In this document: positions 1-64,000 of the stretch, in pieces | Layout of the letters: each line of letters opens with the position of its first letter | How positions within the stretch are numbered: the first letter of the stretch is position 1 | Assembly (NCBI GenBank): GCA_900107185.1 | Contig: FNPA01000009.1 | Location: forward strand, 62,001 to 126,000 | Length of the DNA stretch: 64,000 bases | DNA from: Ruminococcaceae bacterium YAD3003 | Lineage (GTDB): Bacteria > Bacillota > Clostridia > Saccharofermentanales > Saccharofermentanaceae | Direction: 5' to 3' | Program-made: the position numbers and the translations under genes | The notes under the pieces: model-generated | Databases searched by the model: none | What the model was told of the DNA's origin: nothing | Seen by the model: only the letters and a program-made list of their open reading frames with translations

Positions 1-573
1 GTTCTGGAGGAAGTATTTATCAGATCCTTCCACCTGCTTTGCGATCTGCTCGAAATCACCTGCGCTGTGCAGAGGCGATACCACCGTTGTTCTGAACTCA
101 TGGTCGACGCCGCTGTCTTCTATTAGTTTGATGCTTCTCTTAATGAGGGAAACATCGAACCCCTCGATTCCGACTGTTTCTGCATACTTCTCGAAAGTAT
201 TCTTCAGGTCCATTGCGACGTAATCGACATTTCCTTCAGCCAGGATCTTCTCGAGCCTGTCAGGGAATGTGCCGTTGGTATCAAGCTTTACCTTGAATCC
301 CATTGACTTGATCTTTGCAATAAACTCACCGATGTCAGAATGCAGAAGCGGTTCGCCGCCTGTGATCGCAACTCCGTCAAGGATCCCCTGTCTCTTCTTA
401 AGGAACGCGAAAAACTCTTCTTCGCTGATCCTGTACTCTTCCGGGGGATTGAATACCAATGCCGGGTTGTGGCAGAAGGGGCATCTTAAGTTGCATCCGA
501 CTGTAAAGACGGTGCAAGCTACAGTCCCGGGGAAATCCAAAAGTGTAAGCTTCTGAAGTCCGCCTAAGATCAT
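1..573 (-). CDS. nrdG: Anaerobic ribonucleoside-triphosphate reductase activating protein (partial)
   Basis: Radical SAM activase that would install the glycyl radical on the anaerobic ribonucleotide reductase NrdD. The 191 visible residues carry the CX3CX2C cluster motif (C27, C31, C34, in CNLRCPFC) and TGGEP at 71-75, which binds SAM. The 'GLQKLTLLDFPG' opening is typical of the NrdG2-type branch. The gene runs off the left edge, so the C-terminus is missing. The start is the ATG at 573, preceded by GAGGT. It is the first gene behind a promoter with two NrdR-like boxes, which supports an NrdDG role over a pyruvate-formate-lyase activase. The reductase gene itself is not in the window. Confidence 0.85.
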   Translation of the reverse strand, partial: MILGGLQKLTLLDFPGTVACTVFTVGCNLRCPFCHNPALVFNPPEEYRISEEEFFAFLKKRQGILDGVAITGGEPLLHSDIGEFIAKIKSMGFKVKLDTNGTFPDRLEKILAEGNVDYVAMDLKNTFEKYAETVGIEGFDVSLIKRSIKLIEDSGVDHEFRTTVVSPLHSAGDFEQIAKQVEGSDKYFLQN

Positions 574-642
574 GCCCCAATACCTCGCTTTAGATTGAAA
601 AATAGGTGCGAATGCGTTCTGAATTCCTCAAAACGCTCTTAC

Positions 643-671
643 AGAATACCTATATGTTGTGGTTGTGTCAA
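643..671 (-). promoter_or_regulatory. Promoter of nrdG
   Basis: On the minus strand TTGACA (plus 666-671) and TATTCT (plus 643-648) are separated by 17 nt, close to a consensus sigma-A promoter. They lie 70 nt upstream of the nrdG ATG and overlap the NrdR-like boxes. Confidence 0.7.
647..662. promoter_or_regulatory. NrdR box 1 (candidate)
   Basis: TACCTATATGTTGTGG fits the known NrdR consensus acaCwAtATaTwGtgt at its core positions (C, A, AT, T, G). It lies between the -35 and -10 of the nrdG promoter, where repressor binding would block RNA polymerase. Confidence 0.6.
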
Positions 672-678
672 CAGCAAA

Positions 679-694
679 ACCCAATATATTGTGC
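679..694. promoter_or_regulatory. NrdR box 2 (candidate)
   Basis: ACCCAATATATTGTGC is a near-perfect NrdR-type palindrome just upstream of the -35. It starts 32 bp from box 1, which is three helical turns, the spacing expected for tandem NrdR boxes. Confidence 0.65.
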
Positions 695-916
695 CTGTAA
701 TATGAATGTAATAAAAAGCATGAAAAGTTGACAAACAATAGGGTTTCAAGACTTTTTTAGGAATTTTTCGGGGTTAAAAAATTAAAAATGTAATATTTCC
801 AGACGCCGGAAATGGCCGCAAATGAGAATTTGAACCAAGACAAAAAAACCATGCAAAATCCGCGCGGTCGCTTTGATTTTGCTTGGATAATTGCAGTTAC
901 GATAGAACTTCAGGAC

Positions 917-1606
917 TTATTTCTTCTTTGCGATCCTGTTAAACTGAGGTCTGACTTCGACTTCGGTTACCGCACAGCCCTCGCGCATATTAATAATATT
1001 CTTTATACATAAAGCAACGTCTTCGGGAACGAGATAGCATCCCTCTTCGTCCGACGGTGTGAAATCAGCATTTCTGTAGAGCTTCGTGCCGAGAGTGAGG
1101 TCCGGGCAGACGGTTACAACGCGGACTCCTGTCTTGCGCACTTCTTCATATAAACTTCTGCTGTAGCTTCGAAGTCCTGCCTTGAGCGCGCCGTATACAG
1201 CGCCGTGGGTATTGATCCTGGTCGAAGTAACTGATGCGATATTTATCACCATGCCCTTAGTATCTTTAAGTTTGGGGAGCAAAGCGGATGTGAGGATCAT
1301 TGGAGCTTCCAGATCAGTTCTGCACATCTCTTTTATCTGTTCTGGAGTGTTGAATTCGGCCAGACCATAGTAAGCACTGCCTGCTCCGTTTACGAGCAGG
1401 TCGACGCTCTTTATGTCAGAGATCTTTTCAAGCAGGATATCAGTGTCCCTTATGTCGAGCGAGATCCTCTTCTCAAAGAAATCACATCCTTCGGGGAATA
1501 CCCTTCCGATGCCGTAAACCTTATATCCTTCTTCAGAGAGCATCTTTGATGTCGCAAGGCCGATTCCGGATGAAGCGCCGGTTACAATGGCAGTCTTTAA
1601 TTCCAT
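917..1606 (-). CDS. SDR family NAD(P)-dependent oxidoreductase
   Basis: Classical short-chain dehydrogenase of 229 residues. The Rossmann motif TGASSGIG lies at residues 9-16, NGAG at 73-76, and the catalytic set is S125 with Y138-xxx-K142. The substrate cannot be read from sequence. Its start lies inside the 3' end of the upstream SPL-like gene (10 nt overlap), and that gene overlaps the nucleosidase, so the three are probably co-transcribed from about 3300. In that setting it might act on a nucleoside- or sugar-derived alcohol or ketone released by its neighbours, which is inference. Confidence 0.85.
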   Translation of the reverse strand: MELKTAIVTGASSGIGLATSKMLSEEGYKVYGIGRVFPEGCDFFEKRISLDIRDTDILLEKISDIKSVDLLVNGAGSAYYGLAEFNTPEQIKEMCRTDLEAPMILTSALLPKLKDTKGMVINIASVTSTRINTHGAVYGALKAGLRSYSRSLYEEVRKTGVRVVTVCPDLTLGTKLYRNADFTPSDEEGCYLVPEDVALCIKNIINMREGCAVTEVEVRPQFNRIAKKK

Positions 1607-2571
1607 GTGAAGATCTTCTCCCTTTCGATGTGATCTGTAAGAAGTCCGCAGACATAATCCTGCATCGACTTGTCAGTTTCAGGATCGTATTGAGCGACGC
1701 TGTCCCTGACCATGTACGGATACCAGGCAATCTCGGAATCCGGGTAAGCCTGGCGCATCCTGGTCAAATAGTCAGCAGATATTCTGAACGCGCCGACGCT
1801 GATGTCCGTCAGACGCGAAAAATCTATCGCAGCAGCCGCATCGTCGATCAGCTTTTTATAAGCCTTCTGATAATCAGGAATCTTAATGATGGGGTCAAAA
1901 CAGAGCCTGACCCGGGCACCGTTCTCAACTGCTTTCGCGGCCGCTCTGATACGCGCATCAACAGGCGCGGTAAAACGTTCGTAATGCTCAACAACCTCTA
2001 CCGGCGACAACGTAAAAGCATATATGACATTCGGTGTGTTATCCGTGATCTCGGGCGCCGCTTTAGTCCTCAGTTCAACGAGAAGATCGTCATGAGTCAT
2101 GGCCATTTCTTTCCAGAAATCGGCGTGACCAGTAAGGCCGTTCATCGCAATGAGGTCAGTATCATACGAGGCGCAAATATACTTCGGACCCGGGCACAGA
2201 CGCTCTTCGATATCAGTCTTATAGTCTTCGAGATTTACGAACACAACAATGTAGGACGACGGATACATTCCCCTCAGATAGCAATACTCGCAATCGAAAG
2301 GACAATTCATCATGGAACTCGCATAGAAGAAATTCTTGTTGCCAAAAGACTGGCACACAGGCGCGCCCTTGTAGATCCTGTGGCCTTCCCTTACCGCAAT
2401 TATCAGCGCGCGGTGCTCCCTCTGCAATGTAACATCCTGTTTCTTCCTGTCGAAAACATCCTTGTAGTGCACGATCGGAATCACGTTCACGCCCTGAAGT
2501 TTATCCAGGATTTGTTCTGTGAGAGGATACTCAGCTGCTCTTTCCTCAACGTAAATATGAGTAAATCTCAT
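1597..2571 (-). CDS. Spore photoproduct lyase-like radical SAM protein
   Basis: Radical SAM protein of 324 residues resembling SplB (spore photoproduct lyase): YVEERAAEYPLTEQILDKL near the N-terminus and a CX3CX2C cluster motif at C90, C94, C97 followed by YLRG. I chose the ATG at 2571 because GGGAGGTG precedes it; a longer form from 2625 lacks such a site. Compared by memory with Bacillus SplB, the hydrogen-donor cysteine (C141 there) aligns with Y136 here; a cysteine sits three residues earlier (C133). It may therefore be a paralogue acting on another nucleic-acid or nucleoside lesion. It overlaps the genes on both sides. Confidence 0.8.
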   Translation of the reverse strand: MRFTHIYVEERAAEYPLTEQILDKLQGVNVIPIVHYKDVFDRKKQDVTLQREHRALIIAVREGHRIYKGAPVCQSFGNKNFFYASSMMNCPFDCEYCYLRGMYPSSYIVVFVNLEDYKTDIEERLCPGPKYICASYDTDLIAMNGLTGHADFWKEMAMTHDDLLVELRTKAAPEITDNTPNVIYAFTLSPVEVVEHYERFTAPVDARIRAAAKAVENGARVRLCFDPIIKIPDYQKAYKKLIDDAAAAIDFSRLTDISVGAFRISADYLTRMRQAYPDSEIAWYPYMVRDSVAQYDPETDKSMQDYVCGLLTDHIEREKIFTWN

Positions 2572-3277
2572 TGAGCACCTCCCTTCCGGCTTTCTTATCC
2601 TTTGCAGGAAGTCTGCCTTCATCACGGTACTTCTGAAGGAGATTTAAAAACTCCTCCTGCCTCCCTGATACGGCCACATAGTGCTCGATATCATGGAGTT
2701 CATTCCGCATATATTGAGTAAGATGGAATTCTGCAGAGATGCCCTTGGGAAGGAACTCATAAGACTTCGCTTCAGGTGTATTCTCTGTCATGAGATGCGC
2801 GATCTTTTTGATCGTCGGCAGGTGCTCTCTCATCATTTCGGTTACTTCTTGAGCGGTCATGAAATCAGTTCCGCTGTCAGAAACCACCTTATAAAATGTA
2901 AGATTAGACGGCGGTATGACCTTAAGAACTTTCGCGCAGATAAGGGCCGCCTCCATATCGACAATGACTCCTTCGTCAACTTCGTTCACGATACCGGGAG
3001 ATGTCATAAGCGGCATTTCTTCAATGTCTGTCTCGAAAAGAATATCCGGGTAATAAGTCTTGCACGTAGTCATGGAAGTCACTTTGTTGACGAGATAACC
3101 TTTGCCCTTATTTCTGCCGGCACAGACGCCGACGTTCAGGATCTTATCCCCGCTCTTTAATTCAAGCGATTCCAAGATGTCATTGGCTCTCAGACCGACA
3201 CCCGTGAAGATTACCTTCCCGGGCAATCCGTTAAGAACTGATGCTTCACATTTAAGGGCTGCAAGGATATAAAGCAA
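2546..3277 (-). CDS. Nucleoside phosphorylase/nucleosidase-superfamily protein (MTA/SAH nucleosidase-like)
   Basis: 243 residues with the fold signature of purine-nucleoside phosphorylases and MTA/SAH nucleosidases: VGVCAGRN around 49-56, VDMEAA at 106-111 (the substrate-contacting Met-Glu pair) and KVVSDSGTD near 130-138, corresponding to the family's SD..D region. It is more divergent than housekeeping Pfs, so the substrate is open. Translation starts at a TTG at 3277 with AAGGAAGG about 12 nt upstream. Its 3' end overlaps the SPL-like gene by 26 nt. A nucleosidase next to a DNA-lesion-type radical SAM enzyme suggests handling of modified nucleosides, which is inference. Confidence 0.7.
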   Translation of the reverse strand: MLYILAALKCEASVLNGLPGKVIFTGVGLRANDILESLELKSGDKILNVGVCAGRNKGKGYLVNKVTSMTTCKTYYPDILFETDIEEMPLMTSPGIVNEVDEGVIVDMEAALICAKVLKVIPPSNLTFYKVVSDSGTDFMTAQEVTEMMREHLPTIKKIAHLMTENTPEAKSYEFLPKGISAEFHLTQYMRNELHDIEHYVAVSGRQEEFLNLLQKYRDEGRLPAKDKKAGREVLNEIYSYLR

Positions 3278-3297
3278 GAGTCACACCATCCTTCCTT

Positions 3298-3326
3298 TTG
3301 ATAATTATATTATAAAATGTTAATAT
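3298..3326 (+). promoter_or_regulatory. Promoter of trpS
   Basis: TTGATA (3298-3303), a 17-nt spacer and TAATAT (3321-3326) lie 32 nt before the trpS ATG. The AT-rich divergent gap is shared with the nucleosidase operon on the other strand. No T-box fits in the short leader. Confidence 0.5.
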
Positions 3327-3357
3327 TAGGCGTCTTACTAGGACATCGGAGGTTAAT

Positions 3358-4347
3358 ATGGACAGATTACTTACGGGCCTTCAGCCCAGCGGCTCTCTTA
3401 CGATCGGAAATTACGCAGGCGGAATCTCCCAGATCGTTAACTATCAGAAGGATTACGAAACATTCCTTTTCGTACCTGATATGCATGCCATCACGGTTCC
3501 CCAGGATCCTGATGCTCTTCACAAGAACATCATCAACGCTATCGCAATGTACATCGCATGCGGCGTCGATCCCAACCTTGAGAACATGCACATCTACATT
3601 CAGTCAGAAAATCTCTATCACGCAAATCTGTCCTGGATTTTTGAATGCCACACTCCTCACGGAGACCTGACCAGAATGCATCAGTTCAAGGCAAAGTCAG
3701 CGCTTCACGAGACTTTCACAGAGGGCCTCGTTACTTATCCTGACCTCATGGCAGCAGACATCCTGCTCTACGATCCGAAGTACGTTCCTACCGGTATCGA
3801 CCAGAAGCAGCACGTCGAGCTCGCACGTAATCTCGCTATCCGTTTCAACAACCGTTACGGCGAGTTGTTCAGAATTCCTGAGCCGCTCATCCCTACCGTC
3901 GGCGCGAAGATCCGGGATCTCCAGAACCCTAACCAGAAGATGAGCAAGTCAACAGATAACCCGAAGGCATCTGTCTTCCTCTCAGATCCTGAGAAGACAA
4001 TTCGAAAGAAGATCATGTCCGCTGTTACGGACTCAGACGGCATCATCAAGTTCGATGAAGATGAGAAGCCCGGTGTATCCAACCTTCTTACTATCTACTC
4101 TGTATTCTCCGGTTGCGAGATCGAAGATGCAGTTGCTAAATTTGAAGGCGGCGGATACGGCGACCTCAAAAAGGCAGTAGCTGATGCAGTTGTTGAGAAG
4201 GTCGTTCCTTTCCAGGAGAAGTACAACGAAGTACTCGCAAGCGGAATCATCAACGACATTTTGGATGCCGGCCGCGATTACACAAACGAGATCGCAAAAG
4301 AAAAATACGAGCTCGTCAGAAAGGCAGTCGGATTCGGCCGCGTGTAA
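3358..4347 (+). CDS. trpS: Tryptophanyl-tRNA synthetase
   Basis: Class Ic aminoacyl-tRNA synthetase charging tRNA-Trp in the cytoplasm. It has 329 residues, the usual bacterial length. The HIGH-like motif is TIGN at 15-18 and KMSKS is at 194-198; GIDQKQHVELAR at 146-157 is typical of the family. The start is the ATG with GGAGG 5 nt upstream. It is transcribed divergently from the nucleosidase operon and ends at a strong hairpin terminator. Confidence 0.97.
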   Translation: MDRLLTGLQPSGSLTIGNYAGGISQIVNYQKDYETFLFVPDMHAITVPQDPDALHKNIINAIAMYIACGVDPNLENMHIYIQSENLYHANLSWIFECHTPHGDLTRMHQFKAKSALHETFTEGLVTYPDLMAADILLYDPKYVPTGIDQKQHVELARNLAIRFNNRYGELFRIPEPLIPTVGAKIRDLQNPNQKMSKSTDNPKASVFLSDPEKTIRKKIMSAVTDSDGIIKFDEDEKPGVSNLLTIYSVFSGCEIEDAVAKFEGGGYGDLKKAVADAVVEKVVPFQEKYNEVLASGIINDILDAGRDYTNEIAKEKYELVRKAVGFGRV

Positions 4348-4381
4348 TTTTCGCGAAGTATAATTTCAGACAAAACAATTA

Positions 4382-4412
4382 CGCCGGAGCACTCACGCTC
4401 CGGCGCTTTTCT
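4382..4412 (+). terminator. Intrinsic terminator between trpS and the convergent gene
   Basis: Nine-base-pair stem CGCCGGAGC / GCTCCGGCG with a 6-nt loop, followed by CTTTTCT. It sits 34 nt after the trpS stop and faces a minus-strand gene ending at 4443, so it may also act for that gene. Confidence 0.8.
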
Positions 4413-4442
4413 ATCCCTTTTCCATATTTGCGGTAAATTGTC

Positions 4443-5021
4443 TTATTCAACGTGCCACAGATAGCTGCGGTCATATTCAGCAGGCAGCTCGGTCCACTCT
4501 CCGTCCGATACTTCGATGTACCACTGCTGTTCGGTAGAATCCCATTCCATCCAGCCGTAATCACCATAGTCGGATGAGATGCCTTCGTACCAGTACTGCC
4601 ATGTGTGAGTCTTGGTCGTGTCGTTGTACCAGAAATAGCAGTCTGTTACCGGATCGTAGTAGCAATCGAATTCGTCATTCCATTCGCATGTACGGTCAAT
4701 TGACTTAACGTAGTAGCTGTTCTGGACTGCCGTTGCTTCGTATGCATTTTGTGCATCAGCCTTCTTCTGCATCTGCTCCATGACGAATGCAGGGAACTCG
4801 GGAAGTTTGCTGAGTGTTGACTTGAACTTCTCCATATCCATTGTCGCACCCGACAGGATATAGAAACCCATGAATCCAAAGAGCAAAACTGCTATCGGAA
4901 CTCTGATGAGCCAATCGAAGATCGTGAGTCTGCCTGAGCTTCTTCCACGGCTGCTTGAGCTGTAGCTTCTGCTGCTTCCAGAATCGTAGTGTGTAGATGA
5001 ACTCTTTTGTGAAGGTGGCAT
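4443..5021 (-). CDS. Single-pass membrane protein with Trp/Tyr-rich C-terminal strands
   Basis: Not recognised. 192 residues from the ATG at 5021, which has AGGGAGG upstream; an upstream in-frame start at 5159 has none. A Ser/Arg-rich N-terminus of about 30 residues is followed by one hydrophobic segment (IRVPIAVLLFGFMGFYILSG), then a helical linker and an acidic Trp/Tyr-rich C-terminus with repeating strand-like units (YYDPVTDCYFWYND, WMEWDSTEQQWYIEVSDGEW) that look like WW-type or small beta repeats. The tail probably lies outside the cell. The function is unknown. Confidence 0.7.
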   Translation of the reverse strand: MPPSQKSSSTHYDSGSSRSYSSSSRGRSSGRLTIFDWLIRVPIAVLLFGFMGFYILSGATMDMEKFKSTLSKLPEFPAFVMEQMQKKADAQNAYEATAVQNSYYVKSIDRTCEWNDEFDCYYDPVTDCYFWYNDTTKTHTWQYWYEGISSDYGDYGWMEWDSTEQQWYIEVSDGEWTELPAEYDRSYLWHVE

Positions 5022-5265
5022 ATCAGTTCCCTCCCTTATTCCAAAAGCCCTATTCCGAAGGCTTAATTCCCAGGACTGGCGCCAGTTCCTTATTCCACCT
5101 AAATTATATTTATCATTTGATATTGCCGTCCATAATAACCGGTTGCACAGAATTACCAAACCGGAAATACCCTGTTAATTTCCGTTTTGTCTTTAGTGCA
5201 CTAAAATCTCGTTTTAGTGGCTCAAACATTTCATTTACATACGATAATGGACATTTCTCCCAAAC

Positions 5266-5467
5266 TGTCTGTATGATTCATGGATAAAAATGCCTTGTAA
5301 GGTTATGCATACAGACAAAAACAGGATTTTTAGTAAATTGTCTGCATTTTCTTGTTTTTCAATTGGTTTCATAACTGTTATACACAGACAAAACTGTATA
5401 TTCTAAGAAAAATGTCTGTAAAACCTATTCTCCAAGGGTTTTAGCATCTAATCTTACAGACATTTTT
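5266..5467. repeat. Cluster of three TGTCTG...CAGACA inverted repeats
   Basis: Within the 551-bp gene-free stretch 5022-5572 there are three successive inverted repeats: 5266-5275/5308-5317 (TGTCTGTATG, 10 bp, 32-nt interior), 5339-5344/5385-5390 (6 bp, 40-nt interior) and 5408-5421/5454-5467 (AAAAATGTCTGTAA, 14 bp perfect, 32-nt interior). Just upstream lies CACTAAAA-tctcg-TTTTAGTG near 5200-5220. The interiors differ while the arms share the word. No open reading frame is credible here. Confidence 0.7.
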
Positions 5468-5490
5468 TAATTCTGGTCTGTATTCATTAA

Positions 5491-5521
5491 GAAAGAGGCT
5501 TCTTCTTCAGAAGCCTCTTTC
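5491..5521 (-). terminator. Intrinsic terminator after the OhrR-type regulator
   Basis: Twelve-base-pair stem GAAAGAGGCTTC / GAAGCCTCTTTC with a 7-nt loop, 52 nt beyond the regulator's stop codon on the minus strand. Confidence 0.7.
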
Positions 5522-5572
5522 TTTGGTCTTTGGGGGGAGGGTATTACAGGCTTTTACACCTGTAGGGTTTAT

Positions 5573-5998
5573 TTATTCTTTGAGAAGCTTGTAAAGTGTT
5601 GTATACAACTGTACTGCTTCATCCCGGCTGAGTCTTACACATGAACTGAGTTTTGTGGGAATGTCTTTCGCCTTTTTGTATAACGCCTTTCCTTCTTCAG
5701 TCAGACTGACAACGACTACTCGCTCATCTTCCTCACTTCTGGTTCTGTTGATCAGACCCTGCTTTTCGGTATTTTTAAGCATCGGCGTAACAGTGCCGGT
5801 GTCGAGCTTTAATCTCTTACACAGATCACCGACCGTGATCTTTTCTTCTTCCCAGAGAACCAGGAACATGATGTACTGTGTGTACGTCAGACCCAACGGT
5901 TTGAGGAGCGGTGTATAGAGGTTTACTATCTTTCGCGCTGCGGCATAAAGAGGAAAACACAGCTGCGAATCAAGTTTCATGTTATCGTTCACTTTCAT
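5573..5998 (-). CDS. ohrR: MarR-family organic-peroxide sensor, OhrR-type
   Basis: Winged-helix repressor of 141 residues. The N-terminal stretch KLDSQLCFPLYAAARKI matches OhrR: the reactive cysteine is C14, with partner tyrosines Y18 and Y28 equivalent to Bacillus C15/Y19/Y29 (from memory). The recognition helix region is LDTGTVTPMLK and the wing holds RSEEDERVV. Cysteine oxidation by organic hydroperoxides would release DNA. It lies 16 nt downstream of a glutathione peroxidase gene, its likely target and operon partner. The start has GGGGTGAT upstream. Confidence 0.85.
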   Translation of the reverse strand: MKVNDNMKLDSQLCFPLYAAARKIVNLYTPLLKPLGLTYTQYIMFLVLWEEEKITVGDLCKRLKLDTGTVTPMLKNTEKQGLINRTRSEEDERVVVVSLTEEGKALYKKAKDIPTKLSSCVRLSRDEAVQLYTTLYKLLKE

Positions 5999-6014
5999 AT
6001 AAGATCACCCCTGA

Positions 6015-6557
6015 TTAGATAAGACTCTCGACGAACGCTCTTACTTCCTTCATGTCGGCAGTAGGTTCGAATCTCTTAACTACGTTGCCCTCACGGTCAA
6101 CTATGAACTTCGTGAAGTTCCACTTAATGTCGGGCTTGCTCTCGTATTCCTTATCCTGCTTCTTGAGCATTGCCTTCATCGCGAGAGCTGAAGGTCCCTT
6201 ACCGAATCCTTCAAATCCCTTCTGTGACTTCAAATATGTAAATAAGGGGAGCTCGTTCTCGCCGTTGACATCTGACTTCTTCATCTGGGGGAACTGTGTG
6301 TGATACTTGAGCTGGCAGAATTCGTGAACCTCTTCGTCGGTTCCGGGTGTCTGTCCATTGAACTGGTTGCAGGGAACATCGATAACTTCGAATCCCTTAT
6401 CGTGGAAATCTTCATACATCTGCTCGATCGGCTTGTAGTGAGGTGTGAAGCCGCAGCCTGTTGCTGTATTTACAATGAGGATAACCTTACCTTCGTAATC
6501 CTTTAGGGAGATCTCCTCTCCTTTGGGTGTGGGAACTGTGTAATCGTAAATTGACAT
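6015..6557 (-). CDS. gpx: Glutathione peroxidase-family thiol peroxidase
   Basis: Peroxidase of 180 residues that reduces hydroperoxides in the cytoplasm, in bacteria usually with thioredoxin. Catalytic residues are visible: C35 in NTATGCGFT, Q69 in NQFNGQTPG and W146 in KWNFTKF. It is a cysteine, not selenocysteine, enzyme. The start at 6557 has AAAGGAG at ideal spacing; the longer form from 6575 does not. First gene of a two-gene unit with the OhrR-type regulator, behind a consensus promoter within a large dyad. Confidence 0.93.
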   Translation of the reverse strand: MSIYDYTVPTPKGEEISLKDYEGKVILIVNTATGCGFTPHYKPIEQMYEDFHDKGFEVIDVPCNQFNGQTPGTDEEVHEFCQLKYHTQFPQMKKSDVNGENELPLFTYLKSQKGFEGFGKGPSALAMKAMLKKQDKEYESKPDIKWNFTKFIVDREGNVVKRFEPTADMKEVRAFVESLI

Positions 6558-6573
6558 ATCGTGTTCTCCTTTC

Positions 6574-6625
6574 ATATCTATTTGACCAAATTATATTGTG
6601 TCAAATATAAATTGTCAATAGATAT
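6574..6625 (-). promoter_or_regulatory. gpx-ohrR promoter with operator dyad
   Basis: Minus strand: TTGACA (plus 6613-6618), 17 nt, TATAAT (plus 6590-6595), a perfect sigma-A promoter. It is framed by near-perfect inverted arms ATATCTATTTGACC (6574-6587) and GTCAATAGATAT (6614-6625), with a second dyad TATTTGAC/GTCAAATA inside. This is a plausible OhrR operator covering the core promoter. Confidence 0.6.
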
Positions 6626-6649
6626 TTTGTGTTCTTTTCGAAAACAAAA

Positions 6650-6672
6650 GCCACAGGAATAATTCCTGTGGC
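6650..6672 (-). terminator. Intrinsic terminator after the lipoprotein gene
   Basis: Near-perfect palindrome GCCACAGGAAT / ATTCCTGTGGC, followed on the minus strand by TTTTGTTTT. Confidence 0.8.
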
Positions 6673-6704
6673 CCTGCTTATCTATGCTTTAACCGGAGGG
6701 GTTA

Positions 6705-7505
6705 TTAACTAAACTTGTAGCCGTCGTCCTGATTGCCTGTGAGTGTGAGATAGAATGTATCTCCCAATTTGACTGAACGCTCGAAACCGCCTTCGACGGT
6801 ATAGGTATCGTTGTTCTCGGCCTGAAGTGTAAACTCGCATCTTATTTCGAATGAACCTCCATCGGGTGCTAATTTATCCGCTGAGATCTCAGGAATCTCA
6901 TAATACATCTTGTCGCCCTTTGTTATTACCTTTTCGTCAGCGCGTCCGCTGCCTGAAGTTCCAATGAGATGATCGCCGGAGTAGTAATTCATGGTGATTA
7001 CTTTTACATCGTCTGCATCGACAGTTACAACGAACTGAACTGCTTCCATTTCATAATGAAGGTCTGAACTGCCCCATTCCTCGTAACCTGCCGGCTCAAC
7101 GATCTTGGGTGTGAAAATGTCTTCGCTATATGTCGAAAAGTCTCTCCAGATATCAGGTGTCTCATTCATTCTGTCGACGTTAACGACCATAAGATAGTTG
7201 TCATACGGATCATCATTAAGTGTGTAAACTCTGAGATTCTTGTCGCCATCCAGATATCCGAGGCAGTCCTGGATAGCAACGTACTTGAGCTCACCCTTGA
7301 GCGAACCGTAAGGCATATAGGTTCTGTCATTTACTTCTATCGTATTTAGAGAAGAACTGTCGATATCATTCATCTCAAACGATACAGGATTATCAGGTAA
7401 CTGAAATCTCTCTTCGTTTTTAAGTGAGAGGTTGCATCCTGAGAACATTACTGCGAGAGCCATTGTTCCCGCCAATGCTGCTGTTTTGATCTTGTTGTTT
7501 TTCAT
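6705..7505 (-). CDS. Putative lipoprotein of unknown function
   Basis: 266 residues from the ATG at 7505 (AAGGGGG upstream). The N-terminus is a lipoprotein signal: charged MKNNKIK, hydrophobic ALAGTMALAVMFSG, lipidated C24. The mature part is acidic and strand-rich without a motif I recognise. It stands alone, ending in its own terminator. It is probably tethered to the outer face of the membrane. Confidence 0.75.
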   Translation of the reverse strand: MKNNKIKTAALAGTMALAVMFSGCNLSLKNEERFQLPDNPVSFEMNDIDSSSLNTIEVNDRTYMPYGSLKGELKYVAIQDCLGYLDGDKNLRVYTLNDDPYDNYLMVVNVDRMNETPDIWRDFSTYSEDIFTPKIVEPAGYEEWGSSDLHYEMEAVQFVVTVDADDVKVITMNYYSGDHLIGTSGSGRADEKVITKGDKMYYEIPEISADKLAPDGGSFEIRCEFTLQAENNDTYTVEGGFERSVKLGDTFYLTLTGNQDDGYKFS

Positions 7506-7619
7506 GATTATTATCCCCCTTAATCGCCGATATAGTATCACGGTATTTCTTGTTATTCAATACTATTTTATCGTTTCACGATATATTGCCACACTTTCGA
7601 AAGGTAAAAAGCCCAAGAA

Positions 7620-7652
7620 TTAAGGGCACCCCCATGAGGATGCCCTTAATAT
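7620..7652 (-). terminator. Intrinsic terminator after the zinc-ribbon gene
   Basis: Stem AAGGGCA..CC / GG..TGCCCTT around 7621-7646 on the minus strand, about 30 nt past the stop at 7678 and followed by a T-containing tract. Confidence 0.6.
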
Positions 7653-7677
7653 AATTACTAATCTTATAATCCCGTTA

Positions 7678-8058
7678 TCAGCTCTTGCGCTTGATATCTT
7701 CTGCAGCCAGAGCCTTCGCCTTCTCGATCGGATCGGCGATGTATGCGATGCCGCTGCTGCTGATCTGGATTGCTGTTCCGCAGAACTCGCAAAAGCCTGT
7801 TGAACCACGACGGATACGGTTGCCCGTAGCGCCGCAGTTAGGGCACTCGACAGCTACACTGTCACGTGCGATCTCATCTTCCAACTGGGTTCTTCTGTAT
7901 CTTCTGCTCTCATATTCAGCGCGCTCTCTGGAAGCTTCTGCCTCGAGTCTTGCTCTCTCAGAAGCTGTTCTGGAACGTTCGATTTCCTGCTGCTTAAGAA
8001 TATGGTCACTTACTCTGAAACCAATCTTAACGAGATTACCAAGTCCTATCCCAAACAT
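7678..8058 (-). CDS. Coiled-coil zinc-ribbon protein
   Basis: 126 residues. A short amphipathic N-terminus is followed by a highly charged Arg/Glu coiled coil (about 20-65) and a zinc ribbon with C72, C75 (CPNC) and C90, C93 (CEFC). No enzymatic motif. Zinc ribbons of this layout often mediate protein or nucleic-acid contacts; the role here is unknown. The start at 8058 has AGGAGGAG upstream. Confidence 0.75.
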   Translation of the reverse strand: MFGIGLGNLVKIGFRVSDHILKQQEIERSRTASERARLEAEASRERAEYESRRYRRTQLEDEIARDSVAVECPNCGATGNRIRRGSTGFCEFCGTAIQISSSGIAYIADPIEKAKALAAEDIKRKS

Positions 8059-8095
8059 TAGTATCTCCTCCTTTTCCCTAATCTTATTCCAACAG

Positions 8096-8716
8096 TTATT
8101 TTAACATGTCATGGAGCTCGCGCGCCAGTCTCGGAACGGGTAATCCGACCACGTTCGAGTAGTCTCCGTTTATGCATCTTACCAGTAACGCACCCTCGTC
8201 CTGGATGCCGTATCCGCCGGCTTTGTCATAAGGAGATCCGCTGTTGCAATAAGCTTCGATCAGGGTCTTCTGATAGGAGTCCAGAGGATTGAATTCCACC
8301 TTGGTTTCTTCTGTAAATACTTTTGATCCGGAACCTGCGAAAACAGCGACGCCTGTCGCAACGACATGCGTCTTTCCGGAAAGGAGCGATAACATGTTTA
8401 CCGCCTCTTCGCGCGTTGCAGGTTTGCCGAAGATTATGTTGTCTAAAACTACCGAAGTGTCAGCGCCGATTACTACCGTGTTCTCTTTCTCTTCATCAGA
8501 TAACGAATCGAAAACAGCCTTCGCCTTCAGCATCGCCAGACCTTCGCTGACTCTGAGTGCGGGCACGCCGTCTTCTTCCATCTTTATCTCTGCAGAGCGT
8601 TCGTCTACTTCCGCAGTTCTTACTTCGAATTTATCTGTAACCAAAGACAGCAATTCGCGCCTCCTCGGAGACGCGCTTGCTAAAATAATGTTCTTATTAA
8701 TATCACCTAATAACAC
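8096..8716 (-). CDS. maf: Maf-family nucleoside triphosphate pyrophosphatase
   Basis: Housecleaning pyrophosphatase of 206 residues that hydrolyses non-canonical or excess nucleoside triphosphates to monophosphates. ILASASPRRRELL near the N-terminus is the family signature, with VIGADTSVVLD and a C-terminal SPYDKAGGYGIQ also typical. Translation begins at a GTG at 8716, one base after the stop codon of the upstream epimerase gene, so the two are probably translationally coupled. The start has only a weak ribosome site. Confidence 0.92.
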   Translation of the reverse strand: MLLGDINKNIILASASPRRRELLSLVTDKFEVRTAEVDERSAEIKMEEDGVPALRVSEGLAMLKAKAVFDSLSDEEKENTVVIGADTSVVLDNIIFGKPATREEAVNMLSLLSGKTHVVATGVAVFAGSGSKVFTEETKVEFNPLDSYQKTLIEAYCNSGSPYDKAGGYGIQDEGALLVRCINGDYSNVVGLPVPRLARELHDMLK

Positions 8717-10069
8717 TTATGTATCTGCCTTGTCCTCTTTATTTTCAGGAGCTGCAGGAGCAGGTGTCCCAGCCTTCAAAGGAATATCCGGAATGATGGA
8801 CTTTACCTCTTCTTTTGCAGGAGCGGGAGCAGCATTTTCCTTCTTCTCTTCAGCATTTTCAGCTGCTGACTTTGCTGCTGCATTAGCCTGGGCTGCTGCA
8901 GTTGCAGGTCTTGTGTGAACAGGCTTTACAGGTGCAGCTACAGGTGCCGTTGATGTTGAAACAGCCTGCTTTGTAACGCTGTTTGTCTGCTTAAGTCTTG
9001 CTTCCATAGCGTCGATAGCTGCATTGTTCTTCATGCCCTTGTCTGCCTTCGGAATAGTAGCTGATGCGGCCTGTGTTCCGCCGCGCTGAGCGCCGCTGAT
9101 AGTGTCGCTCAAAGATTCCTTGAAGCTGATAACGTTCTCAGGAAGAATACCCTTTGAGTTATCTTCGAAACGTGCATCAGGATTCTCATTAAACAATGAG
9201 TAAGCTTCTCTCGGATTCTCCTTGTGGGAAATCTTATAGTAGAAGTTAACGAGCTTTGCAAGTGACTTACTCATAACGAGTCTTGAAGCTGTCTTAACGG
9301 GAGCATCGATTCCCTGGATCTCGTTAACGTCCTTAAAGAATTCACCGGATGTCTTATAGTCACCGCTGATGATGTAACCGGCACCAGCCTCGCCCTTGTC
9401 AGCCAATGTGAGCATTGCGTTAGCAACAACTCTTACGTCGACGAAAGCACGTCCGCCTTCCTTCGGAGGAACGGTACCATTCTTAATATAACTGCTTAAC
9501 ACCTTATTGATCTCATAGTCCTCTGAATAACCCGGGCCGATGATGAATGTAGGAAGTACCATTACGGCATTGAGCTTATTGAGCGCAACCTTTTCCATTA
9601 CATAAGCAGCAGCCTCAGCCTTGGACTTTGCATACTCACCTTCAACCTTGTTACGGTCAAAATGGATCGTGAGGTTATCTCCTGTAACTTCAGGATTGAG
9701 AGCGTACGCGGAGCTCAGCATAACGAGCTTACCGATCTTACGCTTAAGACACATATCAACGATGTTCTCTGCACCGATAACGTTAACTCTTCTCATTGTG
9801 AGATTAGTTGAATCGGAGAGCGATACATACTCATCAGTATGGAAAAGAACACATGATCTCGGATCTTCGAGTTCAAAGAATTCTTTCATAGAATCCTTGT
9901 CAGTGGAAATACCGTAGCAAATCTCAATATTAGGATTGTTTCTGTAGATTCTTGTGTCGGAAAGCTCGCTCATGAGAATCCTTACCTTCTCGCCACGCTC
10001 CAGGAGCATGCTGATAACGAACTTACCTAAAGCGCCTTCACCGCCAGATACCAGATATTTAACCGACAT
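8717..10069 (-). CDS. Extended SDR (epimerase/dehydratase-like) with disordered Ala/Pro tail
   Basis: 450 residues. The N-terminal half is an NAD-binding extended SDR: VSGGEGALG at about 7-15 replaces the usual GxxGxxG, DxxS-type strands follow, and YAKSK near 150 is the catalytic YxxxK. After about residue 320 the chain changes to an Ala/Pro/Lys/Glu-rich low-complexity tail of about 120 residues with no fold. The substrate is unknown. An SDR with such a long tail is unusual and may be scaffolded or surface-tethered. Upstream of maf, probably one transcript. Confidence 0.8.
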   Translation of the reverse strand: MSVKYLVSGGEGALGKFVISMLLERGEKVRILMSELSDTRIYRNNPNIEICYGISTDKDSMKEFFELEDPRSCVLFHTDEYVSLSDSTNLTMRRVNVIGAENIVDMCLKRKIGKLVMLSSAYALNPEVTGDNLTIHFDRNKVEGEYAKSKAEAAAYVMEKVALNKLNAVMVLPTFIIGPGYSEDYEINKVLSSYIKNGTVPPKEGGRAFVDVRVVANAMLTLADKGEAGAGYIISGDYKTSGEFFKDVNEIQGIDAPVKTASRLVMSKSLAKLVNFYYKISHKENPREAYSLFNENPDARFEDNSKGILPENVISFKESLSDTISGAQRGGTQAASATIPKADKGMKNNAAIDAMEARLKQTNSVTKQAVSTSTAPVAAPVKPVHTRPATAAAQANAAAKSAAENAEEKKENAAPAPAKEEVKSIIPDIPLKAGTPAPAAPENKEDKADT

Positions 10070-10262
10070 ACACTCACTCCTTGATAATACGTATGTTGTT
10101 ACTTCAATCTTATATAGTTAACTCACCCAAAGCATATATAAGAAGGCTTTATAGTGATATCAAATCGCTGTGTTAATTAAGCAAAAATCGTTCAAAAAGC
10201 ACAATGATTGATAATGTCATTTTACACTGATATTTCAAACTATGCACAAACTAAATGAAAAT
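10070..10262. other. Intergenic gap between epimerase start and T-box promoter
   Basis: AT-rich divergent spacer without a credible reading frame. It should contain the minus-strand promoter of the epimerase-maf unit; GGAGTG directly precedes the epimerase ATG. Nothing else stands out. Confidence 0.5.
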
Positions 10263-10267
10263 AATTG

Positions 10268-10296
10268 TTGACAATTGTGTTTCACAAGTTTATCCT
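10268..10296 (+). promoter_or_regulatory. Promoter of the T-box leader
   Basis: TTGACA (10268-10273), 17-nt spacer, TATCCT (10291-10296). Transcription would begin near 10303, leaving a leader of about 360 nt before the ligase ATG. Confidence 0.75.
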
Positions 10297-10302
10297 TATG
10301 GC

Positions 10303-10612
10303 AATTTCGACTTATCTCGGAAGCATACAATTGAATAACTCTAAAGGCTGTGACGAAGAAGGCCGCAGAGATTCGATCAATACAGAGAAGTGCTATTTGC
10401 TGAGAGGCACGTGACGATATTTGCAACAGGCTATCCCTTCCGAGCCGGCACCCCGAACAGAGTAATCTAAGTAGACAGTGCCCGTTATGCTGCGTTAAGG
10501 CAAAGGAGTTGTTAGACTTCGAAGTGGCAAACATACGTGTTTGCAAGTTGAGTGGTACCGCGGATTTATATTCGTCTCAATGTCCAAGTAGGATGTTGGG
10601 GCTTTTTTTTTG
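10303..10612 (+). ncRNA. T-box riboswitch leader
   Basis: tRNA-sensing leader. The T-box sequence GTGGTACCGCGG is at 10552-10563; its 5' flank TTGAG (10548-10552) can pair with CTCAA (10576-10580) to form the antiterminator. GCCCGTTAT at 10480-10488 is the usual Stem II/III region word, GCAAACA-tac-GTGTTTGC (10527-10544) is a Stem III-like hairpin, and AGAGA...GCTGAGAGGC (10384-10408) resembles the Stem I apical loops. The alternative terminator follows. I could not place the specifier codon safely; it should lie on the 3' side of Stem I, about 10420-10465. The controlled gene is the acyl-CoA ligase fusion, an unusual T-box target. Confidence 0.85.
10576..10611 (+). terminator. Regulatory terminator of the T-box leader
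   Basis: Stem CTCAATGTCC (10576-10585) / GGATGTTGGG (10591-10600) with G-U pairs and a 5-nt loop, then GC and nine T. It shares CTCAA with the antiterminator, so the two structures exclude each other. Confidence 0.85.
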
Positions 10613-10661
10613 CCCCAGCGAAAGAACAGACAAGACAGATTGACAGAAAAGGAGAATGGTT

Positions 10662-13010
10662 ATGTCAACAGCACAGAACAGCAACGTTGAGTTAAGACTC
10701 GCAGAAGTTGCAGACAGAGTTCACGGCCTGAGACTCGATATGGGTCTATCACCTGAGGAAGTAGCAGCCAAACTGGATATTACTACTGAAGAATATCTCA
10801 AGTTTGAGGAAGGCACTCAGGACTTCAACTTTACATTCATATATAAATTCGCGAATCTCGCCGGCGTCGAAATCTCAGATATCATGGAAGGTTCATCACC
10901 TTCCCTTAAAGAATATGCCGTAACAAGAAACGGCCAGGGCAGCCCGATCACAAGACGTACAGGTTATAAGTACCAGCGTCTTGCATCAAGATTCAAGAAT
11001 AAGCTCTGCGAGCCTTTCCGCGTCGTAGTTCCTTATTCAGAAGAGGCATTAAACCCTCCGTATCACCTCGTTTCTCATAACTACCAGGAGATGAACATCG
11101 TCGTTAAGGGTACATTGAAGGTAATCATCGGTGATTCTTCAGAAGTACTCCACGAAGGCGACTGCATCTACTTCGACTCAACACAACCCCACGGCGAATT
11201 CGCATTGGGCGGTGAGGACTGTGTCTTCTATGCGATCATCCTTAACCCTGAAGCATGGGGCAAGGGTGAGAACTACACCACACCTTACAACTCAGAAGAG
11301 ATGCGTACAGAAAACGTCACAAACGTTGATGCAGCTAATCTTGAAGATGCTGTTTATACACATTACCTCAACGGCGTTCTCGATGAGAACGGCACAATGG
11401 TTGACGTCGATGTTAACGTTCCCGCATGCAAGAAGTTCAACTTCGCTTTCGACTGTGTTGACGTTATCGCAGATAAGAATCCTGATAAGCTCGCTATGCT
11501 CTGGGTCGCAAAAGACTGCGTAACTGAAAGAAGATTCACATTCGGCGACATCAAGAAATATTCCAACATGACTGCCAACTACTTCAAGTCACTTGGCATC
11601 GGCAAGGGTGATAAGGTAGTTCTCGTATTGAAGCGTCACTACCAGTTCTGGTTCGCCATGATGGGTCTTGAGAAGCTCGGTGCTGTTGCGATCCCTGCTA
11701 CTCACCTCCTCCGTGATCACGACTACGAATACCGTTTCAACGCAGCAGGCGTTAAGGCAGTATTCTGCACAGCAGACGACGATGCAGCTGACGAGTGCGA
11801 GAAGGCAGCAAAGGTATGCGGAGTTGAGACTCTCATCCTCTGCAACGGTTCAAGACCCGGCTGGCATGACTTCAACGAGGAGTTCAAGAACTTCTCTGAT
11901 GTTTTCGAGCGTCCTGAAGATTACGCATGCGGATACGATCCGATGGTAATGTTCTTCACATCAGGTACAACAGGATATCCTAAGATGGCTCTGCATTCTT
12001 ATATGTATGCAATCGGCCACATCCCGACAGCTAAGTATTGGCAGAACGTAGACCCTAACGGTCTCCACTTCTCCATCTCTGATACAGGCTGGGGTAAGGC
12101 ACTCTGGGGTAAGCTCTACGGTCAGTGGCTCTGCGAAGCTCCTGTCTTCACATTCGACTTCGACCGCTTCAAGGCTGAAGAGATCCTCCCTATGTTTAAA
12201 AAGTACAACATCACAACATTCTGCGCACCTCCGACGATGTTCAGATTCTTCATCAAGGAAGACCTGTCTAAATACGATCTGTCTTCACTCAAGTATGCAG
12301 TTACTGCAGGTGAAGCTCTGAACCCTGAGGTATTCAACCGCTTCATGGCAGCAACAGGTATCCGTCTCATGGAAGGCTTCGGCCAGACAGAGACAACACT
12401 CGCAATCGCTAACCTCGTAGGTTCCAAGCTCCGTATCGGTTCAATGGGTAAGCCTAATCCGCTCTACGACGTTAAGATCCTTGATCCCGATGGCAACGTA
12501 TGTAAGCCCGGTGAGACAGGTGAGATCTGCATCAACACACAGAACTACCACCCGAAGGGACTCTTCCTCCAGTACTACCTCGCACCCGAACTTACAAACG
12601 AGGCATGGCACGACGGCTGGTATCACACAGGTGATACTGCATGGGCAGACGAAGATGGTTACATCTGGTACGTTGGACGTACTGACGATGTCATTAAGTC
12701 TTCCGGCTACCGTATCGGACCCTTCGAGATCGAGAATGTCATCATGGAGCTTCCTTATGTTCTCGAGTGCGCAGTTACAGGCGTACCTGACCCTCAAGGC
12801 GTAAGAGGCATCGTTGTTAAGGCAACGATCACACTCGTTAAGGGCACAGAAAGAACTGAAGAACTCAAGAAGGAAATCCAGAACTACGTTAAGGAGAAGA
12901 CAGCTCCTTACAAGTACCCGAGAGTAGTTGAGTTCGTCGATGAACTTCCTAAGACATTCAACGGTAAGATCATGAGAAAGGCTATCAGATCTGCAGAAGA
13001 GCAGAAGTAA
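10662..13010 (+). CDS. HTH-cupin-acyl-CoA synthetase fusion protein
   Basis: 782 residues from the ATG at 10662, where AAAGGAG has correct spacing (an ATG 6 nt earlier is too close). Three parts: an XRE-type helix-turn-helix at about 8-65 (LSPEEVAAKLDITTEEYLKFE), a cupin at about 85-195 (GDCIYFDSTQPHGEF) and a full AMP-forming acyl-CoA ligase at about 215-780. Ligase motifs are FFTSGTTGYPK near 431-441, GFGQTETT, YHTGDTAW, SSGYRIGPFEIE and the C-terminal catalytic lysine in FNGKIMRK. It resembles the medium-chain/acetyl-CoA synthetase branch. The T-box upstream ties expression to an uncharged tRNA, hinting that the acid it activates feeds amino-acid synthesis (for example reductive carboxylation of branched-chain or aryl acids), which is inference. 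Confidence 0.9.
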   Translation: MSTAQNSNVELRLAEVADRVHGLRLDMGLSPEEVAAKLDITTEEYLKFEEGTQDFNFTFIYKFANLAGVEISDIMEGSSPSLKEYAVTRNGQGSPITRRTGYKYQRLASRFKNKLCEPFRVVVPYSEEALNPPYHLVSHNYQEMNIVVKGTLKVIIGDSSEVLHEGDCIYFDSTQPHGEFALGGEDCVFYAIILNPEAWGKGENYTTPYNSEEMRTENVTNVDAANLEDAVYTHYLNGVLDENGTMVDVDVNVPACKKFNFAFDCVDVIADKNPDKLAMLWVAKDCVTERRFTFGDIKKYSNMTANYFKSLGIGKGDKVVLVLKRHYQFWFAMMGLEKLGAVAIPATHLLRDHDYEYRFNAAGVKAVFCTADDDAADECEKAAKVCGVETLILCNGSRPGWHDFNEEFKNFSDVFERPEDYACGYDPMVMFFTSGTTGYPKMALHSYMYAIGHIPTAKYWQNVDPNGLHFSISDTGWGKALWGKLYGQWLCEAPVFTFDFDRFKAEEILPMFKKYNITTFCAPPTMFRFFIKEDLSKYDLSSLKYAVTAGEALNPEVFNRFMAATGIRLMEGFGQTETTLAIANLVGSKLRIGSMGKPNPLYDVKILDPDGNVCKPGETGEICINTQNYHPKGLFLQYYLAPELTNEAWHDGWYHTGDTAWADEDGYIWYVGRTDDVIKSSGYRIGPFEIENVIMELPYVLECAVTGVPDPQGVRGIVVKATITLVKGTERTEELKKEIQNYVKEKTAPYKYPRVVEFVDELPKTFNGKIMRKAIRSAEEQK

Positions 13011-13019
13011 TTCTCATCC

Positions 13020-13766
13020 TCACGAAGCTTTTAACCAGAGCGGCTCTATCGTAGAGCCGCTTTTCTTTTGCCCCGGTATAACTCTCACATCAAATCTCCT
13101 GTCCCTGACAAACGGCCACAGACAATCGTAGGCTTCCTTCGGATTCTTAAATTCAGGTGTTGGGAATTCCGATATATCGAGCAGCATGTTCTGCCCTGCG
13201 AAACGCTCAAGAAGCAGGTGATGCCTCTTGTCGAAGACTATGAGATCGTCAAATTCCCGCCTGTTTAAAATCGATTTGCGAATGATCGGCAGCACGGAAT
13301 TCGTAGGATTGATCATGCAGGATGCCGCCTCCTCGCCCAGATAGAAATCGAGTTCTCTTAACAGTTGCTGCGCCTCCCTGTAGAGGTCCCTTATTGCCAT
13401 CTGTATTCCGTTCATCAGCTCACTGGAATAATCATCGGCTACCCTCGCGCCATATTTAAGGGAACAGAATATCATCTTATAGAGGTTGATCTCCCGCCCC
13501 GCACTGTCAGTCAGGAAATAGTCGGCCGTCATCTGCTGGACCTCTGCACTGCTCCTGGAAGATATCATCGAATAGAGATACTGCGCGTCCTTAAGGCTCG
13601 TCTGAATATTTATGGTGTCCGTAAAAGCGAACTCATCTCCCACATCCATCATCTTCCTGTCAGATATCATGGCAGGCACCCTGCCCGATCTCAAGACAGC
13701 AAGCACTGCACACAGATACCCTTCGAAAGTGCCGTCATACGTGTATTTATTGCCCTGAACTGACAT
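13020..13766 (-). CDS. DUF4130 / TIGR03915-type putative DNA metabolism protein
   Basis: 248 residues. The opening YDGTFEGYLCAVLAVLRSG, the central YREAQQLLRELDF and INPTNSVLPIIRKSI match the family described as a partner of a radical SAM DNA-modification/repair protein (TIGR03916). That partner is not adjacent here. The start at 13766 follows a GGGGG-rich site. Its 3' end is convergent with the ligase gene, with a 9-nt gap, and contains that gene's terminator. Biochemical function is not established in the family. Confidence 0.75.
   Translation of the reverse strand: MSVQGNKYTYDGTFEGYLCAVLAVLRSGRVPAMISDRKMMDVGDEFAFTDTINIQTSLKDAQYLYSMISSRSSAEVQQMTADYFLTDSAGREINLYKMIFCSLKYGARVADDYSSELMNGIQMAIRDLYREAQQLLRELDFYLGEEAASCMINPTNSVLPIIRKSILNRREFDDLIVFDKRHHLLLERFAGQNMLLDISEFPTPEFKNPKEAYDCLWPFVRDRRFDVRVIPGQKKSGSTIEPLWLKAS
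13039..13066 (+). terminator. Intrinsic terminator of the ligase gene, inside the convergent CDS
   Basis: Ten-base-pair stem AGCGGCTCTA / TAGAGCCGCT with a 3-nt loop, followed by TTTCTTTT. It lies within the last codons of the convergent minus-strand gene, so one sequence serves as coding DNA and terminator. Confidence 0.8.
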
Positions 13767-14035
13767 GGTATGTACCCCCTGTTCATCTTAAGTGACGTCA
13801 TTCTATCATCCCGAACATATGTTTGTAAATATGCATTTTCGATGGTGTACGAATAATGGTACCGGCCATATAAAATTCCAAATTTCTCAAAAAAATATTC
13901 CGTTAATCATCACTTCATAACGTATCTGTTGCTTAGGCATCAGAACGGGCCTTCATTAGTGATTGTTCCTCCCTCTATACCTGCCATAATGAAGCTACCA
14001 AACAAAAACATAAAACCAAAAAGGAGGACAAGAAA

Positions 14036-14380
14036 ATGAAACACATTAATACTTACGAATTAGATCTTTTAGATCTTGATACCGTTACAGGTGGAAACAT
14101 TTCAGAGACAGCCAAGGACAGCCAGTTCTTAACAGAGATCGGAGTTATGAACGACGGCATAAGCGAGATGAGATTAACTTTCGCTTGGGATTCCAATTCA
14201 GCAGCAGTCGATGCAGGCTGGGCAAGCATCGGAATCGTTTGCGTAACAGTACCTTTCGATACTAACAGATACTATTTGAACGGCAAGCAGATCGGCAGAA
14301 AAGCAGCTCTGAATTACGCAATGCAGAAGACAGGTAAATACATCCGCATCACGGATTACCTTATGCCTTACGCTTCATAA
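14036..14380 (+). CDS. Small secreted-type peptide with double-glycine leader
   Basis: 114 residues. The N-terminus MKHINTYELDLLDLDTVTGG has the acidic ELxxLDxDxVxGG layout of double-glycine leaders cleaved by C39-peptidase ABC exporters, giving a 94-residue core from N21. The core has no cysteine except C64, contains Gly/Ala-rich stretches (AAVDAGWASIGIV) and ends in aromatic residues. The ribosome site AAGGAGG is strong. No exporter, modification enzyme or immunity gene is nearby, so it would depend on a transporter elsewhere. Bacteriocin or signalling peptide is inference. Confidence 0.65.
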   Translation: MKHINTYELDLLDLDTVTGGNISETAKDSQFLTEIGVMNDGISEMRLTFAWDSNSAAVDAGWASIGIVCVTVPFDTNRYYLNGKQIGRKAALNYAMQKTGKYIRITDYLMPYAS

Positions 14381-14407
14381 GCCTATAAGGCTTTATAAAA
14401 AACCAAT

Positions 14408-14440
14408 AATAAAGGGGCATCACTAAGATGCCCCTGAAGT
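14408..14440. terminator. Bidirectional hairpin between the leader peptide and the convergent lipoprotein
   Basis: Stem GGGGCATC (14414-14421) / GATGCCCC (14427-14434). On the minus strand it is followed by TTTATTATTGGTTTTTT, on the plus strand by a short T-rich stretch. Confidence 0.75.
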
Positions 14441-14460
14441 TTGCTCATTTACCTTTAAGA

Positions 14461-15027
14461 TCAAGGCTTCGGGAAACCGATCTCCTTTAAGAATGTATTG
14501 ATCTTTTCCTTATCTCTCTTGCTGCCATCAACGGAATATGCCTCAATATAAACATTCTGGTTTACATAAATGCCACCGTAGATCTCAGCATCCTTGTAAA
14601 GGAAAACATCATTTGAATAAAGATAAAAAGGTGAACCGCCCTCGAGCTCGCCGTTGAAAATAACTGTTCCTCTTACCTTATTTACCATCAATGTGCGGGA
14701 ACCTGTGAAATCCTTGTCTTCGCACAGATCGCCGAAATCTTCATAGACTTCATCGAAGTAATCCATAGCATCATCTTCTTTTTTGAATCTGATGTATGTG
14801 TAGTAATTGTCGCCGTCCTTAACGTGAATAAGGTACTCTGCCTTATCACCGCCGACTGTTACGTTCTTGAGGTGTAATGTCTCATCTTCATCAATACCTG
14901 CTGCATTATCCAATGCCTCAAAGAAATCGTCTTCGTCCTCTATAACCTTAAACCCTGTGCATCCGGCCAACGAAAGTGTTGTGGCAAATACAAGAACTGT
15001 CGCGATCAAAGCACGCAACTTCTTCAT
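14461..15027 (-). CDS. Putative lipoprotein of unknown function
   Basis: 188 residues with a clear lipoprotein signal: MKKLRALIATVLVFATTLSLAGC, lipidation at C23. The acidic mature domain (EDEDDFFEALDNA...) has no motif I recognise. It ends in YSVDGSKRDKEKINTFLKEIGFPKP. Monocistronic by context: a terminator follows and tyrS upstream has its own terminator. Confidence 0.75.
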   Translation of the reverse strand: MKKLRALIATVLVFATTLSLAGCTGFKVIEDEDDFFEALDNAAGIDEDETLHLKNVTVGGDKAEYLIHVKDGDNYYTYIRFKKEDDAMDYFDEVYEDFGDLCEDKDFTGSRTLMVNKVRGTVIFNGELEGGSPFYLYSNDVFLYKDAEIYGGIYVNQNVYIEAYSVDGSKRDKEKINTFLKEIGFPKP

Positions 15028-15128
15028 AACGCGTTCCCTCCTAATGAAAATTAAATATATTTTAGCCTACCCCCTATATCATTTCAACGAAAAGAGTCCG
15101 ATATTATCAAATAGGAGTGCAAATTAAA

Positions 15129-15152
15129 ACCCGGCATGCATTTGCCGGGGTT
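15129..15152 (-). terminator. Intrinsic terminator after tyrS
   Basis: Stem CCCGGCA / TGCCGGG around 15130-15149, followed on the minus strand by TTTTAATTT. It lies 27 nt past the tyrS stop codon. Confidence 0.75.
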
Positions 15153-15178
15153 TGTTAAGTCAATACTTTCGAGGTGAA

Positions 15179-16411
15179 TTAAGCAATCTTAAATCTGTGG
15201 TATGTCTTCTTACCCTTACGTACGATTGCTTCGCCGTTTGCGTCGAAGTCAGATTCCTTGAGCTCATAGAACTGGTCCTCAACAGCGGCGTCATTGAGGT
15301 AAACGCCCTTCTGCTGGATCATACGTCTTGCTTCGCCCTTTGACTTCATGAGACCTGCCTTAACGAGTGCGTCAGCGATCTGCATGCCGGCCTTGAGCTC
15401 ATCATTTGTGATCTCAGTTGTCTTCATGTCCTCAGATCTTCCGGCATTCTCGAAAAGGTCCTCAGCTGTCTTCTTTGCGATATCGGCAGCTTCTTCGCCG
15501 TGAACGATCTTTGTAACTTCGTAAGCGAGTCTCTTCTTTGCCTCGTTGATCGCAGCGTCAGTGAGCTTTGCATACTCGTTGATCTCATCCATCTCGAGGA
15601 ATGTCAGAAGCTTCATGCACTTGATAACATCAGCGTCATCAACGTTTCTCCAGTACTGGTAGAAATCGAAAACAGGAGTCTTCTCAGCATCGAGCCATAC
15701 AGCACCCTTAGCTGTCTTACCCATCTTCTTACCTTCGCTGTTAGTAAGGAGCGTGAATGTAAGGCCATATACGGAATCACCCTTCTTACGGCGTACGAGC
15801 TCCATGCCTGCGAGGATATTGGACCACTGATCGTCACCACCGAACTCCAGGTTGCAGCCGTACTTCTCGTGGAGGTAATAGAAATCGTAACCCTGCATGA
15901 GCATGTAGTTGAATTCGAGGAAGGACAAACCCTTCTCGAGACGCTGCTTGTAGCACTCGGCAGTAAGCATCTTGTTTACGGAGAAGTGTGTACCTACTTC
16001 TCTTAAGAATTCGATGTAGTTAAGATTTCTGAGCCAGTCAGCATTGTTAACGATGAGCGCCTTGCCCTCCGAAAAATCAACGACCTTGCCCATCTGCTTC
16101 TTGAAGCACTCAACGTTATGGTCGATCGTCTCAACAGTCATCATCTGACGCATGTCTGTACGGCCTGTGGGGTCGCCGATCATCGCTGTACCGCCACCCA
16201 TGAGAGCAATCGGTCTGTGACCTGCCTTCTGCATGTGGCTCATAACCATCATCTGAACAAAGTGACCAACGTGAAGTGAGTCAGCCGTAGGGTCAAATCC
16301 GATGTAGAAAGAAACACCGGGCTTGCTCAGCAAATCGTAGATCTCATCTCTGTGTGTAGCCTGTGAGAAGTAACCTCTCTCCTCAAGCACATCGAAAACA
16401 TTTCTGTACAT
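15179..16411 (-). CDS. tyrS: Tyrosyl-tRNA synthetase
   Basis: Class Ic synthetase charging tRNA-Tyr, 410 residues. The HIGH motif is HVGH at 47-50, the KMSKS-like loop is KMGKT at 229-233, GGDDQWSN at 191-198 contacts tyrosine, and an S4-like RNA-binding domain fills about 340-405. The ATG at 16411 is preceded by TTGGAGGAATAT; a TTG at 16426 overlaps that ribosome site and is less likely. It directly follows trxB (27 nt), so it is probably co-transcribed and has no T-box of its own. Confidence 0.97.
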
Positions 16412-16438
16412 ATATTCCTCCAACAAATTGTTGTCTAA

Positions 16439-17350
16439 TTAAACACCAAGCTTGATGTAATCGATCGCAGCGAGTGCCGCAACTGCGCCGTCTGCGCAGG
16501 CTGTTGTGAGCTGTCTTACCTTCTTGGTTCTGCAGTCGCCTGCAACGAAGATGCCTTCCACATTCGTCTTGCAGTTCTCACCGGCCTCAATATATCCGCC
16601 TGTAAGTGTAACAAGATCCTTGAAATCAGCTGTCTTCGGCTCCTGGCCGATTGCAACGAAGAGTCCGTCAACTTCAACTGTCTTCTTGCTGCCGTCTTCC
16701 TTATTTGTGAGCTCGAGGCCTGAGAGCTTCGGCTCGCCTGTGAGTGCATCAACTACATAAGGTGTAACGATCTCAAGGTTAGAGAGTTCTTTCGCTGCGT
16801 TAACGAGAACCTCGTCAGCTCTGAATTCATTTCTGCGGTGTATAAGATATACCTTTGCAGCAATACCTGCAAGGTAAATAGCGTCTTCAACAGCAGTATT
16901 TCCGCCGCCGTTAACAGCAACGACCTTATCCTTGTAGAATGCGCCGTCACATGTTGCGCAATAGGAAATACCCTTGCCGAGGAGTGCCTCTTCCCTGTCG
17001 ATTCCGAGGTGGCGGTTGGATGCGCCGACTGCGAGGATGACTGCCTTTGCTGTGTCAGTCTTACCTGAATCGAGAGTTACTTCGAAACCGGATTCTGTTT
17101 TAGCAATAGCGGAAACACGGTCAAACTCAAGTGTCGCACCAAGGTTGATCGCCTGGTTGTAAAGGTCATTTGCAAAATCGAAACCGGAGATCTTCGCAAT
17201 CGCCGGATAGTTCTCGATCTCGGGGGTGTTGATGATCTGGCCGCCGTACATCTCACCCTCATATAGGGTCGTGCTCATTCCTGCGCGTCTTGCATAGACA
17301 GCTGCTGAGAGTCCTGCCGGGCCTGCACCTACGATGATAATGTCTGCCAT
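16439..17350 (-). CDS. trxB: Thioredoxin-disulfide reductase
   Basis: NADPH-dependent flavoenzyme of 303 residues that reduces thioredoxin. FAD motif GAGPAG at 8-13, redox-active CATC at 131-134, NADPH motif GGGNTAVEDA, and a C-terminal FAD motif VAGDCR. The start at 17350 has AAGGAAGG upstream; the longer reading frame from 17437 would add an unsupported extension. It nearly abuts the thioesterase gene (stop at 17352). It could supply reducing power for the Gpx encoded 10 kb away, through a thioredoxin not in the window. Confidence 0.95.
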   Translation of the reverse strand: MADIIIVGAGPAGLSAAVYARRAGMSTTLYEGEMYGGQIINTPEIENYPAIAKISGFDFANDLYNQAINLGATLEFDRVSAIAKTESGFEVTLDSGKTDTAKAVILAVGASNRHLGIDREEALLGKGISYCATCDGAFYKDKVVAVNGGGNTAVEDAIYLAGIAAKVYLIHRRNEFRADEVLVNAAKELSNLEIVTPYVVDALTGEPKLSGLELTNKEDGSKKTVEVDGLFVAIGQEPKTADFKDLVTLTGGYIEAGENCKTNVEGIFVAGDCRTKKVRQLTTACADGAVAALAAIDYIKLGV

Positions 17351-17351
17351 A

Positions 17352-17783
17352 TCAGCCTTCCTTTCCGTTGACGAGTTCGTCCATTCTCGCGTGCGCTTCG
17401 GGATTCTCCCTCTGCAGCGAGATAACCTTTCCTGCACGGCTGATAAAGCAATGTTCGCTCGTTCCCGTGCATCTTACCTGCTCGGTCTCCTTGTCGAAAA
17501 CCGTGTATTTGATATCAAACCTCACGCCCGTATATCTTGTGATCTCAGCACGGATAACGACCGTGTCGCAATACTTAGCCATAGTCTTATACTTTGCGGT
17601 AAGTCCTACGACGGGGCTGATGATACCCATTTCTTCCATTCCCTTATAACCCAGACCGATGTCTTCAAACAGCTTTGTTCTGGCCTCTTCGAACCACCTG
17701 ATGTAGTTCGAGTGATGGGTAACTCCCATCTGATCTGTCTCGTAATACTGTACGAGATGTTCGCAATCTGTAGTTGCTGCCAT
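17352..17783 (-). CDS. Acyl-CoA thioesterase, 4HBT/YbgC type
   Basis: Hotdog-fold thioesterase of 143 residues. YETDQMGVTHHSNYIRWFEEAR at about 14-35 is the 4-hydroxybenzoyl-CoA thioesterase-type active segment with its catalytic Asp. FISRAGKVISL is near the C-terminus. The start at 17783 uses the upstream GGAGG; a start at 17807 is possible. First gene of the thioesterase-trxB-tyrS unit. The acyl group it hydrolyses cannot be read. Confidence 0.85.
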   Translation of the reverse strand: MAATTDCEHLVQYYETDQMGVTHHSNYIRWFEEARTKLFEDIGLGYKGMEEMGIISPVVGLTAKYKTMAKYCDTVVIRAEITRYTGVRFDIKYTVFDKETEQVRCTGTSEHCFISRAGKVISLQRENPEAHARMDELVNGKEG

Positions 17784-17906
17784 TTTGGCTAATTTCCTCC
17801 GCCCCATATAGATTTATTTATTTTATTTAGAGTAAGGGTAACTGTCAAATTTACGGATTTGCAGACGTGTCTGTTTCCGCATGCTCCATTTCCTCTCGAA
17901 AACATA

Positions 17907-17912
17907 TATAAT
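17907..17912 (+). promoter_or_regulatory. TATAAT box 7 nt before an ATG (leaderless candidate)
   Basis: TATAAT is followed by seven bases and the ATG at 17920, with no Shine-Dalgarno site. Transcription would start at or next to the first base of the start codon. Confidence 0.5.
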
Positions 17913-17919
17913 GTCACCT

Positions 17920-18576
17920 ATGGATACCGGACTCTTCATCTTGATAACAGACATCATCGGCACTGTTGCTTTCGCAGTGTCAGGTGCCATGGCGGGCATC
18001 CGCAAAAAGATGGACATCTTCGGCGTCAACATCTTAGCGCTCCTGACTGCAACGGGCGGCGGAATCATCAGAGACATAGTCATGGGCTCCACCCCTCCGA
18101 CCGCATTCAAAAACCCTATGTTCGTAATCATCGCGGCAGTCACAGCCAACATCACATTCATCTTCGTATGGTGGCAGCACAAGAAGAAGCGCGAAGTTTC
18201 CGACAAAACACGTGCTATCTACGAGAAAGTCTTCTTCTGGTTCGACACGATCGGCCTCGCCGCATTCACTGCTGACGGTGTTCACACGGGTCTCCTCGGC
18301 GAGCACTCACATAACGCATTCCTCGTAATCTTCCTCGGTGTCGTTACGGGTGTCGGCGGCGGTGTATTAAGAGACGCGCTCTCGCTCGAGATGCCCTATA
18401 TCTTCGTAAAGCACATCTACGCATGCGCCTCACTGGTCGGCGCCGGCGTCGTTTATATCATTTATTCGGTAACCGGTTCTTCCGAAGCCGCAATGCTGTC
18501 AGGCTTCCTCTTCGTCTGCATCATCCGCTACTGCGCGGCGCACTACGGGTGGAATCTGCCGAAAGCGTATAAGTAA
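17920..18576 (+). CDS. TRIC/UPF0126 family cation channel-like membrane protein
   Basis: 218 residues with about seven hydrophobic helices in two homologous halves. Each half carries the family's glycine-rich signature: ATGGGIIRDIVMG and VTGVGGGVLRDAL. These are the YicG/YadS proteins related to trimeric intracellular cation channels. The start is assigned to the ATG at 17920 (MDTGLF) because TATAAT ends 7 nt upstream, consistent with a leaderless mRNA; the in-frame ATG at 17911 overlaps that box. Confidence 0.85.
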   Translation: MDTGLFILITDIIGTVAFAVSGAMAGIRKKMDIFGVNILALLTATGGGIIRDIVMGSTPPTAFKNPMFVIIAAVTANITFIFVWWQHKKKREVSDKTRAIYEKVFFWFDTIGLAAFTADGVHTGLLGEHSHNAFLVIFLGVVTGVGGGVLRDALSLEMPYIFVKHIYACASLVGAGVVYIIYSVTGSSEAAMLSGFLFVCIIRYCAAHYGWNLPKAYK

Positions 18577-18679
18577 CTGCTTTGTTTATTTGAGAGCGGC
18601 TGTCACTTAGGTGGCATTTTTTTGTTAGACTTTCGAACGGCACGGCGTGGGATTTTCGAGAAAGCAGAAAATTACTGAC

Positions 18680-18789
18680 GGGAAAAATATGGGAGTAAAA
18701 CGCCTCAATTACTCCCAAAAATGAGCAAAACCACTCCAAATTGCAGAAAAATGGGAGTAAAACCGACGTTTTACTCCCAAAATAATCCC
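18680..18789 (+). repeat. GGGAGTAAA multi-hairpin element, copy 1
   Basis: 110 bp. Order: outer GGGAAAAATA, hairpin 1 (TGGGAGTAAAA / TTACTCCCA), middle with ACTCCA and ATTGC, hairpin 2 (TGGGAGTAAAA / TTTTACTCCCA), outer ATAATCCC. It lies between the TRIC-type gene and the convergent thrH-like gene. It contains no reading frame. Three more copies occur at 35930, 52471 and 59476. Confidence 0.8.
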
Positions 18790-18807
18790 ATGTTATAAAA
18801 CCAGCAC

Positions 18808-19416
18808 TCAGTTCGAATCCGGAACCGCCTTGATGGCAGCCAGCAGATCAGCGAACTCCTCGAACGCCGGAATATCCGGGTTGTCAGCGATGATCTTCTC
18901 TGTGCTCTTGAAAAGGAAACCTGCCTTAGAAGCCTTGATCATTGCGAGGTCATTATATGAGTCGCCGGAAGCGATGGTGTCGAAACCGATGGACTGCAGC
19001 GCGCGAACCGTGGACAGCTTTGAATTCTCGATTCTCATCTTGAAGTCTTCGATCATGCCGTCCTCTCCTACGATGAGTGAGTTGCAGAACAGCGCCGGAT
19101 AGCCGAGTTTTGCCATCAGGGGCATAGCGAACTGTGTGAAAGTGTCGCTGATGATAATGACCTGCATATCCTTACGGAGCTCGTCTAAGAATTCCTTTGC
19201 ACCCGGCAGAGGATCGATCTGCGCGATAACGTCCTGGATCTCCTTGAGGCCGAGGCCGTGCTCTCTTAAGATTCCGAGTCTCCAGTGCATGAGCTTATCG
19301 TAATCAGGCTCATCTCTTGTGGTGCGGGTAAGCTCCGGAATGCCGGTCTTCTTTGAGAACTCGATCCAGATCTCCGGTACCAGAACACCTTCCATATCAA
19401 GGCAAACAATATTCAT
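18808..19416 (-). CDS. thrH: HAD phosphatase, ThrH-like (phosphoserine phosphatase/homoserine phosphotransferase)
   Basis: 202 residues closely following ThrH: CLDMEGVLVPEIWIEF with nucleophile D7 and acid/base E9 (DxE instead of DxD is typical of ThrH), TTRDEPDYDKLMHWRLGIL, and a late GDSYND metal-binding motif. ThrH dephosphorylates phosphoserine and can transfer the phosphate to homoserine. The ribosome site is GGGGAGG. It lies 17 nt after the MBOAT gene, in the same transcript as the FkbH-ACP-MBOAT genes, which is unexpected for an amino-acid enzyme. It may serve a phosphorylated C3 or C4 intermediate there. Confidence 0.85.
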   Translation of the reverse strand: MNIVCLDMEGVLVPEIWIEFSKKTGIPELTRTTRDEPDYDKLMHWRLGILREHGLGLKEIQDVIAQIDPLPGAKEFLDELRKDMQVIIISDTFTQFAMPLMAKLGYPALFCNSLIVGEDGMIEDFKMRIENSKLSTVRALQSIGFDTIASGDSYNDLAMIKASKAGFLFKSTEKIIADNPDIPAFEEFADLLAAIKAVPDSN

Positions 19417-19433
19417 AAAAAGATTTCCTCCCC

Positions 19434-20978
19434 TTAGATTGTAGCGTATATAAATGAGCCAGCGTTATAGCCCATGCCATACATTCCGAAAATCAAAGTT
19501 GCTACCGTAATGAACATGAATGCTGCCCAGAGAACGACGATGCCCTTGCTTCTTAAGAAGGCGATCGCGGACTTGGCCTTTTCATCTTCACTCGGTACGT
19601 ATTTGTATGCGTCAACCAGAACGACGACCAGAACAGCAGCGATTAGAACGATGAGGTTCTTGAGATCCATTCCCGAAGATGAGAAATTCGCCCAGTTGAG
19701 TGCAACGCCGCCTCTGCGGAAGATCGCTGCATACATGTCGATCGCGTCCTTAACCGTTGCTGATCTGAAGAATACAAATCCCGTGAGCATCAGCACGAAA
19801 GTGCGCAAAGACTGGAAGATCCTGAAGTAGAGTTTGTCTGCTCCGATCTTCGGTCTGATCTTTTTGAACAACGGCTCGAAAACCATTCCCAGCACTATAT
19901 AAACGAAGTGCAGGATACCTGAGCCGATAACGTAATTCCAGAGGCCGCCATGCCAGTAACCGACTGCGAACCAGAGGATCAATAATGCGATGTAAGTAGG
20001 AACTTTCTTACCGTTCTTCTTGCCGAACTTCGCCTTCGACCAGTCACCGATCTTGATCAGGGGTGCAGACTTCAAAACAGGATACATAAGGTAATCGCGG
20101 AGCCATGCACCCAGTGTGATGTGCCATCTTCTCCAGTATTCCTTGACGGTCTTTGAGAAGAACGGGCAATTGAAGTTCTCGGGCAGTTCGATGCCGAGCA
20201 TATGTGATACACCGATTACAACTTCCATACATCCTGAGAAGTCGCAATAGAGCTGGATCGCAAAGAAGAATACTCCGAGGGGAACGTACCAGCCTGTGAA
20301 GTTAACATGGTCAGCGTAGATCATGTTTACGACCATAGCGGCACGGTCAGCGATTACGAGCTTTTTGAAAAAACCCCATGCAACTCTTACTGCGCCGTCA
20401 GTGATCCTTGAGATCGAGAACTTAACTTCCTTTGTCTTCTCAAATTCTGCGGACAAAGAAGCGTAGGTGTTCATAGGTCCCGACATAAGCTGCGGGAAAT
20501 ATGTTGAGAACAGCAATACCTTGAAGAAGTTCTTTTCGGGAGTTATCTTCTCCCATCTGCAGTCCAGAATATATCCCGTTGTCTGCAGAACATAGAAAGA
20601 CATTCCGACCGGCACTGCGTATTTGAAGAACGAATTTGCTCCGTCAACTGCGCCGAACAGCAAATCCAGTCTCTCGGATGCTGAACCGATTACGTTATAG
20701 TATTTGACCGCACAGAGGAGTGCGATGTTGATTACAACTGTGATTATCGTGGCCGCATTGCGCGCGCCGTTGCTCCTGCCCGCACCTGACAGCAGACCTC
20801 CGATATAACAAAGAACCGCTGATATGAGCACAAACACCAGAGTGTAGAATCCCAGAAAACCTGCGAACACAAGGCTCGCAAGCATTACGACCCAGATTCT
20901 GAAACTCTTGGGTACGACATAGTAGAGCAGTAAAACTGCTGCAACAAATACCAGGAAAAGTGCGGATACCAGCGACAT
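19434..20978 (-). CDS. MBOAT-family membrane O-acyltransferase (DltB/AlgI-like)
   Basis: 514 residues, about 11-12 transmembrane segments. The membrane-bound O-acyltransferase core is clear: FSTYFPQLMSGPMN, YCDFSGCMEVVIG, KEYWRRWHITLGAWLRDYLMYP, and the catalytic histidine region FAVGYWHGGLWNYVIG. Such proteins move acyl groups from a cytoplasmic carrier across the membrane onto polysaccharide or teichoic acid. The neighbouring acyl carrier protein and FkbH-like protein are its likely acyl supply. No DltD-type partner is visible. Confidence 0.92.
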   Translation of the reverse strand: MSLVSALFLVFVAAVLLLYYVVPKSFRIWVVMLASLVFAGFLGFYTLVFVLISAVLCYIGGLLSGAGRSNGARNAATIITVVINIALLCAVKYYNVIGSASERLDLLFGAVDGANSFFKYAVPVGMSFYVLQTTGYILDCRWEKITPEKNFFKVLLFSTYFPQLMSGPMNTYASLSAEFEKTKEVKFSISRITDGAVRVAWGFFKKLVIADRAAMVVNMIYADHVNFTGWYVPLGVFFFAIQLYCDFSGCMEVVIGVSHMLGIELPENFNCPFFSKTVKEYWRRWHITLGAWLRDYLMYPVLKSAPLIKIGDWSKAKFGKKNGKKVPTYIALLILWFAVGYWHGGLWNYVIGSGILHFVYIVLGMVFEPLFKKIRPKIGADKLYFRIFQSLRTFVLMLTGFVFFRSATVKDAIDMYAAIFRRGGVALNWANFSSSGMDLKNLIVLIAAVLVVVLVDAYKYVPSEDEKAKSAIAFLRSKGIVVLWAAFMFITVATLIFGMYGMGYNAGSFIYATI

Positions 20979-20988
20979 TAATTAACCC

Positions 20989-21231
20989 TTAGCCGAGATG
21001 AGCGATGATTCTGTCTACCATCTCACCGACATTCTTAAGACCTGTCGTCTCACCCATCGTGAACTTGATGCCAAAGCATCTCTCGACTGCAACAATAAGA
21101 TTGATGTGCTCTAATGAATCCCATCCGTCAACGTCTGCAGCAACAGTCGCATCGTTTACTGTGATGTCCTCATCATCGAAAACATCCTGGAACACTTCAT
21201 TAAGCTTTACGTAAATCTCTTCTCTTGTCAT
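20989..21231 (-). CDS. Acyl carrier protein
   Basis: 80-residue dedicated carrier protein. The phosphopantetheine serine is S39 in GWDSLEHINLI, and it has the typical acidic four-helix pattern. The ATG at 21231 has GAAGGAG upstream. It starts 29 nt after the FkbH-like stop and precedes the MBOAT gene by 10 nt, so it probably carries the unit made by FkbH to the MBOAT enzyme rather than serving fatty-acid synthesis. Confidence 0.92.
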   Translation of the reverse strand: MTREEIYVKLNEVFQDVFDDEDITVNDATVAADVDGWDSLEHINLIVAVERCFGIKFTMGETTGLKNVGEMVDRIIAHLG

Positions 21232-21260
21232 TATCTTATCTCCTTCAAACCGGGCGGAAC

Positions 21261-23054
21261 TCAGTTTACCTTGATCGCAACGTTTCCGCTCTTGTGGGGC
21301 TTCGAGAGGTCGAGCAGCCACTCTGATGTGCCGTCTTCCATCTCCCTGATCTTCTCAAATCCCTGAAGCTCGTAGAAATCCTTGACCATTTTATTCTTTG
21401 CGGTCGGATAATAGTAGCCTTTAATCATTGTGATATTTTTGGATTTTGCCTGGGAAATCAGCTCGTCCATCATTGCAAATTCCATACCGCGCTTGAGGAC
21501 ACGGCAGCTCATAAGCCACAGATCGATGTGGAAGAACTTATCATTTCCGTAGTCTTCCTCATGTCCGAAAGTAACCGCTACAACGCCGTTATCGCCGAAT
21601 TTGTCCTCCAGCCTTCCGTACAAAGTAATGAACTTCGGGTCAGCTGCGAACTTCTCGATATCTGCCTGTGAGCATCTCTTTGTCGTGAGATTGAACTGGT
21701 TGCTCTTATTTGTGAGCTCTGCAATCCTTGCCATATATACCGGCGCGAAAGGCTTGATCTCGGCAGTCATTTCGAGCGATCTCAAATACTCGTCGTAATT
21801 CTCGAACGAAGCCGATGCCTTGGCACGCTCCATGTTAGCCTTATACATTCCGCTGCGCTTGATATCCTCTTCAGAAATTCCGGTTACCTCAAAGAATCCG
21901 TTTGAATCGATAACGTCGATATAAGTCTCAGGCGCGCCTACCTCGGGAACGCTGATTCCCTGGATCTGATTCTCGACCAGCGCACGCTCAACAGGATTAT
22001 CGTCAACGAAGACGAAACTGTCGGCACCGATGTTTATCTCTTTCGCTGTGTTGGCAATATTGATGTCCTTGTTGTCCCAATTGGCCTTGATAATGAGGAA
22101 GTCATCCTTCTTCAATGTCGAGTCGGGACGTGCGAGACCAGCCAGCGCGTTCTCTTCGTCGTTCTTCGAAGCAACGGTGAGCAAGATTCCCAAATCCTTG
22201 TGAGCCTTGATGTACTGCTGGAATTCCGTATAGAGCTCAGACTCTGCGTCCTCGTGGCCGATCCTGATATTCTCCGGACCGTCGTCACCTACGATGCCGC
22301 CCCACAATGTGTTGTCCATGTCGAGCGCGAACGCCTTTTTATTGCGTCCGTAAACCGCCTTGATGATGTGAGCGAGATTGAACGCAAAATCAGGGATCGC
22401 AGAAACGCTCAGCGCATATTTATATCTGTACCAGTCACCCGGATCTGCCCACTTCTTGATGCCGTAGACAGCAGAGACGTAGTTAATGTCGTTAATGAAG
22501 AAATTCTGGTGTGCCTGGGCATAATTGCAGAACCTGTCGTTCAGTCTGTTGATGAAGTTCAGTCTTCCGTGAATATTCGTAAAATCGCTGTTGCCCAGGA
22601 GCCTGAAATAAGGCTGCTCGAAATTATTCTGGATTACCGTGCACTGATAACGGTCAGCCAATGCCTTCCAAATCTGCTCGAATCTTCCCATCGTCTCTTC
22701 GATGAGGGCATCGATCTGCTCAGGTGAATCTGTTACCTTCGGGAAGTTTGCTATATTTCTCGTTGTCGTGTGAACGAACACGAGATCCGGATTAAACTCA
22801 TCCAACTCAGGATTGCCGAATACAGCATCCTGGTAATACTGGTTATATTCAGATTCGTAGAATTCGGGCCTGATTCCGTAGTTTAAGAGGAACAGCTCTA
22901 ATATCTGCTTGATATCGCTCGTTGTGGAACCGCCCAAGATAGCGATCTTCTTATCGATGTACTGTATTCCTTCCCTCGCCAAAAGCTCTCTTCGGATAGC
23001 CTTTTTCTTGCGCAGGATAAAGTCAGAATCGTAAGGATACTCCAGCTGTTTCAT
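21261..23054 (-). CDS. FkbH-like HAD-IIIC protein with N-terminal SGNH-like and C-terminal GNAT-like regions
   Basis: 597 residues. Residues 1-235 form a Rossmann-type region (IAILGGSTTSDIKQIL; VFVHTTTRN) resembling an SGNH fold. The HAD domain begins at FALDMDNTLWGGIVGDDG with D245 and D247. The C-terminal part (MEFAMMDELISQAK...) looks like a GNAT fold. Known FkbH proteins take 1,3-bisphosphoglycerate, remove phosphate and load a glyceryl unit on an acyl carrier protein. The adjacent carrier and MBOAT genes fit transfer of that unit to a surface acceptor. First gene of the four-gene cluster. Confidence 0.9.
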   Translation of the reverse strand: MKQLEYPYDSDFILRKKKAIRRELLAREGIQYIDKKIAILGGSTTSDIKQILELFLLNYGIRPEFYESEYNQYYQDAVFGNPELDEFNPDLVFVHTTTRNIANFPKVTDSPEQIDALIEETMGRFEQIWKALADRYQCTVIQNNFEQPYFRLLGNSDFTNIHGRLNFINRLNDRFCNYAQAHQNFFINDINYVSAVYGIKKWADPGDWYRYKYALSVSAIPDFAFNLAHIIKAVYGRNKKAFALDMDNTLWGGIVGDDGPENIRIGHEDAESELYTEFQQYIKAHKDLGILLTVASKNDEENALAGLARPDSTLKKDDFLIIKANWDNKDINIANTAKEINIGADSFVFVDDNPVERALVENQIQGISVPEVGAPETYIDVIDSNGFFEVTGISEEDIKRSGMYKANMERAKASASFENYDEYLRSLEMTAEIKPFAPVYMARIAELTNKSNQFNLTTKRCSQADIEKFAADPKFITLYGRLEDKFGDNGVVAVTFGHEEDYGNDKFFHIDLWLMSCRVLKRGMEFAMMDELISQAKSKNITMIKGYYYPTAKNKMVKDFYELQGFEKIREMEDGTSEWLLDLSKPHKSGNVAIKVN

Positions 23055-23229
23055 TCCAAAATCTCCATATAAGTGCTTTTACCTGTCCTATAATATCATT
23101 TTTATCCCTAAACCGCCCTATTATAAAGGTAAGTTTGTATAATATGCAGTCCTCCATTATTTCGGGCGCGTGATATAACTAGGTGCGGTGGTTATTTCGA
23201 ACGTTTTATAATTTTTTAGGAAGTGCAAA

Positions 23230-24405
23230 TTGGAAAGTCTACGTTTTTTACTTGATGTCGCGATGATACTGTTTGTTGCCAAGTTGTTTGGCATTATCGC
23301 GCGAAAACTTCATGCTCCGGAAGTTGTCGGAGAAATTATAGCAGGCCTCTTGATCGGACCTGCTGTTTTAGGTTTGGTCCATCAGTCTGACTTCATCAAC
23401 AAGATGGCCGAGATCGGCGTCATCATGCTCATGTTCGAGGCAGGACTGTCTACAGACATGAAGAAACTTAAGCAGACCGGCCTCAAGGCTACAGCCATTG
23501 CCTGCGCAGGTGTATTCGTACCTATCTGCATGGGTGCTGCACTCTACATGTGCTTCTACGGCTTCGGCCCCATCGGCTCGGAGCAGTTCCTCAAGGGTCT
23601 TTTCATCGGAACAATTATGGCTGCTACATCAGTCAGCATCACTGTTGCCGCATTAAAGGAACTCGGCAAACTCAGCAGCACTGTCGGAACAACGATCGTA
23701 AGCGCTGCCATCATCGACGACGTTATCGTAATCATCGTTCTTACTTTCGTATTGAGCGCAAAGGGATCCGGCTCTTCTGTATTGTCCACAATGCTCAAGG
23801 CTCTCCTGTTCTTTGCAATCGCGATCATCTCAGGCTTTGTTGTCTACAAGGCCTTCAAATGGCTCGATGCCAGATATGAACACACAAGAAGAATTCCGAT
23901 CGCAGCCCTCGTTTACTGCCTGTTTATGGCATTCGTAGCCGAGAGATATTTCGGAATCGCTGATATCACAGGCGCATATGTTGCAGGCGTAGTCCTCTGC
24001 AACCTCCATGACGTTAAGTACGTTGAGCGTAAGGTCGACGTCAGCTCCTACATGGTTTTCGCGCCGATATTCTTCGCAGGCATCGGCCTCAAGGTTTCTT
24101 TCGAGAATTTCAACCCGACATTCCTGTTCTTCTCAATCGCATTCGTTGCTGTTGCCCTGGTCTCAAAGATCATCGGCTGCGGCTCGGCATCCAAGCTCTG
24201 CAAGTTCAAATGGAGCGACTCACTGAAGATCGGTATAGGCATGATGACCCGTGGCGAGGTCGCTCTCATCACGGCACAGAAGGGCCTCGCGGCAGGACTT
24301 ATCTCATCTGACTACTTCACAGCGGTTATCCTCATGATCCTGGTCAGCTCGATCCTCGCGCCCGTCCTTCTCAAGATCTTATACAAGCCAAAGACGGCCA
24401 CATAA
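23230..24405 (+). CDS. Kef-type/CPA2 monovalent cation:proton antiporter
   Basis: 391 residues, about 12 transmembrane helices. PEVVGEIIAGLLIGPAVLG near residue 31 and the double-Asp-containing helix AAIIDDVIVIIVLTFV are characteristic of CPA2 antiporters, and MTRGEVALI late in the sequence is also family-typical. It lacks the C-terminal TrkA-N domain of KefB/C. It starts at a TTG (23230) with AGGAAGTG 7 nt upstream. It heads a plus-strand trio with the glycosyltransferase and the ArsB/NhaD-type carrier. Confidence 0.9.
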   Translation: MESLRFLLDVAMILFVAKLFGIIARKLHAPEVVGEIIAGLLIGPAVLGLVHQSDFINKMAEIGVIMLMFEAGLSTDMKKLKQTGLKATAIACAGVFVPICMGAALYMCFYGFGPIGSEQFLKGLFIGTIMAATSVSITVAALKELGKLSSTVGTTIVSAAIIDDVIVIIVLTFVLSAKGSGSSVLSTMLKALLFFAIAIISGFVVYKAFKWLDARYEHTRRIPIAALVYCLFMAFVAERYFGIADITGAYVAGVVLCNLHDVKYVERKVDVSSYMVFAPIFFAGIGLKVSFENFNPTFLFFSIAFVAVALVSKIIGCGSASKLCKFKWSDSLKIGIGMMTRGEVALITAQKGLAAGLISSDYFTAVILMILVSSILAPVLLKILYKPKTAT

Positions 24406-24416
24406 AATTAATATGA

Positions 24417-24422
24417 TAAAAT
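24417..24422 (+). promoter_or_regulatory. Extended -10 box 7 nt before an ATG (leaderless candidate)
   Basis: TGATAAAAT (TG-n-TAAAAT) followed by seven bases and the ATG at 24430; no Shine-Dalgarno in the 24-nt gap after the antiporter stop codon. Confidence 0.45.
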
Positions 24423-24429
24423 AGCCCCT

Positions 24430-25524
24430 ATGGAAAATAAGACAGCCCTGGTTCCTATAGTAATTCCTTCCTATGAGCCTGATGAGAGGCTTATAGCTCT
24501 GCTCCACGATCTGGACGCAAAGGAGATGGGCCCCGTCATTATCGTTAATGACGGCAGCTCTGAAGAATACGACAAGACTTTCGCTGAGGCTGAAGCGATC
24601 ATCACAAAGCGCGGAGGCAAGTTCATTTCATACCGTCCCAACAGAGGCAAGGGACGTGCGCTCAAAACAGCTTTCACTTACATCAAGGAGAATATGCCCG
24701 GGGCAATCGGCTGCGTTACTGCAGACTCCGACGGACAGCACTCTCCCGAATGCATCAATAATATAATCGATACACTCATCGAAAAGCCGAATAATCTCGT
24801 GCTCGGCGTGCGTCAGTTCGATAAGAAAGAAATTCCGTGGAAGAGTTGGTTCGGCAACACCGTAACCATCAACGTCTTCTCATACGTCGCAGGCATGCGC
24901 GTCAGCGATACACAGTCAGGCCTGCGCGGCATTCCGTTCAAGTTCATGACAGAACTCATCGACACAAAGGGTGAAAGATTCGAATACGAGATGCAGATGC
25001 TCCTGGAGTGCGCAGGCAAATATGACCTCACAGAGATTCCGATCGAAACGATCTACGAATCCAAGGAGAACCACCAGACACACTTCCGTCCCGTCAAGGA
25101 CTCGATCATCATCTACAAGGTTCTGGGCAAGAAGTTCTTTAAATTCGTTTTCGCATCGGTATCTTCATTTGTCATCGATATATTGTTATTCCACCTGTTC
25201 GTGTTAATGTTCAAGGACACATTCGGTGCGCTCTACATAACATTTGCGACGATTGGCGCGAGAGTAATCTCGGCAGTTTACAACTACCTCATCAATTACA
25301 AATTCGTATTCAAGAGTAAGGCGTCACGCACAACGTCTCTTACAAAATATGCACTCCTGGCAATCATTCAGATGAGCCTGTCGGCAGGCATAGTAAGTCT
25401 CATAGTTTATCTCTTCCCGGGATGCTGGGAGACACTCGTTAAGGCAATCGTAGACATGATCCTGTTCCTGATCAGTTACGCGGTACAGCAAAGATTCGTA
25501 TTCAGTTCAAAATCCAAAGTATGA
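24430..25524 (+). CDS. GT2 glycosyltransferase fused to a GtrA domain
   Basis: 364 residues. Residues 1-225 form a family-2 transferase of the dolichol-phosphate-mannose-synthase type: IVIPSYEPDERL, VNDGSS, TADSDGQHSPE (metal site), DTQSGLRGIP. The remainder is a four-helix GtrA domain (KFVFASVSSFVIDILLFHL ... SYAVQQRFVF). Such fusions make or translocate undecaprenyl-phosphate sugars for side-chain glycosylation of wall polymers. No Shine-Dalgarno precedes the ATG. Its last codons overlap the start of the next gene by 4 nt. Confidence 0.92.
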   Translation: MENKTALVPIVIPSYEPDERLIALLHDLDAKEMGPVIIVNDGSSEEYDKTFAEAEAIITKRGGKFISYRPNRGKGRALKTAFTYIKENMPGAIGCVTADSDGQHSPECINNIIDTLIEKPNNLVLGVRQFDKKEIPWKSWFGNTVTINVFSYVAGMRVSDTQSGLRGIPFKFMTELIDTKGERFEYEMQMLLECAGKYDLTEIPIETIYESKENHQTHFRPVKDSIIIYKVLGKKFFKFVFASVSSFVIDILLFHLFVLMFKDTFGALYITFATIGARVISAVYNYLINYKFVFKSKASRTTSLTKYALLAIIQMSLSAGIVSLIVYLFPGCWETLVKAIVDMILFLISYAVQQRFVFSSKSKV

Positions 25525-26825
25525 CAAATCTATTCGAAAACATTTCACTCACAAAAATCATCGCGATCGGAATCTTTCTGATCATGTACATTCTCATGAT
25601 CGTTCTGCCAAAGCGCCGTGCGATCGTCGCATTATCAGCAGCAGTATTAATGGTCATCGCGCAGGTTCTGCCTATCAGCAAGATCCTTCCCGCAATAGAC
25701 TGGAACGTCCTCATGATGCTCTTCGGCACGATGGTCATCGTCGATTATTTCATTGAATCGAAGATGCCGAACAAGATCGCCGAAGCGCTCCTTAGAATCT
25801 CCAAAAATGTTTTGTGGGTAACGATTCTGATGTCACTTTTCTCAGGCATCATTTCCGCATTCATCGACAACGTTGCAACAGTTCTCATGGTTGCTCCTGT
25901 CGGCCTCGCGATCTGCAAAAAGCTTAAGATCAACCCCGTTCCCATGATTATCTGTATCGCTGTTTCATCCAACCTTCAGGGTGCGGCAACACTCGTCGGC
26001 GACACTACATCCATCATGCTCGCTGCAGCAGATCACATGAACTTCAACGACTTCTTCTATATGGACGGCAAGCCAGGTATGTTCTTCGCAGTCGAGCTCG
26101 GCGCGATCCTCACCATCCCTCTCATGATGGTAATGTTCCGCAAGAACAAAGAGCCCGTTAACAGCACGGAGCACACAAAGGTTACAGACTACGTTCCTAC
26201 CATCACAATGCTCGGCCACGTTGTCCTGCTCATCATCGCTTCATTCATTCCGAACACACACGAGTGGACAAACGGAATCATCTGCATGGTATGCGGTATC
26301 ATCACGATCATCTGGGAGATCATCAAGCAGAAATCAACAGAGGGCATGAAGCATTCTCTCAAGGCAATGGACTACGATACAATGCTCCTTTTGACAGGCC
26401 TGTTCGTTGTCATCGCATCTATCCGTGAAGTCGGTCTCATCAATGACCTTGCTAATTTCATCGCCGGTTTCGCAGGTTCTAACCGCTTCGTATTATTCAC
26501 CATCATCGTATGGGGTTCAGTGCTCATCTCCGCATTCATCGACAACATTCCTTACGTCGCAACGATGCTTCCTTTGCTCGCCGGCGTAGCGACTGCAATG
26601 AATGTCGAACCGCACTTCCTCTACTTCGGTCTTTTGGTCGGCGCAACATTGGGCGGTAACCTCACACCTATTGGTGCATCTGCTAACATCGCCGGCGTCG
26701 GAATGCTCCGCAAGGAAGGCCACGAGGTCAGCTTCGGCGACTTCATGAAGATCGGCATTCCTTTCACGCTCACTGCAGTAATCGCAGGTTACCTCTTCGT
26801 CTGGATCGTCTGGGCGCCGAAGTAA
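25521..26825 (+). CDS. ArsB/NhaD-family ion transporter
   Basis: 434 residues, about 11-12 transmembrane helices. Two family signatures are visible: GDTTSIML in the first half and GGNLTPIGASANIAGVG in the second, plus FIDNVATVLMVAPV and FIDNIPYVATMLP repeats showing internal duplication. The ion (arsenite, sodium/proton or an organic anion) cannot be told. The ATG overlaps the stop codon of the glycosyltransferase, so translation is coupled. Confidence 0.88.
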   Translation: MTNLFENISLTKIIAIGIFLIMYILMIVLPKRRAIVALSAAVLMVIAQVLPISKILPAIDWNVLMMLFGTMVIVDYFIESKMPNKIAEALLRISKNVLWVTILMSLFSGIISAFIDNVATVLMVAPVGLAICKKLKINPVPMIICIAVSSNLQGAATLVGDTTSIMLAAADHMNFNDFFYMDGKPGMFFAVELGAILTIPLMMVMFRKNKEPVNSTEHTKVTDYVPTITMLGHVVLLIIASFIPNTHEWTNGIICMVCGIITIIWEIIKQKSTEGMKHSLKAMDYDTMLLLTGLFVVIASIREVGLINDLANFIAGFAGSNRFVLFTIIVWGSVLISAFIDNIPYVATMLPLLAGVATAMNVEPHFLYFGLLVGATLGGNLTPIGASANIAGVGMLRKEGHEVSFGDFMKIGIPFTLTAVIAGYLFVWIVWAPK

Positions 26826-26857
26826 TTCTTTCGCTGAAAAGTCAGTCAACTAAAAAT

Positions 26858-27108
26858 ACCCACTAATCTCTTGATTATCGCGATTTAGTGGGTATTTTTT
26901 TGATCTTAATTGCTCGAAAACTCTCTCTTATACCCACTAACTCAAAGATATTGACCATTTAGTGGGTACGCGGCGAACTTTCGCTGCTCAGAAACACCCA
27001 CCAATTGAACGTTTTCATTACTTTAGTAGGTATTGTCACTCCTTCACACAGTAACTAAAGGCTTTCGGATACCCACTAACCGGAAGGTTTTCGCACTTTA
27101 GTGGGTAC
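26858..27108. repeat. Array of four TACCCACTAA...TTAGTGGGTA hairpins
   Basis: Four inverted repeats with 10-nt arms and an interior of exactly 18 nt each: 26858-26895, 26932-26969, 26996-27033 (degenerate arms CACCCACCAA/TTAGTAGGTA) and 27071-27108. Starts are 74, 64 and 75 bp apart. Interiors and spacers differ. The array fills the gap between two convergent genes and contains TTTCG/CGAAA words in its spacers. There are no cas genes and the units are not CRISPR-like. Confidence 0.85.
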
Positions 27109-27116
27109 CAACAAAA

Positions 27117-27143
27117 AGGCCGCCTCAAACGAGACGGCCTTAT
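27117..27143 (-). terminator. Intrinsic terminator after the small acidic protein gene
   Basis: Stem AAGGCCGcCTC / GAGaCGGCCTT with a short loop, followed on the minus strand by TTTTTGTT. A similar CCGCCTC/GAGACGG stem occurs near 39455. Confidence 0.75.
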
Positions 27144-27163
27144 TAATTCGCAACTTAATTCGA

Positions 27164-27493
27164 TCAGCCTTCTTCGCCGTAGAAAGCTTCGTATGCAGCC
27201 TCTGCCAGAGTGCCTGAAGCGTTAGCGATTACAGTGCTGTCAGGTGCGAGCAGTCTGTAGCTCCTCTCACCCAAAGATCCGATCGGCATCTGACCGTCGA
27301 TTCCCAAAAGAATGTTGTAGAAGCAATCGGTAAGAACCGAATTAAAGACTTCACGAAGCAGCTCATCACTTGCGCCTGCGGCCTTGAGCTTTGCGATCTG
27401 TTCGCCTGCCATGTTGTCGGTGCTGCCGAGGTAATTTTCGAGCATTGCATCCTTCTCTTCTCTGGCTGCCTTAGCAAATAATGAAGCATCCAT
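27164..27493 (-). CDS. Small acidic protein of unknown function
   Basis: 109 residues from the ATG at 27493, preceded by GGAGG; an upstream frame to 27523 lacks a site. Mostly helical, with KAAREEKDAMLENYL and FNSVLTDCFYNILLGID, no signal peptide and no motif I recognise. Monocistronic with its own terminator. Confidence 0.6.
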   Translation of the reverse strand: MDASLFAKAAREEKDAMLENYLGSTDNMAGEQIAKLKAAGASDELLREVFNSVLTDCFYNILLGIDGQMPIGSLGERSYRLLAPDSTVIANASGTLAEAAYEAFYGEEG

Positions 27494-27591
27494 ATCGGCA
27501 TCCTCCGATTTCATAATATGCATATATTTTAACAGGTATTTTCATTACTAGCAAAAATCAATAATCTTTCATTTTTAAAGGAAAAACAGAA

Positions 27592-27617
27592 GGCGTGCGG
27601 ATAGAGTTCCGCACGCC
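27592..27617 (-). terminator. Intrinsic terminator after the surface protein gene
   Basis: Nine-base-pair stem GGCGTGCGG / CCGCACGCC with an 8-nt loop, followed on the minus strand by TTCTGTTTTTCC. Confidence 0.8.
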
Positions 27618-27663
27618 CTTTCACCCTACAAAAAACTAATTAAGAAATCCATTGTTTGACGCA

Positions 27664-30600
27664 TTAAATTGTAGGGTCATTTTCTTCTGAATACTCTTCC
27701 TTTTTTCTGATGAGATAAAGGCCTGTAGCTGCAGCTGCTGCAATCATGAGGGACGCGATTACGTATCTTGTGTAATCGACTGTTTCACCTGTGGAAACAA
27801 CTGCTGCGGCAACCTTCGTACCGATCGTAACTATAAACGGTGAGAAGGACTTTGTCTCAAATGTGAGTGTCAGATTCTTAGCGTTATAAACTGCTTCGAT
27901 CAACTCAAAACCGTCTTCCAACATATGGAGTATTACGACTGTCTCGCCGTCTTCGAGGTCAAGTTCTTCCTTCAATACGAGTGTGATCCTTACAGGGAAA
28001 CCGGGATCATGTACGGCTCCATCCTTATCGAAGAGAGTGATGTCGAATGCCATCGGGAAAACAACACCTGTGTATCCTTCATCAGCTACCTGCTTCTTAA
28101 CTGCAGCAATATCTTCATCATCTGCTTCTTCGATATTGAGTTCAGATACTACGAGAAGATAATCATCGATCTCATCTTCGCTGAGTCCTACGAAAACAGC
28201 AGATACGGAAGTGAGACTTTCAGTAAAATTCATTGTCTCAGTCTCAGGAATCATGCCCCATGCATCGATCTTCAAGTAATCATGCTTATCCGGATACTTG
28301 ATGCTGTTCGCACCTATAGGGGTAGTAAGGCACTCTTCATAATCACCCGCGAGCCAGAAAATTGCATAACCGTTAATGCCCTTTATCACTACTTCATAAG
28401 GACATTCACCGTACGAGATCTCGTAATAAGTGTAATCCTCAGGATCAGCCTTTCCACACTCGAAAGCAGGATACTTAATACCATCAGGAGTGCTCAGAGG
28501 TTTGACTTCTTTGCCGTTCTTATCCAGAACCGTCATGCTGATATCTATCTCTGTAACATCAATACCAATTACCCAGCACTGAGCAAAATAGATCTCGATT
28601 GAATTCACGCCGTTCTTGATGTCCTCTACTGTAACGAAGTGTCCGGGTATGAACTCTTCACGTTCTTCGAGGTTGGAAACCATGACTTTCTCACCGTCAA
28701 CATAGTAGATCAGCTCGAAATCAGGAGACAAATCGTCAGGCAGTCTGTTTGAAATTACGGCGTCGCCCGGAATAGCCTGGCCAGGTTCAACAGGAGCGAA
28801 ATCTTCGCCTTCCTTTGTACCGATAAGAACTTCGCCGTCAATTACTACGACGTCATAACAGGGAACCTCTCGTTCGCCATTTCCATTTTCCGGACGCGGA
28901 GGATCGTTGCCGGGTTCCTGAGTATTCTGCTTAGGTTCAGCTGTAAATCCTTCAGGTACATTTGCTTCAGGAACATCATTAGCAGTTGTTCCTACCATGA
29001 AATCAGAGAATCCTGTTGTATTGAAGAATACTGTATGAGTCTCAGCATCGTACGTTGTATCAAGATACTCCGGTTCGCCTTTGTTTCCGTTTGCATCTTC
29101 CGGAATATGGATAATCTGGACATTCTCGTCACCCGGATCAAAGTCTTCACCAAGATCCAAAGCTACCCATACATTTCCGCCATTAAGATCATCATGCAAA
29201 GCATCTTTCCAATAATCATTAGTATTAGCAATCTTGAAACGGTTGTCCAAATCAATGCTGAGATATTCCTGAACTTCAATATCATTATCCCAGTCAGTAT
29301 TTGCATAACTGTTCTTTTCAGCATTAGTCAATTCAGTAACGGTAGCAAGACCGGAACCTGAATCGATAACAGTCTCAGAGAGTTCAATGTTACCCTGTAC
29401 TACCGGACCACCTTCTACCTTAAGTTCATCAGGCTCAAGAATGAACTGCGAACTGAAATGTACACAATTATCATGTACATCAAATACATAGATATTTGCA
29501 TCTGCATCATCTGCAGATGTTGTAGGAACATATTCAGGGAATCCATTCTCGCAAACAGTATCGAGCTGATATCCACGTTCAGGAATAAGCTTGAAAACTA
29601 TTTTATATCCGGATTCTACCGTGATACCCCCATTGCCCCATTCATCCTTACAATTAGCAAGATCATATAACCAGGATATATCATTGCCACTACCATCTAA
29701 AACAGACAGTATTTCAGCTGAACCATGATCAAAAACACAATGTTCTGCTATCAGATTGCCTTGTATATGATCATCAGGAACATTTGAATCAGACCACTCG
29801 ATTCGTGCTGCATGAGCATTATCACCAACTACTTTAATTGTTATTAAACCATCTTCTTCAGGATCGAAAGAATTGTCAGAAAGGTCTGCTGCAAAATAAT
29901 CAATTTCTGCATAACTGAAAATCTTCGGAACAGTTTGGTTATCTATAACCTGAGTTACCTTTGCTCCGTTTACTTCAACATATTTAAAACGGAAATTCTC
30001 ATATTCTTCTTCTCCGTCTCCGCTATTAAAACCTTCAGGCGTATGGAAAGGCTGCAAATGGAAACGGTTAATCGTTCCCTCGCAATAAACTACAGTAGAG
30101 TCGCTAAAATCATCAGCAACAAACTCATTATGCTTCATTGCATACCTTACGGAACCTTGTTCTGTACGCTCTTCAACATGGTCTTCAACATTCACATTGC
30201 AAATAACAAAGAACTCACACCAAATGTTTGAAGAAACCTCTACTCGGGTAACGGGATTTAAATCGATAACCCAATTGACTTTTGAATTATTGTTTCCACC
30301 GGGAGCTTCTCCACCCTGATCGCCGCCAGCAGGAGCTTCACCACCCTGGTCACCACCAGCAGGAACTTCTCCACCCTGGTCACCACCAGCAGGAGCTTCG
30401 CCGCCCTGATCGCCACCAGCAGGAGCTTCACCACCCTGGTCGCCACCAGCAGGAACTTCTCCACCCTGGTCACCAGCAGGAACTTCACCGCCCTGGTCGC
30501 CAGCAGGAACTTCGCCGCCCTGGTCACCACCAGCAGGAGCTTCGCCACCCTGTTCACCACCAGCAGGAGCTTCGCCGCCTTGATCGCCTGGAACAGGAGG

Positions 30601-30981
30601 TTCGCCACCATTATTAGCAGGATTAAAGAATCCCCTGTATTGAACCAAATGGTTCACTATATATGACTCTCCCTCATGAAGAGTAACATGGGCACTGCCA
30701 TCCATAAGATTGATTTCCAAATCAGTATCTATAGAATCGGAACCATTAGAGACTTCCAATGTGATAGTAGAACCCGGATACAGGTATTCATTTTCTGCAA
30801 CCGCCTGACTACCACTCTTTAATCCTGAGCAGTCACCACTTTCTTCATCATAAGTAAAAGTGTAGTTTTCAGCACTTGTTTGCTCATCTGCTCTGACTAT
30901 AAATTCAGTCAACGGGCAATTGGAAATCAACAATCCAAATGCTGTTACTGATGCAACTGTGTACCTAAATAAACGTTTCAT
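27664..30981 (-). CDS. Large secreted, membrane-anchored surface protein with Gly-Asp-Gln-Gly repeats
   Basis: 1105 residues from the ATG at 30981 (AAAGGAG upstream). A signal peptide (about 1-31) is followed by an acidic domain, a Gly-rich tandem region at residues 125-229 of ten GDQGGExPAG-like units, several hundred residues of acidic beta-type sequence, and a C-terminal hydrophobic helix (YVIASLMIAAAAATGLYLI) with an RKKEE tail. The segment VVSTGETVDY before the helix resembles a sortase signal without its LP. The repeats probably act as a flexible stalk. Base composition of the middle (29.2-30.1 kb) is more AT-rich than its surroundings. The ligand is unknown. Confidence 0.8.
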   Translation of the reverse strand: MKRLFRYTVASVTAFGLLISNCPLTEFIVRADEQTSAENYTFTYDEESGDCSGLKSGSQAVAENEYLYPGSTITLEVSNGSDSIDTDLEINLMDGSAHVTLHEGESYIVNHLVQYRGFFNPANNGGEPPVPGDQGGEAPAGGEQGGEAPAGGDQGGEVPAGDQGGEVPAGDQGGEVPAGGDQGGEAPAGGDQGGEAPAGGDQGGEVPAGGDQGGEAPAGGDQGGEAPGGNNNSKVNWVIDLNPVTRVEVSSNIWCEFFVICNVNVEDHVEERTEQGSVRYAMKHNEFVADDFSDSTVVYCEGTINRFHLQPFHTPEGFNSGDGEEEYENFRFKYVEVNGAKVTQVIDNQTVPKIFSYAEIDYFAADLSDNSFDPEEDGLITIKVVGDNAHAARIEWSDSNVPDDHIQGNLIAEHCVFDHGSAEILSVLDGSGNDISWLYDLANCKDEWGNGGITVESGYKIVFKLIPERGYQLDTVCENGFPEYVPTTSADDADANIYVFDVHDNCVHFSSQFILEPDELKVEGGPVVQGNIELSETVIDSGSGLATVTELTNAEKNSYANTDWDNDIEVQEYLSIDLDNRFKIANTNDYWKDALHDDLNGGNVWVALDLGEDFDPGDENVQIIHIPEDANGNKGEPEYLDTTYDAETHTVFFNTTGFSDFMVGTTANDVPEANVPEGFTAEPKQNTQEPGNDPPRPENGNGEREVPCYDVVVIDGEVLIGTKEGEDFAPVEPGQAIPGDAVISNRLPDDLSPDFELIYYVDGEKVMVSNLEEREEFIPGHFVTVEDIKNGVNSIEIYFAQCWVIGIDVTEIDISMTVLDKNGKEVKPLSTPDGIKYPAFECGKADPEDYTYYEISYGECPYEVVIKGINGYAIFWLAGDYEECLTTPIGANSIKYPDKHDYLKIDAWGMIPETETMNFTESLTSVSAVFVGLSEDEIDDYLLVVSELNIEEADDEDIAAVKKQVADEGYTGVVFPMAFDITLFDKDGAVHDPGFPVRITLVLKEELDLEDGETVVILHMLEDGFELIEAVYNAKNLTLTFETKSFSPFIVTIGTKVAAAVVSTGETVDYTRYVIASLMIAAAAATGLYLIRKKEEYSEENDPTI
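30295..30609. repeat. In-frame tandem repeat encoding GDQGGExPAG units
   Basis: Ten units of 27 or 30 bp coding for 9-10 residues inside the surface protein gene. Neighbouring units are almost identical at DNA level and differ mainly in an Ala/Val codon and presence of one Gly codon, so slippage could change copy number. Confidence 0.85.
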
Positions 30982-31194
30982 ACAGGACTCCTTTCTTTCG
31001 ATGTGCGTCAAACAAAGAAACAATTTCCAAATATAAAAACATTTTTACATGGAGGCACGTCGAATACCATTAATTCCCTGTGAACAGATAGGGTTTTAAG
31101 TAAAGATTCTGTGTATATTTGTTGGCGAGTCAAAGTAAAAGAGGCCGCCTCTTTCGAGATGACCCCTGATAAAACCGGTTAAAAGCCTTGCAGA

Positions 31195-32493
31195 TCAGCC
31201 GTCCAGCAGCGCTGACAGATAGCTCATCGCCATGTCATAAGTGTAAGCGGTGCAGTGAGGATACAACTTCTCTGTATACTCGATGCGGTGTGTGCCCATA
31301 TGGTACCTGCCTATAATGATCTGCTGCACGTCATTGCCATATTCGGTGAACATCTCGTTGTAGAGATCTTCTTCAACAGGCACCGTGCCACTCAAAAGAT
31401 AGTCGTGAGTATATGTCTCGGTATCTGTCTCAGGATCGTATTCATAACGCTGCTCGTGCCTGTATTCCGCGACGAGATTCCAGTTGACGTCGCTGTACCA
31501 GCCGAGCTGATAAACGACCGTGTCTGTGTGATACAGTGACTCCTCGCCGCCGCTGGTTGTGCAGATCAGATAGTCTGATGTCGTATAGAGCAGGAACTCT
31601 CCGCCATCGCCTGCCTGATAAACAATGCCCGGAACATAGAGCATCAGCAGGATCGAATCGAGATACTCGTTATATGAGTAAACGTACAGGTCGCCCGAGT
31701 AACCTTCTTCGTCGCCTGATATAAAGATCAATTCAGGAATGCCATTATCGTCAGTGTCGTAGAACACGATGTTGTTTATGTTGAAGCTTTCTTTTACGGC
31801 GCGGATGCCCGTCTCATGAGCCTTGAGCTCAGCGATGTATGCTTCGATCGCCTTGTCGTAGCTGTCTTCTGAAACTGTGCCCGTCGGATCGATTCCGGTA
31901 GGATCAGTCTGTGAAGGCTCTGTGTCGATGGGGCCCCAGTAGCCGACTACAGGGAGCGCATAAACGAATGCGAAAACCTCTTCGAGATTCGTGAGCTTAG
32001 TAATCTTCCATGTGCCCTTTTCCTGCTCGAAAGTAATCTTTCCCTTGATCGAAACCGTCTCCTTCTGACTCTTAAGCGAATCCAGAACTTCGGCCTCATC
32101 AACGTGCTCAATGTCGTAAACAGACTTCCAGTCAACGAGCTTGTACTTAACCTTCAATGAGGCTTCGTTACCGTCGATCTGGATGTCGCTGCTCTCGTAA
32201 TCGATGTGGATTGTTGAAGCGATATATTTGTCACATGCCAGGAGATCTTCACCATATTCTCTCTCGAAGAAATCGATATCAAGGAGTGATTCAACGAGTT
32301 CATAATCCTTGTCATCGTCTTCCCAGTTTGTGAGTTCCAGTACAGCACCGGAATCAAAATCATTGAGGCCGTCCACATATGCTTCCATAACCTCTTCGAT
32401 CTGCTTTGCAGTCTTCTCACTCTTGTTGCATCCCGTAAATCCCAGGACCAGCGAAGCTGTGAGAATAACAGCTGTTGTCTTTTTAAAATTCAT
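31195..32493 (-). CDS. Lipoprotein with N-terminal domain shared with its neighbour
   Basis: 432 residues. Lipoprotein signal MNFKKTTAVILTASLVLGFTGC, lipidated at C22. Residues about 30-180 resemble the whole mature part of the next gene upstream: LNDFDSGAVLELTNWEDDDKDY, CDKYIASTI, VDWKSVY, WKITKLTNLEEVFAFVYALP. The C-terminal half is unrelated, acidic and Tyr-rich (VFYDTDDNGIPELIFISG). The shared domain looks NTF2-like, which is inference. It lies 69 nt downstream of its paralogue. Confidence 0.78.
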   Translation of the reverse strand: MNFKKTTAVILTASLVLGFTGCNKSEKTAKQIEEVMEAYVDGLNDFDSGAVLELTNWEDDDKDYELVESLLDIDFFEREYGEDLLACDKYIASTIHIDYESSDIQIDGNEASLKVKYKLVDWKSVYDIEHVDEAEVLDSLKSQKETVSIKGKITFEQEKGTWKITKLTNLEEVFAFVYALPVVGYWGPIDTEPSQTDPTGIDPTGTVSEDSYDKAIEAYIAELKAHETGIRAVKESFNINNIVFYDTDDNGIPELIFISGDEEGYSGDLYVYSYNEYLDSILLMLYVPGIVYQAGDGGEFLLYTTSDYLICTTSGGEESLYHTDTVVYQLGWYSDVNWNLVAEYRHEQRYEYDPETDTETYTHDYLLSGTVPVEEDLYNEMFTEYGNDVQQIIIGRYHMGTHRIEYTEKLYPHCTAYTYDMAMSYLSALLDG

Positions 32494-32562
32494 ATCCCTG
32501 CTCCAATCTGTTGTTCAATTTTGCTGTGCGAATAATAACTTGTATTGGTATACAAGTCAAAA

Positions 32563-33171
32563 TCAGAGGTCTATGCCGTCAGATGATTCAGGTGCAACAA
32601 TCTCAGGAAGCGTGTGAACAAAACTCATAACTCCAGTAAGGTTATTAAGTCTGCAAAGCCGCCAGTCTTCTACCTTGTCCACGTTTTCGAGAGTGATAGT
32701 GCTCTCGATGGTATATTTATCCGGACAATTCTTGAGGTCCGCCAGAACGTCTTCGTAACTGTCATGCGGCTCGGAATAAACAGACTGCCAGTCAACCATC
32801 TCATATGTCACGTCGATCTCTGAAAAATAGCCATCGATCCTGGCACCCGTTACGTTGAAATTAATGGTGATCGTGGAAGCAATATATTCCGCACAGTCGA
32901 CGAAGCCTTCACCTTCTTCGTCACCATAGTAAGACGTGTCGAAGAGCTCCTCGATGGCCGTGTAATCGTTGTCTTCTTCAGTCCAGTCCGAGAGTTCCCT
33001 GATGGTCTCATAATCAAGGCTATTCAGCGACTGGTTGTATCTTGTGATCCTGTCATGCATGACACCCATTGCTTTACGGACGCCAAACGCATCACACCCT
33101 GCGAAAGTAAAAACAATAGCGGCACTGACAGCCGCTGCGATTACCCTGTTGATCCTCATATTATTTCTCAT
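32563..33171 (-). CDS. Lipoprotein, paralogue of the downstream gene
   Basis: 202 residues, lipoprotein signal ending in FTFAGC. The mature part aligns by eye with the N-terminal half of the 31195 gene: LNSLDYETIRELSDWTEEDNDY, CAEYIASTI, MVDWQSVYSEPHD, WRLCRLNNLTGVMSFVHTLP. The start is ambiguous: ATG at 33171 or 33159, both without a strong Shine-Dalgarno. Tandem duplication followed by gain or loss of a C-terminal domain is the simplest history. Confidence 0.75.
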   Translation of the reverse strand: MRNNMRINRVIAAAVSAAIVFTFAGCDAFGVRKAMGVMHDRITRYNQSLNSLDYETIRELSDWTEEDNDYTAIEELFDTSYYGDEEGEGFVDCAEYIASTITINFNVTGARIDGYFSEIDVTYEMVDWQSVYSEPHDSYEDVLADLKNCPDKYTIESTITLENVDKVEDWRLCRLNNLTGVMSFVHTLPEIVAPESSDGIDL

Positions 33172-33181
33172 AAATAATTCA

Positions 33182-33206
33182 ACCGGCTCCCCTAAGAGGA
33201 GCCGGT
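33182..33206 (-). terminator. Intrinsic terminator after the DHH gene
   Basis: Nine-base-pair stem ACCGGCTCC / GGAGCCGGT with a short loop, followed on the minus strand by TGAATTATTT. It lies in the 45-nt gap to the next lipoprotein start. Confidence 0.7.
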
Positions 33207-33216
33207 CTCTTAAATC

Positions 33217-34146
33217 TTATTCGTGCTCGTTAAGTCTTGCGATAATGTCAGGAAGCGCCGCATCAACTTCATCATTTGCGAGCTGGCAGGTTCCTGCGTT
33301 TGTATGACCGCCGCCTCCGTATGCGAGGCAGAGCTCACCGATGTCGCAGGTGCCGTTCTTATTGACGATCGACTTACCGATCATGACGGCGGTATTCTGC
33401 TTCTTGAATCCCCATGCAACGTGAACGCTCATCTCAACTTCAGGCCACATAGCATAGAGCATAAATCTGTTGCCTGCGTAGATCGTCTCGAGAGGTCTGA
33501 GGTCTAAAACTGCAACCTTGTCGTGGATCTTAACGTTCTCCTCGAGCTGCTTTTTGAACAACTCCTGCTGCTCGAAATACAGGTCGGTACGCTCCTTAAC
33601 GTCAGGGAGTTCCAAAACTTCCTTGATCGTGTGGTTTGTGCAGTAATCAATGAGTTCCATCATGAGCTGGTAGTTAGAGATTCTGAAATCGTGGAAACGG
33701 CCGAGGCCTGTTCTCGCATCCATAATGAAATTCATGAGAACCCAGTCTGTAGGATTGAGGATCTCGTCAACTGTAAAGTCAGCGGAGTCGCCCTTATCTA
33801 CGGCAACCATGATCTCTTCTGTTACTGTCTTGAAAGTATTTGCGCCGCCATAATAGTTGTAAACAACACGTGCAGCTGACTTCTCGCAGATGCAGATATA
33901 CTTGTCACCGAACGCCTCGTGGTCAGTTCTGATGAGCTCACTCTCATGGTGGTCAAAAGCGAGTCCTACTCGCGGATCGAAAGGAAGGTTCGTGGTGATG
34001 TCATTCTCGGTAATATCCACCTTACCGTCCTGAACATCCTTAGGGTGAACAAACTTGATTTCACCGATGATGTCGAGTTCTTTAAGCAGCATTGCGCATA
34101 CAAGTCCGTCAAAGTCACTTCTGGTGATCAATCTCTTCTTTTCCAT
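33217..34146 (-). CDS. DHH-family phosphoesterase
   Basis: 309 residues from the ATG at 34146 (AGGAGG upstream). N-terminal DHH domain: ITRSDFDGLVCAML with D11 and D13, a later FDHHES motif; the C-terminal DHHA1 domain ends in YGGGGHTNAG. Metal-dependent hydrolysis of short oligonucleotides, cyclic dinucleotides or polyphosphate are the known reactions; this one resembles the short exopolyphosphatase-like group. It sits between members of a lipoprotein family with no evident link. Confidence 0.85.
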   Translation of the reverse strand: MEKKRLITRSDFDGLVCAMLLKELDIIGEIKFVHPKDVQDGKVDITENDITTNLPFDPRVGLAFDHHESELIRTDHEAFGDKYICICEKSAARVVYNYYGGANTFKTVTEEIMVAVDKGDSADFTVDEILNPTDWVLMNFIMDARTGLGRFHDFRISNYQLMMELIDYCTNHTIKEVLELPDVKERTDLYFEQQELFKKQLEENVKIHDKVAVLDLRPLETIYAGNRFMLYAMWPEVEMSVHVAWGFKKQNTAVMIGKSIVNKNGTCDIGELCLAYGGGGHTNAGTCQLANDEVDAALPDIIARLNEHE

Positions 34147-34362
34147 AAGACGAATCCTCCTGGGCATATTCACTTGGCGGCCTGTCCGGTCGCCACTAGT
34201 TTCTAAAGTAAATTTTATTAAAAACTCCATTCGATTTCAATGAGTCAGGGGTGGCAAACGGGGTGTTTTAACACAGTTTTCACGGCATGTTTACCTTGAC
34301 GCAACACCTGGCGCTCGGTATTGTAAAATAATGATAACAAGGACGTAAGGGGTACTTGTATT

Positions 34363-35910
34363 ATGAATAAAAATACCTATAAGAACATTGCGCTGGCGCT
34401 GGTTTTGGTAATGATCGTGCCGATGCTCTGCTCATGCAAATACACGAAAAAAGCTAAAGTCATTAAGGCTGCGGAAGAGTTTGGAGCCGTGCTCGCAACA
34501 GGCGACGCCTCCGACATTCTTAAACTGACTGACGGGCTCGACAAAGACTTCAAGACTTCGTTCAAGCAGCAGCTCAACTCTGACAACTACTCTGAAGAAG
34601 AACTCATCTATATCGACCACATGTTACAGTCGCTCTCCTGTCAGGTTGACGAGTCAACAGTTGAGATCGACAAAGACATTGCTTCGTGTGTTGTTGATTT
34701 CTCGATTGCCAACCACATATCACTTATGGATAGTGATTTCAAAGATATAGATGCACTGGCCAATGCCATCGACCAGTGCGGGAAAAAGGATGTAAGCTTC
34801 ACGGTTGAATTCGCGCGCATCGAGAAAGAATGGTATGTAACCAACCTGAACGATTCAGGATTTACAGAGCTGTTCTCTTTCCTTAGTGCGATGCCGCCCA
34901 TCGGCAGGTCCGCTCTCATTGATACCGCAAATGTAATTGCCAAGGCAATCGTTTCTGACGATCCCGGCGTGATCATTGTCTACGCTGATGAGACGGGCGA
35001 CATCAATATGCCGGATTTCATCTCCGGTCTCTTCGATATTGACGGTACGCTGACTGACGAGGAGAAGACCTTTCGAGAGGCAGTAAAAGGCACAATGAGT
35101 TATGAGGTCGATACCTCCTCACTCGTGATCGACAGCAAGAAGGGTTCGATCGATATCTACATAACCATGGCAGACTACGAGACGCTCGCCGGCACAACAT
35201 TTAAACGGGTCACCGACATCGCGCCCGCTGTTGAGGCATGCCCTGCCAAGACTTACAAGTACACTTGCGAGCTCGAGAGGGACGGCTACGACTGGAATGT
35301 AGTCAATCTCACGTCGGACGAGTTCACCAGTATCCTCAAGTACAAGGACTTCAGCATCAGCCTCAAGAATATCGACGGCACATACACTTCGAGTGTCGAC
35401 ATCACCGACAAGTTCATCGCTTACGTCGAAGCCGAGTATGGAATCAAGATGCCAAAGGACCTCGAAGGCAGGATCTACATCAACTGCACGTTGGTGTTGA
35501 AGAACGGCCAGTACGAGGTCACCGTTGACCGCGATGCGTTCGTCGCCAACATCAAAACCTTTGTTGAGACCAACATCGACAAGATAATAATGAATATGCT
35601 GGGCACGACCTCGCCTGTCGGCCTCGACACCCTCGCGAAGATCGCCGGCTACAATGACTACGCCGACATGAGGCAGTCCGTGCTGAACGAGGTCACGACC
35701 AACCTCGAGACGATCAACACATCCGGCCTTGAGAGCGCCGGCACGTTTACGGTTAACGAGGATAAGATCACGCTCGTTTCTACGGCCGACACCATACCCG
35801 GCACGATCGACAGCTACGGCGTCATCACGATCACTTCACCCGTCAACGACGCGGATGCGAGGAAGCTTTTGGGTTCCGACACGATCACGCTGGCGTTTAA
35901 GAAGGCGTAA
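34363..35910 (+). CDS. Large lipoprotein with repeated NTF2-like domains
   Basis: 515 residues. Signal MNKNTYKNIALALVLVMIVPMLCSC, lipidated at C25. At least two units of similar plan can be seen: AAEEFGAVLATGDASDILKLTDGLD...WYVTNLNDSGFTELFSFLSAMPPIG and a second ending YDWNVVNLTSDEFTSILKYKDF. The pattern W.v.nLn...f is shared with the lipoproteins at 31195 and 32563 on the other strand. GC content rises in its second half. The ribosome site is AAGGGG. Confidence 0.75.
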   Translation: MNKNTYKNIALALVLVMIVPMLCSCKYTKKAKVIKAAEEFGAVLATGDASDILKLTDGLDKDFKTSFKQQLNSDNYSEEELIYIDHMLQSLSCQVDESTVEIDKDIASCVVDFSIANHISLMDSDFKDIDALANAIDQCGKKDVSFTVEFARIEKEWYVTNLNDSGFTELFSFLSAMPPIGRSALIDTANVIAKAIVSDDPGVIIVYADETGDINMPDFISGLFDIDGTLTDEEKTFREAVKGTMSYEVDTSSLVIDSKKGSIDIYITMADYETLAGTTFKRVTDIAPAVEACPAKTYKYTCELERDGYDWNVVNLTSDEFTSILKYKDFSISLKNIDGTYTSSVDITDKFIAYVEAEYGIKMPKDLEGRIYINCTLVLKNGQYEVTVDRDAFVANIKTFVETNIDKIIMNMLGTTSPVGLDTLAKIAGYNDYADMRQSVLNEVTTNLETINTSGLESAGTFTVNEDKITLVSTADTIPGTIDSYGVITITSPVNDADARKLLGSDTITLAFKKA

Positions 35911-35929
35911 GGCAGGCGCTACAACACAT

Positions 35930-36040
35930 GGGAAAATAATGGGAGTAAAACGGTGGTTTTGCTCCCATTTTCACTCCATTTTGGATGGAATTGCTTAAAA
36001 ATGGGAGTATTTGCATGCCATTTACTCCCAAATTTTTCCC
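35930..36040 (+). repeat. GGGAGTAAA multi-hairpin element, copy 2
   Basis: 111 bp with the same order as copy 1: GGGAAAATAA, hairpin 1 (TGGGAGTAAAA / TTTTGCTCCCA), ACTCCA, GGAATTGCTTA, hairpin 2 (TGGGAGTA / TTTACTCCCA), TTTTTCCC. It lies 19 nt after the lipoprotein stop codon in the convergent gap to gpmI. Confidence 0.82.
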
Positions 36041-36145
36041 ATCACAAAATCACCACCTTCACGATTCCTGTAGAATTCACGATATTACCGCTTTTGAATG
36101 TTTCGCGAAAAGCCGTCACCCTCGCCCCTGCCTCTCACCACAAAA

Positions 36146-36171
36146 AAGGCTGCCCACCAAGGAGCAGCCTT
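36146..36171 (-). terminator. Intrinsic terminator after gpmI
   Basis: Eight-base-pair stem AAGGCTGC / GCAGCCTT with T-rich flanks on both strands, 27 nt past the gpmI stop codon. Confidence 0.75.
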
Positions 36172-36197
36172 TATTTTTCACTTCTCGAAAACCCGTC

Positions 36198-37790
36198 TTA
36201 CTTCTTAACGAGCAATGACTCACCTGTCATCTCTGCAGGCTGAGGGAGTCCCATGATCTCCAACAGTGTAGGAGCGATGTCGCAGAGGCGGCCGCCCTCA
36301 CGGAGTGTGTACTCGGGATCGTAGTTGTAGAGGATGAACGGAACGGGGTTAGTTGTGTGTGCAGTATGAGGCTGCATTGTCTCGAGGTTCATCATCTGCT
36401 CAGCGTTGCCGTGGTCAGCGCAGATAAAGAGAACGCCGTTCATCTTCTTAACTGCTTCAACAGCGCCGCCTACGCAAGCGTCAACTCTCTCAACTGCCTT
36501 GATAGCAGCCTCAAGAACGCCTGTGTGGCCAACCATGTCAGGGTTAGCGAAGTTGATGATTACTACATCGTACTTGTCTGAGCAGATAGCTGCGTCGAGC
36601 TTCTCTGAAACTTCGGGAGCGCTCATCTCAGGCTTGAGATCGTATGTTGCAACTGCGGGTGAAGGAACGAGTGTACGGTCCTCATCCTTGTTGGGCTCTT
36701 CGATACCGCCGTTGAAGAAGAATGTAACGTGTGCATACTTCTCTGTCTCAGCGATACGGAGCTGCTTGAGACCATTGTTAGCGAGATACTCGCCCAATGT
36801 GTTCTTAATCTCTTCCTTCTTGAAAGCAACGAACTTGTTGGGAATGAGCTCGTCGTAATCCTTGAAGCATACATATGTGAGAGGCATGAAGCCGTTAGCT
36901 CTCTTAAGGTACTTGATGCACTTTGTATCAGAAGCATCACCGGGCTGAGCTGCGATATCTTCGTCAGAATAGCAGAAGGCCTTTGTAATCTCTCTTGCAC
37001 GGTCAGGACGGAAGTTGAAGAAGATAACAGAGTCGTTAGGCTTAACAACTGAAACCGGCTTACCCTCAGCGTCAACGATAACTGTAGGAAGAACGAACTC
37101 GTCTGTTACGCCGCCGTCGTAAGAAGCCTGCATAGCAGCAACAGGGTCTGTAGCCTTAACGCCTTCGCCCAATACGAGTGAATCGTAAGCTGTCTGGATT
37201 CTGTCCCAGTTGTTGTCTCTGTCCATTGCATAGTAACGGCCGGACATTGAAGCTACCTTACCAACGCCGATCTCAGCCATCTTATCAACCAATGCCTGGA
37301 GATAATCCTTACCTGATGCCGGAGGTGTGTCACGTCCGTCGAAGAAAGGATGAACATAAACTCTGTCGAAGCCTTCCTTCTTGCAGAGCTCTAAGATTGC
37401 ATAAAGGTGTGTGTTGTGTGAGTGAACGCCGCCGTCAGAGAGGAGTCCCCAAACGTGGAGGTCCGAATTCTTCTCTTTACAGTTGTTGATTGCGCGGAGG
37501 AGGTCCTCATTCTTGAAGAATACGCCGTCCTCGATGTATTTGGTGATGAGTGTGAGGTCCTGGTAGATGATTCTGCCTGAACCGATGTTCATGTGGCCTA
37601 CCTCTGAGTTACCCATCTGTCCGTCAGGAAGTCCTACTGCGAGTCCGGAAGCGAAACCCTTAACATAAGGGCACTCTGCCATGAGCTTGTCGATAACGGG
37701 TGTGTTTGCCATAGCGATTGCGTTGTATTCCTTGTTGTCGGACAATCCGAATCCGTCAAGGACCATAAGCACTACAGGTCTGCGTTTCAT
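36198..37790 (-). CDS. gpmI: 2,3-bisphosphoglycerate-independent phosphoglycerate mutase
   Basis: Glycolytic enzyme interconverting 3- and 2-phosphoglycerate, 530 residues (family about 510-530). VLDGFGLS with D12 and GNSEVGHMNIGSGR with the phosphorylated S62 mark the phosphatase-like domain; DGGVHSH, FFDGRDTPP and NFANPDMVGHTG follow in the expected order, and CADHGNAEQM is near the C-terminus. It lies downstream of a small DUF4250 gene by 20 nt. Confidence 0.97.
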   Translation of the reverse strand: MKRRPVVLMVLDGFGLSDNKEYNAIAMANTPVIDKLMAECPYVKGFASGLAVGLPDGQMGNSEVGHMNIGSGRIIYQDLTLITKYIEDGVFFKNEDLLRAINNCKEKNSDLHVWGLLSDGGVHSHNTHLYAILELCKKEGFDRVYVHPFFDGRDTPPASGKDYLQALVDKMAEIGVGKVASMSGRYYAMDRDNNWDRIQTAYDSLVLGEGVKATDPVAAMQASYDGGVTDEFVLPTVIVDAEGKPVSVVKPNDSVIFFNFRPDRAREITKAFCYSDEDIAAQPGDASDTKCIKYLKRANGFMPLTYVCFKDYDELIPNKFVAFKKEEIKNTLGEYLANNGLKQLRIAETEKYAHVTFFFNGGIEEPNKDEDRTLVPSPAVATYDLKPEMSAPEVSEKLDAAICSDKYDVVIINFANPDMVGHTGVLEAAIKAVERVDACVGGAVEAVKKMNGVLFICADHGNAEQMMNLETMQPHTAHTTNPVPFILYNYDPEYTLREGGRLCDIAPTLLEIMGLPQPAEMTGESLLVKK

Positions 37791-37810
37791 ATGTATATCT
37801 CCTTTTGCAA

Positions 37811-38005
37811 TTAATTATTACTTTGCTTTGCGACAAAACGGTTGAGGGATTCATCGTAAGTGTAACCTGCACCCGCGAGCGTCTGAGTGATCGCGCCTTC
37901 GTCCTCGCCTAATGACTTTGCGAGCTCTGTAAGGCTTGCGAAGTTATCTCTGAGCTGTGTGTTTACATAGCTCAACAGCATGAACGGATCTTTGGGCAGG
38001 GCCAT
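37811..38005 (-). CDS. DUF4250 family small protein
   Basis: 64 residues from the ATG at 38005, preceded by GAGGTG. MALPKDPFMLLSYVNTQLRDNFASLTELAKSLGED is the DUF4250 pattern, probably a small helix-turn-helix-like fold. Function unknown. It immediately precedes gpmI and is probably co-transcribed. Confidence 0.8.
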   Translation of the reverse strand: MALPKDPFMLLSYVNTQLRDNFASLTELAKSLGEDEGAITQTLAGAGYTYDESLNRFVAKQSNN

Positions 38006-38111
38006 CTTTTTCACCTCACATCATTTTGACCGGCGATAGTATATCAGATTATCAGGCGACATGCTCGAAAATAAATACCCATTTATCGCGGTTTGTACCG
38101 GGTTCCTTTGT

Positions 38112-38145
38112 GAAGTCAGTCTAGAAAAACTTTCGAGGTGACTTC
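38112..38145. repeat. Inverted repeat GAAGTCA / TGACTTC
   Basis: Arms at 38112-38118 and 38139-38145 flank a 20-nt interior containing ACTTTCGAGG. A wider TTTGTG...CACAAA frame surrounds it. It lies upstream of the lipoprotein gene at 38271 in a 265-bp gap otherwise without visible features, and is similar in plan to the other intergenic hairpins. Confidence 0.45.
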
Positions 38146-38270
38146 CCACACAAATTCAGAAGGTTTTCAAATGTTAACTGTCAGGTCACATTTTCTTCAA
38201 CGTATCAAAAAATGATGTTCAATTCTGCTTGCTATCCTAACACTATAGGACTCCGAAGGAGGGTTGCATC

Positions 38271-39380
38271 ATGAAGAAGAGAATCGCACTTATTCTGGCT
38301 TTATGCCTTGTATTTACATCATTTGCCGCATGCACGAAAACATCAGGCAGGGGCGGCAGAAGATCAAGCGGTGATGACAGCAAATCCCATGCAGGCGATG
38401 AGACCACCAGGGCAACAGATCCTGAACCCGAGCCGTCTGATACAACCAGGAACGATCCCACACCTACCCCCGCTCCGACTGAGCCGGTCGTAAATATCAC
38501 ACCTTCCGAGAACACAAATATCGAATGGGTCACTTCCACATGCCCTGAAGGTTACATTTCGATCAATGCTCCTAAGGGCTGGTACGTAAGTTTCAACAAT
38601 ATCGACACCATCGGTTACGAGATAATCGTCACCGCGCCCGGCAGTGACAAGTGCTTCTACTTCTGCACGAGCGTCGTAGGTTATCCTTCATACGATAACT
38701 TCCAGTACTGGAAGAGCGTGTCAGAATATTACGGCCTCGCGATCGGTGATAAGGGTTACATCTCTCCCGAAGCTACAGCGCAGTCACTTTTCGAGAATTC
38801 CGGATGGGTATTCGGCTACGACAACTTCTCGGTCATGGCTAACCTCGGCGACAACGGTTACGGCGGAGACGTCCTCCAGGCAACATGCACGATCGGCGGC
38901 AGGGACTGCGAAGGTCTCTTTACTTCTTCACTGGTCGACTGCCCCATGTACTACGACGAAGCTGACTGGGATATCGTTTCCGGTACTGCGATCCTCGTAA
39001 CAACAACAGAGAATTTCACCGACTGGATCGGCGTTCTCGTTCAGATCTACGCGAGCCTCAATTTCACTGAATCTTACTATGCAGCCCGAAATGCAGTATG
39101 GGCTCAGGTATGGGGCACAGCTCAGGCGATCTCTTACAACGCAGACGTAATGAGCGACATGATCATGGACAGCTGGGAGCAGAGCAACCGCGTTCACGAC
39201 ATTGAGAACCAGGCTTACTGCGACGCTATCCTCGGCCGCGACAGAGTTTACGATACAGAGACTGGTGACGTTTACTATACAGACATTGGCTGGAGCGATT
39301 CCTACTATGGCACCAGATATGAACCGGTCACATCAGGTTCTGATTACTACCTTTTACCGGTATCAGGAACTGTGGTTTGA
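38271..39380 (+). CDS. Lipoprotein with Thr/Pro-rich linker
   Basis: 369 residues, AAGGAGGG ribosome site. Signal MKKRIALILALCLVFTSFAAC, lipidated at C21. A 55-residue polar linker (Ser, Thr, Pro, Asp) leads to a folded domain with YISINAPKGWYVSFN and many aromatic residues, resembling domains in secreted proteins that begin 'ISLPKGW'. Function unknown; probably displayed at the cell surface. Confidence 0.75.
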   Translation: MKKRIALILALCLVFTSFAACTKTSGRGGRRSSGDDSKSHAGDETTRATDPEPEPSDTTRNDPTPTPAPTEPVVNITPSENTNIEWVTSTCPEGYISINAPKGWYVSFNNIDTIGYEIIVTAPGSDKCFYFCTSVVGYPSYDNFQYWKSVSEYYGLAIGDKGYISPEATAQSLFENSGWVFGYDNFSVMANLGDNGYGGDVLQATCTIGGRDCEGLFTSSLVDCPMYYDEADWDIVSGTAILVTTTENFTDWIGVLVQIYASLNFTESYYAARNAVWAQVWGTAQAISYNADVMSDMIMDSWEQSNRVHDIENQAYCDAILGRDRVYDTETGDVYYTDIGWSDSYYGTRYEPVTSGSDYYLLPVSGTVV

Positions 39381-39448
39381 TATTATCCCTACCCCCCTGG
39401 GTGTCTTAAATATCACGGCACCTGAGTTATTATTAAAGCAACGGGAAG

Positions 39449-39477
39449 AGCCGCCTCATAACGAGACGGCTCTTTTC
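39449..39477 (+). terminator. Intrinsic terminator after the lipoprotein gene
   Basis: Stem AGAGCCGcCTC / GAGaCGGCTCT followed by TTTCGATT on the plus strand. Confidence 0.75.
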
Positions 39478-39507
39478 GATTGTCGTTAATACTTGAGTGC
39501 ATTTTTC

Positions 39508-39609
39508 TTGGCGTTTTCGAGCGGTTTTCCGCCAGGATTTTTGCACTTTGGGATGAAATGGCGTTTTTTCTGGCGCTTTTGAGCTAATTTACGCCAAGAT
39601 TTACGCCAA
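39508..39609. repeat. TTGGCGT/ACGCCAA multi-hairpin element
   Basis: About 102 bp between convergent genes. TTGGCGTTTT opens it, then CCGCCA, TGGCGTTTTTTCTGGCGC, ACGCCAA and a final ACGCCAA. Words on one side are complementary to those on the other, giving nested stems. It resembles the GGGAGTAAA elements in size and layout but uses another word. Confidence 0.65.
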
Positions 39610-39628
39610 CGTTCCTAATGGAGCAGCC

Positions 39629-40111
39629 TTAACGGTTGTCGACTTTCTCCGGATACATGTCGTGATTAAATAAGCGGTCCTCTGCAACCTTCTCCCACTT
39701 TGTGCCGGGCTTACCGTAGTTGCAGTAAGGGTCGATCGATATGCCGCCGCGCGGTGTGAACTTACCCCAGACTTCGATGTATTTGGGATCCATGAGCTTA
39801 ATGAGATCCTTCATGATTATGTTTACGCAGTCCTCGTGGAAGTCTCCGTGATTGCGGAATGAGAACAGGTATAACTTCAGCGATTTGCTCTCGACCATGC
39901 GCACGCCGGGCACGTAAGATATCGTGATCGTTGCAAAATCCGGCTGTCCTGTGATTGGGCAAAGGCTCGTGAATTCAGGGCAGTTGAACTTTACAAAATA
40001 GTCGTTTTCCGGGTGCTTGTTTTCGAACGTTTCCAAAACAGACGGATCGTAATCCATGCTGTACTTTGTGCCGTTGGAACCGAGCTTTGTGAGGCCTTCT
40101 TTCTCGCGCAT
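39629..40111 (-). CDS. queF: NADPH-dependent 7-cyano-7-deazaguanine (preQ0) reductase
   Basis: Queuosine pathway enzyme reducing preQ0 to preQ1, 160 residues, the short YkvM type. The nucleophilic C51 lies in [14 protein letters not shown] with D58, and the NADPH motif [20 protein letters not shown] follows. It starts 3 nt after the stop of the YhhQ-type transporter gene, so the pair is an operon for salvage or synthesis of queuosine. Confidence 0.97.
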
Positions 40112-40114
40112 AAA

Positions 40115-40795
40115 TTACCCCCTGAGGATGTTGTACTTGATGCCATCGTCGTAAACGTCGATGCCTTCAGCCTTCTTGACCGCCCTTACGACAACGTAAG
40201 TAACAGGCGTGAAGATCACTTCGTATGCGACCTTAAACAGATACTGGAACAGGATCATCTGCAAAACGACTGAGTTTTCCATCGTTCCCCAGAAAGAGAT
40301 CATGATGAAGATAACAGAATCGAGGCCCTCGCCTACTACTGTTGAGAGGATCGTTCTGAGCCAGAGATTCTTTCCCTTTGTTGCGACCTTAAGTCTCGAA
40401 AGTATTATCGAGTTGGAAAATTCTCCAAACAGATAACCTGCGAAAGACGCTACCGCTACCCTCGGTGTGGTTCCCAAAACTGCTTCATATGCGCCCTGGT
40501 TCTCCCAATATCCCGGGTGCGGGAGCGCGATAGTTATGAGGTAGATCATGACAGCAAAGAAGCTGCATGCAAAGCCGAGCCAGATAACTGTTCTCGCCTT
40601 TTTAAATCCATAGACCTCGGTGAATACGTCGCCAATGATGTATGTAAGAGGGAACAAAATCACTGCAGCGGGCAGTGTGATGTTCTCTGTTACTGCCCAC
40701 ATCTTGCCGGCAATAAGGTTAGACAACAACAGGCATGTTACGAAAACAATGCCGATGCACATAAATAATCTGGATACTGTTTTAGACTCATTCAT
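40115..40795 (-). CDS. yhhQ: Queuosine precursor transporter, YhhQ family
   Basis: 227 residues with about six transmembrane helices (VUT/DUF165 family). FPLTYIIGDVFTEVYGFKKAR is the family signature. The ATG at 40795 has TTGGAG upstream; the longer frame to 40924 runs through the leader RNA and is not credible. It imports preQ0, preQ1 or queuine. Paired with queF behind one promoter and a structured leader. Confidence 0.9.
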   Translation of the reverse strand: MNESKTVSRLFMCIGIVFVTCLLLSNLIAGKMWAVTENITLPAAVILFPLTYIIGDVFTEVYGFKKARTVIWLGFACSFFAVMIYLITIALPHPGYWENQGAYEAVLGTTPRVAVASFAGYLFGEFSNSIILSRLKVATKGKNLWLRTILSTVVGEGLDSVIFIMISFWGTMENSVVLQMILFQYLFKVAYEVIFTPVTYVVVRAVKKAEGIDVYDDGIKYNILRG

Positions 40796-40799
40796 AGCA

Positions 40800-40953
40800 T
40801 TACTCTCCAATAAAAAATGACTCCAAAAACAGGAGCCACATTCAATCAGACATGCGCTTTTTACGGCGCATAAACAGCATGATATAAATGATTGTCCTGG
40901 TTTTGTTTTACGACAGGATGGCACAAACGAACTGTCGTCGCTTCATTCAGCGC
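40800..40953 (-). ncRNA. Structured 5' leader of yhhQ-queF, candidate preQ1-type riboswitch
   Basis: From a start near 40953 the minus-strand RNA forms ACGACAG/CTGTCGT (plus 40910-40916 and 40932-40938) with a 15-nt loop containing TTTGT. The A-rich 3' tail contains ACAAA, which could pair back to that loop in an H-type pseudoknot as in preQ1-I aptamers. An ATGCGC/GCGCAT hairpin and then GGCTCC/GGAGTC followed by ATTTTTTATT (a terminator-like stem) come before the ribosome site. The aptamer class is unproven. Confidence 0.45.
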
Positions 40954-40959
40954 ACGGGA

Positions 40960-40988
40960 AATATAACACCTTATATTTGATTGGTCAA
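40960..40988 (-). promoter_or_regulatory. Promoter of yhhQ-queF
   Basis: Minus strand TTGACC (plus 40983-40988), 17 nt, TATATT (plus 40960-40965). It overlaps the 3' end region just before the MutS-like stop codon at 40991. Confidence 0.7.
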
Positions 40989-40990
40989 GT

Positions 40991-42730
40991 TCAATCTGCT
41001 TTTTCTGAAGACCCCGTCAGCATGTCGTAGGTGACGCCGTACTTCTTCGCGATGTCGGATGCGTAAGACTGGCCTTCCGGCGGAGCGATCTCAACCTTGA
41101 ACGAACGGTTGCCGCCCTCGCTCTTCACGATGAGAGAAGCTGCCTTAACATTCATATCCTTTGAGTACTCGGGCGCGTCGATCGCGAGCTTATGCATGTG
41201 AGTGTTGTAGATCGTGCGCGGGCCCTTCGTTAGCAATGCCTTTACCGAATCGAAAGCAATATAGTAGCCCTCTTCAAATGACGTCGTAGAGAATGTCTCG
41301 TTCATGAGCAATAAACTCGCCTTTGTAACGTCAGTATAGATCTCCTTGAAACGGACGCACTCTTCACCCAAACGGCCGAGGTCCATAGTCTTGTCTTCAT
41401 CAGCCGGAAAGTGCGAATAGATCGCATCAGCAGGCGCGAATTCCATGGAATCAGCAGGAACAAAAACACCGCCCTGCGCCATAGCAAACAACATGCCGAC
41501 TGCCTGTGTGATCGTCGTCTTGCCGCCGCGGTTCGCACCGGTGAGAATGTAGATCGTGTGATCGTTGTCGAATACCAGGTTGTTGACAACGAGCCCGGAA
41601 GGATCCGGCATATTGATTGCGAGTTTCAGGTTATATAGGCCCGTTGCCTTCATCGAAGTCTCGCCTGCAGGAATAGAAACTGCCTTTGTAAACTTAAATC
41701 CCTTCTTCTCCAGACGCTCGATAAACTCAGCCATTCTGATGTAGTAAACGAACTCAGGGATTGCCGCAGTGATGCCTCCGATAACAACATCCTTATACTT
41801 GTCGAGAGTGTTTTTAATCTTCTTTACCATCGCATCGAGCATCTTGTTCAAGATGTTCTCGAGATAGTATGTTGAGTTGCCCAGACCATCGCTCTCGTTT
41901 ATTGAAGCAATCGTTGTCTGGCGGATCTGTGACGTCGCGAGAGGCGCAGAAGATATCGCCTGGAATTTCATGAAATCGTCGAGCACTTTGTATGCGCCAA
42001 GAGATTTCGATCCGTCGACATAGCGGTAATGCATGTCGCCGTTCCAGTCGTTGCCATCCTGGATCTTGTCTTCTTTCGAGACGGCCTCAGCAAAATTACT
42101 GACGATATTGGACTTCTTGAATTTCTTGTTGTTGATGGAGATGAGACCCATGCTCTCGGCTTCGAGGTTACCGTTGAGATTTATGCCGACAGTGACGCTC
42201 TGGATATCAATAGTATCCTTCTGGAGATTCTCGATATCTTTCTTCAACTCATCGAAATGTGATGCGGAATAGAGCTGGTCAACGTAAGCCTTGAAACCCT
42301 TCAGACCGTCAGATCTTATCTTCTCATTACTGAGGCACACCCTCAACGAATCAACGCACTGGACGTAGTCGGAATACTCATTCAGACGGTGCATCAGATA
42401 CCAGATGCCTTCCTTCTCGTCGGCCGCTTTGCGAATGGAACCTTTGCCCTTGTTGAACTCGATCTTCTCGAATAATTTGAGGAGTTCGCTGCGAAGCTCA
42501 GGTATGTTTTTTATATCGTCGAAAACATCCTGTCTGTAGGATGTAACTCTCGGGTCAGATGTCAGATGCGAGAGGATCTCAGTAACGATAACCTGCTCCC
42601 TGGCATCCTTCGTAACCTCTTTGGTCACAACATCAAGGGCCAGATCGTGGAACGTCGTATCGTCTAATTTCTCATATTGAATTCCCTCTATTTCAGGGAA
42701 GAGAATGCTGTGCATTACTTCGCTCGCCAT
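40991..42730 (-). CDS. MutS-family ATPase without the mismatch-recognition domain
   Basis: 579 residues. The C-terminal ATPase is MutS-like: Walker A LTGANRGGKTTI near residue 395, then MDLGRLGEECVRFKEI and the Walker B SLLLMNETFSTTS. The N-terminal part is helical core/lever-like; the mismatch-contacting FxE domain of MutS1 is absent. It therefore belongs to one of the smaller MutS-like groups, whose roles are mostly unknown. It may act in recombination or structure-specific DNA handling, which is inference. Confidence 0.85.
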   Translation of the reverse strand: MASEVMHSILFPEIEGIQYEKLDDTTFHDLALDVVTKEVTKDAREQVIVTEILSHLTSDPRVTSYRQDVFDDIKNIPELRSELLKLFEKIEFNKGKGSIRKAADEKEGIWYLMHRLNEYSDYVQCVDSLRVCLSNEKIRSDGLKGFKAYVDQLYSASHFDELKKDIENLQKDTIDIQSVTVGINLNGNLEAESMGLISINNKKFKKSNIVSNFAEAVSKEDKIQDGNDWNGDMHYRYVDGSKSLGAYKVLDDFMKFQAISSAPLATSQIRQTTIASINESDGLGNSTYYLENILNKMLDAMVKKIKNTLDKYKDVVIGGITAAIPEFVYYIRMAEFIERLEKKGFKFTKAVSIPAGETSMKATGLYNLKLAINMPDPSGLVVNNLVFDNDHTIYILTGANRGGKTTITQAVGMLFAMAQGGVFVPADSMEFAPADAIYSHFPADEDKTMDLGRLGEECVRFKEIYTDVTKASLLLMNETFSTTSFEEGYYIAFDSVKALLTKGPRTIYNTHMHKLAIDAPEYSKDMNVKAASLIVKSEGGNRSFKVEIAPPEGQSYASDIAKKYGVTYDMLTGSSEKAD

Positions 42731-42774
42731 AACCTGATCCTCCTAAGGGGTCTTTTGCTGACCGGGCAGAAGTA

Positions 42775-44499
42775 TCAGTCAGCCATGTTTCTATAATACT
42801 CTTCGAGCTTCGGTTTTGCATTTACATAATAGCGTTCGAGGCGCTTATCGAAATGCTTCCCCATGCTCTCCATCATGATCTTATCAGCATCATCGAAAGA
42901 AAACTTATCCTTATAAACACGCTTACTTACCAACGCATCGTAAACATCAGCGATTGCCATGATGCGCGCTTCAATCGGGATATCGTCACCTTTCAGACCT
43001 TCCGGATAACCAGAGCCATCCCATCTCTCGTGATGGTAATGCGCAACATTTACTGCAACTTTGTGGAACGCTTCGTTGCCGGTTCCTTCCAGTATTGAAT
43101 CTACGATGCGGGCACCTTCTGCGGCGTGCTGCTTCATCTTCGCATACTCTTCGTCAGTGAACTTACCGGGCTTACGAAGGACGGCGTCATCAACTGCTAT
43201 CTTACCCAGGTCATGCATCGGCGCTGCCTGGATAACGTTCTTGCAAAACTCCTCCGTGAGGCCGTCAATTCCAAAGAGCATCAGCATGTTCTTCTTGTTG
43301 CCGGTGTCCTTTTTTATCTCATCTATCAGGATCTTGACGACATCGCTTGTACGTCTGATGTGACCGCCTGTCGAGTTGTCACGGCTCTCAACCATAGTCG
43401 CCATACCGAGCAGGAGTCTGTTGTGCATCTGGATGATATCTTCGGTCTTCTCTGCAACCTCTTCAGACAGCTGGTCGTTATAGTTTGCAAGAAGCTTCAT
43501 ATACTTTCTTGAATCGGTATCATCAGTGATAAGGAACTGATATCCGACTCTGTGCTTTCCGTCGTAAAGATAACTGATCGTAACAAGATAGATCTTGTCA
43601 TCAATCTCATAATAGAAACGGTCACATTTCTCATCTCTTTTGAAGTGCTCAAGCCACTTGAGAAGCGTTTTCTTGATCGCGATATTCCGGCCCGCATATG
43701 AGTCGACGTTGATCTTTTGAAGTTCAGGAAAAACCTTCATTCCCACTTCGTTGGCACCCAGGAAGTTATCGTTAAAGTCGATGGAGATAAAGCCCGTATC
43801 ACCTTTGTTGACCAGCGTATCAACACCGAGATCCGTTACATCGTAAAGGCAGAGCCTGTGAACTATTATGAGATATATCACCTGCGCAAAAACATAAGAC
43901 AAAGGCATCGCTTCAAGTCCTGCAGGCAAAAACTTGCCGACAAAATAACTCAGGAACGATACTGCCGCAGGGAACATCAGAAGCACTATGGTCTTGTTCG
44001 ACACATCCTTCTTTTTGATAAGGCTGTAGATCATCGCGACAAAACTGATAACGATGAAGAAAGTGATTATTCCATATGTCAGCGTGTGCGCAAACCCATA
44101 TGTCTTTACGAGCCTTCCCATTCCCCTGTTTATCTCGAAACTTACCGTCTTATAAAAGTACGGCCTTTCTCCGATCGTAAGCACAAATATAAAACTGATC
44201 ATACTCAGGATCGTAAGTCCCGCGCTCATCCACCTCTTAAGATAAATGTGGCACAAACCGAAGATACTCTGGCAGATAAATAACGAAAGAAAACACCCTC
44301 CTACATAAGTGATCTTTACGGCTGTCAGCGCCGTGTCGAGATTTCTCGAGTGCGCCAGGATCGCATATCCAAGATTGGCAATCGGAATGAAAGCAAAAAT
44401 GAGTGTGATATGCACATCAAAATGCTTATGCCAGATTGCCAGATATATCAGTGTCAGTACGATCGACAAACCGAATAATATTTCGTAATACGCGGTCAC
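42775..44499 (-). CDS. Membrane receptor with HD-GYP cyclic-di-GMP phosphodiesterase domain
   Basis: 574 residues. Residues 1-215 hold about seven transmembrane helices like the 7TM sensor region of histidine kinases. A PAS-like segment (about 225-340) and a short coiled coil lead to an HD-GYP domain with HDLGKIAVDD and YHHERWDGSGYPEGL, so the metal-binding and GYP motifs are intact. It should hydrolyse cyclic di-GMP in response to an external cue. Translation starts at a GTG (44499) with GAAGGAAG upstream. No diguanylate cyclase is nearby. Confidence 0.9.
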   Translation of the reverse strand: MTAYYEILFGLSIVLTLIYLAIWHKHFDVHITLIFAFIPIANLGYAILAHSRNLDTALTAVKITYVGGCFLSLFICQSIFGLCHIYLKRWMSAGLTILSMISFIFVLTIGERPYFYKTVSFEINRGMGRLVKTYGFAHTLTYGIITFFIVISFVAMIYSLIKKKDVSNKTIVLLMFPAAVSFLSYFVGKFLPAGLEAMPLSYVFAQVIYLIIVHRLCLYDVTDLGVDTLVNKGDTGFISIDFNDNFLGANEVGMKVFPELQKINVDSYAGRNIAIKKTLLKWLEHFKRDEKCDRFYYEIDDKIYLVTISYLYDGKHRVGYQFLITDDTDSRKYMKLLANYNDQLSEEVAEKTEDIIQMHNRLLLGMATMVESRDNSTGGHIRRTSDVVKILIDEIKKDTGNKKNMLMLFGIDGLTEEFCKNVIQAAPMHDLGKIAVDDAVLRKPGKFTDEEYAKMKQHAAEGARIVDSILEGTGNEAFHKVAVNVAHYHHERWDGSGYPEGLKGDDIPIEARIMAIADVYDALVSKRVYKDKFSFDDADKIMMESMGKHFDKRLERYYVNAKPKLEEYYRNMAD

Positions 44500-44570
44500 T
44501 TTAAAAGCTTCCTTCTATATTATTAATTCTGATTTTAACATCATTATTGTCTGTAATGCTACCAGGCGGA

Positions 44571-45518
44571 TTACAATCCCTTCATAAATTCACGGATCGC
44601 TTCTTCACACTTATCAGGTTCTTCAATATATACCGAGTGGCCGCAGTCAAGCTGAACGGTTGTTGCATCAGTGATCTGTTCGGCATAGTCGTTCTCAAAG
44701 CCAATCCAGCCTTCGTCAATGGTTCCGTCAGAAACGATTAAAAGAGTAGGAACGTCAGGCATTGCCTGGCTCTCGATGACCGTGCGGTCGTGAATGATGT
44801 ATTTGCATTCATTCGCAAATGTCTCATTCGAGAACCTGCTGCACACAAGTGCCATTGCACTCTTTACTTCCATATCGGAATAACCTTCAGGGATCGTAGC
44901 GCCTGCAATGAGTCTTACGATTCCCGCATTTCTTGCAACTCTCGACCAGAAATATACTGAAGATTCCGAATCTATATGCTTCTCATCCATCATGTCATAT
45001 GCGGCGGGAACAGCCATATCGAGACCTACGATAGCTTCGACTTCTTCAGGAAAATTCTGAGCCCAGTAGACTGACTCGAGTCCTGAATATGAGTGAGGGC
45101 AAAGGATGTAAGGGCCTTCGATTCCTGCCTTTTTAAGCGCTTCCCTGTTCTGTGCAACTCTCGTCTCGACGTCTCTTGATCCATCAAAAGCGTCGCTGAA
45201 TCCGTATCCGAATTTCTCGATGACGACAACCCTGTAATCGTCGTCAAAACGGTCAATAAAATTCTTATAGTTAATTATCGGTGCCGAGTCTCCCGAACCT
45301 GCCATGAATACCAGAGTATGCTCACCTTCTCCTGCTACATAAATGCTCATGTCGTGGCCGTAGACTTCAACCTTCCGGCCGTAGAGCTGGTTTTCGAGCA
45401 GGCCCTTCTCAGACGCCAGACAGATCTTGTCATATACGCATATACCGATAAGCAAAACTGCAATAACGGCAACAATTCCCAATAAGATCTTTCCGGTTAC
45501 TTTCAATGCTTTCTTCAT
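44571..45518 (-). CDS. Membrane-anchored alpha/beta hydrolase
   Basis: 315 residues. An N-terminal hydrophobic anchor (VTGKILLGIVAVIAVLLIGI) precedes an alpha/beta-hydrolase fold: VFMAGSGDSAP (oxyanion region), the nucleophile elbow CPHSYSGLES, and the catalytic histidine in DCGHSVYIEEP. The hydrolase domain is probably outside the cell. Substrate unknown. A terminator and a short reading frame lie upstream between it and cdd. Confidence 0.85.
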   Translation of the reverse strand: MKKALKVTGKILLGIVAVIAVLLIGICVYDKICLASEKGLLENQLYGRKVEVYGHDMSIYVAGEGEHTLVFMAGSGDSAPIINYKNFIDRFDDDYRVVVIEKFGYGFSDAFDGSRDVETRVAQNREALKKAGIEGPYILCPHSYSGLESVYWAQNFPEEVEAIVGLDMAVPAAYDMMDEKHIDSESSVYFWSRVARNAGIVRLIAGATIPEGYSDMEVKSAMALVCSRFSNETFANECKYIIHDRTVIESQAMPDVPTLLIVSDGTIDEGWIGFENDYAEQITDATTVQLDCGHSVYIEEPDKCEEAIREFMKGL

Positions 45519-45540
45519 AATCTTCTCCGTAAAAAGTAAC

Positions 45541-45560
45541 AGCCGGGCAAATGCCCGGCT
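45541..45560 (-). terminator. Intrinsic terminator between the cdd unit and the hydrolase gene
   Basis: Eight-base-pair stem AGCCGGGC / GCCCGGCT with a 4-nt loop, followed on the minus strand by GTTACTTTTTACGG. Confidence 0.65.
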
Positions 45561-45593
45561 GCTTATTTTCTTAAACTTCCCTTTTCCTGATCC

Positions 45594-45665
45594 TTATTCC
45601 TTTGTTTTCGGTGGCAATCGCCGGGCGCCCCCGAAAACGCTTCCAAATACTACGTTCGGGGACAT
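45594..45665 (-). CDS. Candidate 23-residue small protein
   Basis: ATG at 45665 with a strong CGGAGGTG site 7-8 nt upstream, reading MSPNVVFGSVFGGARRLPPKTKE then TAA. It begins 20 nt after the cdd stop codon and ends before the terminator, so it would be co-transcribed with cdd. The strong ribosome site is the main support. The sequence is Gly/Val-rich with a basic C-terminus and matches nothing I know. Confidence 0.4.
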   Translation of the reverse strand: MSPNVVFGSVFGGARRLPPKTKE

Positions 45666-45685
45666 ATGCAAACACCTCCGAAGTT

Positions 45686-46105
45686 TTAATTTAAATTGTC
45701 CGGACCAAAGCTTTCCGGAAGGAGCTCACCCAATGTGAATTCCTTGTAGTCCTCAGCGCTTTTGGCAAGGCAGATCTTAAAAGACGAATCGCAAAATTCT
45801 CTCATCACCTGCCGGCAAACGCCGCACGGTGCACAATACTGTAATTCTCCATCCCTTTTGCCGCCTGCTATCGCTATGGCAACGAAGTCTTTGCGGCCTT
45901 CCGACACCGCTTTAAAAATTGCAGTCCGTTCAGCACATATGGAGGGGCCGAATGCGCTGTTCTCGATATTGCAACCGGTGTATACGGTTCCGTCACTTAA
46001 GAGCACTGCGCTGCCTACCGTAAAACCCGAATATGGAGCATAACTTTCAGATCTCATGTCGATTGCCTTTTGGCAAAGACTGGAAATCACATTCTTGTCG
46101 GTCAT
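45686..46105 (-). CDS. cdd: Cytidine deaminase
   Basis: Pyrimidine salvage enzyme deaminating cytidine and deoxycytidine, 139 residues, homotetrameric type. GCNIENSAFGPSICAERTA carries zinc ligand C57 and catalytic E59; PCGVCRQVM supplies zinc ligands C94 and C97. The start has AAGGAGGA upstream. Confidence 0.95.
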   Translation of the reverse strand: MTDKNVISSLCQKAIDMRSESYAPYSGFTVGSAVLLSDGTVYTGCNIENSAFGPSICAERTAIFKAVSEGRKDFVAIAIAGGKRDGELQYCAPCGVCRQVMREFCDSSFKICLAKSAEDYKEFTLGELLPESFGPDNLN

Positions 46106-46186
46106 TCTTCTTTCCTCCTTCTTGGTCTGCCTTGTCTTTATAGTAAGGTGAGTTACTATGCTATACCTTATCCCGCGCTTCGAGGG

Positions 46187-47818
46187 TCAGTCATCGATCT
46201 CGATGTTACCTGCATCAACAGAGATCTTGATGGTGCCATCTCCGGATCCCTGTGACTTGTAATGTCCGACGGTATCTGTGCTGCCTACACTGATAACGCC
46301 TGCATCAACGTCACACTCGATTTCATATGAATCAATGTCATCCAGGCCTTCGATATCAACGCTGCCGAAATCTGCTGTAATCTCAACATCCGTGAGCTTT
46401 GTATCCTTGATCTCGATGTTTCCTGCATCTGTATCGATGTTAAGCTTACCGATCTCAGAATCCTTTATGTTGTAGTTACCTGCATCGATATCGAAATCAA
46501 CTTTTTTGAGGGTGCAGTCATTGATCTCAATGTTTCCTGCATCAATCTCACCGTATACATAATCTATGGTGACGCCGTTGATCTTGATGTTGCCTGCATT
46601 GATCTTCATCTCGAAATCCTCGATCTGAACATCTTCACCGATTACAATCTCAAGTGACGGGCCGTTGAAACTATTTGCGTTGAAATTGAATCCTTTTCCG
46701 CGCTGCTTAACAACGAGCTTACCATTTTCAAAAGTAACTTCCGGCTTAATGTTTACAGGGCCTGAATAATCAACACTTATGAGGCCTTCGCCTTCGCCTC
46801 TCTTAATGATTACTTCCAATGCTTCTGCATCAACCTTTACCGTCTTTAACTCCTCACCGGAATTTTCAGCGATCTCATCATATGTTGTGCTCATGGTCTC
46901 AGAAACATAATCACTCTTAATGAATACGCCTGACATGAGTGTCTTGACTACGCTGATTCCTCCGAATGTAAATGCAACGCAGAGCGCTACAACTGCGCAG
47001 ATGATGATGGGTGCCTTGTTGACCTTGCGGTCTGACTTGGGAACGAATTCCTCGCTCATCTTGCCTGCTTCATTGAGCTCAAGAAGTCTGTCGTAGCCGT
47101 CCATTCTGATGTTTGCTGATGTAATGAGGAATACACCGAGAGCAATGAACAGGAAGAACAATACTGCACCGAAATTATCATTGATAAAAGGAATGCTGCC
47201 GATGATCATCGGGTTCAAGATGCTCAGGATGCAAAGGCTGATACCGAATGAGCTCATGAGTCCGTATGTTGACTTGTAGTTCTTTCTGACACTTCTTACA
47301 TACTCTGCTGATTCAATGCTGAGTGAGCATTCTTTTGCATATATTTCTTTATATTCATTCTTTCTGATTCCTTCATAGATGAAGAGACCTACTGCAACAC
47401 CGATCGAAAGGAACATGCAGATAACACCTAAAAACTCAGGGAATCCCGGAATTGCATCTGCAATGATATTGAATGCAACAGAGAAAATACACAGTCCGAT
47501 TGCGAGAGGAACGAGCATTGAATACTGGCTCATCATGCTAAGGTACTCCTTAACTCTGTCGAGTGAGAGCATCGGCTTATCCTCATCAGGATTCTCTGCA
47601 ACTGCTTCTGAGATTCCGAGTGAATCTGCGAGCTCATCGAGGTTACCGAATTCTGAGATTACGATACCGACTGCTTCGTTTTCTGTCTTGCCTTCCTTGA
47701 TAAGTTCTTCGTACTTATCTTCCATCATTTCGAGGAGCTCAGTCTTGGCTCTTCTAACTTCTTCCGTGTTCGGAAGATTTCGGAACATATTGTCCAGATA
47801 ATTTCTTATAGCGTTCAT
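46187..47818 (-). CDS. Membrane protein with permease-prefix and DUF4097 beta-helix-like domain
   Basis: 543 residues. Residues 1-70 form a helical domain of the DUF1700/permease-prefix type (MNAIRNYLDNMFRNLP..., EFGNLDELADSLG). About five hydrophobic segments follow between 95 and 310. The C-terminal 200 residues are a strand repeat of the DUF4097 type with recurring DAGNIEI steps (NAGNIKI, DAGNIEI, DAGNYNI). Its ATG overlaps the PadR stop codon. PadR/DUF1700/DUF4097 units respond to envelope stress in other Bacillota; here the link is inferred from context. Confidence 0.85.
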   Translation of the reverse strand: MNAIRNYLDNMFRNLPNTEEVRRAKTELLEMMEDKYEELIKEGKTENEAVGIVISEFGNLDELADSLGISEAVAENPDEDKPMLSLDRVKEYLSMMSQYSMLVPLAIGLCIFSVAFNIIADAIPGFPEFLGVICMFLSIGVAVGLFIYEGIRKNEYKEIYAKECSLSIESAEYVRSVRKNYKSTYGLMSSFGISLCILSILNPMIIGSIPFINDNFGAVLFFLFIALGVFLITSANIRMDGYDRLLELNEAGKMSEEFVPKSDRKVNKAPIIICAVVALCVAFTFGGISVVKTLMSGVFIKSDYVSETMSTTYDEIAENSGEELKTVKVDAEALEVIIKRGEGEGLISVDYSGPVNIKPEVTFENGKLVVKQRGKGFNFNANSFNGPSLEIVIGEDVQIEDFEMKINAGNIKINGVTIDYVYGEIDAGNIEINDCTLKKVDFDIDAGNYNIKDSEIGKLNIDTDAGNIEIKDTKLTDVEITADFGSVDIEGLDDIDSYEIECDVDAGVISVGSTDTVGHYKSQGSGDGTIKISVDAGNIEIDD

Positions 47819-48162
47819 ATAAGTGCCCCCTCATCCGCAATAAACTTTTCAATAACTTCCTTGGTAAGTTTCCACTCTTCGCACTTAGCGCGGTAATGCT
47901 CCCTGCCGGCCTCAGTTAAACGATAGTAGGTTCTCTTCTTACCGCCTGCCATATCTTCATCAACGAAAGATTCGATGAATCCGTTCTTCTCCATTCTGGT
48001 GAATGCTGAGTAGAGCGTTGTTTCCTTGATGATGTACTTGTCTTCGGATAAGCTTCTGATCTGCTTTGAGATCTCGTATCCGTATGACGGGCTGTTAAGA
48101 AGCAGGAACAAAATGATGATGTCGTTATATCCTCTGATGACATCACTACTGATCTCTGCCAT
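47815..48162 (-). CDS. PadR-family transcriptional regulator
   Basis: 115 residues, winged helix: LLNSPSYGYEISKQIRSL, KETTLYSAFTRMEKNGFIES and the wing GGKKRTYYRLTEAGREHY. Typical PadR with a short C-terminal dimer helix. First gene of a two-gene unit with the DUF4097 membrane protein (4-nt overlap). It probably represses its own promoter through three palindromes just upstream. Confidence 0.92.
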   Translation of the reverse strand: MAEISSDVIRGYNDIIILFLLLNSPSYGYEISKQIRSLSEDKYIIKETTLYSAFTRMEKNGFIESFVDEDMAGGKKRTYYRLTEAGREHYRAKCEEWKLTKEVIEKFIADEGALI

Positions 48163-48184
48163 AGTCTATCTCCTTCCCTTTTAT

Positions 48185-48240
48185 TACGTCTGACGTACTA
48201 CGAGTGCCGTTGTTACGTCTGTCGTACTATGTCTGTCGTA
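48185..48240. promoter_or_regulatory. Three-copy operator TACGWCAGACRTA (PadR sites, candidate)
   Basis: Three 13-bp near-palindromes of form TACG(T/A)C-A-GAC(G/A)TA on the minus strand, at plus 48185-48197, 48214-48226 and 48228-48240. Starts are 29 and 14 bp apart. The third copy covers the expected transcription start, the first lies in the leader. Confidence 0.65.
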
Positions 48241-48243
48241 GTA

Positions 48244-48272
48244 ACTATAGCACCGGCTCATATATGTGTCAA
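48244..48272 (-). promoter_or_regulatory. Promoter of the PadR operon
   Basis: Minus strand TTGACA (plus 48267-48272), 17 nt, TATAGT (plus 48244-48249). It abuts the triple operator. Confidence 0.75.
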
Positions 48273-48398
48273 CAGCCATTTTGAAATTTCTCAGGAAATG
48301 TTCTTTTTTCCCGGATGACAAGCCGAAAGACCTGCTTCCCGCACAGCGGGAAACAGGCCTTTTCTGGTATTTATTTATTTGGATATACGGAATTAAGA

Positions 48399-49085
48399 TT
48401 ACTTCCCGGTATATCTTCCCTGAAGATAACCATATGAGATTATGTTCCCTGAGTTTCCCTCAGCGTCGGTGTCCAGGTCCTCCAGGAATTCATTGAACTT
48501 CGGGCACATGCCTCTTACTCCGCCCTTGGCACGCTCAACAGGATTTTTAAGCGCGATGACATAGATGTCATAAGTACGCGTCTCACCCGGTGGCGGCATC
48601 ATGGCGAGATAATTGCTGTCAGCACCGGCATCCAGATGCGTATCAGTGAAATTTTGAACTTTCCAGTGAAGCAGATTTACGGGTGGAACATTGTCAATAC
48701 CGGTGTAACGATAAGTGTCAAGCATGTAGATTACGTAACATTGCGCACCTTCCACGGGTTCCCATGAAAGTTCCGGCGACAGCCCTTCCGGGTGTTCTGG
48801 TAATCCCGCTCCGTCATCACTCCAGACACCATCCGTCAAAGATTCCGAGCTCAGCTCAAAGACCGGATAAGACTCAATGGTATAGCCGTAATTAGAGCCC
48901 GCTGTGGCAGCCGCCGCTTCTGTTTCTTCAGATGTTTCAGTCACACTCTCAGAGACCGTTTCCTGCGATGGTCCTGCCGGTGTCACCTCAGAAGGAACAG
49001 CCGTTCCGCAGCCCGTTACGCCTGCACAAAAAAACGCTGCCGCTCCTGATACTGCGATCATCCTCTTGATGTTTATCTTTTTCAT
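48399..49085 (-). CDS. PEBP (YbhB/YbcL)-like lipoprotein
   Basis: 228 residues. Lipoprotein signal ending VTGC with lipidated C26, then a Ser/Thr/Glu linker to about residue 62. The rest follows the phosphatidylethanolamine-binding protein plan: PEGLSPELSWEPVEGAQCYVIYMLD, NLLHWKV, and PPPGETRTYDIYVIAL. Ligand unknown. A stem of CCTGCTTCCCGC / GCGGGAAACAGG near 48330-48358 probably terminates the transcript. Confidence 0.78.
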   Translation of the reverse strand: MKKINIKRMIAVSGAAAFFCAGVTGCGTAVPSEVTPAGPSQETVSESVTETSEETEAAAATAGSNYGYTIESYPVFELSSESLTDGVWSDDGAGLPEHPEGLSPELSWEPVEGAQCYVIYMLDTYRYTGIDNVPPVNLLHWKVQNFTDTHLDAGADSNYLAMMPPPGETRTYDIYVIALKNPVERAKGGVRGMCPKFNEFLEDLDTDAEGNSGNIISYGYLQGRYTGK

Positions 49086-49270
49086 AACCTAATATCCCCC
49101 TTATTTGCGTTTGTCTATATTTTCCGTATATGGCCATAACATCACAAGGCAAAATCGGTTCGTTTTACCTGTAAAATCTGCACGCATCTGAACCCACACA
49201 TGGGATGCATTTTTACCCGTGGCGCCGCCTTTCAGATGACGGCTTACTACATAAAGCGGCCCTTCTTTGT

Positions 49271-49276
49271 TATAAT
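49271..49276 (+). promoter_or_regulatory. Extended -10 box 7 nt before an ATG (leaderless candidate)
   Basis: TGTTATAAT (TG-n-TATAAT) followed by seven bases and the ATG at 49284. No Shine-Dalgarno is present, so the AraC mRNA probably starts at its own start codon. Confidence 0.55.
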
Positions 49277-49283
49277 CCACACT

Positions 49284-50189
49284 ATGGAAAACGCGTTATT
49301 TACAGCAAAGAAACACATGGACTTCGAGGTGATCATGGACCTCGCCGTCATCAACGCGAGGAACGATCTTCCGCACATCGGAAACGATGAGAGATGCAAG
49401 CTCATCGTCTTAAGCAAGGGTATCGTCAGTCTCACGGTCAACGGAAAAAGGAAAGATCTCAAAGCCCCTTCCGCGCTGTATCTTTCAGACAGGGACAAGG
49501 TTACGTTCAGCAAGGACCGGAAATTCCAGGCATTCATGATCTTCTTCAAGCCCTCCGTCGTTAATGACGCATTCACCTACGAGAGACTTTATTCCGGCGA
49601 GTTCGAAGATACGGAAGGGACCACGCTCTTCCAGGATTACCTGCTCATCAGGAACTTCGTTTTCGACGACCCGTTCTCGCCGAAAGCGGCATCATTCACG
49701 CCTGAGACGCTTGCCGACATGCTCGACATAACAGACAAGCTGGACCGTGAATTAAAGCTCAGCATGGATGGCTACTGGTCGTGCCGCTCAAGGTCTTATT
49801 TCATCGAGCTTTTATACAAGCTCAAGTACTGCTATGCCAACAATTCGACCACGGGCGAGAGCAACGCCTCCTTCATCTCCCGCGTGCATGAATTCATCTT
49901 CAGCCACATCAGCGAGAAGATCACTCTCGAAAGGCTCACGTCGGAATTCAACGTCAACAGAAACGCCCTGAACAGGATCTTCAGGGCAGAGACCGGTCTT
50001 ACATGCATCGATTACATCAACTACCAGAGGATGAGCCTCGCCAGGCTATGGCTCTCAGACACCGGCATCCCGGTCAGCGAAATCGCGAGGCGGTTAGGCT
50101 TTGAAGACCCCAATTATTTCAGCAAAGCGTTCAGGAAAGCGACCGGCAGATCGCCCACACAGTACCGCACAGACAGCCCGGACGAATAA
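49284..50189 (+). CDS. AraC-family transcriptional regulator
   Basis: 302 residues. The N-terminal 190 residues look like a cupin-type sensor region (LSKGIVSLTVNGKRKDL...). The C-terminal double helix-turn-helix spans about 195-298: ITLERLTSEFNVNRNALNRIFRAETG and IPVSEIARRLGFEDPNYFSKAFRKATGRSPTQYR. The start at 49284 is set by the -10 box 7 nt upstream; the longer frame from 49200 would run through it. It lies 208 bp upstream of the GH120 gene on the same strand and is its likely regulator. Confidence 0.9.
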   Translation: MENALFTAKKHMDFEVIMDLAVINARNDLPHIGNDERCKLIVLSKGIVSLTVNGKRKDLKAPSALYLSDRDKVTFSKDRKFQAFMIFFKPSVVNDAFTYERLYSGEFEDTEGTTLFQDYLLIRNFVFDDPFSPKAASFTPETLADMLDITDKLDRELKLSMDGYWSCRSRSYFIELLYKLKYCYANNSTTGESNASFISRVHEFIFSHISEKITLERLTSEFNVNRNALNRIFRAETGLTCIDYINYQRMSLARLWLSDTGIPVSEIARRLGFEDPNYFSKAFRKATGRSPTQYRTDSPDE

Positions 50190-50397
50190 GGCTTTAACAG
50201 TTTTTACCGTCTCATTTAATGGAATGGATCTTTGTGACGCGCGAGACCCTATGCGTGCCTTTTTAGACCACAGAAGTCAAACAACTTCTCCTCAAAACAT
50301 GATATATCTGCCTTCCGCGGTCTGTTATATTTAAGATACACGCAGTTTTTTCACGCGTGCCAAATCAATCTGCAACTTAATAGAAAGAGGTACTGCC

Positions 50398-52386
50398 ATG
50401 GAACTTTATGTTGACATTAAGGCCCTTAACAACTCCGGCGACGGCTCACAGGCTAAACCGTTCGGAACGATCTCTGAAGCAGCAGCAATTGCCCAGCCCG
50501 GCGATACTGTCCATGTGGCACCAGGCGTATACAGAGAATACGTCTCACCTAAAAACGGCGGTACCGAAGATGCACGCATCACTTACGTGAGCGACGAGCC
50601 TCTGGGCGCAACCATCACAGGTGCTGAGAGGATCACCAACTGGGAACAGTATCAGGGCGACATCTGGGTAGCGCGCGTCGATAACTCAATGTTCGATCCT
50701 TCTTATAATCCTTATTCCACATACGTTTATGGCGACTGGTATTTCGCAAAGCGCGAAAAGCATGTCGGATGCGTTTACATCAACGACCGCCGTCTCTATG
50801 AGGCAGCGTCTGTCGAAGAAGTAATCGAAGCAAAGCCCTGGCCTCATTCATGGGTTCCCGAAGAAGCAATGTATAAGTGGTACGCAGAAGTTAACGGCAA
50901 TACAACAACAATCTACGCCAACTTCTCCGGTCTCAACCCTAACGAGGAAATGGCTGAGATCAACGCAAGAAGAATGTGCTTCTTCCCTGCAGAGACAGGC
51001 CGCAATTACATAACTGTAAGAGGATTCAAGATCTGCAAGGCAGCAACAAACTGGGCTCCTCCGGCTGCATGGCAGGAAGGCATGATCGGACCTCACTGGT
51101 CGAAAGGCTGGATCATCGAAGACAACGAAGTATATTTCGCAAAGTGCTCCGGCATCGGCCTCGGCAAGTATTTAGATCCCGAGAACAATCACTACTTTAC
51201 ATATGAACATCTTAAGAGCCCCACACAGATGGAGCGTGACGCAGTTTGCCGCGGTCAGTATCACGGCTGGCTCAAAGAGAACATAGGCAGCCACATCGTC
51301 CGCCGCAACAACATCCACCACTGTGAGCAGGGCGGCATCATCGGCCGTATGGGCGCTGTGTTCTCAACGATTGAAGATAACCACATTCACCACATCAACA
51401 ACATGATGGAATTGGGCGGCGCAGAAGTTGCAGGCATCAAGCTCCACGCAGCTATCGACGTCGTCATGAGAAGAAACCACATCCACCACTCAACAATGGG
51501 TATCTGGACAGACTGGGAAGCACAAGGCACACGTATCACCTGTAATCTTTTGCACGACAACCAGAGACCTGCTTTCGCGACGCCTCTGGACGGTTCCATG
51601 GGCAGCGAAGATATTTTCGTAGAGGTCGGACACGGCCCTACATTGATCGATAACAACATCCTGTTGTCAGACGTATCACTGCGTATCGCTACTCAGGGTG
51701 TCGCTATGGTACACAACCTCATCTGCGGTGCATTCACATCAGTCGGCGCAGGAACAGACTGGCGCTACACGCCTTATCACATGCCGCACAGAACAGAAGT
51801 CATGGGCTTCATGACGATCCTTCACGGCGACGACAGATTCTATAACAACATCTTCTTCCAGAGACAGACAAAGCAGACTCTCGTTTCACGCTTCCCGAGC
51901 GGCAAGGTCGAAGAGGAAGAGCGCGTAGTCGGCACACACGTTTGGGACCACTACCCGATCTACGAGGACTGGATCAAGCAGTTCGATCTCGACAACGAGA
52001 CACCTGACATGATGAAGATCGCAGCAGCTCACTTCGACAAGCTCCCCGTCTGGATCGACGGCAACGCTTATCTCGGCGGCGCGCTCCACTTCTGCAAGGA
52101 AGAGAATTACCTGTTTGACGACGAGAGTTCTGTGTATGTTAATGTACGCGAAGAAGACGACCGCGTTTACCTCGACACAAATCTGGCTGAGGTTATGGGC
52201 TCGTTTACTGCGTCGCTGATCACAACCGACGTGCTCGGCAAGGCATTCGAGCCGCAGCAGAGATTCGAAGACCGCGACGGCAACGATATCATCTTCGACA
52301 CCGACTACTTCGGCGCGAAGCGTTCGTCCATTATTCCGGGGCCTTTCGCCGGGCTGGATATTAACGACATTAATGTAGTGTTGTGA
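50398..52386 (+). CDS. GH120 beta-xylosidase (right-handed beta-helix glycosidase)
   Basis: 662 residues. The sequence follows the known GH120 xylosidase XylC throughout: ITNWEQYQGDIWVARV, GDWYF, YKWYAEVNGNTTTIYANF, FFPAETGRNYITVRGF, WAPPAAW, GPHWSKGWIIEDNEVYFAKCSGIGLGK, AGIKLHAAIDV. Catalytic residues, matched from memory of XylC D382 and E405, are D372 in TDWEAQGTR and E409 in IFVEVGHGP. A longer loop (RPAFATPLDGSMGSED) separates them. No signal peptide, so it would act on imported xylo-oligosaccharides in the cytoplasm. Ribosome site AGAGGT. Confidence 0.93.
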   Translation: MELYVDIKALNNSGDGSQAKPFGTISEAAAIAQPGDTVHVAPGVYREYVSPKNGGTEDARITYVSDEPLGATITGAERITNWEQYQGDIWVARVDNSMFDPSYNPYSTYVYGDWYFAKREKHVGCVYINDRRLYEAASVEEVIEAKPWPHSWVPEEAMYKWYAEVNGNTTTIYANFSGLNPNEEMAEINARRMCFFPAETGRNYITVRGFKICKAATNWAPPAAWQEGMIGPHWSKGWIIEDNEVYFAKCSGIGLGKYLDPENNHYFTYEHLKSPTQMERDAVCRGQYHGWLKENIGSHIVRRNNIHHCEQGGIIGRMGAVFSTIEDNHIHHINNMMELGGAEVAGIKLHAAIDVVMRRNHIHHSTMGIWTDWEAQGTRITCNLLHDNQRPAFATPLDGSMGSEDIFVEVGHGPTLIDNNILLSDVSLRIATQGVAMVHNLICGAFTSVGAGTDWRYTPYHMPHRTEVMGFMTILHGDDRFYNNIFFQRQTKQTLVSRFPSGKVEEEERVVGTHVWDHYPIYEDWIKQFDLDNETPDMMKIAAAHFDKLPVWIDGNAYLGGALHFCKEENYLFDDESSVYVNVREEDDRVYLDTNLAEVMGSFTASLITTDVLGKAFEPQQRFEDRDGNDIIFDTDYFGAKRSSIIPGPFAGLDINDINVVL

Positions 52387-52409
52387 TTTGTTATTAGATT
52401 GATTATTTG

Positions 52410-52440
52410 GGGCTGCTGCGTGCGCGGCGGCCCTTTTTTT
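52410..52440 (+). terminator. Intrinsic terminator after the GH120 gene
   Basis: Stem GGGCTGCTGC / GCGGCGGCCC with G-U pairs and a 4-nt loop, followed by seven T. Confidence 0.8.
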
Positions 52441-52470
52441 CGCGCGGTTGGGCAACTCGTTATATCGCTT

Positions 52471-52581
52471 GGGAAAAATATGGGAGTAAACAGCTCAAAA
52501 AACTCCCATATTCACTCCATTTATAGTTAAATTGCTTATTTTTGGGAGTCTGACATGATGTTTTACTCCCAAATTATTCCC
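52471..52581 (+). repeat. GGGAGTAAA multi-hairpin element, copy 3
   Basis: 111 bp: GGGAAAAATA, hairpin 1 (TGGGAGTAAA / AAACTCCCA), ACTCCA, AAATTGCTTA, hairpin 2 (TTGGGAGT / TTTACTCCCAA), ATTATTCCC. It occupies the gap between the GH120 terminator and the PD-(D/E)XK-like gene. Confidence 0.82.
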
Positions 52582-52677
52582 GTCGTTTTCACAAGCCAAT
52601 TTCCAATACATTTTTATCGATTGTAGACATTGTCGGTTATGTCGATTTTGTCGTGAAAAACCGACAAAGAACCGTTT

Positions 52678-52683
52678 TATAAT
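52678..52683 (+). promoter_or_regulatory. TATAAT box 6 nt before an ATG (leaderless candidate)
   Basis: TATAAT followed by CACGTT and the ATG at 52690; no Shine-Dalgarno site. Confidence 0.5.
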
Positions 52684-52689
52684 CACGTT

Positions 52690-53460
52690 ATGGACTTAAT
52701 GAAGAAATACATCCCAAGAGAGTATCTGGCTCTCAAAATTAACTACTGCCGTCAGCAGCTCGAGAAGCTGCCAATTATTGTTTTGCAGGAGAATATTACA
52801 TGTGCTCCTAGAATAGTTATAGGCAAACACCGATATCTTGTTTCCTCAGAAAATGGCAAGTATTGTCTTGAACTGAATCAAAAACGCGAAAGTCTTGAAC
52901 GGGAACTTCAATTCTATCAGACAATATGGGATTGCAACTTCAAGGGTGAGCCGTTTCCTGAATGCGAACCAATAAGAGCTAACCGAACTTTGTTCATCGG
53001 CAATAACGACCAGGTTGTTATGAATAAGGAATTCTTTGACAGCCTTGAAAATGATGCAAACACGAAATATCCAAAGTCTAATAACTATATATTTGACGGA
53101 ATCAGATACCGCTCAGCCGCTGAACGTGAAATAGCAATTTTCTATACAGATATGGGCATACCGTTCAAGTATGAACCAAGAATTACACTTAGAGGACTGA
53201 CTTTCCCGATATTTAGTGATTTTATCCTCTACTTTGAAGAGTTGGATAACTGCAAATTTCACGAACACTTTGGAATAAAGAATTCTTCTGAATATCTAAA
53301 GGAAACAAAGATAAAATACGGAAACTACACGAACGCAGGACTAATTCCTGATATCGATGTACTGTTCACTTACGCAAACGACGAAAACACATTCGATCCA
53401 AGGTTTCTGTCAGCAAAATTAAACGCAGCTATATACGGAACAATATGCATTAATAAATAA
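52690..53460 (+). CDS. Orphan PD-(D/E)XK nuclease-like protein
   Basis: 256 residues. Residues 137-195 read like a restriction-endonuclease fold: FDGIRYRSAAEREIAIFY, GIPFKYEPRI, FSDFILYF, FHEHFG. Candidate active-site residues are E145, D177 and E192. The last motif is E-H-F instead of E-x-K. The N-terminal part is charged and helical. The gene is clearly more AT-rich than its neighbours, has a leaderless-type start and stands alone next to a repeat element, which suggests transfer. No methylase is nearby. Confidence 0.6.
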   Translation: MDLMKKYIPREYLALKINYCRQQLEKLPIIVLQENITCAPRIVIGKHRYLVSSENGKYCLELNQKRESLERELQFYQTIWDCNFKGEPFPECEPIRANRTLFIGNNDQVVMNKEFFDSLENDANTKYPKSNNYIFDGIRYRSAAEREIAIFYTDMGIPFKYEPRITLRGLTFPIFSDFILYFEELDNCKFHEHFGIKNSSEYLKETKIKYGNYTNAGLIPDIDVLFTYANDENTFDPRFLSAKLNAAIYGTICINK

Positions 53461-53463
53461 AAA

Positions 53464-53489
53464 GGCCTGCGGTCATCAGACGACAGGCC
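53464..53489. terminator. Bidirectional terminator between convergent genes
   Basis: Stem GGCCTG / CAGGCC with a 14-nt interior that itself holds GTC/GAC, in the 37-nt gap between the stop codons. Confidence 0.65.
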
Positions 53490-53497
53490 CTATACAA

Positions 53498-54766
53498 TCA
53501 ATTTTTTTCAGTTTCTAAAACTTCTTTCGAGGCTTTCTTTTCCTTGCCGTTTTTCTTTTCCTTGTTTTCCTGTTCGTCCTTATTGACCATCAGTCTGTCG
53601 AGGACACCTGCGAAATACTTCCCGGCCATCTTGTCGATCTCGAAAACCTTGATCGCCTGAATAATGATGATAGCGAGGACAGGACCAATGAGGAATCCTG
53701 CGGCACCCCAGATGTAGACACCTGCAGCCATCGCGAGAAGTGTTACGAGCGGGTGCATCTTGAGGGACTTGCCGAGGATAGCGGGCTCAACGAATCTGCG
53801 GATAATTGACATGAGGATCAGGCCGATGAGGATCACTACTGCGGAGATGTACTGGCCGTTCATTACGAAGTAGATCATGGTAGGGATCATTGTGGCGCTG
53901 ACACCGAGGACCGGCAGGAAGTCAATCAATGCTGTGATTATGGACAGGATGATCGCATAGCCGTGGAGACCGGCGATCCAGAATACGATGAACGATTCGA
54001 TTGCTGTGATAAGGAACAGAACAAAGTAACCGCCGAGTACGCGGAAGACCATTACTGACAGGTCATTGAGGAGCGTAAAGATACGGTTTCTGAACTTGCG
54101 GCTGGGGGTGTTCTTAACGAAGAGTTTTAATACCGTAGGGCCGTCGTTGATGAAATAAAAACCGCTCAAAAGGATGCTGATTACAAAGAACACTCCGTAA
54201 GGAAGATTGCCGACGAGCTTCCACACTGCAGAAAGACTCATGCTGATTACCTCAGGGATATTCTTAACGATCGTCTGGCCCATGTTGGCAATGTTTTCTC
54301 TGATGGAATCGATGATGTCCTGTGTGAGGAAACCGCCGTTTTCGACGCTGAAGCGGTCGATTATCTGGGTGTCGATTATCTCAGCCGGTTTGAAAGTTTT
54401 CGTGGCTTCGGCAAGAGTTACGAGCAAAGAGTTCGCCTGATATGCGAGGCCGATCAACGTGATTATTATGAAGATAATTACGACGACGTCGAGGATTACG
54501 TAGATAACGAGGGCAGTTTTGGTATGGGTGGATTTTTTGCGGCCGGCCTTGATCTTCTTCGGATCCTTGTCGAAAAGCTTTGACAGCGGTCTGGCGATCA
54601 GGTCGGAAGTCTTTGCCAAAACGAAACCGATAAGGAACGGCACCAGAATTACTGCGATTATCTTGCCTACATATGCGCAGGCAACGATGATCACCACCAT
54701 AAGTATGAATTTGAGCATCGACATGACCGATGCTCGGTCTCTCTGATATCTCTCTATGTCATTCAT
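53498..54766 (-). CDS. AI-2E family (PerM-like) membrane transporter
   Basis: 422 residues, about eight transmembrane helices with the family's long central soluble segment (about 150-205). LIDFLPVLGVSATMIP, and the C-terminal PAILGKSLKMHPLVTLLAMAAGVYIWGAAGFLIGPVLAII are diagnostic of the AI-2E/UPF0118 family. The last 30 residues are a Lys/Glu-rich tail. Substrate unknown; members export signals or exchange cations. Confidence 0.92.
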   Translation of the reverse strand: MNDIERYQRDRASVMSMLKFILMVVIIVACAYVGKIIAVILVPFLIGFVLAKTSDLIARPLSKLFDKDPKKIKAGRKKSTHTKTALVIYVILDVVVIIFIIITLIGLAYQANSLLVTLAEATKTFKPAEIIDTQIIDRFSVENGGFLTQDIIDSIRENIANMGQTIVKNIPEVISMSLSAVWKLVGNLPYGVFFVISILLSGFYFINDGPTVLKLFVKNTPSRKFRNRIFTLLNDLSVMVFRVLGGYFVLFLITAIESFIVFWIAGLHGYAIILSIITALIDFLPVLGVSATMIPTMIYFVMNGQYISAVVILIGLILMSIIRRFVEPAILGKSLKMHPLVTLLAMAAGVYIWGAAGFLIGPVLAIIIIQAIKVFEIDKMAGKYFAGVLDRLMVNKDEQENKEKKNGKEKKASKEVLETEKN

Positions 54767-54797
54767 TTCTATTTCCTCTTAATTTTCCCCAAACTGT

Positions 54798-55805
54798 TTA
54801 TAGTCTAACTCCATCGAACAGCAGCTTCCAGAAGACGATCATGATAATGAGTCCCAGAATAAGTGTCAGGTTGAAGCCGAACAGGAGGCCTGCCGCCTTG
54901 CTGCCGTCCTTGATCTCAGGATCTCTGTTGTCGCCGTAGATGTCGGCGCTGTATGCGAAGTGGAACTCGCCCAATGTCTTACGGAAGAACGATATAAGGA
55001 TCAGCGCGACGATAATTGCCGGAATTGATGAATAGTAGATCGTTCCGGGAACGTCGCTGTATGTTCTGATGGTTGTGATGTCCAGTTCGGTAACAATGCT
55101 GCCGATAAGAATTCCCGTAAAACGTGAACCCAGGAGCACGAGAACGGGCCCGTAAATATTCTCTGTTCTGGATCTTACGATGCAGAGCCACCAGCCGATG
55201 ATAAGAATTGCCGGGAGGTCCAAAAAATCGAAAGAAAACAGAGCAATCAGAACCGGAATAACAATAAATGCCCAGCGCTTATTCTTCTCTGTAAATCCCT
55301 GCCATACTGTGCCGAGGAAGAACAGCGAAATTCCGAATGCGGGAATCAATGTATCGATAAGGATACTTAACGCCAGTGTAAGACCCGTTATCTCCTGCAA
55401 ATAATAGAAGACACCGGGGAATATGACCGAGCCGCCCATTCTGAGCCATAACGCGATTGAAATGTTGTGAAGAGATGCTTTCAAGAGGTAAACCGGAGCG
55501 CCTGACAGAAATGAGAGGATAAGAACACCTACTCCCGTGTACCGTCCGGTGATGTCGAGCCCGCCCTTCTCTGCGATGAGAACGGAAGGAGCGACAAATG
55601 CAGCCATAATGAGCACCAGCACCGTGACCGCACAGCCGACAAGGGATGTCGAGGAAATCGTTACCGAATCGAAAAACAGTTTGAGCAGCAGAAATGCCAC
55701 ACCGACACCAACGCCGGCAAAGAAAACCGGATATCCCCAGTTAAAAGGCTTCGGATATTTAAACTGACGTACGATAAAATTCTTCACTGCGAGAAGAATA
55801 TTCAT
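54798..55805 (-). CDS. Multispanning membrane protein of unknown function
   Basis: 335 residues, about eight hydrophobic segments starting near residue 25; an N-terminal FIVRQFKYPKPFNWGYP stretch precedes them. No motif recognised. Its ATG overlaps the stop codon of the prepilin peptidase gene (TGATG), so the two are translationally coupled and may work together. Confidence 0.7.
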   Translation of the reverse strand: MNILLAVKNFIVRQFKYPKPFNWGYPVFFAGVGVGVAFLLLKLFFDSVTISSTSLVGCAVTVLVLIMAAFVAPSVLIAEKGGLDITGRYTGVGVLILSFLSGAPVYLLKASLHNISIALWLRMGGSVIFPGVFYYLQEITGLTLALSILIDTLIPAFGISLFFLGTVWQGFTEKNKRWAFIVIPVLIALFSFDFLDLPAILIIGWWLCIVRSRTENIYGPVLVLLGSRFTGILIGSIVTELDITTIRTYSDVPGTIYYSSIPAIIVALILISFFRKTLGEFHFAYSADIYGDNRDPEIKDGSKAAGLLFGFNLTLILGLIIMIVFWKLLFDGVRL

Positions 55806-56692
55806 CAGAAGTACACTCCGAGTAACATAAGCGTCTGGAACATCTTCTGGAAGAAGAAGGGCTCCATGATGATGAATACTGCACAGCCCAATGCGAGGAA
55901 CGGTCCGAAAGCCATGTAATCAGGGTCTTCGGCGAAATGGATCTTCGCCTTCTCCCTCTGGATCAGGAGTTTCTCGGCCCTTGGGTCTTCGGCCTCGGCT
56001 ATACGCTTCTTCTCAGCGGCAATTCTCTTTCTCTTTCTGATGAGGAGCGGAATCGCGAAAATAACAGCGGAGAAGATTGATACATAAACAAGAACCACAA
56101 GGCCGTAGCAGCCTGTGATAAGTCCTGTTGCAAACAGAAGTCTCATATCGCCCATTCCCATGCCCTCGCGGCCGAGGAATGTGATCGACAAGAATCCGAT
56201 AAGCCAGATAACACCGCCGCCAACAACGGATGCGATTACCTTGTTAAGGATGATTACCCACCACTTTGCGTCAGGTGAGAACCAGACAGCGCCCTCCACG
56301 AGGTCTGCAACTACTGACAGAACGCCGCATGCAGCGATATAGATGGAGAACTGGTCAGGAATGATCCTATTGAGCTTATCTGCCATCATTACCAGCATCA
56401 GTACCGGAATGACGAGGAAGATTACCAATAAATGTAAGGGTCTGAATGCGTAAATGTATTCGTCTCTGCAGAAATAAACCGTAACGCAGTAGCAGATTAC
56501 GCAGAACAGAACAGCAATGAGGCCCTCGGGAAAAGGTCTCATCCTCTTAGAAGGCCTGTAATCAGGGTCTTGCGGGGTTACCCCGTAATCCTGGAGCCAT
56601 TTATCGGGAAACTTCCCGAAAAGCCAAGTGATCAGGGCGCCTGCTGCGATTCCTGCCACAACGGCAATAATGAAACAATGCACAATATTCAT
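55805..56692 (-). CDS. Prepilin peptidase, A24 family
   Basis: Membrane aspartic protease of 295 residues. The two active aspartates are expected in ADKLNRIIPDQFSIYIAACG and GREGMGMGDMRLLFATG (GxGD motif). There is no N-terminal methyltransferase domain, so it resembles TadV/short prepilin peptidases. A charged cytoplasmic insert (RKRKRIAAEKKRIAEAEDPRAEK) lies near 218-245. No pilin or assembly genes are in the window. Coupled to the following membrane protein gene. Confidence 0.88.
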   Translation of the reverse strand: MNIVHCFIIAVVAGIAAGALITWLFGKFPDKWLQDYGVTPQDPDYRPSKRMRPFPEGLIAVLFCVICYCVTVYFCRDEYIYAFRPLHLLVIFLVIPVLMLVMMADKLNRIIPDQFSIYIAACGVLSVVADLVEGAVWFSPDAKWWVIILNKVIASVVGGGVIWLIGFLSITFLGREGMGMGDMRLLFATGLITGCYGLVVLVYVSIFSAVIFAIPLLIRKRKRIAAEKKRIAEAEDPRAEKLLIQREKAKIHFAEDPDYMAFGPFLALGCAVFIIMEPFFFQKMFQTLMLLGVYF

Positions 56693-56912
56693 ACAGTTTG
56701 AAGTTTAATATACAAGCACGAAAAATACAAATAATATAAGTAGTACCAATTTCATACGGCCGTACCTTTCTAACGTTTATTGAACCAAGTGTAAAAAATC
56801 AGTAAAATCGGATATTTTTGTTACTTTCGAGCGTTTTTTGTTGTCAAAAAAACACCGATAAATAGGGCTTTTCGTTCAGTTTTTGGTTAAAAAAACGAAC
56901 CTTTTTAAAAAA

Positions 56913-56942
56913 ATTGCTAATGGGTAGCAATATTGTTAAAAT
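56913..56942 (+). promoter_or_regulatory. glgP promoter with palindromic operator
   Basis: TTGCTA (56914-56919), 17 nt, TAAAAT (56937-56942). The -35 is part of the palindrome ATTGCTA-ATGGG-TAGCAAT (56913-56931), a likely operator. It sits 29 nt before the glgP ATG in a 278-bp gap that otherwise holds only AT-rich sequence and an ACTTTCGAGCG word. Confidence 0.55.
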
Positions 56943-56970
56943 CATTCGTAATTATTTTGGAGGTAAGTAG

Positions 56971-59391
56971 ATGTCTTTTCGGGTAAAAAAGGCATCGAAG
57001 ACTTGGACAATGGCAACAGTTACAGCAAAAGCGCTTGAACAGATGATGCAGGCCCACGTTAAGGCCGAAACGGGCATGAGTCTTGAGCAGGCAACTCCCC
57101 GTGATTATTGGACAGCGCTCTCGAAGAGTATCGTTGAGATCATCTCCGAGAATTGGATGGCAACAAGACACAAGTATAACCAGGGCCGTCAGGCTCACTA
57201 TTTCTCAGCAGAGTTCCTCGAAGGACGCTCAATGCTCAACAACCTCGTAAACTTGGGTATTTACGATCAGGCAAAGCAAGCACTCGCTTCTTTCGGACTC
57301 GATATTACTGATATTCTCGAAGAAGAAACAGATCCGGCTCTCGGAAACGGCGGTTTGGGACGTCTCGCAGCATGTTTCCTCGATTCATGCGCAACACTCA
57401 ACCTCCCTGTAACAGGTTACGGAATCCTCTATCGTTACGGTCTCTTCAGACAGGCAATCGAGAACGGTTTCCAGAACGAGTATCCTGACTCATGGATGGA
57501 GCACGGTTATCCTTTCATTCTCCCCAGATACGACAGAAAGGTTAAGGTTCACTACTCAGACATCGATGTTTGGGCAATTCCCTGCGACCTCCCTATCACA
57601 GGTTACGGCACAAAGAACGTAAACCTCTTGAGACTCTGGAAGGCTGAGCCTGCACAGGAGTTCAACTTCAACCTCTTCAACTCACAGAGATTCGATGACG
57701 CTGTTATCGAGAGAAACAGAGTTCAGGACATCTGGAGAGTTCTCTATCCGAACGATACATCTTACGATGGTAAGGTCCTCCGTGTAAGACAGCAGTACTT
57801 CTTCGTTTCTGCTTCACTCCAGGACATCATCTACAGATATAAGAAGTATCATGGTGACGATCTCCACGATTTCGCGAAGTACAACACAATCCAGCTCAAC
57901 GATACACACCCTGTAGTCGCTATCCCTGAGCTCATGAGACTTTTGGTCGATGAGAACGGCATTAAGTGGGAAGAAGCATGGGAAATCGTTAAGGCTACTT
58001 TCGCATATACAAACCACACGATCATGGCAGAGGCATTGGAGAAGTGGGATATCTCAATCTTCCGTTTCCTCTTCCCCCGTATTTACGAGATCATTGAGGG
58101 CATCAACAACCAGTTCCGTGCACAGATGTACGAGGCAGGCCTCTATTCTGAGCTCATCGACCGTATGTCTCCTTTGGGTGACGGCAAGATCCACATGGCA
58201 TGGATGGCTATCTACGGTTCACACTCCGTAAACGGTGTTGCTGCACTCCACACAGACATCCTCAAGAACGAGACACTCAAGGACTGGTACGCAATCTATC
58301 CTGAGAAGTTCTCCAACAAGACAAACGGCGTTACACCCAGAAGATGGCTCCGTACCTGCGATCCTGACCTCGCTGCCCTCATCACAGACTTGCTCGGCAA
58401 CGATAAGTGGGTTACAAACCTTGATCTTCTTAAGGATCTCGAAAAGTATAAGGACGACGACAAGGTAATGAAGAAGTTCATTGCCATCAAGAAGGCTAAC
58501 AAGAAGCAGCTCTCTGAATACCTCGAGAAGACAAAGGGAATCAAGCTCAATCCTAATTCCTGCTTCGACGTACAGATCAAGCGTCTCCACGAATACAAGA
58601 GACAGCTTTTGAACGCTCTCTACGCCCTGAACCTCTACGACAGACTCAAGGAAAATCCGAAGCTCGACATGCCTCCGGTCACAATCCTCTTTGCTGCCAA
58701 GGCTGCTCCGGGTTACTTCAGAGCTAAGGCAATCATCAAGTTCATCAACGAGATCGCTAAGCTCATCGATTCCGATCCTGACATGAAGAACAAGCTCAAG
58801 GTCGTATTCGTTGAGAACTACAACGTTTCCGTTGGCGAGAAGATGTTCCCTGCAGCAGACGTATCAGAGCAGATCTCCACAGCAGGCCTCGAAGCTTCCG
58901 GTACAGGTAACATGAAGTTCATGATGAACGGTGCTGTTACACTCGGAACTCTGGACGGCGCTAACGTTGAGATTGCTGAGTGCGTTGGCGATGACAACAT
59001 CTACATCTTCGGTTGCCGTTCACAGGATATGGCAGCTACAAAGGCTTACTACAATCCGAAGTGGCAGTACGAGAACATCCCCGGCCTCAAGAAGTGCCTC
59101 GACCGTTTGGTTGACGGTTCCTTCAACGACGAAGGCACCGGCATGTTCAACGACCTCTTCAACGGTCTCATCTATGGCTCCAACTGGCAGCCCGGTGACC
59201 CTTACTACGTATTGGGCGACTTCGACGACTATCGCAAGACTCGCGACCAGCTCTACAAGGATTACAAGGACAACCTCGAGTGGGCCAGAAAGTGCTGGGT
59301 CAACATCTGCAACTCCGGCAAGTTCTCTTCCGACCGTACAATCAGCGAGTACGCTAAGGAAATCTGGAAGATCAAGGCTCAGAAGATCTGA
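56971..59391 (+). CDS. glgP: Glycogen/starch/maltodextrin phosphorylase
   Basis: PLP-dependent GT35 enzyme releasing glucose 1-phosphate from alpha-glucans, 806 residues. TDPALGNGGLGRLAACFLDS is the N-terminal signature; KLNDTHP is represented by QLNDTHPVVAIPEL; the PLP lysine is K649 in GTGNMKFMMNGA. KTNGVTPRRWL and VQIKRLHEYKRQLLNAL are in order. The start has GGAGG 7 nt upstream. Not linked to other glycogen genes here. Confidence 0.97.
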   Translation: MSFRVKKASKTWTMATVTAKALEQMMQAHVKAETGMSLEQATPRDYWTALSKSIVEIISENWMATRHKYNQGRQAHYFSAEFLEGRSMLNNLVNLGIYDQAKQALASFGLDITDILEEETDPALGNGGLGRLAACFLDSCATLNLPVTGYGILYRYGLFRQAIENGFQNEYPDSWMEHGYPFILPRYDRKVKVHYSDIDVWAIPCDLPITGYGTKNVNLLRLWKAEPAQEFNFNLFNSQRFDDAVIERNRVQDIWRVLYPNDTSYDGKVLRVRQQYFFVSASLQDIIYRYKKYHGDDLHDFAKYNTIQLNDTHPVVAIPELMRLLVDENGIKWEEAWEIVKATFAYTNHTIMAEALEKWDISIFRFLFPRIYEIIEGINNQFRAQMYEAGLYSELIDRMSPLGDGKIHMAWMAIYGSHSVNGVAALHTDILKNETLKDWYAIYPEKFSNKTNGVTPRRWLRTCDPDLAALITDLLGNDKWVTNLDLLKDLEKYKDDDKVMKKFIAIKKANKKQLSEYLEKTKGIKLNPNSCFDVQIKRLHEYKRQLLNALYALNLYDRLKENPKLDMPPVTILFAAKAAPGYFRAKAIIKFINEIAKLIDSDPDMKNKLKVVFVENYNVSVGEKMFPAADVSEQISTAGLEASGTGNMKFMMNGAVTLGTLDGANVEIAECVGDDNIYIFGCRSQDMAATKAYYNPKWQYENIPGLKKCLDRLVDGSFNDEGTGMFNDLFNGLIYGSNWQPGDPYYVLGDFDDYRKTRDQLYKDYKDNLEWARKCWVNICNSGKFSSDRTISEYAKEIWKIKAQKI

Positions 59392-59419
59392 ACTTTCGAG
59401 CGTTAAAAACAAATCAAAG

Positions 59420-59454
59420 ACGCCTCACTTCACATATGTGGGGCGTTTTTTTAT
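59420..59454 (+). terminator. Intrinsic terminator after glgP
   Basis: Nine-base-pair stem ACGCCTCAC / GTGGGGCGT with a 9-nt loop, followed by TTTTTTTAT. Confidence 0.82.
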
Positions 59455-59475
59455 AAATGCATCCGTCGTCCTGAC

Positions 59476-59586
59476 GGGAAAATTTTGGGAGTAATCCCCC
59501 CTCGAAAACTCCAAAAAATGAGCAATTTGCTTCGAATTGGAGTAAATCCGGGAGTAATCCGGGCAAAATACTCCCATTATTTTCCC
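59476..59586 (-). repeat. GGGAGTAAA multi-hairpin element, copy 4 (inverted)
   Basis: 111 bp in the opposite orientation to copies 1-3. Read on the minus strand: GGGAAAATAA, hairpin 1 (TGGGAGTA / TTACTCCC), ACTCCA, AAATTGCTCA, hairpin 2 (TTGGAGT / TTACTCCCAA), TTTTCCC. It lies between glgP and the zinc-ribbon gene. Confidence 0.8.
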
Positions 59587-59743
59587 AAGTGCATATTCCG
59601 ACACGAAAACGCGTCAATTCATGAATGTTTCGCACATTGCGCTCCGCCGACACCAAAACCGCAGCGCAAACACCACCCCAAAACTGCTTTTTAGCCCAAC
59701 AAACGCCCCCTCCCACCGCCAAATTCCTAAAATATTATATATA

Positions 59744-59773
59744 ATGACAATCCGCTCCCTTTTGTTGTATAAT
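59744..59773 (+). promoter_or_regulatory. Promoter of the zinc ribbon-guaB unit
   Basis: ATGACA (59744-59749), 18 nt, TATAAT (59768-59773), 31 nt before the ATG at 59805. Confidence 0.6.
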
Positions 59774-59804
59774 CTTCTTTAAATCTTTTAAGGAGGAACT
59801 TAAT

Positions 59805-60296
59805 ATGCCAATTTTCCAGGACCAAAAAGGTAAAAACATCTCCAACTTCCAGAAGATGATTGACGAAAAGAAGAATACGATCCGCAAGTACTACGATGAG
59901 ATTGGCCATCTTTATTACAGTCAGTATAAGGATGTCAACGTAGACTCTACTAAAGACATTAATGCCAGATGCGAATCTATCTCTAACCTTTACATCGAAA
60001 TTGAAGACCTCAATGTTAAGATCCTCCGCGAGAGAGGCCTCAAGAAGTGTGCAGTATGCTCTACAGAGAACAACCTTTCCAATGCATTCTGCTTTAAGTG
60101 CGGCGCAAGATTCGACGATAACGATGCAGTTCCCGCTGACGTCATTGCTCCTCCGAACGCTTCTGCAACCCCTTCCCGCAATCAGGTTAAAAGAGAGATC
60201 CCTGCTACTGTAAGCGAAACAGTAGTAGCTGACGAAGTTATTGATGCTGCAGATGCAGCAAATATAGATATTGCTGAAGAAGGTAAGGAGGAATAA
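59805..60296 (+). CDS. Coiled-coil zinc-ribbon protein upstream of guaB
   Basis: 163 residues. A helical N-terminal 80 residues is followed by a zinc ribbon with CAVC and CFKC (about 83-105) and an Ala/Val/Glu-rich disordered tail. Strong AAGGAGG site. Its stop is 7 nt before guaB, so they form one transcript. It resembles in plan, not in sequence, the zinc-ribbon protein at 7678. Function unknown. Confidence 0.8.
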
Positions 60297-60303
60297 GGAG
60301 TTA

Positions 60304-61812
60304 ATGGCTAAGATTTTCGAACAGGAATCAAGAACATTCTCAGAGTACCTTTTGGTACCCAATCTCACTACAGAGAAGAACACACCCGATCAGGTAGATT
60401 TATCTGCCCCTATCGCTAAGTACAGAAAGGGTCAGGAAGAGTCACGCCTTAAGATCAACATCCCTATGGTATCTGCAGTAATGCAGGCAGTCAGTGATGA
60501 CGGAATGGCAATAGCGCTCGCACGTTGCGGCGGTTTGTCTTTCGTATTCCAGTCACAGTCTATCGAGTCTCAGTGCGAGATGATCAAGCGTGTTAAGAAG
60601 TATAAGGCCGGTATCGTTACATCCGACTCTAACCTCTCCCCTGACGACGATCTCGCAAAGGTTCTGGAGCTCCATGAGAAGACTGGTCACGGTACTGCAG
60701 CAGTTACAGAAGACGGTTCTGCAGACGGCAGGCTCCTGGGTCTCGTTACAACACGTGACTACCGTGTAAGCAGACTCTCCCTTGATACCAAGGTAAAAGA
60801 GTTCATGACTCCTATCGAAAAGCTCGTTACAGCACCTGAGGGCACATCCCTTAAGGAAGCAAACGACATCATCTGGGACAACAAGATCAACCAGCTCCCT
60901 ATCGTAGATTCAGAAGGCAGACTCGTTGGTCTCGTTTTCCGTAAGGACTACGAATTCCACAAGGCTAATCCGCATGAGCTCCTCGACTCAGAGAAGAAGC
61001 TCATCGTAGGTGCCGGAATCAATACAAGAGACTATCAGGAGAGAATCCCTGCCCTTCTCGAAGCAGGCGCAGACGTTCTCTGCCTCGACTCTTCAGACGG
61101 TTTCTCCGTATGGCAGGAGAGAGCACTCAAGTGGTGCAAAGAGAACTATCCTGATGCCATCATCGGTGCCGGCAACGTTGTAGACGCGGAAGGCTTTAAG
61201 TTCCTCGCTGACTGCGGCGCAGACTTCATTAAGATCGGTATCGGCGGCGGTTCCATCTGCATCACACGTGAGCAGAAGGGTATCGGCTGCGGCCAGGCTT
61301 CTGCAGTACTCGCAGTTGCTGAGGCTCGTGACAAGTATTTCCAGGAAACAGGCGTATACATTCCTTTGTGCTCTGACGGTGGTATCGTTCACGACTATCA
61401 CATGGCATTGGCACTCGCTATGGGCGCTGACTTCCTCATGCTCGGCAGATACTTCGCAAGATTCGACGAATCACCTACGAGAAAACTCCTTGTAGGCGGT
61501 ACATACGTTAAGGAGTACTGGGGCGAAGGTTCCAACCGTGCACGTAACTGGCAGCGTTACGACGACGGCGGCAAGGGCGGCAAGATGGCTTTCGAGGAAG
61601 GCGTTGACTCTTACGTTCCTTATGCAGGTAACCTCAAGGACGGTCTTGATATTTCCCTCGCGAAAGTAAAGGCCACAATGTGTTCCTGCGGTTCATCTTC
61701 CATCGAAGAGTTCCAGCAGAAGGCACGCCTGGTTGTAGTATCCTCTACATCCATCATCGAGGGCGGCGCTCACGACGTTATCCAGAAGGAAAACGACAGA
61801 ACAGCTAGATAA
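60304..61812 (+). CDS. guaB: IMP dehydrogenase
   Basis: Rate-limiting step of GMP synthesis (IMP to XMP), 502 residues. The catalytic cysteine is C319 in [13 protein letters not shown]; two CBS domains occupy about 95-215 ([30 protein letters not shown]); [24 protein letters not shown] follows. The start at 60304 has AAGGAG upstream; a reading frame beginning at 60271 overlaps the zinc-ribbon gene and is unlikely. Confidence 0.96.
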
Positions 61813-61858
61813 TTGAAATATCGATATAAATCTATACATTACGAGGAGACAGACAAAA

Positions 61859-62341
61859 ATGGCTGACGAAATCATCAAGAAGCAGATTACCAAGGAAGGT
61901 TACGACGAATTACAGAACGAGCTTTCCGAGCGTAAGACATCCAAGAGAAGCGAGATCGCTAAGAGAATCGAAGACGCTAAGGCTCAGGGCGACCTTTCAG
62001 AGAACTCCGAGTACGATGAAGCGAGAGCTGAACAGGCAGAGAACGAGACTCGTATCGAAGAGCTCGAAGCAATCCTCAAGTCTGTTGAAGTTGTTGACGA
62101 TTCCAACCTCACCACAGATAAGGTTTCTCTCGGTTCAAAGGTAACTCTTCAGAATACAGCAACAAAGCAGGAGTACACATATAAGCTCGTTGGTGAATCC
62201 GAGATCGACTTCAAGAAGAAGAGAATTTCCGAGAACTCACCAGTAGGCAGAGCAATCTCCAACCAGAAGAAGGGTAAGACAGTTTCCGTTTCCACACCTT
62301 CCGGCATCATCAAGTACAAGATCATCAAGATCGAGAAGTAA
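61859..62341 (+). CDS. greA: Transcription elongation factor GreA
   Basis: 160 residues. It rescues backtracked RNA polymerase by stimulating transcript cleavage. The N-terminal coiled coil carries the tip acidic residues in GDLSENSEYDEA (about 42-53), and the C-terminal domain ends in SPVGRAISNQKKGKTVSV. Ribosome site GAGGAG. It lies between guaB and lysS, a common greA-lysS order in Clostridia. Confidence 0.96.
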   Translation: MADEIIKKQITKEGYDELQNELSERKTSKRSEIAKRIEDAKAQGDLSENSEYDEARAEQAENETRIEELEAILKSVEVVDDSNLTTDKVSLGSKVTLQNTATKQEYTYKLVGESEIDFKKKRISENSPVGRAISNQKKGKTVSVSTPSGIIKYKIIKIEK

Positions 62342-62389
62342 TTCAAACGTACTAAACAATTCGAAAACTAACAGAACAAGAGAGTAACT

Positions 62390-63904
62390 ATGGGAAAGAA
62401 ATTTGTACCTCAGACAGAACCGTTAAGCGCAGAAGAGATCCAGGAACAGACAAGATTTCGTGTGGAGAAGCTTAAGGCTCTCCAGGCAGAAGGCAAGGAT
62501 CCTTACGAAGAACTTACATACGACGTCACAAACCACTCAGTTGATATCACCGGTGACTACGATTCATTCGCCGGCAAGACAGTAAGAGTTGCAGGACGTC
62601 TCATGTCCAAGCGCGGCATGGGTAAGGTATCTTTCTGCGACCTTTACGACAGAAGGGGCAAGATCCAGATCTTCACAAAGATCGACAACCTTCCCGAAGA
62701 TGAGTACAAGGCATGGCAGAACCTCGATATCGGCGACCTCGTAGGCGTTGAGGGTGAGGTTTACATGACCGAAAAGGGCGAGGTATCCATCCTCACCAAG
62801 TCCTATAAGCTCCTTGCAAAGTGCCTCCATCCCCTTCCGAACAAGTATCAGGGATTGAAGGATACCGAGATCCGTTACCGTCAGAGATATCTCGACCTCA
62901 TCGTTAACCCTCAGGTTAAGGAAACTTTCGAGAAGAGATCCAAGGTCATTAAGGAGATCCGTAACTTCTTAGCAGACAGAGACTTCATGGAAGTTGAGAC
63001 TCCCCTGCTCGTTACAAACGCAGGCGGTGCTGCTGCAAGACCGTTCACAACACACTTCAACGCTCTTGATATCGACTTGAAGCTCCGTATCTCATTGGAG
63101 CTCTACCTCAAGAGACTTCTCGTTGGCGGCTTCGAAAGAGTTTTCGAGATCGGCAGAGTATTCCGTAACGAAGGTATGGATACACGCCATAATCCTGAGT
63201 TCACGCTCATGGAGCTCTACCAGGCATACACAGACTACAACGGCATGATGGAGCTCACAGAGTCCATGTTCCGTTATGTAGCTGAGAAGGTATGCGGCAC
63301 AACACTCATCAAGTACGGCGACCTCGAGATTGACTTCGGTAAGCCTTTTGAGAGACTTACAATGAACGATGCGATCAAGAAGTATGCAGGAATCGATTTC
63401 GATACCGTAGACGGCGACGATGCAGCGAAAAAGCTCGCTGACGAGCACCACATCGAATACGAGACATGGCACACCAAGGGTGACATCGTTAACCTCTTCT
63501 TCGAGGAATACTGCGAGAAGAACCTTCTCCAGCCTACATTCATCATGGACCACCCTATCGCCATCTCTCCTCTTACAAAGAAGAAGAAGGGCGAGCCTGA
63601 AAAGGTTGAGAGATTCGAGCTCTTCATCAACACATGGGAAATGTGCAACGCTTATTCAGAGCTCAACGACCCTATTGACCAGCGCGAAAGATTCGCTGCA
63701 CAGGACGCTACAGCTGAAGCAGGCAACGACGAAGCAGATCACACAGATGAGGACTTCCTCAATGCCCTCGAGCTCGGTATGCCCCCTACGGGCGGTATCG
63801 GCTACGGCATCGATCGTCTCGTAATGCTGCTGACAGATAGCCCGAGCATCAGGGACGTGCTCCTCTTCCCGACGATGAAGAGTTTGAAGGACGGAACGCA
63901 GTAA
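62390..63904 (+). CDS. lysS: Lysyl-tRNA synthetase, class II
   Basis: 504 residues charging tRNA-Lys. N-terminal OB-fold anticodon domain (VRVAGRLMSKRGMGKVSFCDLYD), then class II motifs: motif 2 FERVFEIGRVFRNEGMDTRHNPEFTLMELYQAY and motif 3 GMPPTGGIGYGIDRLVMLLT. The usual C-terminal end RDVLLFPTMK is present, so the gene is complete. It starts 48 nt after greA. Confidence 0.97.
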   Translation: MGKKFVPQTEPLSAEEIQEQTRFRVEKLKALQAEGKDPYEELTYDVTNHSVDITGDYDSFAGKTVRVAGRLMSKRGMGKVSFCDLYDRRGKIQIFTKIDNLPEDEYKAWQNLDIGDLVGVEGEVYMTEKGEVSILTKSYKLLAKCLHPLPNKYQGLKDTEIRYRQRYLDLIVNPQVKETFEKRSKVIKEIRNFLADRDFMEVETPLLVTNAGGAAARPFTTHFNALDIDLKLRISLELYLKRLLVGGFERVFEIGRVFRNEGMDTRHNPEFTLMELYQAYTDYNGMMELTESMFRYVAEKVCGTTLIKYGDLEIDFGKPFERLTMNDAIKKYAGIDFDTVDGDDAAKKLADEHHIEYETWHTKGDIVNLFFEEYCEKNLLQPTFIMDHPIAISPLTKKKKGEPEKVERFELFINTWEMCNAYSELNDPIDQRERFAAQDATAEAGNDEADHTDEDFLNALELGMPPTGGIGYGIDRLVMLLTDSPSIRDVLLFPTMKSLKDGTQ

Positions 63905-64000
63905 AATCAACGGTTTGGGACTTTTAAAACGGAATTTGCGACCAGATTGCGACCGATTTAGAACAATTTAGAGAGAACAAGCTTCAAAAGGTGGCATCAC

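Follow-up and report, generated by a model that had tools for sequence, protein, structure and literature searches.

A conserved gene pair encoding an MTAN-type nucleosidase and a radical SAM relative of spore photoproduct lyase, with an optional oxidoreductase

The window analyzed here is a 64,000-nucleotide stretch of contig FNPA01000009.1 from Ruminococcaceae bacterium YAD3003, a non-spore-forming gut bacterium. It carries three complete, overlapping reading frames on the minus strand, described in the original prediction with overlaps of 26 and 10 nt; their coordinates were confirmed.

2546 to 3277, minus strand: NUC, an MTAN-type nucleosidase with a C-terminal helical part, 243 amino acids, TTG start at 3277
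2546 to 2571, minus strand: overlap of NUC and the SPL-like gene, 26 nt
1597 to 2571, minus strand: radical SAM protein resembling spore photoproduct lyase (SPL-like), 324 amino acids, ATG start at 2571
1597 to 1606, minus strand: overlap of the SPL-like gene and SDR, 10 nt
917 to 1606, minus strand: SDR, a classical oxidoreductase and optional member of the locus, 229 amino acids, ATG start, with TGASSGIG and YGALK

The TTG at 3277 is preceded by AAGGAAGG and the ATG at 2571 by GGGAGG, and these codons are most likely the starts of NUC and the SPL-like gene, respectively. On the opposite strand, trpS has its start 80 nt away. Downstream of SDR, positions 1 to 573 of the minus strand encode a second radical SAM protein (reading MILGGLQKLTLLDFPGTVACTVFTVGCNLRCPFC..., cut by the window start), by its look of the type that activates anaerobic ribonucleotide reductase.

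Related loci were drawn from a class sample of 291 Clostridia genomes, a phylum sample of 299 genomes and an order sample with 77 carriers of the SPL-like gene, for part of which flanks were taken; phage and plasmid collections were also scanned. Matches to the SPL-like protein in the class sample fell into two groups, one at E values of 1.3e-49 or below (42 genomes, the carriers) and one at 1.7e-15 or above that represents ordinary SPL, with both kinds present in 7 genomes. NUC or a remnant of it stands directly upstream of the SPL-like gene in 42/42 carriers, which bears out the earlier pairing of a nucleosidase with an SPL relative; in 4 of the 42 the two are fused in frame as one protein. 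Such fusions occur in 8/85 carriers overall, Fusobacterium included, and mapping them on the tree takes at least 4 changes. Where the genes are separate, their reading frames overlap by 4–59 nt in 75/77 loci (SPL-like starts as picked by script) and by 26 or 29 nt in all close relatives of the window. Recurrence on this scale indicates that the overlap is not due to chance, and the tight coupling proposed for the genes is upheld.

The association is also exclusive from the side of the nucleosidase. A profile search of the 291 genomes found full-length NUC in 40, all of them SPL-like carriers (40/40); this figure counts G162, in which NUC is frameshifted and lies in three frames with its catalytic residues still readable. 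L112 (G021, at a contig end) does not enter the NUC tally. The class-sample carriers without full-length NUC, G231 and G346, both have remnants. Among 16 further carriers in the phylum sample 13 have NUC, and three members of one genus (G546, G511, and G651) have no NUC gene at all. Of the 26 closest loci, 25 come from close relatives with the same gene order and the other, L027 (Lachnospiraceae P6A3), retains a 77-amino acid piece of NUC, from the C-terminal part only. In the open-licence literature the NUC/SPL-like pair was not found described.

SDR is less constant. The window protein scores 109.3 bits against PF00106 (cut-off 26.6), has both the TGxxxGxG and YxxxK motifs and is remote from paralogs in its own genome (next best 48 bits versus 500). 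In the class sample SDR stands in tandem with the pair in 23/42 carriers, as read from gene end positions; it is present in 1/16 of the further carriers in the phylum sample and in 24/26 close loci, the exceptions being L002 (contig edge) and L027 (none). Neither a replacement third gene where SDR is missing nor any other consistent neighbor was seen among the loci inspected. Thus the locus has NUC and the SPL-like protein at its core, with SDR as an optional addition, so that of the trio envisaged earlier the pair proved conserved and conservation of the third gene partly failed. An anti-phage defence role was considered and rejected, as 0/5 proteins matched any PADLOC model at E 0.01.

The SPL-like protein scores 50.8 bits against PF20903 (cut-off 27) and 62.9 bits against TIGR04070, below the cut-off of 400. 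Its predicted model (pLDDT 77.3; under 50 at residues 71–73 and 88–106) matches the fold of Geobacillus SPL over the whole length (Foldseek 7.3e-17) and aligns with 4rh0 at Z 24.8 over 307 residues (rmsd 4.1). The residues that bear on its chemistry are as follows.

2353 to 2355, minus strand: Cys73, aligned with Cys74 of Clostridium acetobutylicum SPL, an alternative H-atom donor
2281 to 2304, minus strand: radical SAM motif Cys90-X3-Cys94-X2-Cys97, with Tyr96 inside
2278 to 2280, minus strand: Tyr98, corresponding to Bacillus subtilis Tyr99 of the SAM-regeneration relay (PMC3742179); Phe in 31/85 SPL-like rows
2164 to 2166, minus strand: Tyr136, at the aligned place of catalytic Cys141 (B. 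subtilis) or Cys140 (Geobacillus)

Sixty-five SPL-like rows were compared with 18 ordinary SPLs, a larger set holding 85 SPL-like rows. All 65 keep the CX3CX2C cluster motif, the relay tyrosine at the B. subtilis Tyr97 place and a cysteine where C. acetobutylicum SPL has Cys74, which has been described as the conserved cysteine of that enzyme (PMC5368176). The Lys of the TK motif is likewise common to both kinds of protein. The Tyr99 place is not conserved in SPL-like proteins, being Tyr in 40/65 and Phe in 25/65, compared with Tyr in 18/18 ordinary SPLs; in the larger set, Phe calls for at least 16 changes on the tree, and among the ordinary SPLs it occurs in 0/18. At the Cys141 place the SPL-like rows have Tyr in 56/65 and Cys in none. 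Four residues invariant in 18/18 ordinary SPLs (Glu135, Arg191, Lys307, and Tyr308 in L145 numbering) are replaced, and new invariants have appeared (Glu167, Arg223, Gly261, and Arg264, numbered from one codon ahead of the ATG). Near the C terminus, the lost Lys-Tyr pair presumably sits in a DNA-contacting hairpin. Mean pI is 6.77 for the SPL-like proteins (n = 65; window protein 5.36) against 8.61 for ordinary SPLs (n = 18), and a tree built from 68 SPL-like proteins and 18 ordinary ones splits the groups with 100/100 support.

Absence of Cys141 was rejected as proof that a protein is not an SPL, because the 18 ordinary SPLs of the same class lack it too; 10 of the 18 have a cysteine at the Cys74 place, like the SPL-like clade. 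The other 8 ordinary rows (L133, L135, L136, and L138–L142) make up a second ordinary Clostridia SPL type with neither cysteine.

One explanation of the locus is ordinary repair of spore photoproduct-type DNA lesions by an SPL that happens to have two incidental neighbors. The fold, the cluster motif and the H-donor cysteine at its C. acetobutylicum place would be expected of such an enzyme, and SASP, read by eye, occurs in 30/42 class-sample carriers. However, the window's own genome has neither SASP nor SpoIVA, its only SPL-type protein is the SPL-like one, and SASP is absent from 8/8 sampled members of the genus, this genome included. The original prediction had seen no sporulation gene nearby, and the lack of a spore connection is supported. 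Together with the low TIGR04070 score, the replaced invariants, the shift in pI, the separate clade and the seven genomes that carry both kinds of protein, these results make ordinary repair improbable. The loss of SPL invariants, the altered pI and the separate clade argue instead for a new substrate.

How the SPL-like proteins use SAM is suggested by the Tyr99 place. In B. subtilis SPL, exchange of Tyr99 for Phe or of Cys141 for Ala is reported to stop SAM regeneration and to make the amount of 5'-deoxyadenosine equal to that of the product, the Tyr99Phe enzyme forming one 5'-deoxyadenosine per turnover (PMC3742179). The repeated occurrence of Phe at this place in SPL-like proteins therefore points to consumption of SAM. 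The window protein has both relay tyrosines and, judged from its residues, may still regenerate SAM in the SPL manner, since Tyr98 is kept and the cysteine at the Cys74 place is present in 65/65 rows.

For the window NUC itself, neither Pfam nor NCBIfam gives a credible hit (best E 0.1 and 0.16), and its assignment comes from its fold and its family. The predicted model (pLDDT 82.1) matches the MTAN fold over residues 1–167, at Z 14–16.5, and the profile of the family finds MTANs as its best matches in the PDB (2.4e-11). Three parts can be told apart.

2777 to 3277, minus strand: nucleosidase domain, residues 1–167, aligned to MTAN structures (Z 16.5, rmsd 2.7, 159 residues)
3044 to 3052, minus strand: family motif Tyr76-Pro77-Asp78 (YPD), Asp78 being invariant in 33/33 members; also present in three NUC remnants
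2549 to 2770, minus strand: C-terminal helical part, residues about 170–243, all that locus L027 retains of NUC

Three residues, Glu in the AMEEE region, Glu in MEA and Asp in VSD, are preserved and align with the catalytic positions of MTAN; the matched structures include 1z5n (Glu12Gln) and 1z5o (Asp197Asn). Lys130 and Asp78 do not vary among the 33 sequences of the family alignment. Of these members 25 match PF01048, 28 the futalosine-hydrolase model TIGR03664 (E 0.01), 20 and 11 the two MTAN models (the 11 being for TIGR01704, E 0.01) and one, weakly, the HpnG model (0.0073). The window NUC has no match to TIGR01704 or TIGR03664 at E 1 and none to the HpnG model. CT263 and the futalosine hydrolase of Helicobacter pylori are among the closest folds. 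NUC thus shares fold and catalytic Glu, Glu, and Asp with MTA/SAH nucleosidase (MtnN/Pfs, TIGR01704) and differs from it in the YPD motif, the extra C-terminal helical part, the lack of a model match for the window protein, and its exclusive association with a single radical SAM enzyme. In L074, L102, and L156 the YPD segment survives next to a degenerate catalytic core; given what these remnants and L027 retain, there is a hint that the YPD segment and the C-terminal part may serve the partner rather than catalysis.

Nucleosidases of the MTAN/futalosine-hydrolase type are specific for C5'-modified nucleosides, such as the by-products of SAM. This bears on the original prediction that the three genes could make up a route for handling damaged or modified nucleosides, in which NUC would cleave free damaged nucleosides. 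Overlapping genes for a nucleosidase fold and a relative of SPL do invite that reading; nevertheless, the specificity of the type, the optional nature of SDR and the lack of a consistent further neighbor in the loci inspected all tell against it, no evidence points to damaged nucleosides as substrate, and we regard it as very improbable. Because enzymes of this type act on C5'-modified nucleosides, the radical SAM reaction itself offers the better explanation of the pair.

The preferred reading, to which we assign a probability of about one half, is that the radical SAM enzyme derives from SPL and has taken on a new substrate, and that NUC is a nucleosidase devoted to clearing the 5'-deoxyadenosine this enzyme produces. 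Under this scheme NUC and the SPL-like protein would form a two-enzyme unit. The radical SAM component, descended from SPL or sharing an ancestor with it, would act on a different, non-DNA substrate and take SAM as a co-substrate, thereby releasing 5'-deoxyadenosine. NUC, probably docked to its partner through the C-terminal helical part, would split this on the spot into adenine and 5-deoxyribose and so relieve product inhibition. SDR, where present, might reduce or oxidize either what the radical SAM enzyme makes or the sugar set free. Radical SAM enzymes are inhibited by 5'-deoxyadenosine (PMC8102628). The folds, the catalytic residues, the one-to-one pairing, the fusions in separate lineages and the separate clade are computational observations, and an MTAN-type hydrolase that belongs to, overlaps with or is fused to a radical SAM enzyme is most simply accounted for by 5'-deoxyadenosine removal. 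Biotin synthase, also a radical SAM enzyme, reportedly required a nucleosidase in vivo in one study.

Further support for this reading comes from genomes that have lost NUC. Canonical MTAN over the cut-off is present in 6/6 genomes with a lost or degenerate NUC compared with 21/78 with an intact one (Fisher p 0.0007; 0.007 at one genome per lineage), a tally that includes 25 order-sample carriers from outside the class sample and leaves out L156 and L157, whose genomes are unknown. G162, with its frameshifted NUC, has no MTAN; it was left out of both groups and tested both ways, and counting it as a loss weakens the association (p 0.0037; by lineage 0.027). On the tree the losses number four, each in its own lineage, and the tree-corrected test yields four independent pairs, none the wrong way, with a median p of 0.25; with only four pairs the sign test cannot reach significance. 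The pattern is seen within one family, where genus g287 lacks NUC and has MTAN and genus g391 carries NUC without an MTAN over the cut-off; by genome, G674 has NUC and no MTAN over the cut-off, whereas the related G546, G511, and G651 possess MTAN but not NUC. The replaceability of NUC by MTAN is therefore suggestive, although not significant after tree correction. In addition to this weak corrected test and to G162, the three genomes without any NUC the carriers that keep NUC beside MTAN, the SAM regeneration that the window protein may retain, and the more frequent matches to the futalosine-hydrolase model than to MTAN models count against the preferred reading.

In carriers as a whole, canonical MTAN is somewhat rarer than in other genomes (11/42 versus 108/249, Fisher p 0.042, not tree-corrected). 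NUC as a replacement for a missing MTAN was nonetheless rejected, as 11 carriers have MTAN together with NUC or a NUC remnant, and the 21/78 carriers that keep an intact NUC beside MTAN indicate that NUC is not merely a spare copy. The window's genome has no MTAN by TIGR01704. Its two PF01048 proteins besides NUC read as a purine nucleoside phosphorylase type and a uridine phosphorylase type, the gene for the former adjoining one whose sequence reads as S-adenosylhomocysteine hydrolase.

The main competitor of 5'-deoxyadenosine removal is adenosylation, in which the SPL-like enzyme would add the 5'-deoxyadenosyl radical to an acceptor, NUC would strip off the adenine and SDR would reduce the exposed sugar. 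The same logic underlies futalosine-dependent menaquinone synthesis, where the radical SAM enzyme MqnE is followed by the nucleosidase MqnB. MqnE belongs to another radical SAM family and the window NUC does not match the MqnB model (TIGR03664); in the NUC family, this is nevertheless the curated model most often matched (28/33), which fits a larger C5' substituent, and the closeness in fold to CT263 and the H. pylori enzyme points the same way. An on-pathway step would also suit the exclusive pairing and the fusions. A second precedent is HpnH, adenosylhopane synthase, which adds the 5'-deoxyadenosyl radical before the phosphorylase-superfamily enzyme HpnG removes adenine; the subsequent reduction has no established enzyme (PMC12583986). 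SDR would fit such a third step. HpnH is likewise of another radical SAM family, and the single weak match to the HpnG model counts against the parallel. Loss or degeneration of NUC in four lineages that keep the SPL-like protein would not allow an obligatory NUC step unless MTAN takes over, and SDR is missing in 19/42 carriers. On balance we regard adenosylation as possible but less probable than the preferred reading. Between 5'-deoxyadenosine and adenine of an adduct as what NUC removes, the data favor neither decisively; the likeness to futalosine hydrolase favors the adduct. The fuller proposal that the SPL-derived enzyme, NUC, and SDR install a SAM-derived 5-deoxyribosyl or polyol group on a metabolite, and do so in anaerobes with or without spore formation, among them Fusobacterium, is rather doubtful.

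Whichever of these two main readings holds, the SPL-like protein should not be annotated as spore photoproduct lyase. It shares with SPL the fold, the cluster motif, the Tyr97 place, the Lys of the TK motif and the cysteine at the C. acetobutylicum Cys74 place, and differs in its acidic to neutral character, its pairing with NUC and its presence without spore genes. The whole suggests a widespread radical enzyme served by its own partner for clean-up or finishing. The SPL superfamily has, as far as the cited literature goes, one established reaction, and a sister clade with its own nucleosidase suggests a second; the pair also bears on whether SPL-resembling radical SAM proteins of non-spore-formers act differently and on the means by which cells dispose of 5'-deoxyadenosine. 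Lineages with MTAN and no NUC provide a ready genetic test, and the fusions a single polypeptide for assay, among them the 623-amino acid NUC-SPL protein of Fusobacterium vincentii, which is accompanied by an SDR 38.98% identical to that of the window.

Several minor observations arose from the same searches. A chromosome-size record of F. vincentii (L155, NZ_CP084075.1, 2108235 bases) is filed as a plasmid and has almost no annotation. A human-gut scaffold filed as a bacteriophage (L156, MT835514.1) carries at 2829–4969, in that order, SDR, a 160-amino acid NUC remnant with the YPD segment and the SPL-like gene; its other genes look bacterial. In the NUC-less genus (L169, L170, and L173) a repetitive, coiled-coil-like gene of 159–208 amino acids occupies the place of NUC upstream of the SPL-like gene. 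Lastly, a genome without an SPL-like gene encodes a NUC-like nucleosidase that lacks the C-terminal part (G176:C13:48780-49388), perhaps the form from which NUC arose.

What the first reader, a model, noticed from the sequence alone, without database searches (positions are those of the whole stretch)
18680..18789. A 110-111 bp multi-hairpin repeat family (GGGAGTAAA element), four copies in 64 kb
Copies at 18680-18789, 35930-36040, 52471-52581 and 59476-59586 have almost identical length and the same order of parts: outer GGGAAAA, hairpin of TGGGAGTAAA, a middle with ACTCCA and ATTGC, second hairpin of TGGGAGT/ACTCCCA, outer TTCCC. Loops and spacers diverge while pairing words are kept, which points to selection on structure. 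All are in gene-free gaps downstream of genes. They could be non-autonomous mobile palindromes, transcription boundary elements or a structured RNA family. I know of no described family with this word order.
Basis: partly seen in the sequence, partly recalled or inferred. Interest (0 to 1): 0.8.

Follow-up and report, generated by a model that had tools for sequence, protein, structure and literature searches.

The report
Nuclease-linked palindromic repeats of rumen bacteria
The four repeats are copies of a 110-base DNA palindrome that sits, here and in many related gut bacteria, beside a gene for an uncharacterised DNA-cutting enzyme; each enzyme has its own palindrome 'word', so this looks like a previously undescribed selfish repeat system.

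Summary
Observation confirmed: four 110-111 bp elements at the stated places, far beyond chance, a fifth elsewhere in the genome. They are one 'word' (GGGAGT) of a larger superfamily. A covariance model finds at least 25 elements in this Saccharofermentans genome with the same anatomy (about 110 bp, dyad-symmetric, eight short words phased every ~10.5 bp between A/T tracts) but other words (TGGCGT, GTGTAGT, CTAGGA, TCGACG). Inside the GGGAGT family words never vary; between families the paired words change together, best fitting one full-length palindrome. There is no G-U bias, so DNA rather than RNA is probably recognised. Key discovery: copy 3 lies 109 bp from gene 52690-53460, one of a family of ~260-aa proteins without Pfam or NCBIfam model whose C-terminal half matches PD-(D/E)XK nucleases. 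Each of five paralogs here has an element of its own word beside it. In 67 homologous loci all 46 elements found lie within about 310 bp of the nuclease gene. Distant homologs in other Clostridia families have hairpin arrays instead. Near-identical multi-copy elements and presence/absence at an orthologous site indicate mobility. Most likely: a REPIN/RAYT-like system with an unrelated nuclease. Nuclease-word pairing is well supported; the mobilisation mechanism is inferred.

The parts
18679..18790 (.). Element copy 1 (GGGAGT word). Words: GGGAAAA 18680-18686, GGGAGT 18691-18696, ACTCCC 18711-18716, GGGAGT 18753-18758, ACTCCC 18773-18778, outer TCCC at the right end
35929..36041 (.). Element copy 2 (GGGAGT word), between convergent genes
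39497..39608 (.).
52470..52582 (.). Element copy 3 (GGGAGT word), about 109 bp upstream of the nuclease gene
52690..53460 (+). Gene for a 256-aa putative PD-(D/E)XK nuclease, the proposed cognate partner of the GGGAGT elements (E145, E162, D177, H193 invariant in 62 homologs; E192 nearly so)
59475..59587 (.). Element copy 4 (GGGAGT word), behind a terminator-like hairpin downstream of a glycogen phosphorylase-like gene

Best explanation
The elements are the DNA substrates (recognition palindromes) of a family of small PD-(D/E)XK-type nucleases, one nuclease gene per word family. The nuclease encoded at 52690-53460 most likely recognises the GGGAGT word set, presented on one face of the helix every ~10.5 bp in a dyad-symmetric array or in the hairpin that the palindrome can extrude. 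It cuts there and in doing so promotes copying of the 110-bp element to new intergenic sites in trans, as RAYT transposases are thought to do for REPINs. Shown by computation: anatomy, word families, one-nuclease-one-word adjacency, nuclease-like fold, dispersal in near-identical copies, presence/absence. Inferred: that the protein binds the word, that it cuts, that cutting drives dispersal, and that the variable N-terminal half reads the word.
For: Same-anatomy elements with different words, at least 25 in this genome. In the own genome five nuclease paralogs each have an element of their own word beside them: GGGAGT (window), GTGTAGT (two elements flanking the gene, L063), TGGCGT (L073), CTAGGA (L065) and TCGACG (L259). 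In 67 named homolog loci (358 kb) all 46 elements found lie -274 to +310 bp from the gene; 36 of them at E<=0.01 in 32 loci, crude P about 6e-32. A word-blind dyad detector agrees: scores >=32 next to 48 of 65 genes, best score elsewhere 32. The pairing also holds for a divergent clade in the genus (L263, L286). Distant homologs in other Clostridia families have tandem hairpin arrays of one word within 600 bp in 18 of 40 loci, none in shuffles. Word and protein co-vary: Mantel r 0.42, P 0.0005. Nuclease assignment: AlphaFold model pLDDT 88.9, weak Foldseek hits led by restriction-like endonucleases, profile hits to the PDC-S68 C-terminus (E to 5e-28 in distant members, 7e-5 for the window protein) and HEAT_CxxC_PD-DEXK (E 4e-8 in a distant member). 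Mobility: 97% identity over exactly the element at unrelated sites (L123/L127), 9 to 10 near-identical copies in G018, element absent at the orthologous c1 site in G094 and G106. GGGAGT copies cluster around their gene (4 of 5 on its contig, P 0.0005).
Against: No direct target-site duplication or clean pre-insertion site was found; the one empty-site search gave deletion derivatives only, and orthologous intergenic sequence is too diverged to read the junction. Nuclease genes themselves are mostly single per word, so no autonomous transposing unit was seen. Foldseek E-values are weak (best 0.017). About a quarter to half of homolog loci, depending on the detector, show no adjacent element. 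No experiment exists.
Confidence: 0.62

Rival explanations
1. The palindromes are operator or recognition sites that the nuclease binds to regulate its own gene or to mark the chromosome as self (a restriction-, defence- or addiction-like system). Dispersed copies would be decoys or protective sites, not mobile elements.
For: Element 7-310 bp from the gene, often in the upstream region; nuclease domain shared with PADLOC candidate defence proteins PDC-S68; helical phasing typical of protein sites.
Against: Elements are at least as often downstream as upstream; near-identical multi-copy dispersal and presence/absence look like spread; no methylase, toxin or antitoxin partner was noticed, though neighbouring genes were not surveyed systematically.
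Confidence: 0.2
2. Ordinary MITE-like palindromes moved by some other transposase; the nuclease is a passenger that was captured beside one copy.
For: Discrete 110-bp units with precise borders; composite repeats carrying several different elements.
Against: Does not explain why tens of independent nuclease genes each have an element of a private word within 310 bp and why words change with the protein, nor the arrays beside distant homologs.
Confidence: 0.1
3. A structured RNA or transcription-boundary element family.
For: Strong predicted RNA folds; location in intergenic gaps; compensatory changes between word families.
Against: No Rfam match; words nearly invariant inside a family; no G-U over A-C excess (45 vs 29, P 0.35); 10.5-bp GC periodicity; near strand symmetry.
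Confidence: 0.05

Closest known systems
REPINs with RAYT (Y1 HuH) transposases (PMC2817692, PMC3116915)
   Same: Palindromic intergenic repeats made of two inverted halves that can form one long hairpin; a partner gene beside some copies; word families that match partner paralogs; compensatory changes; tandem clusters beside the partner gene
   Different: Partner is predicted to have a PD-(D/E)XK fold, not a HuH Y1 fold; no GTAG head; eight helically phased words; partner flanked by whole palindromes in direct orientation, not by single inverted REPs; found in Clostridia
Bacterial MITEs (for example MITEAba12, PMC6382973; reviewed in PMC10969869)
   Same: Short, non-coding, palindromic, dispersed, discrete borders
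   Different: No parent insertion sequence with these ends was found; no target-site duplication seen; length fixed at 110 +/- 3 bp across unrelated words
PADLOC PDC-S68 / HEAT_CxxC_PD-DEXK proteins
   Same: Homologous nuclease domain
   Different: Those models are about 1200 aa or HEAT-repeat proteins of candidate defence systems; here a stand-alone ~260-aa protein with a different N-terminal half and palindromes beside it

Membership tests
REPIN/RAYT | Partner is a Y1 HuH transposase of the IS200/IS605 type | tested here: not met
   No Pfam or NCBIfam model; profile and fold hits are to PD-(D/E)XK / restriction-like endonucleases
REPIN/RAYT | 5' GT(A/G)G head followed by a GC-rich palindrome | tested here: not met
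   Aligned elements share no such head; ends differ by word
REPIN/RAYT | Partner gene associated with repeats of its own word | tested here: met
REPIN/RAYT | Excision or transposition intermediates | not testable with these tools
   needs sequencing reads or cultures
MITE | Terminal inverted repeats shared with an autonomous insertion sequence in the same genome | tested here: inconclusive
   Nuclease genes are flanked by same-word elements in L063, L201, L219, L220, L236, but as whole palindromes in direct orientation
MITE | Target-site duplication | tested here: inconclusive
   None visible in flanks; no clean empty site
Structured RNA family (Rfam) | Match to a curated covariance model | tested here: not met
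PD-(D/E)XK nuclease superfamily (the protein) | Nuclease core with E, D and E-x-K-like residues | tested here: met
   Profile hits, predicted core with invariant E145, E162, D177, H193 and nearly invariant E192; the lysine appears replaced (E-H motif), and fold matches are weak

The most novel reading that the evidence does not exclude
A previously undescribed class of mobile DNA in Clostridia: a stand-alone PD-(D/E)XK nuclease that disperses its own word-specific, helically phased palindromes. A fast-switching word in a fixed 110-bp scaffold would make it a natural library of nuclease-site pairs. In distant genera the same nucleases go with tandem hairpin arrays.
Probability: 0.5. Interest if true: 0.9.

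Novelty: new variant of a known kind. Interest (0 to 1): 0.8.

Why it matters
It ties an uncharacterised gene family, found in nearly every Saccharofermentans genome (84 of 85, up to 14 copies) and in 13 of 181 sampled Clostridia genera, to a specific DNA substrate. That makes its function directly testable. If the nuclease moves the palindromes, REPIN/RAYT-like systems have arisen a second time from an unrelated enzyme. If it only binds them, it is a large natural set of nuclease-word pairs for reading the recognition code, and a new self/non-self or regulatory system. Either way it accounts for a class of palindromic repeats in these rumen and gut genomes.

Tried and rejected
Structure A (cloverleaf) and B (two tandem hairpins) were compared with C (one long dyad); C is best but the margin is modest, and L211 shows tandem half-units, so B may be the evolutionary unit. 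Target-site duplication: flanks inspected, nothing consistent. Empty site via the G018 295-bp repeat: found only partial deletions of the element. Orthologous empty sites at c1 exist but the junction cannot be aligned. Rfam, Pfam, NCBIfam and PDB sequence searches of the element or the protein gave no convincing family; PHROGs gave only marginal Holliday-junction-resolvase-like hits; no phage match. RNA-level selection is not supported by the G-U test. The R2 element type was not found in other families of the order or beside class-level homologs, where hairpin arrays occur instead. Literature searches found no paper on these repeats or this nuclease; subscription papers are not covered.

Full report
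CHECK OF THE OBSERVATION. The four copies are real and at the stated places. The core pattern GGGAGT-N8-25-ACTCCC is found 6 times in the window, 0.05 expected. The genome has one further copy, C9:128165-128274. Four of the five copies lie in 41 kb of one contig (window = C15:62001-126000).

THE WORD IS INTERCHANGEABLE, THE ANATOMY IS NOT. A covariance model of the five copies (R1) found in the own genome and in congeners many full-length, 110 +/- 3 bp elements with quite different words: TGGCGT, GTGTAGT, TGGGTCT, GTGCGTAA, TGTGGGTAA, TGGACTCAA, GTGCTAAA, and with R2 TTGACG, GTAAAC and others. They align almost without gaps. Eight short words occur in the order w W W' w' w W W' w', with A/T tracts between them. 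GC content has a strong 10.5-bp period (0 of 5000 column permutations reach it), so the words face the same side of the helix. A second model (R2) found matches in 18 of 39 sampled genomes, all in the genus, and in none of 15 genomes of other families of the order. The own genome has at least 25 elements.

WHAT IS CONSERVED. In the GGGAGT family the words hardly vary, so there is no covariation. Across word families paired words change together: covariation score 0.421 for one long dyad (structure C), 0.384 for a cloverleaf, 0.339 for tandem hairpins; shuffles 0.18, slid controls at most 0.16. Mixed elements show the dyad directly: C10:25344 has GTGCATAAT paired with ATTATGCAC outside and TTACTACAC with GTGTAGTAA inside; C23:4920 is similar. 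Complementarity above expectation is confined to words; loops are at chance level. G-T and A-C mismatches are equally frequent given composition (P 0.35), which argues against RNA and for DNA.

THE PARTNER GENE. Blast of the surroundings showed that elements of different words lie beside homologous genes. The window gene 52690-53460, about 109 bp from copy 3, is one; the others go with GTGTAGT (C13, flanked by two elements), TGGCGT (C18), CTAGGA (C15:58089) and TCGACG (C29). 84 of 85 Saccharofermentans genomes have homologs, up to 14 each. A scan of named genomes gave 70 loci, nearly all rumen or gut Saccharofermentans-type assemblies; that names the genus. In 67 of these loci every one of the 46 elements found by R2 lies within -274 to +310 bp of the gene. 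Some training elements of R2 were themselves gene-adjacent, so a word-blind dyad detector was also run: 48 of 65 genes have a score of at least 32 nearby, while the best score anywhere else in the loci is 32. The binomial P of about 6e-32 ignores that palindromes favour intergenic DNA; using the own-genome density (25 per 2.67 Mb, all assumed intergenic) about three would still be expected against 46 seen (my estimate). In L201, L219, L220, L236 and L063 same-word elements flank the gene on both sides.

CO-VARIATION OF PROTEIN AND WORD. Protein and element distances correlate (Mantel r 0.42, P 0.0005). Below 10% protein divergence words are shared; at 17-20% they are often already different. 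The correlation is weak once close pairs are left out, so it mainly shows co-inheritance with fast word change. The N-terminal half (about residues 30-110) is the most variable part, the C-terminal core the most conserved, which suggests, but does not show, that the N-terminal half reads the word.

WHAT THE PROTEIN IS. No Pfam, NCBIfam or PDB sequence match. The AlphaFold model is good (pLDDT 88.9). Foldseek hits are weak but led by restriction-like endonucleases (R2 retrotransposon protein, Bax1, Cdn1, 3ijm). Distant homologs match the C-terminus of PADLOC PDC-S68 (E to 5e-28) and HEAT_CxxC_PD-DEXK (4e-8); the window protein matches PDC-S68 at 7e-5. E145, E162, D177 and H193 are invariant in 62 sequences, E192 nearly so: a PD-(D/E)XK-type core with an E-H variant motif.

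BEYOND THE GENUS. Homologs occur in 13 of 181 sampled Clostridia genera. They lack the 110-bp element, but 18 of 40 loci have tandem hairpins of one word within 600 bp (for example AGTCCGTGC/GCACGGACT, TACGGATAA/TTATCCGTA, TTTCGGCCT/AGGCCGAAA); shuffled sequences gave none. The 110-bp element is thus one form of a wider nuclease-palindrome association.

MOBILITY. In G008, G018 and G007 elements are present in near-identical copies; L127 and L123 share little besides the element (97% over 111 bp). At the orthologous site of copy 1 two congeners (G094, G106) have a 58-60 bp gap without any element, and others carry palindromes of other words. GGGAGT and GTGTAGT copies cluster on the contig of their gene. 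No target duplication or clean empty site was found.

COMPARISON AND VERDICT. REPIN/RAYT is the nearest analogue in logic (PMC2817692, PMC3116915), but its defining enzyme and head motif are absent, so this is not a member. I propose that it works like one: a nuclease with its own palindromes, spread in trans. The pairing of nuclease and palindrome I hold at about 0.9; that the nuclease moves the palindromes at about 0.6.

Noticed in passing
window 26926-27110: Three tandem hairpins with the word ACCCACTAA/TTTAGTGGGT between genes; the same word forms a 7-fold array in the relative G064. Probably the tandem-array form belonging to a more distant nuclease paralog.
   Followed up: partly
window 39497-39608: Same-anatomy element with the TGGCGT word, between a lipoprotein-like gene and a queF-like gene.
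   Followed up: yes
L104-L113 (G018): A 295-bp repeat ending in a terminator-like hairpin carries the GTAAAC-word element inside it in about nine copies; truncated relatives are in G000 C18:48467, G106 and G066.
   Followed up: partly
L128, L129, L131, L135 (G008): Composite repeats with two or three elements of different words in fixed order, copied as a unit.
   Followed up: no
L211:3449-3682: Tandem copies of a half-element (period about 62 bp), suggesting the half palindrome is the building block.
   Followed up: no
orthologs of window 18577-18807 in L292-L307: The same intergenic spot carries a different palindromic repeat in many congeners; between G027 and G107 outer words GCTCAG/CTGAGC correspond to GCCCAG/CTGGGC.
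   Followed up: partly
window 27664-31023: Large cell-surface-like protein with a tandem GGEAPAGGDQ repeat (TTG start, 1119 aa).
   Followed up: no
PADLOC PDC-S68 models: The C-terminal domain of these ~1200-aa candidate defence proteins is homologous to the palindrome-associated nucleases; whether palindromes lie beside them was not checked.
   Followed up: no

Follow-up and report, generated by a model that had tools for sequence, protein, structure and literature searches.

Acylation of the bacterial envelope by an MBOAT protein working with an SGNH protein is known for acetyl groups, which come from CoA, and for D-alanyl groups, which come from a carrier protein. C-terminal tails with the motif FXYXXF serve as acyl shuttles in DltX and in PatA-type MBOATs, where the Tyr residue carries the acyl moiety on to its SGNH partner, and MBOAT/SGNH pathways other than Dlt are described as operating without a carrier protein (PMC12148441). 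In the open-access literature searched, we found no paper describing a surface system composed of FkbH, an acyl carrier protein (ACP) and an MBOAT, and none combining MBOAT, acyl carrier protein and SGNH; the open-access papers that join FkbH with MBOAT or with polysaccharides deal only with natural products or pathway software. Here we propose that a locus of Ruminococcaceae bacterium YAD3003 probably encodes a Dlt-like system for acylation of a surface polymer, in which the D-alanine loader is replaced by an FkbH-type glyceryl loader.

The window, that is, the whole stretch of DNA that was analysed (64,000 nucleotides of contig FNPA01000009.1), contains the genes for FkbH (21261..23054, 597 amino acids), a stand-alone ACP (20989..21231, 80 amino acids), an MBOAT protein (19434..20978, 514 amino acids) and a ThrH-type phosphoserine phosphatase/homoserine phosphotransferase (18808..19416, 202 amino acids), all on the minus strand. 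The initial annotation had described four genes in one direction with gaps of 10–29 nt, and an ORF check of the window verified the reading frames and their limits, the gaps being 29, 10 and 17 nt in the order given. A terminator-like hairpin (18752..18779, minus strand), made up of a 12-pair stem and a T run after it, is located immediately downstream of thrH and fits a single transcript that includes thrH, the number of terminator-like sites in the scan being about equal to that in shuffled sequences (7 versus 4.4 ± 2.4). The order FkbH-ACP-MBOAT-ThrH is repeated in module-bearing congeneric genomes, with thrH adjacent and co-directional, wherever the contigs are long enough, and hence the arrangement is not due to chance.

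This adjacency, together with the position of the hairpin after thrH, would suit the suggestion in the initial annotation that ThrH functions in the system, either removing or producing a phosphorylated C3 intermediate. However, the distribution of the gene makes such a role very unlikely. A scan of genome contigs yielded 80 loci, and ThrH is present at none of the 51 FkbH loci outside the genus. Of the 59 relatives searched, 30 have the gene, and all 30 belong to this genus. Ten of them are DltA-type genomes in which no FkbH lies near thrH; in most of the DltA-type congeners examined, thrH lies at an unrelated locus beside an Fe-ADH gene and a CCA-transferase-like gene. The protein scores above the equivalog cut-off of TIGR02137 (233.9 versus 223.4 bits) and matches PDB 1rku (E 1e-57), and FkbH already possesses a HAD domain of its own. 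Since the window's genome gave no further SerB or ThrB match that passes its cut-off, ThrH probably serves amino-acid metabolism; the SerC-type match in the serine-pathway search reached only 43.9 bits. ThrH is therefore most likely an amino-acid-metabolism gene that is a passenger in the module's transcript. Conservation as neighbours is thus borne out for FkbH-ACP-MBOAT, which is found repeatedly across Clostridia, and fails for ThrH outside the genus; the module is the three genes FkbH-ACP-MBOAT.

FkbH consists of an FkbH_N domain, a HAD-IIIC phosphatase-type domain and a C-terminal GNAT-fold domain. It belongs to the TIGR01686 family, scoring 268 bits (cut-off 146.65) over positions 3-320 of 323, and it also matches Pfam FkbH_N (PF21211); for its N-terminal and HAD parts there is a match to PDB 3slr (E 7e-56). 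A structure model of the C-terminal 202 residues has a pLDDT of 88.3, and its Foldseek matches in the PDB are GNAT acyltransferases (prob 1.00). The HAD motif DxDxT (D245-M-D247-N-T249; 22308..22322, minus strand) has D245, D247 and T249 identical in all 82 homologues, and K297, D351 and D352 are likewise invariant. The same is true of Cys517 (21504..21506, minus strand), the proposed acyl-thioester cysteine, which lies within the segment SCRVLKRGME of the GNAT-fold domain, a segment that would correspond to the pantetheine-binding loop of this fold. FkbH is the candidate loader that would pass a glyceryl unit from 1,3-bisphosphoglycerate to the ACP.

The ACP scores 21.7 bits against PP-binding (PF00550; cut-off 20.8), and its Ser39, the pantetheine site in the DSL motif (codon 21115-21117, minus strand), is conserved in 92 of 92 homologues. 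The MBOAT protein matches PF03062 (44.6 bits, cut-off 27) and, in phmmer searches, the DltB structures 8jem and 6bug (E 1e-23). It is of the DltB type without being a DltB equivalog, as its score of 141.6 bits against TIGR04091 is far under the 375-bit cut-off. The catalytic-type residues His286 and His343 are retained in all 86 homologues. The protein is longer than DltB, with additional hydrophobic segments near residues 437-455 and 479-497 in its C-terminal part, and it ends in SFIYATI, of which F509-I-Y511-A-T-I514 (FIYATI; 19437..19454, minus strand) forms an acyl-shuttle tail of the FXYXXF type, though with the final Phe replaced by Ile. Tyr511 is present in 86 of 86 homologues and Phe509 in 85, and the final position holds Ile in 46 of them and Phe in the other 40. 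A carrier protein and a tail-fused MBOAT thus co-occur in the FkbH module, and within the genus the DltA-type operons likewise join a DltC-like carrier to a tailed MBOAT.

FkbH with an ACP is familiar above all from polyketide pathways, and the cluster in the window has no gene for an SGNH transferase, so the module might instead yield a small exported molecule or a lipid, with the MBOAT directly acylating a diffusible or membrane acceptor. We regard this as highly unlikely in view of the strict retention of the tail tyrosine, which elsewhere serves to deliver the acyl group to the SGNH protein, and because family searches of the window's ORFs found no polyketide, FabH-like or methyltransferase gene adjoining the cluster. 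Furthermore, an MBOAT gene lies nearby at 30 of the 51 FkbH loci outside the genus, and an SGNH-type gene is also present at 27 of those 30.

The same loci bear on the identity of the group that is transferred by the proposed surface system. In relatives, the genes intervening between FkbH and MBOAT may be a VOC gene, MaoC and SDR genes, or an aldo/keto reductase gene with transketolase halves and MaoC. The VOC gene, which is of the methylmalonyl-CoA-epimerase type (TIGR03081, 37 bits, under cut-off), is inserted between the ACP and MBOAT genes of some congeners and of five outside loci, while among the 30 outside FkbH-MBOAT loci MaoC is found at 13, SDR at eight and transketolase halves at seven. 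The acyl group may therefore differ among members of the module. For the window itself, a relay that carries a group other than plain D-glyceryl, altered on the ACP by VOC epimerisation, for example, or by MaoC/SDR conversion to pyruvyl or lactyl, is rather unlikely, as the window cluster and most of its close relatives have no VOC, MaoC, SDR or transketolase gene between FkbH and MBOAT.

The initial annotation drew a parallel with dltA-dltC-dltB in which FkbH takes the place of the D-alanine ligase, and this parallel is strengthened by a survey of 35 congeneric genomes, many of them fragmented metagenome bins, which was made by searches and on chosen stretches. A DltA-type ligase (at least 55% identity) is present in 14 of the 35, 13 of which have no FkbH module. 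The module is present in 22, of which 19 were recognized by FkbH and three by an MBOAT at a contig end, and 21 of these have no DltA-type ligase; in the window's genome no DltA ligase was matched at E ≤ 1e-60. Congeners thus carry either the DltA-type operon or the FkbH module, and a DltD-like SGNH family is common to both groups, with members in 35 of 35 genomes. The one genome with both (G031) holds three SGNH copies, and the bin is therefore probably mixed. Since the FkbH-type genomes form a single clade in the SGNH tree (100/99), the exclusion pattern represents one event rather than many independent ones. The DltA form is also carried by genomes from a second family of the order, and together with the tree this points to DltA as the ancestral state and to a single swap of the loader. 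In the MBOAT tree, the module MBOATs lie inside a clade of FkbH-linked MBOATs from other Clostridia (100/99), and the congeneric Dlt MBOATs are separate from them (97/90). In situ conversion of a congeneric Dlt MBOAT is ruled out by this tree, and the module seems, from this placement, to have been acquired as a unit.

A profile built from the SGNH proteins of DltA-type congeners found one protein in the window's genome, encoded on another contig (G000:C25:34740-35819, 521 bits) and thus not adjacent to the module MBOAT. On contigs of sufficient length, the gene for this SGNH protein has the same place in both groups, between purF/radical-SAM and rplM-rpsI. In DltA-type genomes it is directly preceded by dltA-dltC-MBOAT, whereas in FkbH-type genomes these are absent from that place and a glycosyltransferase gene precedes it. 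The C25 protein has Cys68 where relatives carry the catalytic Ser. At block I the DltA-type proteins have GDCE, and the 21 FkbH-type proteins have GDCD. The genus SGNH family and the SGNH family of the FkbH loci align over 334 columns with 100% probability (E 4e-47), the nucleophile position pairing Cys with Ser; direct sequence searches of the PDB gave no credible match for either family. A structure model of the homologous SGNH protein from an FkbH-VOC-MBOAT locus (L094) has a pLDDT of 88.6. In the PDB it is matched best by DltD structures (prob 0.99-1.00) and next by TesA-like SGNH hydrolases, the Foldseek match to DltD having a modest E-value (9e-4) and a low global TM-score (0.34-0.38).

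The location of the C25 gene on a different contig would also agree with the protein being a remnant of a lost Dlt operon that has another role and does not work with the module MBOAT. We consider this unlikely, since the SGNH protein is full-length in the 21 module-only genomes, where the GDCD Cys at the nucleophile position and a lipoprotein-like neighbour are retained. In addition, two MBOATs were found in the window's genome, one of which has its own adjoining AlgX/DHHW-type SGNH gene and the other of which is the module MBOAT, without an SGNH neighbour, such that no competing unpaired MBOAT was found. We infer that the distant C25 protein is the partner of the module MBOAT.

We propose, then, an acyl relay from FkbH through ACP and MBOAT to SGNH. 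The HAD domain of FkbH would take glycolytic 1,3-bisphosphoglycerate, strip its phosphate and set the glyceryl group on Cys517, from which the GNAT-fold domain would move it onto the phosphopantetheine of the ACP. The MBOAT would accept the group from the ACP at the inner face and, through its His286/His343 channel, place it on Tyr511 of the C-terminal tail on the outside, where the DltD-like C25 transferase would lift it off onto a polymer. The acceptor is presumably an envelope polymer, teichoic-acid-like or another envelope glycan, and ThrH would be dispensable for the relay. In more general terms, and with only slightly better than even confidence, carrier-dependent envelope acylation may be modular, in that the same DltD-like transferase would be served by one of two cassettes, either DltA/DltC/MBOAT, delivering an amino acid, or FkbH/ACP/MBOAT, which is exchangeable and delivers a neutral glycolytic C3 hydroxyacid, with optional editing on the carrier by VOC, MaoC/SDR or transketolase proteins and with one swap in the Saccharofermentans-type clade. 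If true, this would be a new bacterial means of tuning surface chemistry, in which a three-carbon acid derived from glycolysis replaces an amino acid in a group of rumen bacteria while the transferase of the last step is retained. With glyceryl drawn from 1,3-bisphosphoglycerate, surface chemistry would be coupled directly to glycolytic flux, a charged decoration would give way to a neutral one, and FkbH would have a function beyond polyketides. As one transferase is common to the paired DltA-type and FkbH-type congeners, donor specificity could be probed by swapping parts in laboratory strains.

The module resembles the Dlt system of teichoic acid D-alanylation (DltA-DltC-DltB-DltX-DltD) in its stand-alone carrier, its DltB-related MBOAT, the Tyr-bearing C-terminal tail and the DltD-like SGNH protein, and a Dlt-like operon that includes the orthologous SGNH gene persists in the DltA-type congeners. 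Unlike Dlt, it has no DltA, with FkbH as the proposed loader; its tail is fused to the MBOAT rather than supplied by a DltX microprotein; its candidate SGNH gene is at a distant locus and has Cys for Ser; and the expected group is a neutral hydroxyacyl rather than a charged aminoacyl. The PatA-PatB and AlgI-AlgX acetylation systems (PMC12148441) likewise have an MBOAT with the acyl-shuttle motif fused to it and an SGNH transferase as a separate protein. They are, however, described without a carrier and evidently use acyl-CoA donors, whereas a carrier and a loader are encoded with the module MBOAT. An FkbH-type enzyme with its own ACP is likewise found in the glycerate-loading modules of polyketide pathways (FK520, tetronates, bafilomycin). 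There the output goes to a polyketide synthase, a FabH-like ring former or methoxymalonyl enzymes, whereas here it would go to the MBOAT.

Several congeners that carry a dltA-dltC-MBOAT operon (DltA-type) have a gene of the Asp/Glu racemase family immediately before dltA. Among the stretches from relatives' genomes, these genes include L121:5379-6104, which matches Pfam PF01177, and L126:5301-5993, L128:5161-5886 and L130:5022-5852, each positioned directly before dltA. The DltA-type ligase next to the racemase-family gene scores under the DltA equivalog cut-off, and the group loaded in the racemase-bearing congeners may not be D-alanine but another D-amino acid.

In other relatives the gene order is FkbH-ACP-MaoC-SDR-MBOAT (L070:10044-11194, L077, L083 and L090), an arrangement that suggests that a glyceryl group would be converted to pyruvyl and lactyl groups on the carrier. 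The congeneric bin G031 contains three copies of the SGNH gene, which encodes a DltD-like transferase, together with both loading modules; this bin probably mixes DNA from at least two species.

Directly downstream of thrH, several copies of GGGAGTAAAAC lie in both orientations (window 18690-18780), and the terminator-like hairpin that follows thrH is formed by two paired copies. Elsewhere in the window, a 1,119-residue surface-type protein (27664-31023, minus strand) carries a long PAGGDQGGE-type repeat, and a 114-residue ORF (14036-14380, plus strand) has a leader-like start, ending in TVTGG, that resembles a double-glycine leader peptide; a Pfam search with this ORF gave zero matches.

In FkbH-type genomes, runs of related secreted proteins with a VxIEAGS motif separate the SGNH gene from rplM (L154:11536-12909 and onward), and the single such protein scanned contains transglutaminase-core and Ig-like surface domains. 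In all 41 sequences read from SGNH family A1, the genus's DltD-like proteins, including the one at L154:9722-10822 (Cys68), a cysteine (GDC) occupies the position of the catalytic serine of other MBOAT partners.
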